Part shown: positions 1-64,000 of the stretch, in pieces
How positions within the stretch are numbered: position 1 is the first letter of the stretch
How the letters are laid out: each line of letters opens with the position of its first letter
Assembly (NCBI GenBank): GCA_002104935.1
Contig: MCGT01000038.1
Span: forward strand, 1-64,000
Direction of reading: 5' to 3'
Source of the DNA: Hesseltinella vesiculosa
Lineage: Eukaryota; Mucoromycota; Mucoromycetes; Mucorales; Cunninghamellaceae
Length of the DNA: 64,000 nucleotides
Notes under the pieces: model-generated
Told to the model about the DNA's origin: nothing
The model's database searches: none
What the model saw: the letters and a program-made list of their open reading frames with translations, nothing else
Made by a program: the position numbers and the translations under genes

Positions 1-291
1 CCTTTTAACCCCTCAACAAACCATGATATTGCTCACCGCGGTACGTAAGTATCGCCAAGGTAAACTCACCTCCTCAAGAGTGGGAGAATATATCTATTCC
101 TCACCTTTTCTTAAAAAAAATGGTCAGGGCTACGAGAATGTACTGCATGTGGATCACCTCACCATGCAACTAGTCGATCACGTCAATGTCCTTTCCATGT
201 GCCCCCAGATCAGCGTAAGTGCATCTTCCTTTTGCACTTCTGGTACCCGTGCTGACTTTTCCGTCCTCTCTCTCTTTCTCTGATAGCAATC

Positions 292-3231
292 TTGGCGACA
301 ACCAGCACAGATAGAGAAACCTTGGCGGAGATAAGAAACCTGCAACAACAGGGCGACCTTCAACGCCAAGCTGCTGCAAGAAACCCACATCCACCTGAAT
401 TTTGCAACACTTGTGGCCTTCCAGGACACTCCAGAGCATCCCACCCTGCCTGTCCCATGCGAGCTATGAGCAAGCTGCAGTACATGTCGAGCCGATTACC
501 TGGAAACGAAGAGTACACCCGCGTTCGCAGTCTTGATAGCATTGTCCGAACACCGTTTCGCCATCACCTCCTGGCAACGATCAATGAAAAATCTGCTTAC
601 GTGCGCAGAACCATGACGCGACTTCAGCTGTTTTTAGTGGACTACGCCACGAACCATCCTAACCAAGTCCCTCCGTTCCTCTTCCAACAAAATGGTCTCT
701 ATGTGATATCTCAGCTAACAAGAGGTCGCATGAATAAATTCCAAGAAGCCTTGGACGAACGGATGCCAGATACCGTCTTGGAACACTGGCAGGCATATGA
801 GCAGTCCTTGCATCAGCTTGCCACGTATGACATGCCCGGCCATACACAAGAATTGACCATAGCCTGCAAGCTGCAGGCATCTTGCAATCGTAACCACGTG
901 ACGGAAAACTTCGAATCTAGAATCAAGCAATATGTGAAGTTTCGATATGCCGTTCATGGCCTGGTACGTAGGAAAAAAAAAGGCCGAGGTGGTTGGAAGG
1001 TTTGGCCAGGGACGATCTTCTAAACTCTACGATTTCATTCCATTTGTAGCTTCCTCCCTCCCAGGTCTTGGCCGCCATAAAAGATCATGTTTATGAGTGC
1101 TTCGCCCCGGAAACACGGATTCAAACTCCCGTCCCCGATACTATCCCCTCCATGTACAGGAACCAAATGGTGGTTATCTTAAATGAACTCTGGGCAATGA
1201 AACCAATTGATCTGCCTACGATTACCCAGGAAACCCTTCGAGCCGAGCCAGGTCAGCATTTGCCAATCCTTATCAGTATCTTACAGGTTTACGATCACCA
1301 TCGAGCCATCAATAGCAATAACAACAGTACCATTGCAATCCCATCATTCACTATTTTGCCGATCCCATCAAGCAAGCCACGTTTTATAGACATTACGCCC
1401 GAGAACATCCATACATTTGTTGGTGGGCATTCTGAAACAAACAACAGGGCAATGACATCATTACCCCCATTCGTGCGCAAGCTGCATCAGTATTGGACCA
1501 TTTTCCAATTTGAAAAACTCGGATACCAAACGTAAGCTTAAAAAAAAAAAAAAAAAGAGAGAGTGCATTCACCTGCGCTTTTTTTCCTTCTATTTTTAGC
1601 TTTGAGGATCTACGAGACGACTGGATCACTGGTAAAATGTTTTCTGGTGTCATGCGTTCTGACGGTGTACAGCTACACATCGTTTTCTCAAGATTACATC
1701 ATGGACCTGATATGCCTGTGATAGCCACTCCTGACCTTGCCAATGAAGATGTCAATGGTTTCACCCTTTCAGGCGTCGACCCTGGCCGTCGTGCTGTGGT
1801 GACGGTCTCTTACGGAAGAGGCAATGACCCCCACGGCATTCGATCTATGAGCTCCAAAGAGTATCGAACGGCAAGCCGAGAAATACACGAGCAGCATCAC
1901 CTTGAACATCGGAAGTCGCTACCACTGCCCCTTGCTCCTGGTCCGCCCCTCCCCTATCACACTATGGCTGAAATCGAGACTAATACGCCTATGGCCGCCA
2001 CTGCTGATCCCCTGACAATCCGCGAATCCATCCATCACAAGCTTCTATGCTCAGAGTCCGCGTTGGCATTCTACGACATCTCACATGCCCGTTCCCGCTT
2101 TGAGCTTCGAAAAGGCCAGCAGAGGGCCATTGCGATGACGGCTAACTACATCACGACTGGATCCAAAAAATACAACCGATCATGCAGAGTGAAGCGGCAC
2201 ACACGACGAAATCGCAAACAAAGGAAGCGCAAGGCACAACGACGGCGCCAAGTTCGACAGTCTCGCCTCAAGGCCGAATACGATGACATTGTGCAATGTA
2301 TTGAGCGACTGAGCGCAGCGCGAGACCAGCAGGCATATCACATGGACCAACTCCTTCGCGTGTCATTGGACGATCCAATGTCCCTTCAACCTCGGTCCCG
2401 CTCTGTCACCCAACGCCAAGCATTTGCGGTGTCACTGAATGAAGCTCTGGATATGTTCGTCAGTGGGCATGACCATGCAACAACGACGCTGACCACTGAG
2501 ATTGAAGAGCTTGAGGAACAAAAACAAGCAATCCAACGCCAATACCTGACCTCAAGTGGCCAAAGGTGAACAAAAAAATAATAGAATGCCTCACAGCAAA
2601 AGGCTCACTCTCCCTTTTTTTATCTTCTATTCTTCTAGCCGCGTACGTACCGTGAAACATCAATTCAGTGGATCTTTGGAACCCGCAAACGGCCTGCCAT
2701 TAATATCCTTTGGTTCAGCGATGGTTGGAAGAGATGGGGTCCATCTGCGTGGCCACACCGTGGGACGAACAGATCTAGTTCGTCGCCACCTTCTCGAGCG
2801 CCAGAAGAGAGCCCTCTGTCTTGTGTCGCACACGGATGAGTTCTGGACATCCCAGGTAACGTGAAAAGAAGAGAAAGGAAAACTGAGCTTGACCCAATGC
2901 CCATGTCTATGTCTAGAACTGTCACCTATGTGGTGAACAACTGTCCCCCGTACGGGGAACCGATGGGCATGTGTTTTCCTTGAAGCACTGCTCAAACTGC
3001 GTGGCCATATGGGATCGCGATGCCTGCGCTGCCTCTAATATGTTCTGGATCCTGGAAGAAACTGTACAGAATGGTGTCCGCCCACTGACTCTCACTCGCC
3101 CGCCTGCCGATCGACCTCCACGTCCGACCCTGCCATCTGAGCCTCTGTGGCGTCCATGTAAGTCAGTGTTCATATCTTTTTTTTTTTTTTTTTTTGGCTC
3201 AGTCGAATTCACCTCTTTTTTTTTATTTTAG
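292..3231 (+). CDS. Fanzor-type (eukaryotic TnpB-like) RNA-guided nuclease, 5' end uncertain
   Basis: At least five exons can be joined in frame: 292-963, 1065-1531, 1600-2565, 2639-2855 and 2917-3157, all GT-AG, giving about 854 residues. In order: a zinc-knuckle-like CX2CX4HX7C near residue 40; a RuvC-I strand SGVDPGRRAVV (Asp codon 1778-1780, about residue 440); a very basic stretch rich in Arg/Lys (2185-2280); a glycine-rich strand PLISFG (from about 2696); DEFWTSQNCHLCG and HCSNC, forming the zinc ribbon; then WDRDACAASNM (Asp codon 3019-3021), which is RuvC-III. This order matches Fanzor and TnpB proteins, which cut DNA guided by a transposon-encoded RNA. No ATG begins exon 1, so an upstream exon (perhaps around 150-230) or a start outside the window is likely. 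The last exon is ambiguous: acceptors at 3211 or 3231 give different short tails. The canonical RuvC-II Glu is not obvious; Fanzors are reported to use a rearranged Glu. Confidence 0.82.
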
Positions 3232-3235
3232 GAAT

Positions 3236-3440
3236 ATCCCTTTTTTTATCCTTGTACTGCCGTAAATAGACGGTTGCACCGTCACCTTTATTTTTCCTTT
3301 TGACGGTTGCTTGAAGTTTAATGTACAGGTAAGGCGAGAAAAAAAAAGTAGCAGTCGCTGACTTTCTTCTGCTCTTTGATATCCCCTTGCTCCGTATCTT
3401 TATTGGTAAGTTGAATTTCCATTCGCCATCGCATGCTAAA
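3236..3440 (+). ncRNA. Candidate guide (omega/fRNA-like) region 3' of the Fanzor ORF
   Basis: Immediately 3' of the Fanzor coding end lies a short hairpin at 3269-3283 (six-base arms GACGGT and ACCGTC around a three-base loop), and the word GACGGTTGC recurs at 3302-3310. Fanzor and TnpB guide RNAs are known to derive from the 3' end or 3' UTR of the nuclease gene and to extend to the transposon edge. Placing one here is inference from position and a weak fold. The transposon right edge is not recognised. Confidence 0.25.
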
Positions 3441-3533
3441 CTTACCCTTCACATTTCCATGTTTAATAGCTCTTTTTGCGACACTTCCATTCCTATCACT
3501 GCGACATTTTTTTGTAAATTATACTTCATTGGC

Positions 3534-3630
3534 GACAAGACCTAGATTGTGTTGTACTTTTCTTTATTCAAATTCCGATATATTAAAAAAAAATAAATGT
3601 CAGAGAGAGTGTCAAAAGTGTAAAGTTATC
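3534..3630 (+). repeat. DIRS left inverted terminal repeat
   Basis: This 97-bp stretch, beginning GACAAGACCTAG and ending AAAGTTATC, is repeated in inverted orientation at 7529-7625. It overlaps the leader of the gag-like ORF. Confidence 0.9.
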
Positions 3631-3675
3631 TTTTTCTTTATCGCCTTTCGGCTCATTTACCATCGATCAAGAGAG

Positions 3676-4485
3676 ATGTCTGATGATCTTATACAACAGC
3701 TCATTAATCGTATTAACTCCTTGGAGACTCGCCTGTCAACTGGACCATCCGAACACGACTTCACTACCATCCAAGAAGATGAGCATGTCACTGTGGTTCA
3801 ACCGGCCACGATTTTACGCCCTTACCCAGCACTACGAGCCGCCCTACCTCAGCTCGAACAGCCTTTCTTCCGTTCCCCACTCCCCGAGTCTGAACGGAAG
3901 CAGATCCTCAGGGGCTGTCCTCAAGTCCTTGACAGGGACTACGCAGCTCCTCCTCTTGGCGATCTGGACCTACCACCAGATGCCTTACGACTGGATAAAC
4001 AACTGCGTGAAATACAATACCGCCTCTCTGGTATCACTCGACCATTGGATGTCTTTGCTCATGATGTGGTTCGTGGCGCTCCTGGTAGCACCACCCCTGA
4101 CACCATTTTACTTCTGGTCCGCACGGTGGAAGCATTGTTGGCGGACACAGCAACCCTGGTATCTCAATACCGCATTGACAACGCGTGCAGGGCCCAAAAG
4201 CTCAAGCCCATTCAACTGGAATCAACATGGGAAGATGCTGCCCCCCAAGATTCTCAACAAACTCCCCTTCTTCCTGCCAAGAAGTTACTGGAACATGCTT
4301 CACTCCAAAAAGCCATTCGTACCCAGCTGGGACCTAAACCCAGAAAGGGAAAAGCGCGATTTAACTCGCCCCAATCAACGGTCGCACGACCAGAACCTCA
4401 ACCTATCCATCCCGACTCAGCCAAGCGGGATTTTCGGCCAACCTTCAGGCACACAAACCCAAAACCGTCGACCCCACGCTCTTAA
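3676..4485 (+). CDS. DIRS gag-like ORF
   Basis: A 269-codon frame starting at an ATG just inside the left repeat (MSDDLIQQLINRINSLETRL) and ending shortly before the RT-encoding frame. The first 30 residues look like a short coiled coil; the C-terminal part is rich in Pro, Gln and basic residues. No zinc knuckle is seen. Position and charge fit a nucleocapsid-like protein; there is no direct domain evidence. The frame is open upstream to 3433, but that part lies outside the element. Confidence 0.65.
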   Translation: MSDDLIQQLINRINSLETRLSTGPSEHDFTTIQEDEHVTVVQPATILRPYPALRAALPQLEQPFFRSPLPESERKQILRGCPQVLDRDYAAPPLGDLDLPPDALRLDKQLREIQYRLSGITRPLDVFAHDVVRGAPGSTTPDTILLLVRTVEALLADTATLVSQYRIDNACRAQKLKPIQLESTWEDAAPQDSQQTPLLPAKKLLEHASLQKAIRTQLGPKPRKGKARFNSPQSTVARPEPQPIHPDSAKRDFRPTFRHTNPKPSTPRS

Positions 4486-4493
4486 AGATACCG

Positions 4494-6503
4494 GTGGGTG
4501 GAAGATTACAACACTTTTCTTCCGCATGGAACGCTCTCACTTCAAACCAGTGGGTGCGCAACGTCGTTACTCAAGGGTACCTCATTCCCTTAATTACCTT
4601 ACCTCCGCTACAGCCAACATCCAAAGTCTCCGTATCCACAAATCCCAAGACGTCCCCGACGACATCGCCAATAACATCTGCCCTCCAGACAGAAATAAAC
4701 ACACTCCTCACGAAGAGCGCCATTACTACCGCTACTCCGTCCCCGGGATTCGTGTCCTCCCTGTTCGTGATCCCGAAGAAATCAGGCGACCTACGGCCAG
4801 TTATCAACCTACGCAATCTCAACAGCTACGTTCAACCTACTCATTTCCGCATGGAAACGCTCAAGGAGGTATGTCGACTGATTCAACCGGGGGATTACAT
4901 GACCAGCCTCGACCTTCAGGACGCCTTCCTCCACGTCCCCATCCATCCGAACTCGCAGCACCTGCTCCGGTTTGCCTGGAAGGACCAGCAATACCAATTT
5001 CGCTCCCTGCCTTTCGGCATGTCACTCTCCCCTTTGGTATTCACCAAAATTCTCCGCCCGGTGCTCCAGTGGGCTCGATCCTTGGGGATAAGAATATCGG
5101 CCTACCTCGACGATCTGATCATCATTGCTCCGACATCACACCTGGCGCACAAACACACCCAAATGGTTCAACACAAGCTACAATCTCTAGGCTTCCTGAT
5201 CAACATGAGGAAGTCATGCCTCTCGCCGGCGCAGATAATAGAACACCTGGGTTTCAGGATCAACAGCCAGCAAATGTCCTTGACGATCCCAGGAGCCAAA
5301 CTCCGGGACATTCGACGCAAGGCATTGTATCTCTTGCGCAAGCCAGCCACCCTCCGCCTCCTGGCTTCCTTTATTGGTATGGCGCAAGCGGCGTCTCCTG
5401 CGATTCGCCCAGCCCGATTGTATCTGCAACATTTATTCCAACTCCGCACGACATTGTGGGAATCACACCATCATTGGTCTGCACCAATCACATTGTCCCA
5501 ACCTGCGAAAGAGGAATTGCGCTGGTGGATCTCTCACCTCTCTTCCTGGAACGGACAATCCTTCATAGCCGAACCACCTACGGTAGAAGCATTCACGGAC
5601 GCATCGGATCTAGGTTGGGGGGCTTGGATAGGTACCCACCACTTGTCATACCCCTGGTCGCCTCAGGAAGCACAACTCCATATCAACATGAAGGAGCTAC
5701 TCGCCGTGAAGTATTTGATCCAACTACCACAAATCCGTGGCCAAGCGGTACACCTACACTGCGACAATACGACGGCAATTGCCTACATCAACCACTGGGG
5801 CGGGACACACTCAACACAACTACGCGATTTAGCCATCACGATTTGGAAACAGTGTTTGGCGGACAACACGCGTCTTCACCTTACATTCATACCTTCCGCA
5901 TTGAACCCAGCCGACAGCCCTTCTCGCCTGGACCTAACGAAGAATTCCGAATGGTCGATCTCTCCGGTGAGCTTTCGCAAACTAGATCACCGATGGGGCC
6001 CCCACGACGTAGACGCCTTTGCTTCCAGCAGGAACCATCACCTACCCCATTACTTGACCTGGCGATACGACCCATCAGCCCAGGGCACAGACGCCATGAC
6101 GATCCCATGGACAGCTTGGCATCGGCCTTATCTGTGTCCCCCATGGAACTTACTTCTTCCAGTCCTCCAACGTCTCCACGACTCTCGCCAACCAGCGACC
6201 ATTGTGGCTCCCCTCTGGACGAGTGCGATTTGGTGGCCCCTCCTTATGAGAATGACGACCCGACGCCGCCCCATCCTTATTCCGTGCCAACATATCGTCA
6301 ACGATCCGGTAAGCGACGTCCCTCCCTTGATGCCTTGGAGGATTCTCGCCTTCGACGTAAACGGCAACACCTCGAGGCACAAGGACTGGACAGCGCTTCT
6401 ATCGACGTCATCATCAGAGGCGAAAGCACCCAAGGAAAAACTAACTACAAGTACTTCCAAGACGCATTTATCAAGTGGTCCTCAACTGTCAACCCGCCGG
6501 TGA
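4494..6503 (+). CDS. DIRS reverse transcriptase / RNase H polyprotein
   Basis: The frame encodes a retroelement RT: LFVIPKKSGDLRPVINLRNLN (fingers, near 4765-4827), SLDLQDAFLHVPIHP, LPFGMSLSPLVF and the catalytic YLDD box near 5103-5114. An RNase H domain follows (EAFTDASDLGWGAWIG near 5587; HCDNTTAIAYIN). Beyond it, a DVDAFAS...PPW region near 6010-6150 resembles the methyltransferase-like segment common in DIRS elements. There is no ATG at the beginning of the open frame, so translation presumably starts by frameshift or at a non-AUG codon; in DIRS elements this ORF usually overlaps its neighbours. The frame is intact to its stop at 6503. Confidence 0.85.
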   Translation: MGGRLQHFSSAWNALTSNQWVRNVVTQGYLIPLITLPPLQPTSKVSVSTNPKTSPTTSPITSALQTEINTLLTKSAITTATPSPGFVSSLFVIPKKSGDLRPVINLRNLNSYVQPTHFRMETLKEVCRLIQPGDYMTSLDLQDAFLHVPIHPNSQHLLRFAWKDQQYQFRSLPFGMSLSPLVFTKILRPVLQWARSLGIRISAYLDDLIIIAPTSHLAHKHTQMVQHKLQSLGFLINMRKSCLSPAQIIEHLGFRINSQQMSLTIPGAKLRDIRRKALYLLRKPATLRLLASFIGMAQAASPAIRPARLYLQHLFQLRTTLWESHHHWSAPITLSQPAKEELRWWISHLSSWNGQSFIAEPPTVEAFTDASDLGWGAWIGTHHLSYPWSPQEAQLHINMKELLAVKYLIQLPQIRGQAVHLHCDNTTAIAYINHWGGTHSTQLRDLAITIWKQCLADNTRLHLTFIPSALNPADSPSRLDLTKNSEWSISPVSFRKLDHRWGPHDVDAFASSRNHHLPHYLTWRYDPSAQGTDAMTIPWTAWHRPYLCPPWNLLLPVLQRLHDSRQPATIVAPLWTSAIWWPLLMRMTTRRRPILIPCQHIVNDPVSDVPPLMPWRILAFDVNGNTSRHKDWTALLSTSSSEAKAPKEKLTTSTSKTHLSSGPQLSTRR

Positions 6504-7371
6504 ACCCTTACTCCCCTTCCCCTGCGGACATCATGTCCTTTATTTCCCGCCAGCGATCAACACGCCCTTGGCAACCACCGACATGCGCCACCGCAAAATT
6601 CGCCATCCTAGCACTTATTCCAGACAAAGCCCACCGCCAGAGGATTATGTCCGACGCAACATTCACGGAGTACTTCCTCGCACTGCGAAAAACGCACATT
6701 CGGGTTGCACCCTACAGCCGTTTCGATATCACCCCTGTCTTGGACAGCATCCGTACGGATCACGACAACCCCCAGCTCTCGTTACGGGTTCTGACCGCGA
6801 AGGTGTGTTTCTTACTCGGCATCACGGGATTCTTACGAGCCGCCGATATCAACTCCATCGACAGGGATGACTCGTACATCCATGGTGTCACCGGCTACCT
6901 TCACCTGTCAATCATCAACCCGAAGGAACGCCGTCAGGGTTTCTCGATCACGAAGGAAATTACGATCGCCCCTTCGCCCAGGACCCTATGCTTTGCCCGG
7001 TGCGTGCTTATAACACCTACTGCGAGCGCACACCAGCTCCATGTCAACAACCTTTCCCGGACTTCGACAACAAACCCAAGCCTTTCTTCACCCCACTGAT
7101 CCGAAACTTGGGCAACCTTGCCTTGACGGTCTCCCCTGACTCCATCCGACGCCACATACGCCACTTCCTTGATTTGATCCCTCGTCCAGCCCACGTCAAA
7201 CGCCCAAAGGCACGGGCACTGGGATCCACCCTTGCCGCCATCAGGGGAGTGGCTATTGACGATATCTTGGTTCAAGGGAACTGGACCTCCCGCAACGTCT
7301 TCCATGACCATTACCGCTTGTCCTCTGCCCACTCCTCCGACATTACCTCGACAGTGCTCCGCCAGGAATAA
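6107..7371 (+). pseudogene. DIRS tyrosine recombinase, frameshifted
   Basis: A frame overlapping the end of the RT ORF carries a lambda-integrase-like core-binding part and the first catalytic Arg box (GITGFLRAADIN near 6820-6850). It then loses homology, and the remainder continues in another frame from about 6985: CPVRAYNTYCERT, later GVAIDDILVQGNW and FHDHYRLS with the presumed catalytic Tyr (near 7300). The break lies around 6975-7000. The second box reads RPKARALGSTLAA; it has an Arg at the expected place, but the usual His three residues earlier appears to be Pro. The ATG at 6107 is only the first in frame. Either this copy is dead or it uses an unannotated shift. Confidence 0.75.
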
Positions 7372-7399
7372 CACTTCATCGATGGTATTTCTTGCAACA

Positions 7400-7497
7400 C
7401 ACAATCTAGGTCTTGTCGCCAATGAAGTATAATTCTCTTTTAATCCGAATAAAATGACGGATTCACAGAATTATACGAGTAGACAAGACCTAGATTG
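7400..7497. repeat. DIRS internal complementary region
   Basis: Positions 7400-7434 are the reverse complement of the element's left tip (3517-3551). Positions 7432-7497 are the reverse complement of its right tip (about 7609-7675). The two parts meet at the AAT shared by both ends. In DIRS elements this region templates completion of the ends and joins them in a circle. Confidence 0.88.
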
Positions 7498-7528
7498 GCC
7501 CTCCCCTCCCTTTCCCTTCTTTATATTT

Positions 7529-7625
7529 GATAACTTTACACTTTTGACACTCTCTCTGACATTTATTTTTTTTTAATATATCGGAATTTGAATAAAGAAA
7601 AGTACAACACAATCTAGGTCTTGTC
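7529..7625 (-). repeat. DIRS right inverted terminal repeat
   Basis: Reverse complement of 3534-3630. It is followed by a unique extension (7626-7675) whose complement is found in the internal complementary region, as in DIRS-1. Confidence 0.9.
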
Positions 7626-7774
7626 TACTCGTATAATTCTGTGAATCCGTCATTTTATTCGGATTAAAAGAGAATAAAGTGTATATGACATGCGGACCTA
7701 CGCGGATGATTTATTTTCGGGAAAAAGTGGGTAAACAAAGATGAGCTGCAGGATGAAAAAAAAAATGTGGATGC

Positions 7775-9557
<1,783 letters not shown>

Positions 9558-9843
9558 GGCGACGTTGATTATAAAAGAAAGGAAAAAAAAAAAAAAAAAA
9601 AAAAAGAGCAAGACCCAAGCGCGAAAGAGCCAAAAGTTTTTTTTCTGTGTGGTGTGACTGAAAAAAAAACTCAGCTTCTGGGCTTTTTTTAATGCGGCCA
9701 GCTGCACTTTCTTTTTTTTTTTCTTCTTCTTCCTCCCACTTTCAGGTAATGAATGATCCATCCATCCATCCATCCGAAACTCACCGTTCCATCTTCTCCA
9801 TTGATGTAGTTCTTCTTTAAAAGTCCTCGAACAGTAACCAGTC

Positions 9844-10874
9844 ATGTCGAAGCGAGAAGCCAAAGAACAATACTTCCTCCGTTTGAGAGAATACTTGGAT
9901 ACCTACAAGTCCATCTTCATTGTCAACGTCGACAATGTGTCCTCCAACCAAATGCACCAAATCCGTCACTCTCTTCGTGGCGAAGGTGTTGTCTTGATGG
10001 GTAAGAACACCATGGTTCGTCGTGCCTTGAAGACCTTTGTTGCCGACCGTCCCGAATTCGAACGTTTGATGCCTTTTGTCAAGGGTAACATCGGTTTCGT
10101 CTTCACCAACTGTGACCTCAAGGACATTCGTGAAAAGATCTTGTAAGTCCCCTCCCTCTTCCTCTAATTTTGCTCACAATTGCCTTGACAGGTCCAACCG
10201 TGTTGCTGCTCCTGCCCGTGCTGGTGCTCTTGCTCCCGGTGATGTCACCGTGCCTGCCGGTAACACTGGTATGGAACCCGGTAAGACCTCTTTCTTCCAA
10301 GCTTTGGGTATCCCCACCAAGATTTCTCGTGGTACCATTGAAATCGTGTCCGATGTCAAGTTGGTGACTGCTGGTGAAAAGGTCGGTGCTTCTGAAGCCA
10401 CCTTGTTGAACATGTTGAACATCTCTCCCTTCACCTACGGTATGGCTGTTGTCCAAGTCTATGACGACGGTACCACCTTTGGTGCTGATGTCTTGGACAT
10501 CACCGAAGAACAATTGACCGAAAACTTCTTGGCTGCTGTCCGCCAAGTCGCCTCCATCTCCTTGGCTGTCGGTTACCCCACTTTGGCCTCTGCCCCCCAC
10601 ACCTTCATCAACGGTTACAAGAACTTGTTGGCCATCTCTGCTGCTTCCGACTACACCTTTGCTGGTTCTGAAAAGCTCAAGGAATTCCTCGAAAACCCTG
10701 AAGCCTTCGCCGTTGCTGCCCCCGTTGCTGTCGCCGCTGAAGTTGCCGCCGAAGCTGCTCCTGAAGAAGAAGAAGAAGAATCCGACGACGTAAGCTAATC
10801 ACCTCTATTTTCGTACCTGCCTTGCTCACCTCTCTGTTTCTTTGTAGGACATGGGTTTGGGTATGTTTGACTAA
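9844..10874 (+). CDS. RPP0: 60S acidic ribosomal protein P0 (uL10)
   Basis: Three exons: start ATG at 9844; an intron begins at 10144 (GTAAGT) and ends with ACAG at about 10191; a second intron separates the acidic stretch from the last exon encoding the end of the tail. The N-terminal uL10 domain ([31 protein letters not shown]) is followed by the P-protein spine-binding region, an Ala-rich hinge, a Glu run, and the conserved ending [12 protein letters not shown] shared by stalk proteins. P0 anchors P1/P2 dimers on the large subunit and supports factor-dependent GTPase activation. Strong use of CAAG/CC-ending codons, unlike its neighbours, fits high expression. Confidence 0.96.
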
Positions 10875-11099
10875 ACACCTTGCTTTGTTCCCTGTATTCA
10901 TTCCATCATAAATGACGACACTATAAACAAAGTTCGACACGTTCAAACCTCCTTTGCACGGACGTAATAGTGGGGGTTGTTCATCTAGGCTTGACACTGG
11001 AGCGGGCTGTCTTTTTCATCGTGACCCGACCGACAGCAAGGATGCTGTGGGAAGCATTCGTTTTCAAAGTTGCCCTGTTAGAAAAAAAAAAAAGTGTAA

Positions 11100-11475
11100 A
11101 GGTGCGGAGGCTGAATAATATCCCAGCTCTTTTCTTTTACTTGGAAAAAAAAAACCCCCAATGCTACTCAGAACCTGTGAATGATGGGAATGATCTCAAA
11201 TTTTGCACAAGTGCGTAAACGCTTGAACCATGATGGAACTGAAAAAAACAGGTGGATTGGTCCAGGTCACCCAGCCAACTTTTGATCACCTTCGATTTGA
11301 CACCTCCGATTCCCCCGCTAAAAAAAATGAAAAATCGGCCATTTTCATAGGGAACCTCCCAGGCGATCTGAATGAAAATCACAGTGCGAAATTGGCCCAA
11401 GTCGGTTCACCCCAAATTTTGCATACAAGTACAAAATGATGGGCAATGACTATGATTCAAATCACAACTCTCTCA
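11100..11475 (+). repeat. Dispersed repeat, copy A
   Basis: About 290 bp from 11158 align with the reverse complement of 22117-22430. Shared blocks include ATGATCTCAAATTTTGCACA, CAGCCAACTTTTGATCA, GACACCTCC and CCGCTAAAAAAAATGAAAA, and the similarity extends weakly to both sides (GCGGAGGCTGAA near 11104). A short open frame (11230-11439) is conserved with copy B as PTFDxxRFDTSxSPAKKNE. No transposase, terminal inverted repeat or target duplication is visible. It could be a non-autonomous element or a relic of a coding repeat. Confidence 0.7.
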
Positions 11476-11533
11476 GAGAACTGGAATGTTCGCTGCCCCG
11501 TGCCCTGCTTGCACCGGCAGGAATCAAAGGCTG

Positions 11534-11650
11534 CTATGCGGAGGCTGAACGTGGCAAATGCTGCACAGCACTTTTGAATCATCGGATTGGTCAAGGTCGC
11601 CCAGCCAACTTTTCTGATCTCCCAGCACTCGTAGCCGCAACCTTCCAATT
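11534..11650 (+). repeat. Dispersed repeat, partial copy
   Basis: Downstream of copy A the words TGCGGAGGCTGAA and GATTGGTCAAGGTCGCCCAG followed by CCAACTTTT recur in the same order as in copy A, but the interior and the 3' half are missing. Confidence 0.5.
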
Positions 11651-12422
11651 TTAGCTTGAGCCCCCCCCCCCGCCTTTTTTTTATTTTTTTTAGGTTAAGG
11701 TAGAGGTTGACAGTTAGTTTGGTAACTCTTGCTCGTCTTCATATTTCTTCATCCTTTTGGTATCAATCAAGTTGCTTCTATAATCCTGCTCCTGCCCATC
11801 AGACTCGTCAATAGCTATCTGCTCAATGTGTATAGTACCTTTTGTATGCTGCATGTTAGATGGTGAAAAAAGAAAGCGTCTATGGCTCGGTTTTTTTCCT
11901 TCTAGGCAGTGATCAATCCGCCTTTACCTATGCTCATATTGCACGTCAATCGGCAGCACACCACCCATACGCGTGGGATGATTCCGTAGTTTAGTAAGCT
12001 GTGTGCTAGATGATGCAAAAGAAAAGAAGCTCTGTCTCATCAACCTTCAATTCCTTCCTTTTTTTACTTGGTAGTAGTCAATCAGATACCACATACTTTG
12101 ACCATGCGTGTAGAACAGGTAAAATCATGAGATCCTGAAAAAAAAGTCATTGGCTACAGCTCTTCATTTTTTCTCATATATCCTCCTCGTTGACAGTGAA
12201 CAGCCCCCTACTACACACCTGCTTGTACTCGGCATGCTTTTCAGCTCCACTGTATCCATGTATCCATGATCCCTCTCGTATTACGTGTGCGTTTGAAGGA
12301 GAAAAAAAATGGGAAAAATCAAAAAAGGAAAAGAGACCGGCCAATTGGGGGCCTCCGGCAATACGGCCGCCGTAATGCCGAAATAATAACATGGGAGATT
12401 TTGCAGTCTAATAGAATATATA

Positions 12423-12505
12423 GGAGAGATGGCCGAGTTGGTCTAAGGCGCCAGGTTAAGGCCCTGGTCTCTTCGGAGGCGTGGGTTCGAATCCCACTCT
12501 CTTCA
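12423..12505 (+). tRNA. tRNA-Leu (anticodon AAG)
   Basis: An 83-nt cloverleaf. The acceptor arm GGAGAGA (12423-12429) pairs with TCTCTTC (12498-12504) with one G-T pair, and A at 12505 is the discriminator. The anticodon arm CCAGG-TTAAGGC-CCTGG puts AAG at positions 34-36. A long variable arm (TCTCTTCGGAGGC) marks a class II tRNA, and the T arm is GTGGG-TTCGAAT-CCCAC. The D arm carries the A box (TGGCCGAGTTGG) and the T arm the B box, so internal Pol III promotion is intact. No intron. A T-run follows at about 12561. Confidence 0.96.
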
Positions 12506-12971
12506 CTATCTTTTTGCCGGTGCGTTGGGCACTCTCTTTTTGCCTCCGGCTCCATGTCCTCTTTTTTTTTTTTTTTTTTTTGCCTGCGGTGGCAATTCTT
12601 TTATTTTACTCGCACAGTTTAATCGGGAGAATCACAGATGATAGGTGCATGTGTGATACTGTATCATTTGACCTATTCAATACGATGCGGGTGAGTAATT
12701 TTGCTCGGCAGCAAGCGAACAAGGCGGAAGAGGAAAAAAACAGGCGATTTCGTCATTTTCTTTTATCTTGCAGTACTTCAATGTTTTTTTCATTGATGAA
12801 TCATGCACATAGTTAAACATGGATATGGAAGCAGCTGTGAAAGTGTTCTTGCGATGCGCGAGAATAAAAAGTCGAGTGCACGTGCTTCCAACCTAATTTT
12901 TTGAGCAATAAAAATAGCGCTCATTTTTTTCCCCTCACTTTTTTTTTTTTTCCTTTTTCTCACTCCAAGAC
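12506..12971. other. Intergenic, tRNA 3' flank and kynureninase promoter
   Basis: No gene seen. T-rich tract at 12561-12580 and a pyrimidine-rich leader with T-runs just before the kynureninase start. Confidence 0.5.
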
Positions 12972-14836
12972 ATGATGATTGAAACTGTCAAAAAGATCAA
13001 TGATCAAGCACTGTTTGATGCCCAAACAGCTATTGATTTAGATGCTCAAGATACCTTGTCTCATTTCAGAGATGCCTTTGCCATTCCTTCCCGACGTGAC
13101 GTTGCTGGTTCTCAACCTGTCTATGGTACACTGCACCCTTTTTTTTATTGTGAAACCTGACCATTTTCCCATTGTTCATGTGTCATTGGTTTATAGATGC
13201 CGAAGCTGAATTGGACGAGCCTTGTACTTATTTGTGCGGTAACTCATTGGGGCTGATGCCTAAACAAACCCGTACCTTGATCAATCAAGAACTGGATGCA
13301 TGGAGCCAACGGTAAGAGCGGACCAAAGCCGAGAGATGCACGTTCTCATTGTCCAACGATGTAGAGGTGTTGAAGGCCACTGGAGCCATCCTTTTGGTCG
13401 TCCTTGGTCTACTGCTGATGAATTGGTCAAAGGCCACCTGGCTGATGTTGTTGGTAATACCAGTGGCCTAGTGAAAAATGGATCATACGAGGACCCACCC
13501 TTTTTTTTTTCTTTCCTTGTCTTGGCGTAAAGGTGCAAAGCCTGTGGAAGTGACGGCCATGAACACGCTGACCAGCAACTTGCATTCCATGTTGACTACA
13601 TTTTATCGACCCACCGAAGAGCGCTACAAGATCCTTATCGAGGCCAAGGCTTTCCCTTCGGATCATGCAAGTACCTTAAAAAAAACCTTAACGTCGGATA
13701 AAAAATACAGCGTGGCAGTTTTTCTCACGGTCAAATTATATTGCTTTTTTATATTTTTAGTATGCTGTGTCGTCGCATATTGAATCTCGAGGCATTGATC
13801 CTGCCAAAGCCTTGCTGACCGTTGGCCCTCGCGAAGGTGAGCCCTGCCTCCGTACCGAAGACATCCTCAAGGTGATCGACGACAACAAGGACATCGCTGT
13901 TGTCATGCTGAGTGGTATTCAATACTACACCGGGCAACTCTTTGACATGCCTACGATCACCAAGCATGCCAAGGAACAGGTAAAAAAAAAAAAGAAAAAA
14001 AAAAAAAGTGTGCTTAACCAAGTTTTTTTTTTTTCTTGGGTGTAGGGCTGTATTGTTGGTTGGGATTTAGCGCATGCGGTGGGCAATGTACCATTGAAGT
14101 TGCACGAATGGGATGTGGACTTTGCTTGTTGGTGCTCATACAAGTATTTGAACAGCGGAGCCGGCGGCATCGCCGGGTTGTTTGTCCATGAAAAATACGC
14201 CAACGATACCTCGCGTCCTAGGTAAGTAAAAGAATTCTCCAGGAGAAAAAATGCATTGACCAAGGTCTTGGCGCTCTGTAGATTGGCTGGCTGGTGGGGC
14301 AATCAAAAGGAAAACCGATTTGAAATGTCGCCTGGTAAGGAAAAAAAAAAAAAAAAAAAAAAAGGGATGGAGAGTGGCTTCATTTTTTTTTCCATTTTGA
14401 AACAGTGTTCCGCCCAAGCGAAGGTGCGTCTGGTTACCAACAAAGTAATCCCAGCGTGCTGACGGCCATTGCGCTGCTGTCGTCATTGCAAGTGGTTGCC
14501 GAGGCTGGCGGGGTTGAACAGTTGCGATGCAAGTCGATTGGCCTGACTTTTTACTTGGAACGCATGTTACACCAGATCTTGGCAGATCACTTCCAAGCTG
14601 GTCATGTGAAAATCTTGACCCCTTCGGAACCCAATGCGCGAGGCTGTCAACTGTCGCTGGAATTCCCTGAAAAGATGATGGAGGTCTTTGATGGGCTGTA
14701 TGCATGTGGCGTGATTTGTGATGAGCGCAAGCCCACTGTGATTCGCTTGGCACCTACGCCTTTATACAATTCTTACCAAGATGTGTACCGTGCCGTCACG
14801 TGTCTGAAGAAGATCATGGATAAAGTGTATGAATAA
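12972..14836 (+). CDS. BNA5: Kynureninase
   Basis: A multi-exon PLP enzyme (fold type I) that hydrolyses kynurenine or 3-hydroxykynurenine to anthranilate or 3-hydroxyanthranilate plus alanine, in tryptophan degradation and de novo NAD synthesis. Visible motifs: [13 protein letters not shown] near the N-terminus, [52 protein letters not shown], and [11 protein letters not shown] with the presumed PLP-binding Lys (about 14145). The C-terminal part runs from [16 protein letters not shown] to the stop at 14836. Introns carry A-runs (13980-14007, 14341-14363). The protein starts [11 protein letters not shown]; the second Met (12975) is an equally good start. Confidence 0.93.
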
Positions 14837-15182
14837 AAAAAAAGGGGGGATGTTGATTGTCCCTTTTTTCAGAAAATAATACGTGTGGCATTCCAGGGTC
14901 CAAAAAAAAAAAAATAGCGGGTGCGTGAAAAGCAAAGAGAAAAAAAAAACCGTTACTCCATCATTTTTTAATAAAATTTCAAAACCATTTATTAGCTAGT
15001 GATATGAAAATAGGGAATAAGTTATAAGGGTAAAGGGGGAGAAGTCAAAGGGAGAAAGTGAGGCAAGATAAAAAAAAGGAGGGGTAGTTTGGTCAAGACA
15101 TGGATGGACAAAGGAGGGAGGGGAAGGTTAGGTCTAATGATAACTGTAAAGTGAGAAATATAACGCGATGCAGGGGAGAGGG
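14837..15182. other. Convergent intergenic region, 3' ends
   Basis: Between the stops of the kynureninase and Zn2Cys6 genes. A-rich, with AATAAA-like words; nothing else recognised. Confidence 0.5.
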
Positions 15183-15794
15183 CTACAGGTCCGAGAGCTT
15201 CCGTTTCCTGAAGGATAATAATACATGAGAGTCGTCGTTTTGGGTATGGGAGAAGGTCAACGGAGATAATTCCGGTGGATGAAAGCCTGCGGTAGGTTTA
15301 TATGGCGTATCGAGGTCTTGAATGGGTGGGAGACGAAGTTCATGGGAATAGACGGGAGGACCGGAATGTGGTGGGGAGGAATGGCGAGGCAAGGGTGGAG
15401 AGTGGAAGGTGGAAGTCGGGTGCCTGTTCTTGGGCGTCGCATTGGGAGAGGGGGCGGTGAAAGTGGGAGGAGCAGCAAGGCTCGAGGGTTTTGAGTTGGC
15501 GGGTGTGACAGGTTGAGTGGACAATTGGCCCTGGAGTAATGTATGCAGCAGGTGTTCGATGGTTTGTAATCGGTGTTCAATGGCTTCCAAGGCTATGCGA
15601 TTGAGGTGGTTGCGTTTGTCCTCGGCATGGGAGATCGTTGGGTAAAGACATTCGACAGCGGATTTTAAGCAGCTTTTACAAGGCTGTTCACCATTGCATT
15701 TGGTTTTGCGACGGCGACATTCGTTACAAGCACTGACGATTTTTGTTCGTTTCTTGCGTGGTTCGATGGGTGTGGAGCGGTCATCTGTGGCCAT
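15183..15794 (-). CDS. Short Zn2Cys6 (Gal4-type) DNA-binding protein
   Basis: Single exon of 203 codons from the ATG at 15794 (MATDDRSTP). The zinc cluster CNECRRRKTKCNGEQPCKSC continues to a sixth Cys (CX2CX6CX5CX2CX6C, about residues 22-48), preceded by basic RKKRTK. A short heptad stretch EAIEHRLQTIEHLLHTLL follows and is likely the dimerising coiled coil. The rest is Pro/Ser-rich and ends KRKLSDL. The large fungal-specific regulatory domain of most Gal4-type factors is absent, so the protein is unusually short; it may be a small regulator or a dominant-negative-like form. Target unknown. Confidence 0.85.
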   Translation of the reverse strand: MATDDRSTPIEPRKKRTKIVSACNECRRRKTKCNGEQPCKSCLKSAVECLYPTISHAEDKRNHLNRIALEAIEHRLQTIEHLLHTLLQGQLSTQPVTPANSKPSSLAAPPTFTAPSPNATPKNRHPTSTFHSPPLPRHSSPPHSGPPVYSHELRLPPIQDLDTPYKPTAGFHPPELSPLTFSHTQNDDSHVLLSFRKRKLSDL

Positions 15795-16726
15795 GATGAG
15801 TGGGTCTTTATTTTTTTTTTGTAGCGAGTGTCTTGTAAACAAACAAAAAAACAACAACAAGAGCTAAAAGAGACAAATGGTTAAGTTCTAACATTCATCA
15901 TTAAACAATAAAAAGGAGCGGGTATTTATTGACGGGATCACTTACAGCAAAAGGAGGTGAGGGCAGAAAGAGTAGAAAAAGAGAAGAAAGAAGGAAAGAA
16001 AGTGAAAAAGGGACTGGCTTCATTTTTTGTGTTTGAAAAACTCCAAAAAAAGGAAATGCCCTTCTTCATTGTTGCGCGTGTCCGTGTTTTTTTTCATCAT
16101 GGCCTTGGCCAAGCTTCGTGCAACGACTGGCTCTTTTGAACCCTTCCTAATTGTTTGCTATTCCCGCTACTGCCATCGGTTCTTCTTCCACAGGCGTTCT
16201 TCAGCTTCGCCCTTTTCCCATTCATTTCCTTGTGCTTGCCTAGTTTCGTCCTTTCTCCTTTGCTATGCTCTCCTCTGCTCTTTCCCTCCCATATTTTAGA
16301 TGACCGATGGAAGAAAATAGAAGAGCGTTCGTGTAACAATGTGGCCTTCCGAAGCTTGCATGCTTCTGAAGGAAAACAGGGAGACTGAGAAGGATGGACG
16401 AATGAGTGACATTTATTTTTTTGGGAGCCTTGGCAGAACACAGGTTTGCGTGCCATGCCGGACCATGGAACGTATTTCCGAAACCGGGAACATCACCGGG
16501 TTCAGCCCAGCTCCTTTTTCAAGCTAGGTCTCGTTTTCGCACGCTTGTGTGTGGCAGGAGCCCTCATGAACGTGCATCAAAAAAAAAAATAAGCTTTCAT
16601 GTATGAATCATGCATGTTCAATGTGGCAACTTTTTTCACTTGGCAATGCACCTCTCCAAATACGAATATTTTTTCTTTCTTTTATTACAAAAAAAAAACT
16701 AAAAACCAGACGTCATGCAGAGTTTC
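15795..16726. other. Intergenic region with promoter of the Zn2Cys6 gene
   Basis: No gene seen. Includes pyrimidine tracts (16180-16290) and an imperfect palindrome at 16345-16372. Confidence 0.5.
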
Positions 16727-17516
16727 TTAGATCTTTTGCATAGCAGCAATATCGACGGATTGGACAAAGTCTTCCAAAGCTTCGATTTGTTCAGTCAAGT
16801 CATCCAAAAGGACCTTGTCGTCTTCAACAACGCAGTTGACCAAGAGCTTCTTGATACCGAAACCAATGGGGATCAATTGGCTACCACCCCACAACAGACC
16901 GTCCATGGTGATGCCCTTGACAGCAGCAGTCATGGCTTCCAAGTCGGTTTCGTCATCCCAGGGCTTGACTTCGATGGACACGGTGGTCTTAGCAATAGGC
17001 TTGGGCTTGGCAGCCTTCTTAGCGTTGTATTCAGCAATACGTTGAGCCTTGAGTTGTTCAGCAGCTTCATCAACTTCATCGTCAGAACCGAACAAATCAA
17101 CATCTTCGTCATCTTCTTCGGCAGCAGCTTCTTCCCTAGTGATGTTTAGAAAAATAACCGTCAATTCTTGGTCTGTTGTTTCATGACGCGATAAAAAAAA
17201 AAGGGAGGTACGTACTTGTTGACTTCGCCGTACCACTTGGCCAAAGCAGGGAATTCAGCAGCAGGCTTACCACCCAAAGCCTTGGCGACGGTTTGATCGG
17301 CTTCAGAGACCTTGGCACTATGACATTAAACAATTGAAAAAGGGAGACGTGAATATCATGATAAGCCACTTTTGCTTCATGCAAACGCAAGTCCTTTTTC
17401 TCAAGCAATCAATGGAAAATAGGTAATGATGAAGCTTACCCTTGGATGAATTGGTTTTCAGCCAAGTAGCCGTTGAGGATGTGGGAAGCCAAAGGAAGTT
17501 GCAAAGTGACAGACAT
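16727..17516 (-). CDS. EFB1: Translation elongation factor 1-beta (eEF1B-alpha)
   Basis: Three exons from the ATG at 17516. The N-terminal GST-C-like part ([29 protein letters not shown]) leads into an acidic linker ([20 protein letters not shown]) and the C-terminal exchange domain: [53 protein letters not shown], ending AAMQKI. It is the guanine-nucleotide exchange factor for eEF1A. The acidic segment resembles the casein-kinase-II site region of animal eEF1B. The 5' exon encodes only about 26 residues. Confidence 0.96.
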
Positions 17517-18489
17517 GCTAGTAGAGTTGTGTTGAGGGAAAGAGAGAAAAAAAAATGGCTGGGTGAAATTTTTTTTTCTCTCGTTTTGCCTGTCACTTTT
17601 TTTTTCTGCCCAATTCATCATGGAAGACACTCGTGTTGAACCATGCCCATTTTTAGAAACTGGCGTCCTAAAAGCGATCGTGGCGTCGAAGAACAGGGAA
17701 AGGCAGCAGGGCGTTTGTTTCTTTTTTTTAAATGAATAAGTTCTAGCGTAGAATAGCCAATGAGCTACCTGGGCGATGTCCATGCACATGTTTTTTTCTT
17801 CTACCTATTGTCTGGGGCCTCGGTCCTAGGCGCGAAGCTTGACGGTCATCCTACACCAAGTGCCCTTGCCAGCTTTGGCGTCCATTGTCACTTATCGAAT
17901 TTCGGCTTTTTGGCCTGGGAAGCAGGAGGTGTCCTATCATGATCGGTACCAAGTTGGCTGGCACCCATTGGCCTGCCGGACAAGTGTATTGCAGGAACGA
18001 CAGTTTTCATAAGAACCTGTTCCCAATGCAAACTTTCGTACCGAGTCATTCTTAAAAAGAAAAAAAAAGCAACTGAAGCAAACCTGGCCAGCAATCATCC
18101 TACTCTGGCTGACCTCCAATTTTGCAAAATAAGACGTACTGCCATCCAAGATTTTTTTTTTTACACGTTAAAGGTCATGGCTCCAAATCCAAGTTTGAGA
18201 ACCGTCAACAGCCCAATCGGTGCATCTGATTGGGTCGTCGTTTCTTCATTTGCTTGGTGGTCAGCCAAGGAGCGGACACAAAACGATTCAAAAATGGACA
18301 AAATGCCAATGACAAACCATGAATGACCAAGGTTCACTTAATTTATTTCTGGTAAACAAAAAAGCAAGGCTTTCTATTTTATGACTATATTATACACGAA
18401 TCCCATCCAAGCATGACAATGAGAGGGAGAAGGGGAAGCAAGGACGCAAAACAAACGATGAATGCTGAGCGAAAGGGGAAGCATAGAGA
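17517..18489. other. Intergenic region with possible diverged repeat
   Basis: No gene seen. On the minus strand around 17880-17990, CAGCCAACTT, GATCATGATAG, GACACCTCC and a CCAAAAAG-CCGAAATT stretch recur in the same order as in the dispersed repeat at 11.2 kb, so this may be a third, decayed copy. Confidence 0.4.
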
Positions 18490-19630
18490 TTACATAATGG
18501 TACAATTTTCCAGATCCTTCATGTCAGGCATGCCTTCGGGGGAGTCAAAATTCATTCCTGGAGCCATGTCTTCCAGCAACGAGGCGGGAGGTTGGCCGAG
18601 GTCTTGCATCTGGGTCATCATATCCATGATCTTCTTGCCCTGGGCTTCATCCTTTTCATTGAAATCTGGCGCTTCATAGGCAGCCACGATCTTTTGGCAC
18701 ATTTCGTATTGCTGCTGGTACTTTTCGTATTGGTCCTTTTCTGTCGACGCCTTGTTGGCTTCCAACCAAGCAGGGTACTAGTAACCGGGAACAAAAAAAA
18801 AAAAAGGTCAGCTCTTTTCCATCTAAAGGACACGACCTGGTTCCTACCTTTCCAACCAAATCCTTCATTGGTTCATAGAGCATTTCTTTTGACATAAGCT
18901 GTGACATCATTCCCTCTAGTACATTTTCAAAGTCGCCATTCTCGGCTAATCCTTCCATCTGCTTCATCAATTCAGCCATAAAAGCATCTTCGCCTTCTTC
19001 GTTGATGGATGACTAGAAACCGCCAAAAACAGTCAGTTCAGGCCATTCTCTCCCTCTTTTGTTTTAAATACGCTCCAGTGCATCTTACCTCGACTTCTTT
19101 GGAGCTATCCTTCAACTTGTTCATGGTTTGAGCAATGGTATCTTGGAACGAGGCTGGAGTGGCAGAAGCAGGTTTGGGGACAGAGGAAGGAGGGACGCTT
19201 CGGGCAGCTTCCACGTTGCTATCCATCATCAGTTGCGAAGGGTCCATGGAAGACCAGACCTTTTCAAAGGCTGCTTTCATGTCAGGATCTTGGTCCATGT
19301 TGGCAAACAGTTCATCCATCCCGGCTTGCAGTTGGCTGGCAAACGCATCATTATCCAGCATATCGTCCAGCGATTCCTCTTCTCCTGTGGGCATGGGCTC
19401 CTTCTTGGCAGGTTCTTGAGCAGCAGTGTCTTTGGTCGACAGTCCTTGGAAATCATCCAGCACGTCTACATTCAGAAAACAAACAAAAACAACAAACGAT
19501 GAGCGTCAGCTTTTTCTTCCTGCCCGCTTCTCGTTTCCTTTTACTGCTTACCGTCTAGCAAATCATCCAAGTCGGAATCATCATTTTGTGTAGTAGGAAC
19601 AGTGTTTGTAGGTTCTTGTTCTTTGGCCAT
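18490..19630 (-). CDS. PEX19: Peroxisomal membrane-protein receptor Pex19, farnesylated
   Basis: Four exons from the ATG at 19630 (MAKEQEPTNTVPTTQNDDSD). Acidic N-terminal segments DLDDLLDG and DVLDDFQGL are the Pex3-binding type. The helical C-terminal domain includes FMAELMKQMEGLAENGDFEN, YPAWLEANK, and the long acidic/Met helices that hold peroxisomal membrane proteins. It ends LENCTIM, a CaaX farnesylation box as in yeast and human Pex19. Pex19 binds newly made peroxisomal membrane proteins in the cytosol and delivers them to Pex3. All introns are short and interrupt in frame. Confidence 0.94.
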
Positions 19631-19956
19631 GATGGTTTTGTTACGTTGGAGTAAGGGAGGAACAACAAAAAAGAAGGGGAAAGAAAGAAGAAGAAAAAAA
19701 GGCGAGCTTCCCCGCTTTTTCAACGCCGAAAAAAAAAAAAAGCTGGGTTGTCAAGATCACATGCCATTTGATCACTTCAAAAAAGCAGTCAGCCTTCGCC
19801 TGTCTTCGCCCCTCCTCCCTTCCCACGGATGATTCCCTCCACCCATTCCTTTTTATAGCTGGGATACTGGCTAAGAGGATGCCTCCAGGTTTCTTGATTG
19901 GAAGCCCTCCTGTGGTGCAGTTCCCCGAGCGGCCAATAAAAACACGAAGGATGGAA

Positions 19957-21741
19957 TTAAGGCGAGAATTTGTATTCAGTGAGACAAGGGAGCTTGTCAT
20001 CGAGTATGGTTTTATCATCCTCATCATCAAGTAGGGTGGCCATGGGACTTCTCAGGCTTTGTGGGTGCTGCGTCACAAGCACATCGCCATTGATGTAATA
20101 ACTGATTGGGCTGCCTCGCCGTAGCCGATCTCGTGTGACAGATTGGCGGAGCACGCCGTCAAAGATGGTGTCTATGCTGCGGTCCTGTTGCCTGGCCACT
20201 GTCGAGGCTACCAGGGCAATGCTGGGGCTCAGAGCTCGATACCTTAGGCTAGGCGGGATCATCAACACCAGGCGGAGAATGCCGAGACCCAAGACGCTGA
20301 TCACAAACGGAATCACGCAGTTATCGATGTCGTACCCCACTTCCTCGGTGATGTATGAGTCCACAGGAACCACAAGTTGGCCAGGTCCGCCGGTGCGCAG
20401 CTGCGCTCCGATCCAAGCGTCGTAGGTGTGGTATGTTGTCCGGATAGGGACATCCAGGTACTCGATCACCTGGGCGACCGAGGCACGGCCAAAGGCGGTT
20501 TGTTGGAGGTCGATCAGTAGGATGCCTGAGGGGGAGACACAGCCATTGGCTTGGGTATGGGGCCACTCGGTGGAGAGGTAGTAGCCAGGCTGGCTGCAGT
20601 CAGGGTAGGGAGTCTGGGTGCCATTGGCTGGGTGGGCGATGTAAAAATTGACATAGAGGTTGAAGCAGCTCATGGCTGCGCCTTGGCTGTTGCTGAAGCT
20701 GGTGCTGGTGGGCGCTGCACTGCACGCACCTGCACGCAAGGTATCTTTGAAAGACATGGTGGATGACACAGCACCTGGTGGCTCGGTCCCATTCAAGCCC
20801 CGATAGGCGCCGGTGTGGCGGTCGAACTGGGCGTTCATGGCGTAGCGGAAATTGACAGAATTTGACGACAAGTTCCGCAACGGTGCAAGCGAGTCGCTGT
20901 GCATGACGTTGATCATCGACAGGGTGACACCACGCGTTTCGGCCAGCAGGGACGAGCCGTTTTTCAATCGAAAATACTCGACCACAGTGAAGTTGGACTG
21001 GTAAAAATTGATGGCGGCTGGGGCGGAAAAGGAAGGGATGACCGACAGCGAGGCGGACATCTTATCATCCTCCACCATGAAGAGCGACGAGGTGAATGTA
21101 AAGGCAAACTGAGGAAACACGGTAGGGTCTGTCCAGCAGGACCGTACCTTGATGGAGGTAGTGGTGGTTCGGTCGCTGCCACATTGAGGGTCTTTGGATG
21201 GCTGGATGCTGCTCAGAAAGCCAATGACACCATTGGCCATCAGCTGCGAGAGCTGGTCAGTCGACAGCAGGCTGTAGGTTGTCTTCGTGCGGTCGTAGAC
21301 GTTGCCATAGTATCCGAGCGTGCCGTTCGTGCCAGGCAGATTGATCATGAATGAGTCGAGATAGGTGGTGATGTTGCGGTCGACCAGCGTCACGTTGGCT
21401 CGGTAAGGCTGTGTGTGGTTGGTAAAGGTGACGTTGGTGCCACGGTCGGAAAAGTGGTAGACTGTCATCGGGATATGATTGATCATAATCGTCGCCAAGT
21501 AGCCCGTGATGGTATAGGCGGCAAAGCCAAAGAGGATCAGCAGCGTTGGCGCATCAGCCCGCATGCCAAATTCTCGAAAAAAGGTCACAAATGAGACAAT
21601 GCCTGCATCGTACAGGATACTGCTTCCGTAGTTCCCAAAATAGCTGAGCAAGATCATCAGGAACACGTGTAGTGACTCTCGTAGAATGGCTTCCCCAAAT
21701 TGCAACGCCCATAAAAATTGTGACCCTGTGAAATAAAGCAT
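19957..21741 (-). CDS. Uncharacterised membrane glycoprotein-like protein
   Basis: A single 594-codon frame, unusual in this intron-rich window. Hydrophobic segments occur near residues 10-35, 40-55 and 65-88; then comes a large hydrophilic part rich in N-x-S/T sites (ten or more, including NVT, NHT, NGT, NFT, NLS), Cys and Tyr; then one strong helix (IPFVISVLGLGILRLVLMIP) near 490-510; then a cytosolic-like tail with Arg-rich and acidic parts. This suggests a large lumenal or extracellular domain held by an N-terminal hydrophobic region and a C-terminal helix. I recognise no family. The start at 21741 is the first Met; TTTCACAG just downstream could be an acceptor, so an upstream exon is possible. 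Confidence 0.75.
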   Translation of the reverse strand: MLYFTGSQFLWALQFGEAILRESLHVFLMILLSYFGNYGSSILYDAGIVSFVTFFREFGMRADAPTLLILFGFAAYTITGYLATIMINHIPMTVYHFSDRGTNVTFTNHTQPYRANVTLVDRNITTYLDSFMINLPGTNGTLGYYGNVYDRTKTTYSLLSTDQLSQLMANGVIGFLSSIQPSKDPQCGSDRTTTTSIKVRSCWTDPTVFPQFAFTFTSSLFMVEDDKMSASLSVIPSFSAPAAINFYQSNFTVVEYFRLKNGSSLLAETRGVTLSMINVMHSDSLAPLRNLSSNSVNFRYAMNAQFDRHTGAYRGLNGTEPPGAVSSTMSFKDTLRAGACSAAPTSTSFSNSQGAAMSCFNLYVNFYIAHPANGTQTPYPDCSQPGYYLSTEWPHTQANGCVSPSGILLIDLQQTAFGRASVAQVIEYLDVPIRTTYHTYDAWIGAQLRTGGPGQLVVPVDSYITEEVGYDIDNCVIPFVISVLGLGILRLVLMIPPSLRYRALSPSIALVASTVARQQDRSIDTIFDGVLRQSVTRDRLRRGSPISYYINGDVLVTQHPQSLRSPMATLLDDEDDKTILDDKLPCLTEYKFSP

Positions 21742-22605
21742 CTCGATGTCAATCCTGGGTCAAAGAACACACACGAAAAATAAAAATGGCAAGGGATATA
21801 TTGGTACCTGAAAAAAAAAGAGAAGAAAAGAAAAGGAGATCAACAAAAGGCAGCCTGGTCAGTGGTAGAAAAAGGAGGCAAAAAAAAAAAAAAAGTTGTA
21901 ATCAATTTAGTTTTAAGGTTCTAGAAAAGCCCTTGTTTGTGACACTGCCGATTTCAGCCAACCTTCAGTGCGTAAACACTATTTTTTGCGGGTGAGTCAA
22001 TCGGATGAACAGCTCTTCCAGTTCCTAGTGCGCGAGAAAACAACAGCAAGTGCCAAGTCATTTCTAGCTCATGTTTGCCAGCTCGTAGCTTATTGCTCAG
22101 CTGCCTGGGAGAGTTGTCATTTCAAGCCAGGTCCATTTTGCATCCGTTTGTACTCGTGTGCGAAATTTGGGGTGAATTTAGTTAGGCTCATTTTGCACTG
22201 TGGTTTATGATCCGATTGCCTGAGGGGTCCCTCGAGGAATATGGCCGGGTTTTCATTTTTTTTAGCGGGAGAATTGGAGGTGTCAAAGCGAATCTGATCA
22301 AAAGTTGGCTGAACGACCTTCACCAATCGACTAGGTTTTTCCATCAGCATCATGGTTCATGCGTTTGCGCACTTGTGCAAAATTTGAGATCATTCCTATC
22401 GGTCACAACTCCTGAGTAGCATTTGCTATTTTTTTTCAATGAGCTGAAGGAAGCTGGGTGGCCAAATTCAATCTCCGCATGCTCTTTGCTCTTTGCTCTT
22501 TGGCACACTTCACGAGACAGTGGTTTATTTGACAACGACAAAAACAAAAAAAAAATGAGTGGCAGTTTTGGGAAAAGCCAAATAAAATAAGGAAGGAAGG
22601 GGACT
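21742..22605. other. Intergenic region holding repeat copy B
   Basis: Apart from the repeat copy, only A-runs and the 3' end of PRP5 are seen. Confidence 0.6.
22060..22490 (-). repeat. Dispersed repeat, copy B
   Basis: Inverted relative to copy A near 11.2 kb. The best-conserved part is 22117-22430, including GATCTCAAATTTTGCACAAG, GAACCATGATG, CAGCCAACTTTTGATCA and CCCGCTAAAAAAAATGAAAA on the minus strand. The weaker flank ATGCGGAG-TTGAA reaches about 22480. The short minus-strand frame 22117-22353 conserves PTFDQIRFDTSNSPAKKNE with copy A. Confidence 0.7.
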
Positions 22606-25600
22606 TTAAACGACAGAGTAGCGACCTGACAAACCACCGCCTTGTCTAGCTTCTTTTTCCAAGGAGGCCACCGTAGCTTCTTCCAGGATACGCTTGATTT
22701 CTCGTTTGGCTCTTTCCAGAACCATTTCCGAGTCACCTTCAATGAATAGATACAGTTTGCGTTCGTTGAGCCCAGGTTCTTTTCCAGGAGGAATAAATGT
22801 GCCTCGGGTGGTGATGGCGGCACCCGTGACTTCGCTGATTTGTGAGATTTGTTCCTACGAGCGAGCCTCAAGTTAGTGTCCATTTTGTCTTTTTTTTTTT
22901 TTTTTTCTTCTTCTTTTGTTACCTTGTTGGTGACTTTCCAGCGGGCATTTTGAGGGAAATCGTTGATGGTGATTTCTTCGGCATAGACGGCCTTGTCGGA
23001 TTCGTCGGTATCGAGGCCTTGGGCCTTGTTGGCCGAGGCAACGAGACGGGCAGCAACCTCGGCAGCACGTCGAGCAGCGGATACCACAGCAGACTCGTCA
23101 GCCTTGGAGCCATTGGCTCCAGCAGAGGCGGCAGCAGCGGCAGTTGACACGTGGGCCTCGACATTGACTTGGCCCGGCACAATTCTTGTCGTCTCCAGCT
23201 CGACTTCTTCATCCGATTCATCAAACTCATCCCCACCATAGGCCTAAGGCAAAAAAAAAAAAAAAAAAAGATCAGGGTCGCGTTTCTTTTTGGGAAAAGA
23301 GCAGGTTACCTTCTTTTGCATTTTCTTGACCAAGTCACGGTCTTTGTCAAAGCGTTCAAGCCCTTTGCCGCCAAAGCCAGAGCTGGCCAGGCGTTCTTGG
23401 CCGCTGTCGACCTTGGTTTTGAATTCATCCGTTAAGGCTTGGAGTTCTTGGGGGATGTCTTGGCCAGAGAGTTTCAGGGCCTTGCAGATATCCATGGCAT
23501 AGCGTTCTTGGGTGGAGGTGATGAAGGTAATGGCGGTGCCTTTGTTGCCGGCTCGACCGGTTCGGCCAACGCGATGGACATAGTCTTCCATGTGGTTAGG
23601 GCATTCGTAATTGATCACCAGTTTCAATTGCTTGACGTCCAGTCCACGTGCCGCCACCGACGTGGCAATCAAGATGTTGATGACACCTGACTTGAAATCA
23701 GCAATGGTTGTGTCGCGGTCGACTTGGTCCTGCGCCATTTTTTAGAAAAAAGAGGTGAGGGAGGCGATGATGAAACGTTCGTTCTTACCTTGCCACCGTG
23801 AAGGGATTGCGAGATGTAGCCTTTTCGTAGCAATTCACTGAGCAGGTTGTCTGCAGCTTCTTGCCGGTCGACGAAGATCAGCACACGTGCGGTTTCTTCA
23901 TTCTCATTGTAGAACTGGCCAAGAATTTCCAAGAGGCGGACAAACTTAGTGGCGTCTTCGCGGACTTCAACAATTTGGGTCACGTCGCTGGCCACGACAC
24001 TGCGTCCGCCGACAGTGATTTCCACCGGTTTCTTCAGCACTTTGCGAGCCAGGGCTTCCATCTACGTCATCACCAAAAAAAAAAAAAAAAAATGAGACAC
24101 GTGAAAAAGAGAGAGAGAGAGAGAGAGTGTGTGTGTGTGTGGGTTTACCTGGCGTGGAAAGGTGGCAGAGAAGAGGACGGTTTGGCGGTCGGGACGGACG
24201 TTGTTGACGATTTTCATGACTTGGGGTTCGAAGCCCATGTCAAACATACGGTCGGCTTCATCCAAGACAAGATAGGTGACACGGGAGAGGTTGGTGACAC
24301 GGCCAGAGTTGGCACAGAGCAAGTCGATCATGCGGCCGGGGGTGCAGACGATGATTTCGGCCCCGCGCTTGAGGTCGGCAATTTGGTCTTTGATGGGACT
24401 ACCGCCATAGGCACAGACAGCGCGGAGGCCCAGGACTTTGAGAAAGGGTTTACATTCACGGTGGATCTGGGTGGCAAGTTCGCGTGTGGGGGTCATGATG
24501 ACGGCCATGGGGCCGTCGCCAGCTTCGAGCGGGCGCTGGTCTTTGATGTGGCGGAACATGGGCAGGAGAAAGGCGATGGTTTTGCCTGAGCCGGTTTTGG
24601 CGACACCAATGACATCGCGGCCGTTCATGATGGCGGGGATGGCCTGGGCTTGAATGGCAGTGGCCTTGTCGAACTTGAGCTTGCGGATGACTTCGAGACA
24701 GCCGGCCGGGAGGCCACAGTGAGTCCATTTTTCGATGGGTTTGGGGCAGTTGACGCCGCGGATCTTGATGCCGTCGAGGTCTTCACGGAGGGCGTTGACT
24801 TGCTCGGTGGTTAAATCGCGCATCTCGGCGGGTTCGATATAAAAGTCTTTTCGGAACGGTTCATAATCCATTTTGCTGTGGTCGACGGGCTGGAGATCCT
24901 TGCGCTTGACTTTTTTCGCAGCCATGCTAAACAGGAAAAAAAAAAAAAAAGAAAACAGGAGATGAGATGTCGGGTGAAAATGAGGCGGGAGGTGGCAAAA
25001 AAAAAAAAAAAAAAAACACTTACGCCAGGATGGATTCGGGATCACTGCCATATTGGTCGTCACTGTCTTGCTCAGGTGGGGGTTGGTCGGTTTCCACGGC
25101 GCGGTCGGTATATTCAATGTTCTGCATACGCAGGCGGTCTTCTTCCATGGCTTTGCGGGCCTCTTCGGTGACGTCTTGCATATAGGCATCCAAGGGATCG
25201 ATGTCGTCGTCATCAACGTCCATCTTGGCGTCCTCTGCAACCGGTGGGGTAGCAGCTTCTTGTGGAGTAGCAGCATCCTGTGGGGTTGAGGAGAGAGAGG
25301 CGACCGATTTCTTGACGCCGAGTTTGTTCTTGCCTAGACCAAAGCTCATTTTTTTCCTTGGGGCGGCAGAAGCGTTTGAGGTGGCAGAAGCGGTTGGCGT
25401 GGCGGTTTTGGCCATGCCAAGTGTGAATTTCTTCTTTGGGGGTGGGGCAGCAGGGGTCAAGGCAGGCATGGGTGGGGTGATGACGGGTGGAGCGGCCAGA
25501 GCGGCTGGTGCGGGTGGAGGGCTGGGTTGAGATGGAGGTTGGTTGGATGCAGGGGTGGATGGCAAGGTGGTATCTTGAGTGGATGGGGCTTGTTCTTTTT

Positions 25601-25982
25601 GTAATCGTTCCTTTTCGGCCTTTTCCCGTTTCCATTTTTCCAATCGTTCACGGCGTTCTCGGATCTTGTCATCCTTTGATTCCTGGTAAAGAGAGGAAAG
25701 AGGTGAATTCGGCTGATTACATTCGATCGTTGATGTCTTCAAAGAATCACTTACACTGTCATTGGTTGACGCTGGTGGTTGCGATTCTACGGATGCATCT
25801 TTGGAGAGAGAAGCGGTTGAGTGTTTGGAGGCTGGGTCGTCTTTGGAGTGACGACGGGAAGAGCGAGAGTACCTGTCACTGTCTCGATGGCTTGATGAAG
25901 AATGGTATCTGTCCTCTCGATGACGTTTGTGGCGCCGATGAGGGGAAGATGACCGGGATCGACGTCGACTGGATGATGGCAT
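22606..25982 (-). CDS. PRP5: Pre-mRNA splicing DEAD-box RNA helicase Prp5 (DDX46-type)
   Basis: A multi-exon gene from the ATG at 25982 to the stop at 22606 (ending [10 protein letters not shown]). The N-terminus is Arg/Ser-rich ([20 protein letters not shown]), then a charged coiled segment ([20 protein letters not shown]), a Pro/Ala-rich linker and an acidic [10 protein letters not shown] block. Helicase core: Q-motif region ([11 protein letters not shown]), motif I AKTGSGKT, Ia PTRELA, Ib TPGR, motif [39 protein letters not shown]. The C-terminal part has an Ala-rich stretch and a KH-like end ([19 protein letters not shown]). Prp5 remodels U2 snRNP for branch-point recognition. It is divergent from HPT1 over 184 bp. 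Confidence 0.95.
24109..24140. repeat. Compound GA/GT microsatellite in a PRP5 intron
   Basis: A run of GA dinucleotides passes directly into GT dinucleotides inside an intron of PRP5; the same intron carries an 18-bp A-run near 24075. Confidence 0.9.
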
Positions 25983-26166
25983 GTGAAAGAAAAAAACTGG
26001 GAGAAGAAAGAGAAGAGTGGGAGACGCATGCGGCAGCTGGAAGGGTTGAAAAGTCATCTGTGCTGTGATTGGCCGGTAAAAAATATAGCCCACTTTTTTT
26101 TTTTTTTTTTTTTGGACCTCTTCTTTCGAAAAAGATCGACTCTATAACGAAACTATTCATTTCACC

Positions 26167-27144
26167 ATGGCTACCAAACGTTACATTACGTAAGAATGGG
26201 AAAAAAAAGATACAAAACGGATAATATGGGCCAGAAGTGCTTGGATAAAGAAAGAGGCAAAAAGGGGTTGGCAAGGTGGGTGGCTTTTTCCAGGTCCAGA
26301 TCTAATGTGTTTTTTTTATACCAGTTATAATGAAGTTCACAAGGACATTCAAAATGCGGTCAAGAAGTTCCGTTTGAATGATGATTTCCAACCTGATCTT
26401 ATTGTTAGCATTGCAGCTGGAGGTAATTTGGGCATGAGCCAAAAAAGTACGAGAGGCAATGAGCCACTGACGTTTTTTTTTTTTTTTCTTTTTTTCTTTT
26501 TCCGCATGATAGGGTAAAAAAAAAAAGGAAGCATGATCTTGCATGAGAAGGTGGGGGACTGACGGTTTTTTTTTTTTTTTTTTTTTTTAGTTTGGCACCA
26601 GCTCGGTTTCTGCGTACGTTTTTGAACAAGGTGAATGGACGTAATGTGCCTATTCAAGTGATTGGGCTGTCGTTGTATGAAGAATTGGAAATTGCAGCCG
26701 CCACGGGTGATACCCGGCCAGTGGAAGTGACCAAGACCCAATGGTTGAATTTTGCCCAATCTGAATTGTCGTTGTTGGGACGTCGCATCTTGATTGTGGA
26801 TGAAGTGGATGATAGCCGCATGACGATGGCGTATGCTGTGCAAGAAATCCAAAAGGATATCGAAGCCGAAGAAATCAAGCAAGGCATGCAGCCAGGCGAA
26901 AGGTAAAAAGTGCATGATGCAAGGTCACCTATTCATTTTTCATTTTAGCAATACCAAGATTGGTGTGTTTGTCCTTCATAACAAGAATAAGCCCAAGAAG
27001 CGCCAATTGCCTGATGAGATCATGAAGAATTACTATGCTGCTGTGGACTTGCCTGATCAATGGTGTGTGTATCCTTGGGATGCGTTGGATATCGAAGAGC
27101 ACGATGCTTTGGCTGCTGCTGCTGGCACAAGTGCTCGTCCTTAA
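26167..27144 (+). CDS. HPT1: Hypoxanthine/xanthine-guanine-type phosphoribosyltransferase
   Basis: Four exons. The first encodes only MATKRYIT; then YNEVHKDIQNAVKKFRLNDDFQPDLIVSIAAGG; then APARFLRTFLNK, IQVIGLSLYEELE, VTKTQWLNFAQ, and the PRPP-binding signature RRILIVDEVDDSRMTM; finally FVLHNKNKPKKRQLP and DQWCVYPWD. This closely follows yeast Hpt1 and Xpt1, which transfer phosphoribose from PRPP to hypoxanthine, guanine or xanthine in purine salvage. Hpt1 versus Xpt1 specificity cannot be decided from the motifs seen. The intron near 26450-26590 carries several T and A runs. Confidence 0.88.
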
Positions 27145-28073
27145 TCTATCCCCTGCGCTTTGCACTCCTTTTTACCATCATAGAACCAAGATTTCCTTTG
27201 GCCATTTTTTTTTAGCATCAACAAAATAAAATAGACTCTTTCTGGCATTTTTTTTTTTCTGTTTGGATATACCGTTTGTCGGAATGATCGGATAAAGCTA
27301 ACCCCACGTTTTATTCAAGAGCATTTTCAATGGCGGTGGCCGGCATTGTTTTTCTTTTTTACCTAGATCAACTAGTGCCGATTGTGGTTTAATTAAAACC
27401 GATCGAGAACATCATCACGAGAAAGACAGGATGGCATATGGCTATTTTGCAGAAATTCTTTTTTAAGGAGGTTGATCCAGAATATTTAAAGTTTGGAGCT
27501 AAACATCTCGGCGTTGTTGTAGGCAGGATATGACAAGTAGGAGGTAGAAGGCAGAGTCGTTGGCATGCAGGTGTTTGAGAAGAAAGAGAGAGATAGAGAA
27601 AACGGTAGGTTGCTTGCATGCTGCACTATGAAAAAGGTGGGGAGAGCAAGGAGGACTTCTTGACCTTGAAAGAAGATGCAGGCGTGAGTTTGAACAGGGT
27701 CACTTTCGGCGTGGTTTTTCTGACAGCGGGTGACATCATCCAATATGGACCCTTTCCCGCCAGGAACTCCGGGAGATGCCGGTGTTTTTTTTATTTTTAT
27801 TTGCCACGCCTTGTTAGTACAGAAAATGGGAGACGATAATGGGGATCGACTGTTTGTTTATGACCATGGCATTTGACATGGCATTCTTGTATGAAGTGGC
27901 CTTGTTTTGGATGGTGCAGTGTCGGAGACGTTACTGCATGCTGATTGGTTGGCTGGCCAAGGTATTTTTTTCTTGGAACGAATTTGGAAAATTTAAAGAC
28001 GTCCGATCTTTTTTTTTTCTTTCCTTGCTTTCTTTTCCTTCTTTGTCATTTTTTTTTATATACTTTGTTACCA
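27145..28073. other. Intergenic region upstream of the transporter gene
   Basis: No supported gene. Contains the HPT1 3' end (AATAAA-like words near 27225) and pyrimidine-rich DNA (28005-28065) before the transporter start. Short open frames here lack any recognisable feature. Confidence 0.5.
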
Positions 28074-29732
28074 ATGGCATCGGCAGACATTGAAAAAGTA
28101 GAACTGCCTCAAGGCACGGATAGGAAACCCTATGAACAATACAAAGAACAGGTGGTGGCCAATGAAGAAGACAATCTGTCGGTAATGACCACGCCCGAAG
28201 GTTTTGTCGACCCTCCTGACGGTGGCCGTGGCTGGTTGGTGCTTGCCGGTTGTTTCTGTGGGCTGTTTTGCACGCAAGGCTATAATTATACTGTAAGTCA
28301 ATGCACGATGGAAGGTGAAACAAGAGGTCAGACCAGTCGACCTACCGATTTTTTTGATCGAGAACGTTACGCATTGTGAAACCTGGTCTTGTCAAAAAAA
28401 GCTGATCGTTTTAAATAGTGGGGGATCTATTTGGAATACTACAATAAGAATGTGTTTGTGGGCCAAATGACGACTCTGTCTTGGATTGGCAGTATATGGC
28501 TGGCGATGGCAGTGATTCTAGGCCCTGTTTATGGCTATGTGGTGTACAAAGTGGGTTATCGCTGGATTTTGATTTCAGCCGTGTTCTGCAATACCTTTGC
28601 CATGATGATGGCCAGCATCTCGACGGAAGTAAGTGGCTCATTCTTCATTTGGGAAAGAAAAAAAAAAAGGAGGCAAGGAGTCTATTTTTAACACAGTCCT
28701 GTTCATGTTAGATGTGGCAATTGATGTTGACGCAAGGCTTTCTAGGTAAAAGAAAAAAAAAAAACGAAAGCAAAGGAGTATCGCTCACGTCTTTTTTGAA
28801 CGCAGCTGGCTTTGGTGCTTCGTTGGTTTGGTTCCCTTGTATTTCAGCTCCTCAGCAATACTTCTCCAAACGCCGAGGCATGGCTGTAGGCATTGCGATT
28901 TCCGGCTCGGGCTTTGGTGGATTGGTGATGTCCAATATTGCGACGGCAGTCAATTCAACGCTGGGCATTGGCTGGTCCTTGCGTGTGGTTGGATTCATCA
29001 ATTTGGTCTTTTTGTCCTTTGCGGCCGCCGTTGTCAAGCCATTGAACCCGCCTCCAGCTGTCAAGCTCTCCCAGTGCATCAACCTCAAGCCTTTTACCAA
29101 CAAAAAGTTCTGCATTTTGTTCCTGATCCAATTTATTGGGAATTTTGCCTTTAACGTGCCTTCGGGCTACCTGCCATGTAAGGTTTTTTTTAAAAAAATA
29201 GCCGAGACACGCGACTCACTCTTTTTCTTTAGCCTATGCGGATCACCTTCATTTGAACCAATGGATTGGAAGCAACATGGCAGCCATTTCGTCGGGTCTG
29301 ATGATCGTAGGCAAGATCGGGACGGGCGTGGTGTCAGATTATGCTGGTCGATTCAACACGACATTTATCATCACCACAATGGTGGGGGTGGTGATCATGG
29401 CTGTTTGGTACACAGCCACGACGGCTGCATCTGTGTGGGCATTTGCTGCCTTGTTTGGTGTGATGGGCGGTGGCTTCTTGGCCATCTTACCGGCTGTGCT
29501 TGTGCAATGCGTGGGTCTGGCCTCGCTGGAAACCGCCAATGGCTGGCTGTTCTTTGCGTGGTTCTTTGGTGGTCTGTTTGGTCAACCGATCTGTGCCTCG
29601 ATCATTGAACGTGATGGAGGTGAATATCAAGGTGCCATTATCTTTGCTGGTGTCCTGTTCTTGTTTAATGGCGTGTGGGCGGCTGTTCTGCGCTATATGC
29701 AAAGTGGCAACAAGCTTTTTGTCCGGGTCTAA
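28074..29732 (+). CDS. MFS monocarboxylate-transporter-like permease
   Basis: Exons join from the ATG at 28074 (MASADIEKVELPQGTDRKPY) to the stop at 29732. Before the first helix is the MCT signature PPDGGRGWLVLAGCFCGLF. Further visible: GPVYGYVVYKVGYRWIL (loop 2-3 type), FPCISAPQQYFSKRRGMAVGIAISGSGFGGLVM, a central cytosolic loop near PLNPPPAVKLSQCINLKPF, and the second six-helix bundle (MVGVVIMAVWYTATTAASVW, FFAWFFGGLFGQPIC). About 12 helices are expected. Members move monocarboxylates or similar small molecules; fungal relatives often have unknown substrates. Introns interrupt between helices. Confidence 0.88.
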
Positions 29733-30068
29733 CCTCACCTTGTTGCCCTGTATCTGGATACGAGCAGCCGGTTTTTTCCCACTGTAAATTTATTCCTTTT
29801 TTTTTTTTGTGCGTGTGTCATTATGTAAAAATATCACCCCTTCTCTCCTATATCTATTTGCACTTTTTCAATAAAAAGACTCTCTGGCAAATCCAAAACC
29901 CTCGAAAAAATCTGACCTCCACCAACTCGCTTCAAATTTAGTACATGAGTTATTTATGATCAGAGCAGCCTCGCTGAAAGTAACTAACTATCTAATGAGA
30001 TGTGGTTTCAGATCTGGCAGCTATTCAACTGGCATCTGTCAGGCGCAAAATGGAGAAAAGGTGTATTT
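29733..30068. other. Convergent intergenic region
   Basis: 3' ends of the transporter and of the TDP1 relic; AATAAA at about 29870. Nothing else seen. Confidence 0.5.
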
Positions 30069-31812
30069 TCATGCATCTGTGAAATCACAAAGGAATCCCA
30101 GTATGCTGGGGGGTTTTGCACGACGTAAGGACTCTTTTTTTTTTTTTTTTTTTTTTTACCTCATGGTGAGCTTTGGCAACTTTTTCTTGGACAAGGTCAA
30201 GCGGCCCCAGGTTGCAGCCGTGGCAGTGTGGCTCCTACATGACATGGTATACACAAATGTTACGTGCTCTCCTTTTGTCAGCTGTCACGTTTAGCGCTAT
30301 ACCCAATATAAATCCATCCTAGAATGACTTGATCCGTCGAGGAAGTCGGTGTTTTTGATTCTTTCAGAGTGGCAATGATATACTAAAAAAATAAATGTCA
30401 GTTAGCAAGCCTGGCTTGTCAAGTATGTTTTACCTTGGTGTGTATCAATGTACCAGAGTGATGGCTGATGGCATCACACATCACGCTCTTTGAAAAGGTT
30501 GGTTTTGCCCAGTGCTCGCTACTCAAAAATAGCGTGCCCGCTCGCTGAAGGAAAGGGGCTAAATAAGTGCCTACCCGTCATAACAATCCACCTTGGCTTA
30601 CCGGAGGGCCAAGCTTGCTACGTTCAACCGTTTGCAAGTAGGAAACGCAATGTTGATAGGGGTCAGGCTCGTAGGTCTCTTGAACATTTTTCGCATGGCT
30701 GGGTTATCCTATGGAACTCGGCCCGAGAAGGATGTGTACAGTTCAAGGTACCGGACTGTCATGGCTCCCAACGATGAGGTCTATCGAATCATGACAACAG
30801 AAAGTGGTTGAGTCGGACACCGGACCTACCTCGCAAATTTACCTGCATTGCCACACGAGGGGGGCACAAAGGATCCGCAGCACCGATTTGTTCAATCGCC
30901 GTTGCCAGCCTTGGATGTCCAAATTTCTTGTCGTCATCATCACCCTCAAAAACACCTGACACAGAGGCAACAATCTTGACCTTGGCCTAGAAAAAATCAT
31001 ACTTGGTGAGCGTCTGTTTGACAGACCGAGGTACCTGCATTCTATCGAGCAAATCAGCAATGTCGCGAGCAAACTGGGGTAAATCGTTGATCCCGCAAGG
31101 TGGGTCTGTCGAGGGTCGTTCGGGGAAGTCTTGAATGAACACCACCTTATCTTAAAAATGAAAAAAGCAGTCCAATGCCTGTCTTTGTTGCATCTCCTGT
31201 ACTAGCCTCCCGCAACAAAAGAAAATAGTATACGGGCCGGCCATGGGTTACCAACACCAAACTGATATCGCTGGGGAACTGCTCGTTGATGAAATCCACG
31301 CTGTAGACAAATGCGGTAAGCAAGGCGCGCTTCAATCGAGACTTAAAAAAACAGGCAAATCAGCTTTGGTCACAGCCGTTCTACCACCAGAGAGCCTGCT
31401 CTCACGCCTATCTTTAGGACAAGTCATTCAACTTTGATAAATGTTGGGCCCACAAAGCCTCGAACATGAGTGAGCTTGATCACGCCAGCCCAGAACTGAT
31501 CGTGCATTCGCTGATTTTTAGAGGTAGACGATAGATGACTGGCCACTGGATCCTGAGGTCGTAGTCGCTTTCTTGACGATGCAACAGATTCGGTCGCTGG
31601 TGCTGAGGAGGAAGAGGTGTGTGGCAGTTCCATTTGAAGCATGTCTCGAGCAGTCGGTTGATTCACGGTTTTCCCCAAAGACAGAGCCATGGCCAACTTG
31701 ACATCTTCAAGCTCTTGCTGTTGTCGATGCAATTGAGCTTCGTAATCAGCCTCGTTTTCCAAAGAAAGAACAATAGCTTTGGTTATTGTTCGTCGTCACT
31801 AGTCAAACCCAT
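30069..31812 (-). pseudogene. TDP1: Tyrosyl-DNA phosphodiesterase 1 relic
   Basis: TDP1 homology is spread over several exons with plausible GT-AG introns: UIM-like helices (KAIVLSLENEADYE; DVKLAMALSLGKT), KLTHVRGFVGP, KRALLTAFVYSVDFINEQFP, VVFIQDFPERP, IVASVSGVFEGDDDDKKFGH, TSSLGAMTVRYLELYTSF, VERSKLGPP, AGTLFLSSEHWAKPTF, SHHSGTLIHTK (second HxK box), and GSHTATAATWGRLT. Lesions: the ATG frame at 31812 must shift near 31786; a TGA follows IKVE at 31424; the roughly 65 residues with the first HxK box are missing between VTHGR and VVFIQDFP; an in-frame TAG lies at 30709-30711; and a one-base shift lies near 30630-30640. TDP1 normally releases topoisomerase I adducts from DNA 3' ends. Losing an HxK box would abolish that. 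Confidence 0.8.
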
Positions 31813-31974
31813 TCAATGACAGGAAACAAAGAAGAAGTAGAAGGGCGCCGTGAGCGTAGTGCCTGAAAAATAAGTCCGCACTTTTTTCCTTGTTACAATT
31901 TTTTCTCTTCTCTTTTCTCTTCCCTTTTTTTTTTTTTCATCTATCTTATTTTACCACATCTTTGTATTAAAAAA

Positions 31975-33147
31975 ATGAGCAGAGACGAAGAATACGATTA
32001 CTTGTTCAAGGGTAAGTTGGCTTGGCCTGTGATTGTTTGAAAAAGAAAGGCGGATGGAAAACAAGACAAGGACAAATAACAATCCCTTTTCTTTTTTTTA
32101 TTGCTCCTAGTTGTTTTGATTGGGGATTCTGGTGTTGGTAAGTGTCTTTTTTTATGCCATTGCTGTGAAAGAGAAAGGGACAATGGCTCATTCTTGTCTA
32201 GGTAAAACCAATCTGTTGAGTCGATTCACTCGCAATGAATTCAATTTGGAATCCAAGAGTACTATTGGTGTTGAATTTGCCACCCGGTCTATTGAAGTGG
32301 ACTCCAAGGTAAAGAAGAATGCCAGATGAACACTAAAAGGATGATGATGGATCCTGCAAAGGATGTTGAAACGAAAACTCAACTTTAATTTGATAGACCG
32401 TCAAAGCTCAAATCTGGGATACTGGTAAGGAAGACGTGACAAAAAAAAAAAAAAAAAAAAAAAGCAACAACAACAACCAGAGAAAGACCTGTTTGTTCAT
32501 TCATACGAATGGTTGGTTTGTCTATAGCTGGGCAAGAACGTTACAGAGCCATCACTAGCGCGTAAGTGGCCGTTTTAGAGTTCATTGCTGGTTTGCAGCT
32601 GTGATACAAGAGAATTGACGCTAAATCAATTTATTTTTTTAGTTATTACCGTGGTGCAGTCGGTGCTTTGTTGGTGTATGATATCTCCAAACAATCTACA
32701 TATGAAAACGTGGGTCGATGGTTAAAGGAACTACGTGATCACGCCGACTCCAATATCGTCATCATGTTGGTGGGCAACAAGAGCGATTTGCGACACTTGC
32801 GAGCTGTCTCGACCGAAGAAGCCAAGCAATTTGCTGGTGAGTTCCCCTTCTGCCTCTTTTTCTTTGGATGACTCACCTTTTTTTTTGCATAGCTGAAAAC
32901 GGCTTGAGCTTTATTGAAACCTCTGCTTTGGATGCCACCAACGTTGACTTGTCCTTCCAACGCATCTTGACCGGTAAGCCTTCACGAAGGACAGCGAGAT
33001 CCTTACCTCTTTTTCATAGAAATCTACCGTATCGTGTCCAACAAGGCTCTTGAATCCTCCAACAACGCCATCAAGCCCACTGGTGGCCAAACCATTTTGG
33101 TGTCTCAAACGCCCGATGAACAAAAGCAAGGTGGTGGTTGTTGTTAA
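31975..33147 (+). CDS. YPT31: Rab11-type small GTPase (Ypt31/32-like)
   Basis: Six or more exons, some tiny: exon 1 encodes [12 protein letters not shown], exon 2 is about 30 nt ([10 protein letters not shown]). P-loop GDSGVGKTNLL, switch [15 protein letters not shown], switch [18 protein letters not shown] and [11 protein letters not shown] are complete. The C-terminus [12 protein letters not shown] is a double-cysteine geranylgeranylation end. [12 protein letters not shown] and [15 protein letters not shown] mark the Rab11/Ypt31 subfamily, which drives recycling and post-Golgi secretory traffic. It diverges from the TDP1 relic over about 160 bp. The intron near 32442-32464 contains a 22-bp A-run. 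Confidence 0.95.
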
Positions 33148-33828
33148 TTTGTTTTTTAGTTTGATGCTTGTTTATTATTGTTATTATTATTATTTTTTTT
33201 CCAGGACTCGGTACAGTACATAAGTAAATAAAAATTGGCACTTTCTCATCGAGAATGTAACAGCACTGTTGCACCATTTTTTGTTTGACAACCTGGCCAA
33301 GACGGACGACATGTTCCTTTTTCTGATCGCCCTGGACTCGTTTTCTTTTTTGTTGGGCGATGCCGGTGGTTGCACAAGAAAAGAAAAGCGCAATCAAATC
33401 ACATGGAGAACACTATAAAGATTGGAGAAGCGCCCATGAGCAGACTACCTTTTTTTTTTTTTCTTTTTCTTTCCATTGATCTCACCATTTGAGGATTGGA
33501 TAAGATGAAGAAAGGAAGAGAGGGGGAGAAACCGCTTTGTTTGTGCTTGTTGATTGGTTAGCAGGACGATTGGACGTCCCCGGTTTGAAATGTTTTGGCC
33601 AAGGGCCAAAAACGCAATGTCGGGGATTGAAAAATCTTTTTCAAGTGAAATGAAAAAGAACACACATTTTTTTTTCTTTTTCCTTCCTTTTCCTCGTTTT
33701 TTTTTTTTTTTTTTCCTCAACTACTCATTTGAGACTTCTTTACACCTGTTGTTCTCGGTTGTCTAGTTCCAAAGCCTTCTTTCATTATCCCTCTCCTTTT
33801 TTTTTTGTACTCATACGCACGCTGAACC
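33148..33828. other. Intergenic region upstream of the desaturase
   Basis: Rab11 3' end with an ATT repeat near 33176-33194, then pyrimidine-rich DNA. No gene seen. Confidence 0.5.
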
Positions 33829-35428
33829 ATGTCAGGGCAAAGTAGGTTTCAAAAAAAAAAAAAAAAAAAAAAAAAAAGCGGACCATTGATTTTCCATCGA
33901 AAAACTCACCCCATTTTTTTCAAGGTGTGATTCCTCTTTCGGTGGTCACTGACTCATTAAAGGCTTACAAGGCTGGTGAAAAGGATGCCAAGAAATTCAT
34001 TGTGGTAGATAACAAAGTGTACGAAATCACTGATTTTATTGCTGATCACCCTGGTGGCGTCAAGGTCATTTCCACACAAATCGGCAAAGATGCTTCTGGT
34101 AAGAGAAGAAAAGGGAGGGGAGAGGGAAGAGAGAAGCAGGAAAACTCATATGCTTGACTAGATGTGTTCCATGCCATGCATCCCGAATCTGCCTATGAAA
34201 TGCTGGCCAATTGTTATGTGGGTGATCTGGGTCCTGAAGACGCAGCGGTGCCAGAGCTGGACGAAAAGGCCGAGAACTCCAAACGGTTTGGTGCCGAAGT
34301 ACGGGCGCTGCGTCAACAATTGGAAGAACAAGGCGCATTCCAAGGGAGCCATTTGTTCTATGCTTACAAGGTCCTGTCGACGTTGGCCATTGGAGCCACA
34401 GGGCTGGCCATGCTGTACTTTGGCGGTCAGTCGACCTGGGTGGTGTTGGCAGCGGCGTTGGTGACGGGTGTGTTTTGGCAGCAATGCGGCTGGTTGGCCC
34501 ACGACTTTGGCCATCACCAAGCTTACAACGATCACTCGGCCAACGATGTGATGGTGGCCTTTTTGGGTGGGTTCTGTCAAGGCTTCTCGTTGTCGTGGTG
34601 GAAGAACAAGCACAACACACATCATGCCAGCACCAACGTGCATGGCCACGACCCCGACATCGACACCGCTCCTGTGCTCCTTTGGGACGAAATGGCCACC
34701 GCCACCTTTTACGGTTCCCTGGAGGATCAAAAGGACTCGACCTTTTCCCGCTTCATCGCCGAACACATCTTGCCCTACCAAACCCGCTACTATTTCTTTG
34801 TCATCGGCTTTGCCCGTCTGTCCTGGGCCATCCAGTCGCTCCAATATTCCTTCAGCGTCGGCGCCCTCAACAAGTCGCCTTCGCTCAACTTGCTCGAACG
34901 TTCCATGCTGGTGTGCCATTGGGTCTTGTACACCTCCTGGACCTTGCTGTTCATCAGTTCTTGGACCAATATGCTCATGTTCTTTGTCGTCAGTCAAGCC
35001 ACCACCGGCTATGCCTTGGCCTTGGTCTTTGCCATGAACCACAGCGGCATGCCTGTGCTCACCCAGGAACAAGCTGAAAAGATGGAATTCTTTGAAATCC
35101 AATGCGTCACTGCCCGTGATGTCAGCATGGGTCCTTTGGGCGATTGGTTCTTTGGCGGTCTCAACTATCAAATCGAACACCACGTAAGTTGTTTTTTTTT
35201 TTTTTTTTATTGCGGAAGAGCCTTGGCTGACGGATGGTCCTTTCTTAGGTATTCCCCGACATGCCTCGTCATAATCTCCCCAAAGTCAAGCCCCAAATCA
35301 AAGCCTTGTGCAAGAAATACGACATCCTTTACCATGATACCTCTTGTTTGCGTGGCACTTTGGAAGTGCTTCAAGCCTTGGATGTGGTGCAAAAATTGGC
35401 TGGCAAACTGTCCCAAAAAATGTTTTAA
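33829..35428 (+). CDS. Front-end fatty-acid desaturase with cytochrome b5 domain (Delta6-type)
   Basis: Exon 1 is only 13 nt (MSGQ plus one base), followed by an intron with a 27-bp A-run. The N-terminal cytochrome b5 domain has the haem motif DHPGG (about residue 44). The desaturase has the three His boxes HDFGHH, HNTHH and QIEHH, where Gln in the last box marks front-end desaturases. WWKNKHNTHHASTNV and GHDPDIDTAPVLLWDE closely match fungal Delta6 desaturases, which convert linoleate to gamma-linolenate in the ER; this fits Mucorales, which make that acid. A Delta8 sphingolipid desaturase is the main alternative. The last intron follows QIEHH directly. Confidence 0.88.
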
Positions 35429-35972
35429 AACCTGCTCTTTTCCTCTCTCTTTTTTAGTGTACAAACAAAAAAAAATAGTCATCTAATAAAATAAAATAAA
35501 GCCAATTAGCTTTTTCAATTGAACATTTAGACATGTGCAACAGGGTCCAGGGAATAAATAAATAAAAACGTGGCAGAGAACGAGATCCTCGTTTTTTTTT
35601 TCAAAAATTGGGACAATGAAGATGTCTGCGTCACCTCACTTGACCAAATGATTTAGCCAAACCCATTTGGGGAGTTCTTGACATTGTTTTGGCTGTGAGG
35701 GAGTCGGGTCCCTCTCCCCCTTTTTTTTTTATTGCAAACGGCGTTCCAATCACTTGACGAACCCCCAATGCTCATTTCCTTTTCTTTGACCTGGGCCCAA
35801 TTCGTCATTCCGATGCCTCCCCATCCTTTTGATCAAAAAGACCCGAGCTTTGTTCCCCCAATCATACATTAGCCGCATTGGCAAAAAAAAAAAAGATTTT
35901 TTTCAATTTCCTTTGTCATTGCTCTTTCCTCTTCTTTTTTTGTTGACCTTGCGTATCTTTTTTAAAAAAAAA
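35429..35972. other. Intergenic region
   Basis: Desaturase 3' end with AATAAA-like words (35486-35500). Otherwise T-rich; nothing recognised. Confidence 0.5.
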
Positions 35973-36257
35973 ATGTCGTCACCTTGTATGGCTCGCTCGT
36001 CGTCTTCCAACACATCGACTTCATCGTCCTCGTCAATACGACATTTTCTCACCGACCTGCTGGACAGTTTTTTTCAACCCTTCAAGCCGTCGATGCATCG
36101 GCCGAAACCATCGTCATCGGCCACGCATGCCAATCAGTTACTGCAGCAAGAAATGAATGCCACTCTCACTGTTTTTGAAAAAACCTATGTGTCTTTTCCA
36201 GAATTGTCCGAGCATGACATGCATTGTCCTCGACCGCCCCCCGTTGCTTCATGTTGA
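35973..36257 (+). CDS. Small Ser/Pro-rich hypothetical protein
   Basis: A 94-codon frame starting MSSPCMARSSSSNTSTSSSS, with a possible amphipathic helix IRHFLTDLLDSFFQPF and a Pro/Cys ending. A pyrimidine-rich leader and A-run directly before the ATG resemble those of other genes here. No family recognised and no intron; it may be a small regulatory protein or a chance frame. Confidence 0.4.
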   Translation: MSSPCMARSSSSNTSTSSSSSIRHFLTDLLDSFFQPFKPSMHRPKPSSSATHANQLLQQEMNATLTVFEKTYVSFPELSEHDMHCPRPPPVASC

Positions 36258-36908
36258 TTTGATTGTCCCAGGCACGACAAATCATTCTCTCTTTGCATAT
36301 TTTCTTTTGGCCCTCCTTTATGGACACCTTACCCCTTGCCCAAGATTCCCCTCCACTTATTCTTATTTATTTTCATACCTTACAAAGCACTGCTTGTCCA
36401 AAATCACAGTAAAAAACAATTGGAAGCCCTCGTTTGTGTAACCGAGCCAGATGGTTGAGCCATGATGGAGGCATTTCCTCTTGTTTTTTTTTTTTTTCTT
36501 CTAAACGAGGTCTTCACTCATTGACTCATCCACACGTGCCCCTCAACAGAGAGTCACTGCGCCACGCTCCCTCCCACCTTTTTTCTTTTTGAACAATGAA
36601 GCGAACCGAGCAAAAGCGGCGATTGAAACTCCAGCCATTTTCGCCTCTTTTTTCTTTTTCCAGAAAAAACTGCCAAGAAAGAGTACATTGCTATTTTATT
36701 ACGAAAGGACAAGTACAGGGGTGAGAGTAAAATACTAAGAGGTAAAGGGTCGTATAATAAAACGGTGAACGAATAAAAATTGGTCGAGGATCGATGAGGA
36801 AAAAAAAAAAAAAACAGTAACGGGATCATGTTGTGAGGGTTGGTTTTTTTCTTTTCAATTTCGATGTTTAGGCAAACTAAAAGGAAAGTCAGACATGCTA
36901 GCAGAGAA
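36258..36908. other. Convergent intergenic region
   Basis: 3' flank of SHO1 (minus) and of the small ORF. Pyrimidine tracts only. Confidence 0.5.
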
Positions 36909-38036
36909 TCAAGGTATACTTACGTAGTTGCTAGGGATGATACCAACGGTACCATCGGACTTGCGGGCTTGCCACCAGTTGCCTCGACGGTCTACAATTT
37001 CCAACGTTTCACCACGCACAAAGCTCAGTTCATTGGGATCTTCAGCGTTGGCGATGTCTGTAAAAAAAAGCTGAGCAACCGATGAAAAAAGAAAATAAAA
37101 AGGCTTACAGTCATGGAGAGCTTCGACACGTTCCTTGTATTCCAAAACAGGCGAGGCTGATTGAGGTTGGGCATCTTCATAAGCAACCTTGTCAGAAGAC
37201 ACCTGCACAGGCGTAGCAGCCACCACAGGCGTCGAGGTCACGTTGACAGGTGCGACATGCACAGGTTGTTGCTGGATGCTGTTGTTTTGATGAATCAGTT
37301 GACCAAAAGGTGTGTTGGGTTCGCTGCCGAAAACAAGCACCCAAAGGAACTGTGAAAAAAGAAGTCAGCTTTTGGCCACTTGTCATCGTGCACGGTGGCT
37401 TACTTGGACAATGCTCAAGACAATGAAGCCAGCAGAAATGGCGCCAGCACCGCCATTACCATAGCCTACTCGGCTAGCTCCGATAAAAGCTTCCAAAGCA
37501 AGCGTTAAATAAGCAAGACTGATGGCCAACAAGGTCAAGATCTGCCATATCAGATAAAAAGTAGATCAGTTGCTATGTTCCCCGAAACCGATCTTTTTTG
37601 ATGCCCTCATGTGAGACAACCACAAGTAATAATGGTTGGTGTAACAGCAATAATCTCTCGCTCCTTTGCCCATGGCCCAATCCAAACATTCTTTTTTTCT
37701 TTAGACACTTACAGCAAAGCGATATTGGAAGTAAGTGTCGGTCATGAAGGTGTAGGTAATAAGACCAGTGATAATCAGTTCATAAATGTTGATCCACCAG
37801 GGAGTACCAACATTGCCCAAGGAACACATACCACCAAAAGCAACAATCCAAGCAGCCTATCATAAAAAATGTTTAACACCAGGAAATCCGCCAGGCGTTT
37901 TTTTTTTTTTTTGGGTAGGCACTTTCTCGTTTCGTCCTCCCCCTTTTTTTTTTGCATTGTATTAACGTACATAAGATACTGCAATGGTGACTAGTAGGAA
38001 AGTATTGCCCAAAATGCGTTCGGTCGAAATCGCCAT
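36909..38036 (-). CDS. SHO1: Sho1-type osmosensor, four-helix membrane protein with SH3
   Basis: Exons from the ATG at 38036. Four hydrophobic helices fill the N-terminal half (GNTFLLVTIAVSYAAWIVAF; WWINIYELIITGLITYTFM; YRFAILTLLAISLAYLTLAL; GAISAGFIVLSIVQFLWVLVF), then a Gln/Val/Pro-rich linker and a C-terminal SH3 domain (VEALHDYIANAEDPNELSF, GETLEIVDRRGNWWQARK, GTVGIIPSNYV). Sho1 signals osmotic and cell-wall stress to the HOG and filamentation MAP kinase pathways, using its SH3 to bind Pbs2. The stop used here gives SNYVSIP. A perfect GTAAGT sits within that codon run, and splicing to 36868-36876 would give SNYFA instead. Confidence 0.92.
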
Positions 38037-38391
38037 GCTAATTCAAAAAGATAAAAGAACGGAGGAAAGCGATGGGATATAAAAAAAAATGGAGTGAAAA
38101 AGAAAGAGAATTTTTTTTTTTTGGAATAGCCATCAAAAATAAGTGTTCTATGTTACACAAAAGAACCATGGCAGAAAACGAGAACTCATCGTTTTGCACT
38201 AAACTAAAAAAAAAGAACCCATGGCACACAGCCATTTTTAATTTAACTGTCTCTTTTCAAGGCAAGGAGTGATTCCGTCCATGCAGGGGACAAGGGAATG
38301 GGTGGCCAAAAAAAAATAAAGGAGCTTGAAAAAACAAATGAGCTACGCAAGGTGTTTCGAAGAAAAGGAAGACGAAAAAAAAGGGGGGGGG
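38037..38391. other. Intergenic, SHO1 promoter and AspRS 3' end
   Basis: Short A-rich interval; no gene or repeat seen. Confidence 0.5.
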
Positions 38392-40774
38392 TTATGGCTG
38401 GATCACTTGCAGACCATATTCATCCAATTGGGCCTTGGTGATCACTGACGGACTATCCACCACCCAATCCTTTCCACCTGCCGCTTTGGGAAATGCAATC
38501 ACATCTCGGATCGAGGATGCTTGACATAAGATGGCCATTAATCGGTCAAAACCAAGAGCAATACCACCATGAGGCGGACAGCCCACGCCAAGCGCATCAA
38601 TCAGGTGATCAAACCGTTCATATTCATGTTTCTCGAGCTGTCCAGCCAAAAAAAGAATGAGCCACTTCCATTTTTTGCCTTGGCATTTCTCTTACCTGTA
38701 ACACCTTGTCAAACACAAACGTTTGCATGACAGGCGAGTGGATACGGATAGAGCCTCCGCCGATCTCCATGCCATTCAGTACCAAGTCATAATGCTGGCC
38801 TCGCACCTTGCCCGGATTGGTTGCCAACAGAGGAATGTCGTCGTCCACCGGCGCGGTAAATGGGTGATGGGTTGCTTGCCAAGTGCGCACACCCTGTTCA
38901 TCCGGACTGAACAACGGAAAGGCCTCGATCCAAGCAAATTTGAATTTCCCATTGGCTTCCATATCCAAAAGTCCTTTACCATGCAACAGCTGGGCCACTT
39001 GTAATCGCGTGCGACCGAGCAACGTATTGCCCCCCTAATAAAAAGAATGGGACGGTGAGCTCAGCCATGCCTTTTTTTTTTTTTTTTTTTCAGACGGACA
39101 TGCAAGTAAGTGGGGCGTTGGTGCAAAAACACGAGATCTCCGACTTGCACATTTAATTTTTGGTTCCACATGGTGTAGTGGTCCTTGGTCAAGGGGGCCA
39201 TCTTTTGCTTCAGCCCCAAAGGCACTTTGGTCATCCATTGCTGAAGATTGTTGTCATTGATCTTGACAAAGCCAAAGAATGGCTGGTCCGCCTCCGCCAA
39301 GTCCATCTCCTTGACCAATGTTTTCAAGTCACCTCCCGTCAATTGTTGTCCACCCTGCTTGATCACTAAACAGTCCAAGGAGCCTTCTGACTGCAAACAG
39401 CCACTGGCGTCTTGAATCTAAAAAAATAAAAATAAAAAACAGGTGTCAAGATGTCAAATTTGGCTATTTTGTCCAACCCCCCCCCACTTTTCCAGCCACC
39501 TTTTCTACCTGTAAATCAAACCGCAAGTCAGGCTTGTCAGAACCATACTAACGGAAACCAGATGAGAACAAAAGAAAACAAATGGGTTTCCTTACCAGGG
39601 TCATGGCATCGTGATAGGACAGATGAGGGAAATCTTCGGCAGTCAATGGGTGGCCGAGGACAGTGGACCAGACAGACGAGACAAGGCCCTGGATGATGTG
39701 CTGGATTTGGTGGATGGTGGCAAAGCTCATTTCGAGATCAATCTGGGTAAATTCCGGCTGGCGGTCGGCTCGCAGATCTTCGTCACGGTAACACCGGGCA
39801 ATCTGGAAATAGCGGTCGAACCCGGCAGCCATGAGCATCTGCTTGTGTTGTTGGGGGCTCTGTGGCAGGGCATAGAACTGGCCAGGCTTGCGGGTAGGCA
39901 CGACAAATTCGCGCGCACCCTCCGGCGTCGACTTGAACAGCGTCGGCGTCTCGATCTCTACAAAGTCGTGTGTGTCCAACAAGTACTGGCGGATCGTGTT
40001 GGCTGTCTTGGACCGCATCCGGATGTTGTCCTGCAGCGCTGGTCGGCGAAGGTCCAAATAGCGGTACCGCAGCCGTGTCTCTTCGTTGGGTAGTTGTTTT
40101 TGAGTGGGCCAGAACGGCAGCTGAGGCGAGGCTGGGTTCAGGCAGTAGAGCTCTTGGATTTCCACTTCAACAGCCCCGGTCGGAAGGTTTGGGTTGGCTG
40201 TGCCTTCCGGCCGAGCACGAACCACGCCCTGGACACAGATGACGCTCTCGGCCGGCAGCTGCTGGATGGCCTGTTTGATGTGGCCTGGGCAGTTCTCCGC
40301 ACGATACACCAGCTGCGTCGTGCCGCTGGCATCGCGAATCGGTAAAAAGATCAGATCTTGCGACATGGATCTACCAATGAGGATCAATTCAGCTGGTCTG
40401 ATGGTATGGACAAAGTATGGGCAAAGATTACCTTGCGTTCTGGGCCCAGCCATTCAAGACAACCGATTGATCTTGATCGGCTAATCGCACTTGACCACAT
40501 TTATGAGTGCGTTCGGGATAGGTACCTAAAAAAGAATGAATGACATGGGGGATGGACAGGCAGCCAATTTACCGTGATGGCGAGAGGTGTCTTGATAGCC
40601 ATGCAAGTGCTGATCCAGGCGGCAAGTCGTGCCATGGACCGATCGTTGCTGATTCTGTTGGTACAATGGCGATAGCACCCGTCTTCTCAGTTGCGATCGA
40701 TGTTGCTGCAGCGTGCGCTGACATAGATAGCGTAGACATGTGGCCAGTTGACGCTGAGCAGGAGCCAATGTCAT
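38392..40774 (-). CDS. MSD1: Mitochondrial aspartyl-tRNA synthetase (bacterial type)
   Basis: Exon 1 from the ATG at 40774 encodes an Arg/Gln-rich, acid-poor leader (MTLAPAQRQLATCLRYLCQR), a likely mitochondrial presequence. Exon 2 begins the OB-fold anticodon domain (YPERTHKCGQVRLAD). Class II catalytic motifs: LRYRYLDLRRP, VEIETPTLFKSTPEGAREF, motif 2 RCYRDEDLRADRQPEFTQID, and motif 3 GIALGFDRLM. A bacterial-type GAD insertion lies between (GDLKTLVKEMDLAEADQPFF). The enzyme charges mitochondrial tRNA-Asp. The ending LDEYGLQV fits bacterial-type AspRS tails. Confidence 0.94.
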
Positions 40775-41140
40775 CTTCTTATTTTTTTTTTTTTTTTTTG
40801 AAAAAAGAAGCGGAAAAAACCAAGGGGCAAAGAAAATCCTGGCTCACCTTTCCAGCGTTGACAGATTTTTTATTTATAAAGTGCATGGTCATGACTTTAA
40901 CTAATTGGTTTGGGACGGTGGCCGATGCAAGACTGCGAAAGCAATCCATCCTTTCCGTCACCAGGTATAGAATAAACCTGGCCACTTCAATGCCAGTGAC
41001 GCCAAGGTCAAACATTAGCTCTAGGCTTTTTATATTTTTTAATAGAGAGTAAGTGAATTATCGCAATAAACAAGCTGCATTTGCAAAAAATGGAAAAAAA
41101 AAAAAAGTAATAATAGTAAAGTAAAGTCGAGCATGGCCGT
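40775..41140. other. Intergenic, AspRS promoter and Boi-like 3' end
   Basis: AT-rich with T-run at 40781-40799; no gene recognised. Confidence 0.5.
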
Positions 41141-44100
41141 TCAGAGTTGCTTGAGCATGTCTTCTTCTTCACCAAAAGTGCCGCCGCTGGCCATTTTTTC
41201 CGTGGATGGATGAAGCAACTCGGCCCAATCCTTGATGGTGCGCAGCATTTCCAGAATCTTTTCATCATTGCCATTAAAGACATCTATCCAAAAAGAATGA
41301 GGATTTATCCGCTATTCATGTGATCTTTACCCTTGATGGTATAGCGGCCATCGACCACGACACCTTCACGGCCCATGAACTTGAACGCAGCTACAATATT
41401 GTCCAGCATTTGCATGCTTGTTAAAGTCCCGGAGCCTTGGCGCTGGGCAGAGGCAGGTCGGCGGATCTCCTTGCCACTGATGCTTTCCAACAAATCGACG
41501 AGCGGCTCACCGGTGCGCAGTTCGGTGACCTGGTGGAACCGGCTGCTGTCCATGTGCTGATTCATCCAGTCCACAAAGTCCTGGGCGGACCAGTGCTCGC
41601 TTGATGTGGAGGCAGAGGGGACAGTCAGCAGCGTAGGTGGGGAGGCGTCTTCAGCAGGCGGGTCGTCCAAGACCGAGCGGGCGGGGTCGGCTGCATCGGG
41701 CGCCATAGGTGAGGCTGGGAAGTGGCGGATCACAGGCGAGTTGTCCATCCTATGCACCGGTTGCTTGTCGATGGCGCGGGATGGGGTGGTTTGGTCAGCG
41801 CCGCGAGGGGCGATCTGGTGCGGATCGATCAGGTCTTCTTCTTCATCATTGTAAAAGAGCGAGGAATAGATGGAGGTGTCGGCGACTGTGCTTTGATGGG
41901 GGGAAGGTTGCGGCTGCTGGGTATGCGATGGAAAGGGAGGTTGATGCACGGGCAACAGAGGAGGAGACGTAGCCAGAGGCCGAGGCTGAGGCGGCGAGGC
42001 AGGCATTTCGGTCGACAGACTGGCGGTCGGCGTCGCGGGTGCATACATATGCCGGGAGTCGTCCGACATGGACATGCGCATGATCGGTTGAGGTTCTTGT
42101 GATGCATCGGTCGACGGCAGGTTCACATCCATCACGGCAGGTTCGCGGTCCTTTGTATATACGCGAGAAGGAGGGCGAGGCTTCATGCGTTGCGCAGTAG
42201 CCAACGATACCGTAGGCACTGTACTAGAGGACATGACCGGAGCTAAATGGAAAGGGTCAGCTTATTCTTCTTCTTCGTATTCTTCTGAATTCCTTACCCG
42301 AGTAGTCGCGTGTGATGGTGGCTTTGGTCAGGGCTTTGAGCCATTCTCGCAAGTTGCGTTCGGATTCGGTGTAAAAGTAAAAGGTCCTTTCTCGTTCGTG
42401 CTGAGCCTTGAAACAGTATTTGCCGGTGTGGATCGACGGGTCTTGTTCAATGCGGTAGCCTCGAAGATTGATGATGCCTTTCATTCGTGTTTCCTACGCA
42501 CACAGGTCAGAGCCATGCTTTCTTTTGTTGAAGCACTTACTTTGGGGGACTTGAAATAGAACAGATTGGTGCCTTTGAGGACAAACCAGCGCTTGTTCCA
42601 AGTTCGGTACCGGTCGCTTTGTTTATGGAGCCAGCCTTCGAGATCAGGCAGGTCTTGCTGAGCTTGTTGCTGTTTTTGCTGAGTCAAGCGCTGGGCAATC
42701 CCATCCATGGAGGCACGGATCGATGTTGGCAACAATGAATTCCGCACAAAGCCTCGTCTAAAGAAAGAAAAAAAAAATAAGCACCTGTTTTTTTTTTTTT
42801 TTTCGCCAAGTTACGGTTTTTGATCGATAGGATGGATGGTGGTGGTTGGCTGTGTGCTGGCGCGGTAGCTAACAGGTTGTTGCGTAGGGGGCTGGATGAC
42901 AGTAGCACCGCCGTTGGATTGCATTCGACTGACCTGCAGATTGAAAAATAAAAATTAAAGATGGGATGCAGCTGTGGTTGTCGTCTTACATTGTTGTTGG
43001 ACCAATGGCCATAGGCTTGGTTGGTGGACAGGGCCCGGTTCAAAGGGGTTTGGGCACGAGGAGAAACATGACGCGGTACATCCATCGACATCACGCCTCG
43101 GGTGGTCAGCGGCTCGTCTTCCAAGATGGGCGTGTGCGCAAGCGACGAGGTGGTGGAGGGCTGACGGCCCGTGTCGCGTGTGGACACTGGTTGTTGCTGA
43201 AGCGAGGGCGACCGGACCAGGGACGAGGTGGAGGCGATAGAGGGCGCGGTGGGCGACAGCGAAGGTTGTAGGCGAGGGGTGGATGCAGGAGGCATGTGCT
43301 GTGTTGATCGTAAGACGCCAGCATAATCTGACACAGCATCCTCCTCGTCCAGAAAAGGCTGGCCCAAGCGCAAAGGCGCAACAGATGACAGCGTGGGTGA
43401 GCCATGGTGTTGTGAGGAGAGCGAGTTGGAGCGATCGTCCGCAGGAGAGCCAGCCTGACGGTCATCTTTGCGCTGCGAGTTTTCTTCCCCAAGCACCTTG
43501 ATGGCGTTGGAGATCTTGAATCGCTTGCCAAACGTCGACACGCCCAATTCCTTCAATGTGTCTACATTCAATTCCAACAAGATATCACCCGTGATTTCTT
43601 GGTCTAGTTAAAAAAGAGTGAGTTGTGGCAGCGGAGGTCATGTTTTACCTTGAAAGGTGGGAGCCATGTCACTGAAACCCATCAGGCCTAACCAGATCGC
43701 CACTTGATCCACAGACCAATCTTCAGGCAGGTTGGGACTTAGTTCTGGATTCTGCAGCGAGGTGGCGACGGAGTGATGGACGTATTTGGTCGACAGTTTC
43801 TTTTGATACGAAGCCGAAGGCGCATTCGGTCCGCCAGCGGCGGTGTGGCGAGACGAGGTGGATGAGGCCGACGATGGAAAGTACAAAGGCTGAGGGGTGT
43901 TGAAGGCTGATTGCTGGGATGAATTGGAGGCCGATGGAGTAGGCAGCAGCAAACCTCCACCCTTTTTCTGAATATGCATTTGGCTGACGGTGGATTCCAG
44001 CGAATCGATCTTGCTCTCCAGGGTGCTCAATGAGCTGCTATTGGATGGTTTCCGCAGGGAGGTGTAGTTCTTGGGAAACAGGCCAATCTCACCACGAACG

Positions 44101-44314
44101 TTGCGTCCCTGTTGATTCATGAAATGAACATGACCTCCATTGACCGATTTTGTTACTTTTTTTTTTTTTTTTTTTTTTTTACCTGCCACCAGCCATCTTG
44201 ATAGCCTTCATCTTTTTCCAAGACAAGAATTGGTTCGCCTAAATGAAAGGTGATTTCGTCTGGATTGTCTGCTTCAAAGTTATGCGTGGCATAGACTGTC
44301 TCAAGACCTGCCAT
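41141..44314 (-). CDS. Boi/Pob1-like polarity protein: SH3-SAM-PH plus C-terminal CH-like domain
   Basis: Exons from the ATG at 44314. SH3: VYATHNFEADNPDEITFHLGE, DGWWQ, GEIGLFPKNY. SAM: WSVDQVAIWLGLMGFSDMAPTFQ, then EITGDILLELNVDTLKELGV. Long Ser/Pro-rich linkers follow. PH: LEGWLHKQSDRYRTWNKRWF, YFKSPK, INLRGY, REWLKAL. The C-terminal 120 residues (WSAQDFVDWMNQHMD, TGEPLVDLLESISGKEIRR, MLDNIVAAFKFMGREGVVV, DVFNGNDEKILEMLRTI) look like a calponin-homology fold. SH3-SAM-PH is the order of Boi1/Boi2 and Pob1, which link Cdc42, formin and exocyst at growth sites. The CH-like end would suggest actin or GTPase binding. Confidence 0.87.
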
Positions 44315-45550
44315 CAAATAGATAGTTGAAAAGAGTAAAGAAAAAGAAATAAGGGTCTTTTTTTTTTTTGCGGAAAAGTACCAAATGAAATGGCGGCGTT
44401 GTTGCTATTGGGTACACAAACCGCAAGGTTTCACAAATGAAAAAACACAAATGATGGGCTTTTTCCATTCAAATTCACCATGCCGTCCCACTAAACTTGT
44501 ATCTTTTTTCACATGGGATCGCTCTATTCATGACAGCTTCTTTTCCCAATGAAACCTCTTCCAGGCGCATCCTCTCTGCTTGTTCCTCCACCTCCAAAAA
44601 AGGTCACTTGCGTTGGTTGAAGACAGCCCAATTTTCTGTGCTTCCTCAGTAGCCGGAACCAATCGCCCGAACCCCGTTTGAGATCCCCCTCTTGCTGCAC
44701 CAAGCCGGTTAATTGTTGACAGCCATGCAATGTCCCCTGGACTTTCCCAGTCACTTTATTCTAATTTGATAAATAAATGGCCCAAGCGGGCGCTTTCCAT
44801 TCGTTGCTCTGTGTTCACCCTGTCCATTCAAATCCCCGCTTTTTGGTTGCTTCTAGCTCATCAGTACAGCTCCAGGGAAGCCTCTGCTTGGAGCCATGAG
44901 CATGACCTCTCCCATGCTACAGCAGTTGAACCGGCTGGGTGGAGGTTGGTAGTATGATGAAATCGGCTTGTTTTTGGCCAAATCAGCAAGGGGACCTCCC
45001 TATGCTTTTTTTTTAAAAAAAATATAAAGCGCCCCATACCGCTTTTGAGTGAATGGAAGTCTATGACATTCTGCATGACAACCAATTCTCATGGGCCACG
45101 TGGGTCCTGGAATATCAAGTCAATCGGTCAAGGCTTCCCAGCCAACTTTGTGCCAGTCAGGTCAAGACCCCTCTGAAAAAAAACGATGAAAAAAGGACCC
45201 TCCCCCCAAAATCAATGTCCGCGATGGTGTTTTAAGCTTCTTTTGGCAGGGCAGCAGCCCAGCCTTGGCCATAACAACCAAGAAATAGCTTCTTTTTCAG
45301 GGATTGCCAGTGAGTGAAAAATGAACACTATCAAAAATACCCAGCCATATTCGTACAGCACAAATACCTTGGCAAGGCATTTTGCCAAAAGGAGCACAAA
45401 AAAATTGACAGATCAAGGAACTCAGGGAAAATAGATCAGCCTTCCTTCTTTCATGCTATTGGCTGGATGCCGGAGGAACACTCGCCCCGAGCCATGCTTT
45501 TTAAATTTCTCAGTGAAATGCTCACTCGCTCCTCTTTCTCCAACTCCATA
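44315..45550. other. Intergenic region with a repeat-like block
   Basis: No gene seen. Around 45110-45180, TCAATCGGTCAAGG, CCCAGCCAACTTT and TCAAGACCCCTC recur in the same order as in the dispersed repeat near 11.2 kb, suggesting another decayed copy. The last part is the promoter of the first P450. Confidence 0.45.
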
Positions 45551-46430
45551 ATGGACTATCAAAAGATAATCGATCAATTGCATTTCACTGTTCCACATAA
45601 AGGTGAATTAGATAAAGTGGCCAAAGCTGTGGCCATTGGTGCCACCACCTACTTTGTGACAAAGGTAGAGACGATTGTTTATTTCTTCTGAAAGCACTGA
45701 CGACGCTCATGACAATGGCATATGTAGAAACTCTACGATGCCTATGTTGGTCCTCTTAGCCAGCTGCCCGGCCCTGTTTCCTACAAGTTTTTCCAGTTTT
45801 CTCGTGGCGCATTGGACAAACCCGCCGGTACAAGTAAGTCGCCATAAGAAAGCCTGAATGAAAGGACTCACACGCTTTACTTCGTTTCAGGTTTTAAGAA
45901 GCTACTGGCTCTTCATGCAAAGTATGGTCAGGCGATCCGTATGGGACCCCGAGCTGTCATGGTGTCTGATAAGAACATGATCAAGCAAATCCTTTCGCAA
46001 GACGATTTGCAAAAAGGAGAGATCTACGAGTTATTCAAAAGTAAGCAGACGCCAACATAGGCACGCAGGAGAGTCTTATTTCCTTTTAGAAAACAACGTC
46101 GAAAGCCTGTTTAGCACCAGGGACAAAAAGGTACACAAGCACCTTCGACGACTCATCAGCCCAGCATTCTCGGTAAAGTATCTCAACTCTCTCGAAGGGT
46201 TCTTCCACGACACGCTCAAAGCCATGATCCACAAAGTCGACACCCAGCTACAGGCGAACAATAACCAGCCAACCGCCATCGACACTTGGAAAATGTGGCA
46301 GAGCCTTGCCCTGGATATCATCGGCACCACCGCCTTTGGCCAGTCGTTCAACATGATCGAAAACGAGTCTCACCCTGTGCCTGATACAATTTCCTGGGAA
46401 ATGCGCCATTCCAGCTGGGTACGGCTTGCC

Positions 46431-46461
<31 letters not shown>

Positions 46462-47495
46462 TGAAACTTATTTCTCCCTTTGCTAGGCGGCCAATCATCC
46501 CTTCTTGGTCAAGCTTCTTACTCTCGGCCGCCCTCTTCGTTCCAATCCTCTTATTACCGAGGTAAGCCATCCCTTCTTCCGCGTTTCTTTGCACAGAATT
46601 TGACTCGCGTTTTTTTTTTTGTTGAACCCAGTTTATGATGAACGTGATCCGTGAACGCTCCGAAAGTGGCACAAGACGCAACGACATTTTGCAAATTCTT
46701 CTCGACACCAAAGATGCCAGCGATCCAAACGACCGACTGTCCGACATTTCCATCATCACCGAAACGATTCTATTCTTAATTGCCGGGGTAGGGAAAGAGG
46801 CACACGCTCAAGACTTTCCGAATCTCACATTTCCCCCCCTTCTATCCAGTCTGAAACGACGTCCAATACCATGGGCTTTGCCATTCTCGAGCTGCTACGC
46901 AACCCATCGGCTCTGAAATGTTTGCAAGCTGAAGTCGACGGCCTGGAGCTGCCTGACGATGGCGTGTTCCGCCACGACCAAGTGAAATCGCTGCCTTACC
47001 TGAACGCTGTGATCAATGAAACGCTGCGCCTGGATGCTATTGCCGCCAGCGGCATTGAGCGCATTGCCGATCGTGATGTCGTCCTTGGCGGCACCATCTT
47101 TGTACCCAAGGGGACCATGGTCATTGCCAATGTGTACGATGCCCATCTGAACGAGAAATACTGGCCAAATGCCTCCAAATTTGAACCCGAGCGATGGCTG
47201 CCTGGCGCTCCGGTCCCCCCTGCAAACGACGCCTTCTTCCCATTCAGTACCGGCTCGAGAGACTGCATCGGAAAGGCTTTTGCTCGCAAGGAGATGCAAT
47301 TGTAAGGAGTGGATGTGATATAAAAAAAAAAAACTAAGTTGGTTTATTTACAGGGGTATTGCGTCGTTTATCCGTCGATTTAACATTGAGCCCATTGCTG
47401 AAGAAATGGAAGACGCAAAGCAAGTTCGTCATTTCGTCACGCTGACGGTGGCCAAGAACAAGACCATGGTCATGATCAGCCCTCGCCAGCAATAA
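45551..47495 (+). CDS. Cytochrome P450, tandem copy 1
   Basis: About nine exons from the ATG at 45551 (MDYQKIIDQLHFTVPHKGEL). A proline-rich hinge region LSQLPGPVSYKFF follows the N-terminal anchor region. I-helix oxygen-activation motif G-SETTSNT is split by an intron; K-helix is ETLR within NAVINETLRLD; then FEPERWLPG and the haem loop PFSTGSRDCIGKAFARKEM with the ligand Cys at 47264-47266. The end is MVMISPRQQ. It belongs to the fungal CYP clans acting in the ER with NADPH-P450 reductase; substrate unknown. It is about 60 percent similar to the copy 0.6 kb downstream and shares its exon layout, so they are recent tandem duplicates. Confidence 0.92.
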
Positions 47496-48094
47496 ACCAT
47501 CCTCGCATGCATCGCTCTCATACTTAATAAACACCTGCATTCTCTCATTTTGTGCCTGACTCTGCTCTGACTGACCCGGGTGCCTTGTGATTTTATTCAT
47601 CACCGCGACCCTGGTGGAGGTCGCATTTTTCATTCTGGGCTGGAGCTGGGCTAGAAAAACGAAAAAGGGGAGAGACAAAGCCAAAGCAAGGGGAGTGATT
47701 TGCACAGTGGGTGTGAAAATAAAAGGGGTCACATGTGGACTGGTCCATTGGATGTGGGTCTCGACCGTCTCTTCCGCCTAAAACGCTACACCCACACACA
47801 CTCACACACACAAAAGAGGGAGGGGGTAAAGAAAAAAAGTGGGAAAGAGTTTGTGATAGACTCTTCCATTGTGTTGTTTTGCCAATCGAGGATGGTCTCA
47901 CCGTGACGCCATTAGGTTGGGATAGAAAGCTGCATTGCCATGGCATCGGGTGACTGACTCTGCAGCAGGAAATGAAGGACCCCTTTTGAGAAAAGGATGG
48001 GCTTTGCTGGGTCACGCGCCGATCCTTTTTTGTTTGTCGGTTGCATTTTTCCTTTCCGTTTTTTCTTCTTCTTTCTTTTTTCTTGCAAATCCAC
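47496..48094. other. Intergenic region between the P450 copies
   Basis: Includes a CA-rich simple repeat at 47792-47813 and pyrimidine-rich DNA before the second P450 (48048-48083). No gene. Confidence 0.6.
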
Positions 48095-49978
48095 ATGGAT
48101 CTTCAAAAACTAGCGGATACAGTGCGATTGTCGCTAACCCAGAACCGAAAGCTGGGCGTTGTCACCAAGGCCGTCGCTATTGCTTTGGTGTCTTACGCTG
48201 TTACTTCGGTAAAAGGCAGTAAAAACAAAAACCGCATTCAACCGCCGACTCAACGCCTCCATTTCCTTCACGTAGAAACTCTATGGTGCCTATTGGGGTC
48301 CTTTTAGTCAATTGCCAGGTCCTTTTTGGTACAAGTTTTTTAAGTTCAAGCGGTCGAAGTTGGATCAGCCCAGTGGCACGAGGTAAGAACAAAAGTTGGC
48401 GCCATTCTTCACTGACGCCCTTATTTCGTAGCTTCCTAAAGTTCCTCGAGCTGCAGCGTCAGTACGGGCCAGCTGTGCGTCTTGGACCCAAGACAATCAT
48501 GGTGTCCGATAAGGAAATGATCACCCAAGTGCTCGCAGGGGATGATTTGAAAAAGGGTGATATTTACGACTTGTTCAAAAGTAAGCAGCCAGCCAAACAG
48601 AAGAAAGAATCACACTCATCGGACGTCTTTTCCATAGCGGATAATGTCGACAATCTGTTTTCCACGCGGGACAAGGATATCCATCGACACCTTCGTCGCC
48701 TTGTATCGCCGTCTTTTTCGGTCAAGTACCTGAATTCGCTGGAAGTGCATTTCCACGATACGCTGTTAGTCCTGATGGACAAATTGGTGGCCCAGATACA
48801 CGCCAACGAGGACAAGCCAACTCGCATTGACACGTGGATGATGTGGAAACTGATGGCATTGGACATCATTGGCGCCACAGCCTTTGGTCGGTCCTTCAAC
48901 ATGATTGAAAACGGAACGCATATTGTGCCTGACATCATGGCCGCACAAACCAAAGATATCGCCTGGGTAAGCCTTTTTTTTTTTTTAAAAAAAAAAAAAA
49001 AAGAAAAGCGCTGGATTGACAACTTTTTTTTTTAAAGGTGGCCAACAACCCCAATCTGGTGTGGTTTATCAAGCTATTTATTCCTGTGCGTACAGACCCA
49101 AAGATTGTCGAGGTAAACTGCGAAAATGAGAGAGAGGAGAGGAAAAGCATCCTTTTTTTAAAATGGCTTTCGTCCTAGTTTATGGAGAAAATCATTGAAG
49201 AGCGGATTGCCAGTGGAACGCGCCGCAACGACATTCTTCAAATCTTGCTCGACACCAAACAATCCAGCGATCCAAATGACCGCCTGTCCAACATTGAAAT
49301 CATGAATATGGCAGTGATGTTCCTGGGTGCTGGGGTAAAGCAGATGGGAGGAAAAAGCAAATAGCGAATTCTCACTGCCTAACGTAGTCGGACACCACAT
49401 CCAACACGCTGGGCTTTGCTGTCATTGAACTCTTGCGTCGGCCCTCGACCCTGAAACGCCTCCAGGACGAGCTGGATATGATTGACCTGCCCGAAGACGG
49501 CGTGTTTCATCACCAGCAGGTTAAAAATCTTCCTTATTTGAATGCCGTGATCAAGGAAACCTTGCGCCTGGACCCAGTGGCTGCCAACGGGATAGAGCGG
49601 ATTGCCGACCGTGATGTGGTGCTCGCTGGCAAGCTCTTTGTGCCCAAAGGCACGGCTGTGATCTCAGGCATCTACCACGCCCACCTCAACGAAGACTACT
49701 GGCCTAACGCACGCGCCTTTGAACCTGAGCGTTGGCTGGACGATGCGCCCGTGCCTCCTGCAACCGATGCTTACTTTCCCTTCAGCATTGGCAGTCGAGG
49801 GTGTGTAGGTAAGGATATGTCCCTCTTCGAGATGCGCATGGCCCTGGCAACATTTGTCCGCCGTTTCAACATCGAGGCTATCCCTGACGTGATGGAAAAG
49901 CTTGTGGACATTCGCCATTACCTGTCTTTGACCGTAGCCGAAGGCAAGACCGACTTTTTGGTCTCTATTCGACCCTAG
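48095..49978 (+). CDS. Cytochrome P450, tandem copy 2
   Basis: Starts at the ATG at 48095 (MDLQKLADTVRLSLTQNRKL). Proline hinge FSQLPGPFWYKFFKF; WRVA-type region replaced by STRDKDIHRHLRRLVSPSF; I-helix GAG-SDTTSNT split by an intron; K-helix ETLR; FEPERWLDD; haem loop PFSIGSRGCVGKDMSLFEM with the ligand Cys at 49802-49804. It ends DFLVSIRP. It parallels copy 1 exon for exon (NVDNLFSTRDKD against NVESLFSTRDKK; RRNDILQILLDTK identical). The I-helix Asp differs from Glu in copy 1, and the haem-loop C-terminal side differs most, hinting at divergence in function. Confidence 0.92.
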
Positions 49979-50179
49979 CTTCTTCAGCCCCTCTCTTTGT
50001 ATCTGGTTCACCCAGCATTATCTCTCTGTATGTAATAAAATCAATCCACTCTTTTCTCGTCGAACATGATCCGCTTGGTTTTGTAAGTTGAGCGCCGACC
50101 GGCAGCCAAAAAAAAAAAAAAAAAGAAGCCCGTCTTTTGGTTCCTTTTTCTCCCAAAATATTAATCTAATCTATTCGCC

Positions 50180-50760
50180 ATGTCTAGTATCCGCATGGTA
50201 AGCTTCCCCCCCCCTATTTTTTTAATAAAGGCCCATGAATGTTCTTTCTTGGTATTCATCCAAACTGTCTTTGCATAGCTTGAAAAAAAGGAAGAGCCTG
50301 AGGCTGATGTGGAAGTCAAGTGGGCTGATCAACAACAAATCAATAACTTTAGCAAGCTTAACAATCAGCTGGACCAATCAATGGAATTATATGAAAAGTT
50401 AAAGGTAAGGACATCTTTTTGCGATGCAACGGAGCAAGACGGTTGGGTACCCATCCCATTTTTTTATTTTTTTTTGTCTTGGACGTGTTTCTATAGCAAG
50501 AAAAGGAATACTTGGACGACGTGCAGATGGAATTGGAATTGGCTGATGAGGATGAACCTATTCGATACAAGGTTGGTGATGCCTTTGTTCATGTGCCAGT
50601 CGCCGAAGCTCTGGAACGAGTGGAAAAGGAAGCAGCCGCTTTGGGCCTAAAACTCGAAGACATCGAAAGCGACATCAGCTCCACTCAAGAAAAAATGAGC
50701 GACCTCAAAAAAGCCCTGTACGCTAAATTCGGCAACGCCATCAACCTCGAAAAAGATTGA
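50180..50760 (+). CDS. GIM3: Prefoldin subunit 4
   Basis: Three exons from the ATG at 50180 (MSSIRM, then LEKKEEPEADVEVKWADQQQ). A beta-type prefoldin: N-terminal coiled coil (INNFSKLNNQLDQSMELYEKLK), hairpin region YLDDVQMELELADEDEPIRYKVGDAFVHVP, and a C-terminal coiled coil (EKMSDLKKALYAKFGNAINL). Acts in the hexameric prefoldin that hands actin and tubulin chains to the CCT chaperonin. Length (about 130 residues) is normal for PFDN4. Confidence 0.93.
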
Positions 50761-50902
50761 AGAACTTTGTTTTTCTTCTATTGTGATTATCAGCAAGTGT
50801 GGGGGTCATGGCATCATCAAGTAGAGAACAAATAAATAAAAAAAAGTATGGCATATCCAAGGTTCAAGAGAGTCTATGTTTATTACAAAAAGGGCGCTCA
50901 AA

Positions 50903-51831
50903 TCAAGGGCCAGAGTCGTTCAATCGCTTTTGCAGCTTGTCAAATTCCTGGTTGCCGACGGATTCATATTCATCAATGACTTGCTCCACAGATTGGACTT
51001 CGGGGATGTAATGGATAAGCATGTTTCTGCAGACAGTAGCAAAAGGTGAGTCGATGGCTGGAGACTTAGCGGATGACTTACTCGATCCCGTTCTTCAGAG
51101 TGACGGTGGCGCTTGAGCAGCCACGGCAACTGCCCTTCAGCTTGAGCTTGACGATGCCGTCTTCAAACCCGCAGTATTCGATATCACCGCCATCCTCTTG
51201 AATGGCAGGTCGGATGCGGGTGTCAAGCAGCTCTTTGATCATTTGCACTTCTTCCGAGTCGTCTGGGTGAATGGCAGTGTCGCTGGCCATGAGATCCTCC
51301 TCATTGAGCATGAGGGGCTGACCGCTCGCAAAGTGATCCATGATGGCGGCATAGATATCAGGCTTCATCAAGGACCATTCGTTACCATTGTCCTTGCTGA
51401 TGGTGATAAAATCGGGACCGAAAAAGATTCCAGTGACGCCGTCGATTTGGAACAAAGTCTTGGCCAGAGGCGATTTCATGGAGCTTCGAACGTCCAAGAA
51501 TTCAGCTGTGCCTCGGTCCAAAACGGAAACGCCCGGGATGAATTTCAAACTGTCGTCATTGGGGGTGGGTTCCGTTTGAATGAACATTGTTCGCACTGAG
51601 GATAATGGAGGGCAGGATAAAATGTGAGCAACAAGTCTCATCCAATCTTCTTCTTCGTTTTATACCTTGCTGGACAAGAACTGGCCGGGTCATGGCTTGG
51701 ACAATAGATTTACGCTGGAGAGATTGTGTCAAAAATGATCGCTGTTGGATGCGAGTATGTTGAGAGATCAAAGATCGGCTGAGGATGCATGATCGTTGGA
51801 ACAGTCGTGATGTCAATCGAGTGGTGGCCAT
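50903..51831 (-). CDS. NFU1: Mitochondrial iron-sulfur scaffold NFU1
   Basis: Three exons from the ATG at 51831. The start [20 protein letters not shown] is Arg/Ser-rich without acids, a mitochondrial presequence. The Nfu-N domain follows ([32 protein letters not shown]), then the NifU C-terminal domain ([14 protein letters not shown]) with the cluster-binding CXXC in GSCRGCSSA. Nfu1 delivers 4Fe-4S clusters to lipoate synthase, respiratory subunits and others. The ending [12 protein letters not shown] is short, as in fungal Nfu1. Confidence 0.95.
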
Positions 51832-53075
51832 TTTAAGGGTAAAGTTCTGCAGAAGAAAGAAGAATGGAGGATCACCCTCCTTCCCGGATGACAAATTCAA
51901 GTTCAAGTCAAGCGGGGGCTTGTGATTGGCTGTTTGTTTTAGGTCAGTTTTTTCGCCCCACCAGATCATTTCATCACTCCACCGCAGCAAGAAAAAAAGC
52001 ATGAACGACACCCCCCGCCCCTCAATACCAACTCGTTTTCGTTGGTGGCTATTAAAGGCAACCCTGAAAGAACGGAAGAAGAACTTAACCTCGAATGAAT
52101 GGGGTGCCATTACAATGAAGTCAATCTAGGCATCTTTTATTCCTCTAGAAAAAAAACACAATACCAAATTTCCTTTCCCCATCTGCTTCCTTTTTTTCCT
52201 ATAAACTATTTCAGCCATTGCTCTTTTCGCGTACAGTACTTTTCAAACAGTGGTCAAGATGGGTATGAAGATTCTTGCAGTGCTCTAAGACGCCAAACAT
52301 TGTCTAGACACCCCTCTGGTCCGTTATCCTCTTCGGGGATGATTCATCTGGGCATGAGCTCAAGACAAGCCTTGTTTGAAAACCATTTAACTAGAGATTT
52401 TGTTAATAAAACTACTTTGACTAAACTCTGTTTCCAATGTCGCTCAAAATTGGACACACAAGAAAATATTCCGTGTGTGCTAGAAAATAATTTGGCTGTT
52501 CGCCCTTTGGTTTGCCTGCTAAAAAAAATGCACAGCTCAAAAATAAGCTTGATTCCCGCCAAATGATGGCATGAATCCGATACTGTTCATCTTTGCCTTG
52601 GACTGTCCAATATTTAAAAGAGTGCGGCGAGCATGAACCAACGCGGCGTGGGAGCAAACTCTTTGGCACTGAGCCTTCATGTCTCCCCCTCGAGCTTTTA
52701 CCGTCCTTTTTTTTCTTTAGAAAAAAAAATAGTGTCAGCCATGGGAGCGTGCTGATGCCACGTCTCGAGCATTACCTTTCACTTGTTGGAACTGGACCAA
52801 ACCAACTAAACAATAAAGTGGGAAAAAGTGGTTACGCGTCTTTTTTTTTTTACATAGAAGTCACTGTGCCTTTTCCGACGTCTTCGTTTTGGACGTGGAC
52901 GAAAATGAGCTGGAGTTTTTTCGTCCCTCGCCATCGACGATGGTTTCCTAATTTAGAATCAGTAAGTTTATCGAGGGAGCAGCATGGTTCACGATTGGGT
53001 GGCTCAGACACCCTTTTCTTTCGCAGCTTTTGCTCTTGTTTTTTTCCTTCTCTTTCGCTCTCTTTTTCAACAGCC
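51832..53075. other. Intergenic region between NFU1 and CMC4
   Basis: No supported gene. A 155-codon frame at 52099-52566 has no recognisable domain and mixed composition. Pyrimidine tracts lie just before the CMC4 start (53040-53070). Confidence 0.5.
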
Positions 53076-53356
53076 ATGCCCCAGGTAGACTGAGCAAATA
53101 ATGCAGACACCAAGGACCTCATTTCTTATTTAGAACCCGCCTCCGTGTCAAAAGTTTGGTAAGTCACATGCTTGAAACAAGGCTTTGAAAAATAAAAAAC
53201 TGACGCTTCCTAGCATGCGCCATCCAGGATTGCTTGGAAAAATCCGGTTATCAGGAAGCAAAGTGTCAAAAGCAAATTGAAGCTCTGAAGGCTTGCTGTG
53301 AAGACCTGCTTAAAAAAGGCGAATCCAGTCCCTGCTGTCCTGCAAAAAAGAAATAA
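53076..53356 (+). CDS. CMC4: Twin Cx9C protein Cmc4
   Basis: Three small exons: ATG CCC CAG (53076-53084), then AACCCGCC...AAGTTTG ending at 53158, then 53217-53356. The introns begin GTAGAC and GTAAGT and end TTTAG and CCTAG. The joined 61-residue product begins MPQNPPPCQKFACAIQDC and contains EAKCQKQIEALKACC and SSPCCPAKKK at the end. The Cys pattern C-x3-C-x3-C...C-x9-CC...CC matches yeast Cmc4 (human CMC4/MTCP1-A family), a small intermembrane-space protein imported by Mia40. It is too split to appear as an open frame, so ordinary ORF calling would miss it. Confidence 0.88.
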
Positions 53357-53579
53357 ACACTCTCCTTCCAATCAAGCAAAAGTAAAAGGCATGAGCAGGT
53401 GACATGGATTTGTTTCCTCGAGGTTTGGACCGCATTTTGGGAGGTGTGATTGGTCCATTTTAAAATCTTTTACGGGTCGAAAGCGTTTTAATCTTCGCAC
53501 TCGCCCACTTTTTTTTTTTTTTTTTTACTCTTCACTAGACTTTTTGAACGGCAGTAATACACTTATTTTAGAGGTCGTC

Positions 53580-55177
53580 ATGGCTGCATTTCCAAGTGAA
53601 TTATTGCTTTATATATTTACATTCTGCCATGGCGACACCTTGCTCACCAGTCGGCAGGTATGCTCTCAGTGGTTGCGGCTCATTGATCATTACGACGCTC
53701 TCGTTTGGTCGTCCAGTTGTCACCATGATTTCCAACGGGGTCTTCGTCGACGGTTTTGGTCACTTGAATTTCCACACCCCCACACCGTCAATCGTCTGCT
53801 GTTCCGACAGGACACCTCGGTTTCGAAACCAATCACCTGGCAGGATCTTTATCGCCTGGCCAGAGCCTGGTCCCACGGGTCTTGCCGCTCCTTCTACGTC
53901 GATACAGCCGATACCCAGCCTGGTTTCAGCCTCGCCCCCAGCCTTGTTGTCGGCAGTCTGCAAGAGCAGCATTTCTTCACCTCGCTCTCGGTTACCCACA
54001 GTGGCTACGTTGTACGATCCAACCCCACCTATAAATCCGCCTCCAACCTGCAAGCCTTGGTTCTCCAGCAACTCAGCCCTCACCTGCCCTGTCGCCACGT
54101 TGAAGACACGGCGTTGCATGGCATTGTGTGCCACTACTCCGACCCGTCGTCCTCTTATATTGTCACTGGTGGCGTCGATGGCACGGTCTCCCTTTGGCAT
54201 GAACGACACGGCTGCAAAGCCACCTGGCAAGCCCACCGCAGTCGAGTGCTGTGCGTCAATATGAATGATCAAGGTACAGTTTTTCTTTTTTTAATTTTTT
54301 CGCAAAGGACTTATTTCTTCTTGATGTAGTCGTTGTCAGTGGCGGCTCAGATGGAATGATTCGGGTGTGGGACGTGGCAGATAATGCGCAGCAAAGAGGC
54401 TCCATCGACATCTCGTCGTATCTGACCGGGGACTGGTTCCAGCATGGTGTGGGCGAGCTAGCAGTCAACGGCCACTTGGTGGTGTGTGCGCCCGATGCGT
54501 CCGGCCCAGTGCTAATCTTCTCCATCCTGACAGGCTCATTGGTGTATGAGCTTAAGACCGAACCACTGGAAGCCACCGCCTTCTCGCGCCTGTGCCTGAC
54601 CCCCTTTTACCTGCTGACCAAAGGCGAGCTCCGGCAGCATAATCGAGACCAAGTCCCTGTATACCCCCGCGCAGCGCTTCAATCGCATGAGCACGTCCTC
54701 GCTGCGCGCCAAGCCCCAGCCCAGCCTGCCTCCTTTGGCTCCCTGGTCAGCATGCCTGACACAGACGACCTGCTGTCCTCCAGCGGCATGTCTCCGTATC
54801 AGCTCGCTCGCCATTTTGCCTCGGTATCGCCCACCTCACCCACCTCGCCCTCCTGCAGCCTGCGCCAGACCAGTTCCCTCTCCGTACCTTGCATTAACGT
54901 GTGGGACCTGCAGACCGGCCAGCTCGCTTACCGAATGGTCCCGCCCTGCCTTGCCGAAGACATCCCGCCGTCGTCCATGTCCATCACTGACATCCAGGTC
55001 AGCCCCCACACTGCCCACGTCTTTGCCTGTGTAGAGGTCCGCTTCAAAAGCCACCGGTACCACCGTCTTTGCTGCTGGGATTTCTCCCGCAATCAATCCT
55101 TGCCTTCTCTTTTCCCTGTGCCGCCGCTCTCGAATACCATGGCCACGGGTGCTGCCTGGGCCTGTGTGTATCCTTAA
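53580..55177 (+). CDS. F-box / WD40-repeat protein
   Basis: Two exons, with one intron near 54275-54328. The N-terminus is an F-box (AAFPSELLLYIFTFCHGDTLLTSRQVCSQWLRLIDHYD, residues 2-45), which binds Skp1. WD40 blades follow: YIVTGGVDGTVSLWHERHGC, VVVSGGSDGMIRVWDVAD, and later SVPCINVWDLQTGQLAY, with degenerate ones between. It probably recruits substrates to an SCF ubiquitin ligase; the target is unknown. I chose the ATG at 53580 because CTTATTTTAG right before it resembles an acceptor and the F-box starts there; an upstream ATG at 53544 adds 12 residues. Confidence 0.85.
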
Positions 55178-55233
55178 TCAAATAATAAAATATCGCGTTT
55201 ATTCTTCTTGACATTGCTTGTCATTGTATGGAT

Positions 55234-55234
55234 G

Positions 55235-55265
<31 letters not shown>

Positions 55266-55282
55266 GAGAGAGAGAGGGAGAG
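55234..55282. repeat. GA microsatellite
   Basis: About 24 GA/AG dinucleotides with two interruptions (GG), in the short gap between two convergent genes. Confidence 0.95.
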
Positions 55283-55289
55283 GCGCAAA

Positions 55290-58200
55290 TTAAAATGACC
55301 AGTTCTTGGGCCAATCAAGATATAAGTCTGGCACAGAGAGGTTGGCAGGGTCGCTCTTCTTGTTCCCGAGCCATTGCAAGTATTCTTGCAGGATGTCTTT
55401 GAGCTCCGGGCGGACTTTGTCGGCATAGACTTGCCGCGACGACTGATAGCGCCAGGCGCGCGCCCAGGGAAGCCAGTCGGGTGTGCTGGTATCGGGTTCG
55501 GTGCAGGTGATGTACATGAAGCCAGGCGCAAAGCCGGGGGGAGGAAGCCATGGCAAGCCATCCTGATCGTCATGTCGGCTTGGGTCGTTGGTTGAAGGGG
55601 AGGACCGTCGGAGCCACTGGCTGCTTTTCAGCAGCCGCCGAGGCACAGACATGTGGTAGAAGCGCCGGGGTGATCGAATGCAGGGCGGGAGAGGGGACGG
55701 GGTGGAGGAGGTGGACAGCACCACCCGTTGCGAAGCCAGCGGTCGCGTCAGGCTTGGCTCCGTCGAGGAGGTGGTTGCGCCGCCGATGCATCTGCCTGGC
55801 ACCCCGGCCTTTTCCATGGCCAGGCCCTGGTAACGGCTTTGGAACGAGTCCAGCAGGACTTCAAGATGAAGGTGGATTTCCCTACCAAAAACAAGAAGGA
55901 TGAGCCCGGTCATTTCCCCTCTTTTGTTTTTCACTCACAATGCAATGCGTTGGTCAGAATCCATGGCATGGATTTCTGTTACAAAAAAAAAAAAAAACTG
56001 AGAACACTTGCTATTTGAAAAGAAAGGGTCCTACTTTGTTGGTGCCAGGCTTTCCAGCAGAGACAGCCGTCGCACATGGCTGAGATTTGAGCATCCCAAA
56101 GGCGGGCAGTGGAGTGGTCACTGTGGAGGGTCATGGAAGAGGAGGAGGAGGCACTGTCGGAGCCAGCCGACAGGGTGGAGGAGGAAGACGAGGCGGAGGC
56201 TGTCAAGGGCAGTAGCAGCGGATTCCAGGCAATGTTGGCCACAGGGACCCAGAGCCTCCCGAGGCGGAAGACGAGCAGGCGCATATAAAACTGCCGCACG
56301 TTGTAGCCCCAATGAAAAAGCAAGCGCTCAAACACACATGGCACCAACAGGACGTGATGACACAGCTCTGCCAGCAGATGGGAAGCAAACATGTCAAAAT
56401 GCCGATAAACAAACACCAGCGCGCGCAGCAAAACAATGGTGTGGTCCGACCGGAGGAGAATCAATCGCAGGGTGTGCAAGACAAACGGTAGGTCGAGCGC
56501 GGACCAATCAAGATCGACGGACGATGGTGATGGGCAGGCGTCTTTGTGGGTTGAAGCGGTGGACGGCATGGGCGTGGCTCGTTGAAGCTGCTGATACTCG
56601 ATCAAGAGGCTTTCTAGTAAATCCAAGAGACAGAACACGTTCTCGACCGCGACAAGGCTGGTGGTTTTGACCATGGTGCGGATCCAGACGTTCAGCATGT
56701 CGTGGTAAAGGCCGGCGTGGTCGGCCTGCACAGCGCACCAGACCAGGCACTCTGCGTAGCGCTGGGTGGCAAGGACCAGGGGCCGGGGCTTGCCTGTCTT
56801 TGTCGTCGGCTGGGGTGGTTCGGACGAAGGCTTGGACTGAGGTTGCTGGGGTATAAGGGCTGAGAGGAATGATGTTGGTAAAAAGGAGGATGGCTGGTCG
56901 TCTGTGGGTACGAACACCAAGGCGTCGTCGGTGTCGGTGTGTAGGTCGGTGGGCGATGGCAGCGTTGCAAGCAGCGACGACGACACCATCATCGACAGGG
57001 AAGGCTGTTGCTGCTGTTGGGCGAGGACAGCTTGGATCGTCGAGGGGGAGGTTGTGTTTGTTGGCTGCAGAGGTTTGTTCATGGTGGTGACCGAGTAAAG
57101 CTGCAGTTGCAAGAGAGCCTGGATCTTTGTAGAGACGTAGCTGGCTAGATACAGGTAGCATGGGGTCAAGGCGAGGATGCTATTGCGGTGAAGTACGGGA
57201 ACCGGCGCCGGAGACAGCTGCATCGCATAGCTATGCATTGTCACATGGTAATGCCTGTAAAACGAAAAGAACAGCTCGCTGTCATCGCTCTGCCACCTAG
57301 AAAGAAAGGGGTCAATGCTGCATTATGATGATATGCTTTTTTTGTATTACCTCCGAACCCAATTGCCTGAAGAGGAAAGCACGCTACGGCGGTTGGTTTG
57401 ATCGGCAAAATGCTGTTTGAAGGACAGGAGGCGGCATCTCATGAGAGGATGGAGGAATGTCGGAAAGAGTTTCTCCATGGACTGGCGATGGTCATCAGTT
57501 TGACTTTTTTTTTTTAAAAAAAAATAAATATGTTGTGAGCATCACTTACTTGTTTATCCCTCCCCCCTTTTTTTTTTACCCCGTATCCAATTCCAGAGCC
57601 AAGTGTTTCATTAGTATTGGCTTGACAGGAAGCAGCTGACACAGACTGCTGGCTACCCCAGGCACCTTAACAAAGCACAAAGCTGAGAAAGAAAAAAGGA
57701 GGAGGAAGGTGGGTTGATTGAGTAGGTGGGGTGTTGACTCTTTTTACCGAGAATTTTGGCACAAAACGAGATCATGTTGGAGTAGATGGCTTTGTGGTTC
57801 AGGCGGTCCATGGCGTATTGCAAGGTGGCTATAAGCAAATAGCGATATTCGGCCAAAGGGGTTCGATCGGCAAGGTCCTTCTCTTCAGCGACACGGTACC
57901 AATCACTGTACTCGAGGTCTGACTGTTGAAAGTCTAGATGGCACGAAAAAAGGAGGGGTTAGAAACTGACCGTGTCACGCTCTCTCTCTTTACCAAAATC
58001 TAAAAATTCAGGTCTATGGTAAAGAGTACAGCCAGATGAGTAGAGGCTAGGGGTTGCGGGTCTTACCTGGCGATGATTTCAACAATGCATTCAAAGTAAA
58101 GGCTTCGTTCGGTATAATTGACATGCTGAACTCGAAGGATCAAGGCTCGCCACCTGTGAAATGAAGCGGAGCATGCGTAAAAAAAAATGCAAAAAAAGTT

Positions 58201-58801
58201 GATTGGAAATTTGCTTACCAACGTAACAAAATCGACTGGGCCTGTTCATGAAAGGAAGCATTCAAGGTGGGTTCATAATTGTAGCGGTTTTGTTGATGGA
58301 ACCAGGGCAATACGCTATGCTTCAGTAGATTGTATCGGTGTTTGAGTTTCACTTGGAATCTAAAAAAAAGTTGGTCAATCTAGAGCTTTGATAACTTGCA
58401 CTCCTATTCTCTTGGATGTTCCAACTGTTGCACAGAGGGGGCTGAAAAAAAGGGGGGAATCGAGTTATAAAAAGGCAAGGGGGAGGCAGAGATATCTCAA
58501 AAATGGCACGAAACATGGAAAAAAATCGACGAGGAAGCAAAAAAAAAAAAAAAAAAAAAAACTGGGAGAGAAATGCTTACTTCGCGAGATATTTGCTGAG
58601 AAGTTGAATATCGTCAGGTGTCATTATGCCATGGCGTGACATCTGATCGGTGATGACGGCAACTGTGGAGTTGGAGGACAGCGTGGACGACACTGTCGTA
58701 GGCGTCGTGCTGCTTGGACGTGACCTTGGCTTTGACAGGAATGAAAATAGCTTTTTCCGTTTAGAGAATGATCGTTCATGGCATGCGGGGATATTATCCA
58801 T
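55290..58801 (-). CDS. DUF1765 / UPF0592-type fungal protein
   Basis: Eight or more exons from the ATG at 58801 (MDNIPACHERSFSKRKKLFS) to the stop at 55290 (ending LYLDWPKNWSF). A Ser/Thr-rich N-terminus is followed by RYNLLKHSVLPWFHQQNRYNY, YFECIVEIIARQ, LTPCYLYLASYVSTKIQALLQ, RYAECLVWCAVQADHAGLYHDMLNVWIRTMVKTTSL and long hydrophobic helices (LLRALVFVYRHFDMFASHLL). These are the conserved stretches I know from the fungal DUF1765 (UPF0592) family, which has no assigned activity. Gln/Ser/Pro low-complexity inserts occur near 56000-57000. Some exon ends in the middle part (55930-56000) are approximate. Confidence 0.78.
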
Positions 58802-59164
58802 GTCAAGACGATGAAAAAAAAGGGGGGAAGAGAAACGAAAAAAAAAATGGTAGCAGAAAAATGACGCAGGGAAAAAAGAAACAAATAAATAGGCAAGAGA
58901 CAACAAATGTGTGTGGCTATTCTTGGATCAGAGCCATCTTATCCAAAACTGCCTTGGAGATGGCGTCTCCTTGATTCCAGCTCAGTCTTGACTTCGCCAT
59001 GTTGATTCTGCACAGGTGACAAGGTGACAACCAATGAGAGCCATCGATGAACCGCTGCTGCTAAAAGAAAGACGCAGTTTCATGATGCTATGGATTTACA
59101 AGGTGCCATTTATTTGACGATGGTATTAAAAAAAGGAGGACGAGAAATAGGGAGGGGGGGGGAA
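58802..59164. other. Intergenic region with a 27-codon frame
   Basis: A short minus-strand frame (58917-59000, MAKSRLSWNQGDAISKAVLD) has a good ATG but no known relative; I do not claim it as a gene. A-runs surround it. Confidence 0.4.
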
Positions 59165-59485
59165 TCATTGGGCTAAGGATTTTTTTTCTAGTAGCAATTG
59201 TTGGACTCGCTGGAGTTCTTGCTCCAAGGCTAGGACTCTGGCCTCCTTGGCAACAGTTTGGGCCAGTCGTCGAGCTCGTGCGTGTTCCAATTCAACTGAG
59301 CATTGTCGCAATTGCTGGTTGTCGTCGGCCAGTCGCTGGACTTTGCTCTTTAATAGTCGAATCCGGTGGATTTTTCTTCTACGGATGGGTATAGCTGTAT
59401 GGACTAGACCTCCGTTGCGCTTGTGTAAAGTATCGGCCTTAAACCACTCGTTGAGTCGCAATCGTTTAAAAGGAACCGAGGTCAT
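59165..59485 (-). CDS. Small basic coiled-coil protein
   Basis: A 106-codon single exon from the ATG at 59485 (MTSVPFKRLRLNEWFKADTL). A basic stretch (IPIRRRKIHRIRLLKSKV) runs into heptads (VQRLADDNQQLRQCSVELEH...VLALEQELQRVQQLLLEKK). The layout recalls a bZIP, but the conserved Asn and Arg of the bZIP basic region are not seen. Could be a small structural or DNA-binding protein; no family recognised. The pyrimidine leader and 3' flank look genic. Confidence 0.6.
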   Translation of the reverse strand: MTSVPFKRLRLNEWFKADTLHKRNGGLVHTAIPIRRRKIHRIRLLKSKVQRLADDNQQLRQCSVELEHARARRLAQTVAKEARVLALEQELQRVQQLLLEKKSLAQ

Positions 59486-60141
59486 ACTTCTATTCAAAAT
59501 AAAACAAAAAGAACCGTGTGGGAAAAACTGTCAAGGAAGAGAGAGAGAAGAAAGAAGAGAGATGGAGCGCAACTTTTTTTTTTCCCTTTTTTAAGCAGGT
59601 CTTCACAGTGGTTTGGGAAGTGATGACTCTTTCAAAGGAAAACCTTATCCTGGTGGACGAATGGGCCATTTCTATCGGTCTGCTCGAAAACGATTCGCCC
59701 TTGCCATCACCTTTTTTCCCCCTCGCCATCAAGAATGTGTCATTCGAGTCAAATGCATGCTCACCCAATCAAAGCTTGATTTCCTGCCTGGCCATTGGCT
59801 CGTTCAGGTGTGTGTCAATGCAACCAAGCTGGTTTCTTGAATCTCATTGGCTCAAAACTGTCAAGCACCTCGGGCTATTTTTTTCAAGAGACGTTCCTTG
59901 CGTCATCTGGACCAAAGGTCATCTGTCATTGCTGTCAGACGATTAGGCTCCACTAAAGAAGTGGGAGAGTTCAGAAATGGCTTCTGTGGCCCTCATTGGC
60001 TGAAAGACAAAAGTGATTTTCTGGGGTGCACAAAATGTTTATTGCGTTAAACAAGAATGGCAAAAATTCACAATTTTGATAAATGCAGGATTCCCCACCA
60101 AAAGCAGCCTAGGTGGGAGGGAGATCATCCTAAAAAATAAA
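59486..60141. other. Intergenic region
   Basis: Pyrimidine-rich DNA and short frames without features. Around 59820-59880 the words ACCAAGCTGG, CTGTCAAGCACCTCGGGCTA weakly recall the dispersed repeat, but not enough to call it. Confidence 0.4.
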
Positions 60142-61709
60142 TTAGTGGACAAGAGGCAGTTCTTCGTTGGAAGCCACCAGGCGCTTTTCACTGGAATACG
60201 CAGGCGACGTCGTGGCCATTTCCTTGAGTTGGTAATACGACAGATCTTGTTGAAGCGGGTCCAGCAAGTGAGGCGAGGGTTTCTGGATCAGAGTGCCATC
60301 CAAGGCAACTTCTTCTTCGCGGGTATCGATGGGTACACCTTGGGGCTTGTGGTAGTTGTTGCCCTTGGAGCGCATGGCGCTCGTGAAAACACGCACGCCG
60401 TTCCAAAGAGACCAGGTGGTCTTGGCCATGGTCACCAAGGTGAGGAGCAACAGCACCAGCGCCACGACCGTGGTGAAGATGAGGAAGCTTCGGGTGAATT
60501 GATAAGGGTCGTCTCCAGGTGAACGTGGCACACAGATACGGACCAGCCGGTAGATGAAATAGGCAATCGCCGCCACGCCAAGCACAAGCATCGTGGCCAG
60601 TAGGTACTTGTATTCTCGGTAAACCGCCACCAGGCTGACGGTCAGGGCCAGCGCCCCAAGTACAAACACCAAGATGGCCTCGGTTGTCGTTTCATCGTAT
60701 TGCAGCTTTTGGGATGGGATGAGCTGGGCGGCAAAGGAGAAGATAAAAAAGTAATCCAGCTTCAAAAAGGTAATTAGCAAACTCGAGTTGACCAAGGCGG
60801 ATTTGATCCTGACAACAGAAAAAAAAAAAAAAAATTAAAATGGCAGATCCACCGGCAAAAGGCGTCATGTTACTTGAGATCGGCCGAGAAATTGCGGTAA
60901 TTGTCCCAGGCAAACTGTTTGCGCAGTCGCCAGCCAAAGTAAGCCAGCGCGAGGAAAAAGGTGGGGATCAGAGCGATGATGGCGTATTCAATTGGTCGCA
61001 TGCGGCGTTCGTAATAGTCGAGGGAAAGTTCGCGCCCATTGGGGCCAAACCATCGAGGATCGACGGGTTTCCAGTTGGTGTCGGAGCCACAGCCTGCAAG
61101 TTCCAAAATGATGTGCTGTTGGAGCTGAATGCCGCCGTACCTAATCAAAACAGATCGAGTGAGTATTTTCAGGAACCGGCCAAAAAAGGAAGGGCAGATC
61201 AAAAGAAAAAAAATGGCTTTGCTTACACTAAAATTAGAAAATCGAACAACAGGTGAGCCAGAATTTTTTTTTTTTTTTTGGGTCACTTACCGACGACCAA
61301 CAGCCCAAAGGATAGCAAGGTCAAAAGTTGAGCTAAGAAGAGGAACATTGAGATTTTTCTCTAGCATGCAGTGCCACATTACCTGTATTTCTTTGCACTA
61401 GCGCATCGACACATAAAATCACTTGAAAGACCTGGCTGATAATGAAAAGGCTGTGATAGATCAAATCCGACTCGCTCACACCTAAAAGAATATCCCCAAA
61501 GGGGCATGAGGGGCTCTTTCACCACAGCATGCGTATTGCTTACCTTCACCGGTGGTATCCATGGCACAGTTGCTGACAAGCCCTAAATGGTTCATGACCA
61601 CCATCCCTTCCAAAATGCAGATCAAGACACATTCCACTGAAACGAGACCCAGCGTATAAGCAAAATCTCGATTACGAAGGATATCTGCCAAACGACTGTT
61701 TGACTCCAT
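60142..61709 (-). CDS. UPF0658-like Golgi/endomembrane protein
   Basis: Five or so exons from the ATG at 61709 ([20 protein letters not shown]). Several membrane helices: [114 protein letters not shown], and [20 protein letters not shown]. Between helices, [20 protein letters not shown] matches the conserved cytosolic loop I associate with the fungal UPF0658 Golgi membrane family, whose role is unknown. The tail is cytosolic and rich in charged residues and Tyr. The ending is EELPLVH. Confidence 0.7.
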
Positions 61710-62151
61710 TGTAGTGATTGAGCGAAAAGGAAAGAAAAAAAAAACAAGGAAAAAAAAGGACAACAAAAAAGAGGCGTGGCAGTAAAAAGAGTAAGGTCTT
61801 TTTCAAGACCCAGAGCTTTAGGTGCGTTTGTGCAACCCAAACAAATGCCCAAGCCTGATGGGCTTCAAAAAATGTAAAAACGCCAACGTGTGACACAAAA
61901 AAAAAGAAGTGCAAAGCACCTCCCAGCCTAATGGTGAGATCCACGAAAAGGAGATCAGATCCTTTTTGGGTCGCGTCATGAAAAGGTCACGTTCTGTTTC
62001 ATGCATGAAAAGCAAGACGTACATCGCTGTCTTTTTTTAGCCGTGTCAAGTGGTAAATTAATTTAATGAGTAGGATTACATGGGGAGATTAAAAAGGAGC
62101 TTGTCGTAATAAAAAGGATTAGAGATTAGAAAGAGGTATCCTAGAGAGATT
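61710..62151. other. Intergenic region
   Basis: Promoter of the membrane-protein gene and 3' end of the kinase gene; A-runs. No gene seen. Confidence 0.5.
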
Positions 62152-63719
<1,568 letters not shown>

Positions 63720-64000
63720 GGTGAGGTCCAGCAAAAAGTTAAAATTGGAAAAAATAGAGCGAAGAAAAAAGGAGGAAATGAAAAAGGCGGATCAAAAGTG
63801 GCCTGGTTTCAATCCAATCTCCGCCTTCCCCATTAAAAAAATACCAGGAACGTCATGCGTGGGACCAATAGCCATGTCATTATTGACGCTGCTATGTGAT
63901 CACAGTGCCTTTAGAAACCAACACAATGAATGCTTCTGTCAGTAGGACGGGCAAAATGGCGGCCATGAAACTTTCACCTCCTCCAAAACAAACGGGATGC

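Follow-up and report, generated by a model that had tools for sequence, protein, structure and literature searches.

The window considered here, a stretch of 64,000 nucleotides, is contig C32 from its first base in the 27.05-Mb, 85-contig genome of Hesseltinella vesiculosa (Mucorales), a soil fungus. It opens with a Fanzor1-type gene, whose features and those of its predicted protein are as follows.

2..3233, + strand: Fanzor1-type gene, 5' end lost at the contig start, modelled on GT..AG sites and in-frame joins
2-59, 128-214, 287-963, 1050-1531, 1600-2565, 2639-2855 and 2917-3157, + strand: predicted exons of this gene
139..189, + strand: knuckle-like motif 1, CX2CX4HX7C, visible residues 24-40, same spacing in P0002 and P0004
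403..453, + strand: knuckle-like motif 2, CX2CX4HX7C, visible residues 88-104, same spacing in P0001, P0002 and P0004
1778..1780, + strand: RuvC-I Asp495 of DPG (DPGRRAVV)
2159..2278, + strand: GSKKY and an Arg/Lys-rich block, 20 of 40 residues R or K, between RuvC-I and the zinc ribbon
2838..2840, + strand: Glu824, candidate rearranged RuvC-II glutamate, E-x6-CxxC (E-FWTSQN-CHLC)
2920..3000, + strand: C4 zinc ribbon CxxC-x19-CxxC (TNB domain), with CHLC at 2920-2931 and CSNC at 2989-3000
3019..3021, + strand: RuvC-III Asp864 of WDRD (WDRDACAASN)

The exon model was predicted from GT..AG sites and from agreement with the relatives P0001 and P0002. It comprises eight predicted exons, and the stop codon is split by an intron (3158-3231) and completed at 3232-3233. 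On one spliced open frame 909 amino acids are visible; because the window begins where the contig begins, 45 codons, the start codon among them, fall outside it. Contig C33 carries an intact copy (99.7% identity across 3522 aligned positions) that starts at an ATG and keeps its frame open over a full protein of 954 amino acids, larger than the approximately 800 residues given for large Fanzor1s in the available text of PMC10711439. The earlier note had started the gene at position 292, which is not borne out, as the exons 2-59 and 128-214 precede that position and the C33 copy starts at an upstream ATG. A first exon at 1-40 was ruled out because P0002 shows the frame of 2-59 to be coding, and comparison with P0001 put the start of exon 4 at 1050 in place of 1065.

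The predicted protein carries RuvC-I in its DPG form, the C4 ribbon and RuvC-III in the TnpB/Fanzor order that had been read from the joined exons, and all three are confirmed on the one spliced frame. The fuller order D..[TS][TS]xx-C4 finger..RD is present (DPG at 1778, TSQN-C from 2847, the C4 finger at 2920-3000 and RD to 3021), and the same order is given for Fanzors by Bao and Jurka, in the part of PMC3627910 available. The RuvC-II glutamate had been called unclear; a candidate can now be placed at Glu824, six residues ahead of the first CxxC, as in the published Fanzor arrangement. The accessible portion of PMC10711439 names this alternative glutamate and the near-exclusive DPG form as marks of Fanzors. 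The spacing from D to [TS][TS] is 331 residues, outside the published D-X(125,275)-[TS][TS], and is read as extending the range of Fanzor1 rather than excluding the protein from it, since the published range reflects insert lengths in a sample from 2013. Within the ribbon the CxxC-CxxC spacing of 19 is one above the published 12-18 search rule, which was written for TnpB searches.

At the N-terminus, the CCHC-like knuckle proposed earlier is present at 403-453; it is not single, as a second motif lies at 139-189. Both are kept in P0004, which is 44% identical to P0001, and from these motifs we infer that the N-terminal knuckles may bind metal (zinc). Pfam returned nothing above its cut-off for the knuckle region of P0002, the nearest models being zf-Mss51 (E 0.06) and zf-CCHC_6 (E 0.93). 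The Arg/Lys-rich block had also been placed in front of the nuclease motifs, which is not so: it lies between RuvC-I and the ribbon, and it falls within the stretch of the RuvC exon that is matched at many Fanzor-like loci of the genome.

Family identity, relatives and selection

With the joined exons as query (an earlier version of 898 amino acids), phmmer matched P0001 at E=0, with 59% identity over 94% of the query. P0001 passes the Pfam TNB profile (PF07282; 31.9 bits against a cut-off of 26.3), while the ribbon exon of the window alone scores 13.4 bits, below the cut-off. A three-sequence C-terminal profile was aligned by hhalign to other local Fanzor-like proteins with 99% probability (E 4.9e-18). 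The profile of these other proteins matches structures of TranC and TnpB (E 7e-6 to 1e-4) and weakly that of the Guillardia theta Fanzor1, GtFz1 (E 0.018), and the RuvC exon of one of them weakly matches the structure of SpuFz1 (E 0.021). Among structures, the C-terminal profile of the window found only LaTranC below E 0.01; the joined window protein had no match among PDB sequences at E<=1, and the window RuvC exon none among structures at E<=10. An AlphaFold2 model of P0001 from a seq­uence alignment of seven members has a mean pLDDT of 43.9, too low to judge the D-E-D cluster; inside this otherwise low-confidence model the stretch after RuvC-I is built as long helices (pLDDT ~46-85). Judged by its DPG, rearranged glutamate, C4 ribbon and RD, together with the TNB score of P0001 and the hhalign match, the window gene is a Fanzor1-type gene, a known kind, and the earlier identification stands.

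Searches with approximately 8000 candidates each gave no relative outside Hesseltinella among the matches listed, which is weak evidence, as the last of these searches also missed the 44% relatives P0004 and P0005. Viral contigs searched with the C-terminal alignment yielded 111 stretches matched by pattern and no confirmed relative, and the literature searched held no work joining Fanzor with Hesseltinella or Fanzor with a zinc knuckle.

Within the genome, relatives are abundant, which answers the earlier call to look for other copies. The RuvC exon matches at least 68 places at E<=0.001 and the TNB family 46, and at least 13 of the weaker RuvC-exon matches lie 0.6-1 kb from TNB-family matches and in line with them. 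The 17 matches with E below 1e-60 form three groups by identity: three at 99-100%, ten at 50-56%, two of these ten interrupted by a stop, and four at 40-42%. Comparing the window gene with the C23 relative of subfamily 2 over 846 aligned codons gives pN 0.26, dN 0.33 and pS 0.79 (saturated); dS was computable for four of the eight 100-codon blocks, and dN/dS in these is 0.08, 0.14, 0.22 and 0.38. The gene evolves under purifying selection.

Leaving the window aside, 13 of the 16 strong Fanzor loci have a divergently transcribed companion open reading frame (ORF) of ~100 amino acids, placed ~1.8-2 kb upstream of their RuvC exon. Two examples, with 29 genome places besides, are:

L039:7055-7465, + strand: companion ORF
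L043:2464-2862, - strand: companion ORF

It was not found at C59, where the contig edge may be the reason, at C15 or at the C64 insertion, and some of its matches, such as those on C3, C26 and C13, come without a strong Fanzor match. Three distant pairs give pN/pS of 0.31/0.67, 0.40/0.74 and 0.42/0.84, and the companion ORF is under purifying selection. Its resemblance to HAT/TPR repeats is weak, the matches to Suf (E 0.007 and 0.043) staying under the cut-off. A remnant N-terminal part of a second Fanzor-like gene, of the MGKRRAQQ type, lies before subfamily-2 copies at L043:740-2107, L047 and L045:1771-2260, an arrangement that suggests composite elements.

The split right end and the apparent insertion site

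Downstream of the gene, the window holds the following features.

3395..3519, + strand: left piece of the right-end cassette, with a putative last 3'UTR intron from GTAAGT at 3406 to AG at 3469
3520..~7675, + strand: DIRS-like retroelement, with a reverse transcriptase (RT) frame at 4365-6500 and inverted repeats at 3534-3630/7529-7625
7673..7683, + strand: remainder of the right end, AATAAAGTG/TA (the slash marks the element end), terminus of the Fanzor element; same terminus with another flank in C64
7684..7703, + strand: flank, expected start of a guide provided that the Fanzor rule applies, by inference from the part of PMC10432273 available
8684-9373, - strand: TIP49/RuvB-like ATPase gene
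34158-35483, + strand: fatty acid desaturase gene
53403-54326, + strand: F-box/WD40 gene

Sequence comparison with the other copies indicates that the right end of the window copy is split by the DIRS-like element, which sits after an AAT in the right end and is followed by a second AAT at 7673-7675. The left piece, 3395-3519, is 97.6% and 99.1% identical in the C35 and C12 copies and 92% in two C23 copies, whose genes share only ~60% protein identity, and the right end is uninterrupted in C33. The sequence AATAAAGTGTA at 7673-7683 is the only exact match in the 64 kb on either strand, with 0.01 expected. On C64 a stretch equal to 3462-7683 is 99.8% identical, with the DIRS-like element at the corresponding base of a right end and different DNA past the terminus. 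The guide-RNA tail proposed earlier at 3157-3440 was therefore mis-bounded and is broken, as it holds only the start of a cassette that runs over 3395-3519 and resumes at 7673-7683. A cassette end at 3519 was dropped, this base being the edge of the DIRS-like element and the true end lying at 7683. Judged from its sequence, the DIRS-like element may encode a tyrosine recombinase; Pfam gave no match. The ends of another copy of this element, with a different left flank, were seen on C21; it was rejected as a further case of insertion into a right end, as its left flank, although ending in AAT, is not a right end.

Copies of the Fanzor element end sharply at AATAAAGTG/TA (..AAGTG/TA), with different DNA beyond. 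A 28-base right-end pattern with three mismatches allowed has 30 genome matches and a left-end pattern 12, against none for either pattern read backwards; these counts include the copies from which the patterns were written, whose match is a given. On C64 a subfamily-3 Fanzor element begins TTTAATA/CAGT at a point where the window copy continues uninterrupted as TTTAATAGC, the empty site; this filled-versus-empty comparison covers the left junction only, the right one being lost. The left ends of J, F and H likewise read TA/CAGT. Seen from this one junction, the element appears to insert at TA with a CAGT left terminus, features that we take to be reminiscent of Tc1/mariner elements. The left end of the window subfamily's own element was not found. 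Carriage on a mobile element is supported by the dispersed copies, the sharp right end with changing flanks and the junction at TA; that the locus might be self-mobilising, as had been suggested, is not borne out, no transposase having been recognised by eye among the frames read.

Right-end exchange and the role of the cassette

The right ends and the genes in front of them have different histories. When the 126 nucleotides before the terminus were compared across 15 copies, a right-end cassette of ~130 nt was found to be common to Fanzor lineages with gene bodies that are either unrelated or diverged to saturation. The gene body of F (C35) is 97.5% identical to that of D (C23), while its right end is 98% identical to that of subfamily 1 on C33 against 83% to D and 88% to E, the close kin of D; G (C12) repeats the pattern, with 95% against 88%, and 92% to E. 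Families J and K show DNA similarity by blastn only in the right end, at 99% over 135 bp; the K copies K and L054 carry the J-type end at 98-99%, and the ends of L060 and L063 are 83% and 76% like it. On C64 the right end of the nested subfamily-3 element runs straight into the DIRS-like element, the arrangement expected if sequence between two right ends had been deleted, and this may be a third case of exchange. Divergent right ends also occur, with L061 at 36-48% and L057 at 43-58% identity to the others. As gene and cassette histories disagree in both the F/G and the J/K case, right ends appear to recombine or to be converted between Fanzor lineages.

Fanzors, which correspond in eukaryotes to TnpB, are under development as editors. 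The locus very probably holds a Fanzor1-type RNA-guided DNA nuclease gene on a mobile element, apparently TA-inserting, with no transposase seen on it. By analogy with other Fanzors, the protein would be loaded with an RNA that covers an element's right end and ~15 nt of flanking DNA; it would then cut the matching site that lacks the element, and this cutting would help the element to persist or spread. RNA guidance and DNA cleavage by the window Fanzor are drawn from this analogy. What the sequences themselves show is that the protein belongs to the family and has three candidate catalytic acids, that the gene is under purifying selection, that the family is dispersed, and that a right end is common to several lineages and apparently recombined between them. 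Because the DIRS-like element splits its right end, the window copy probably makes protein only, and other copies could supply RNA to that protein.

Two other accounts of the gene have to be weighed against this reading. The low direct similarity to solved structures would suit a different RuvC/zinc-ribbon nuclease, such as a TnpB gene of prokaryotic type or a transposase of other descent with convergent motifs; we regard this as highly improbable given the strong profile match to other local Fanzor-like proteins, the eight predicted exons and the combination of DPG with the rearranged glutamate, which are Fanzor marks in the available text of PMC10711439, though one bacterial TnpB group shares both. 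Bacterial TnpB has the same core of RuvC and OrfB zinc ribbon, but typically carries a hydrophobic residue for the P of DPG and its canonical glutamate ~50 residues upstream of the ribbon (same portion of PMC10711439). The elements might also be relics, carrying a recently dead or passenger Fanzor that does nothing now, and both the split right end of the window copy and the C64 copy of the gene, with its stop codon and frameshift, speak for this; it is nonetheless unlikely, as no stop interrupts the 909 amino acids of the window copy or the 954 of the C33 copy, purifying selection acts across a deep divergence and the C33 right end is intact.

In the unsplit C33 copy the putative last intron (equivalent to 3406-3469) is followed by a terminal stretch of 58 nt, and AATAAA stands five bases before the element end in 13 of 15 copies, being absent from D and L061; an mRNA ending at this signal would carry some flank. 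For SpuFz1, the part of PMC10432273 available describes a guide RNA with a 75-nt scaffold over the right-end repeat and 14-15 nt of flank. Folding lends an RNA scaffold no support: three right ends folded singly were equalled or bettered by 133, 184 and 17 of 200 shuffles (z 0.42, 1.17 and -1.46), and RNAalifold gave a consensus fold of -0.59 kcal/mol, near zero, with one of 11 pairs kept by double change. A 6-bp GGTAAG/CTTACC hairpin is kept in five of the seven RNAalifold rows and shifted by one base in the other two; it is not claimed as a guide stem, as it overlaps a sequence like a 5' splice site.

The cassette could be a transposase-binding inverted repeat with 3'UTR and terminator, common to many copies through one unseen transposase and holding no guide scaffold. 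This is quite conceivable, if somewhat short of probable: the cassette stops exactly at the element end with TA, TGTCGCA-type boxes occur also at the left ends of J, F and H, none of the three folded right ends has significant structure, and at one locus (L062) no Fanzor frame was recognised in the 800 nt ahead of an end of this kind. Against it, the common piece of ~130 nt is longer than a two-box end, and the scaffold of a published Fanzor lies exactly there, spanning the right-end repeat (PMC10432273, in the part available). A bolder proposal takes the ~130-nt right end as an exchangeable guide-RNA module: divergent Fanzors would swap ends, one nuclease would use the RNAs of many elements and broken copies would act in trans, while splicing of the 3'UTR intron and polyadenylation at AATAAA would place the 3' end of the guide in the flank, and the divergent HAT-like companion might help. 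We consider this speculative and, taken whole, doubtful.

Known systems give the reading of a Fanzor1-type nuclease on a mobile element its closest parallels. SpuFz1 on Spu-1 of Spizellomyces punctatus, also a Fanzor1, has a RuvC core and a C4 ribbon as here and sits in an element with terminal repeats, on which no transposase was found, and its target motif CATA ends in TA, next to which the element here lies; it differs in being a single-ORF locus of 2.1 kb, as against eight predicted exons, 954 amino acids and two knuckles here (PMC10432273, in the part available). A further difference is that the right end here is common to several Fanzor lineages and its guide RNA is a candidate only. PpFz1 of Parasitella parasitica, compared by description, is likewise a Mucorales Fanzor1 with an insertion in RuvC; its insertion binds cyclophilin, whereas the stretch after RuvC-I here is Arg/Lys-rich (available text of PMC11423790). 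MCi-2 and the MuDR-type Fanzor elements of Mucor, Rhizopus and Phycomyces are also Mucorales Fanzor1 elements with copies that have one common end and differ at the opposite one, but MCi-2 has a common 6-kb 3' part that includes one Fanzor and has duplications of 11-12 bp (accessible portion of PMC3627910), while here only the ~130-nt right end is common, across different Fanzor genes and next to TA. The end-swapping among Fanzor lineages that the sequences point to, the large two-knuckle protein and the conserved divergent companion ORF are unusual. With several Fanzor lineages and near-identical right ends in one genome, guide sharing and the formation of guide ends are directly testable in a single fungus.

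Other termini occur in the same genome. Another Fanzor-like family, with L061 and L064 as members, terminates in GGATAAAGTGTA, an end present at 10 genome places, two of which were read. The right-end-like terminus TGCGACAATCATTCATGAATAAAGTGTA of L062 (G000:C9:484100-485000) is found at four genome places and possibly marks another or a gene-less element. A minisatellite with units of ~29 bp (L039, minus strand; G000:C33:102012-102360) immediately follows the right end of the C33 Fanzor.
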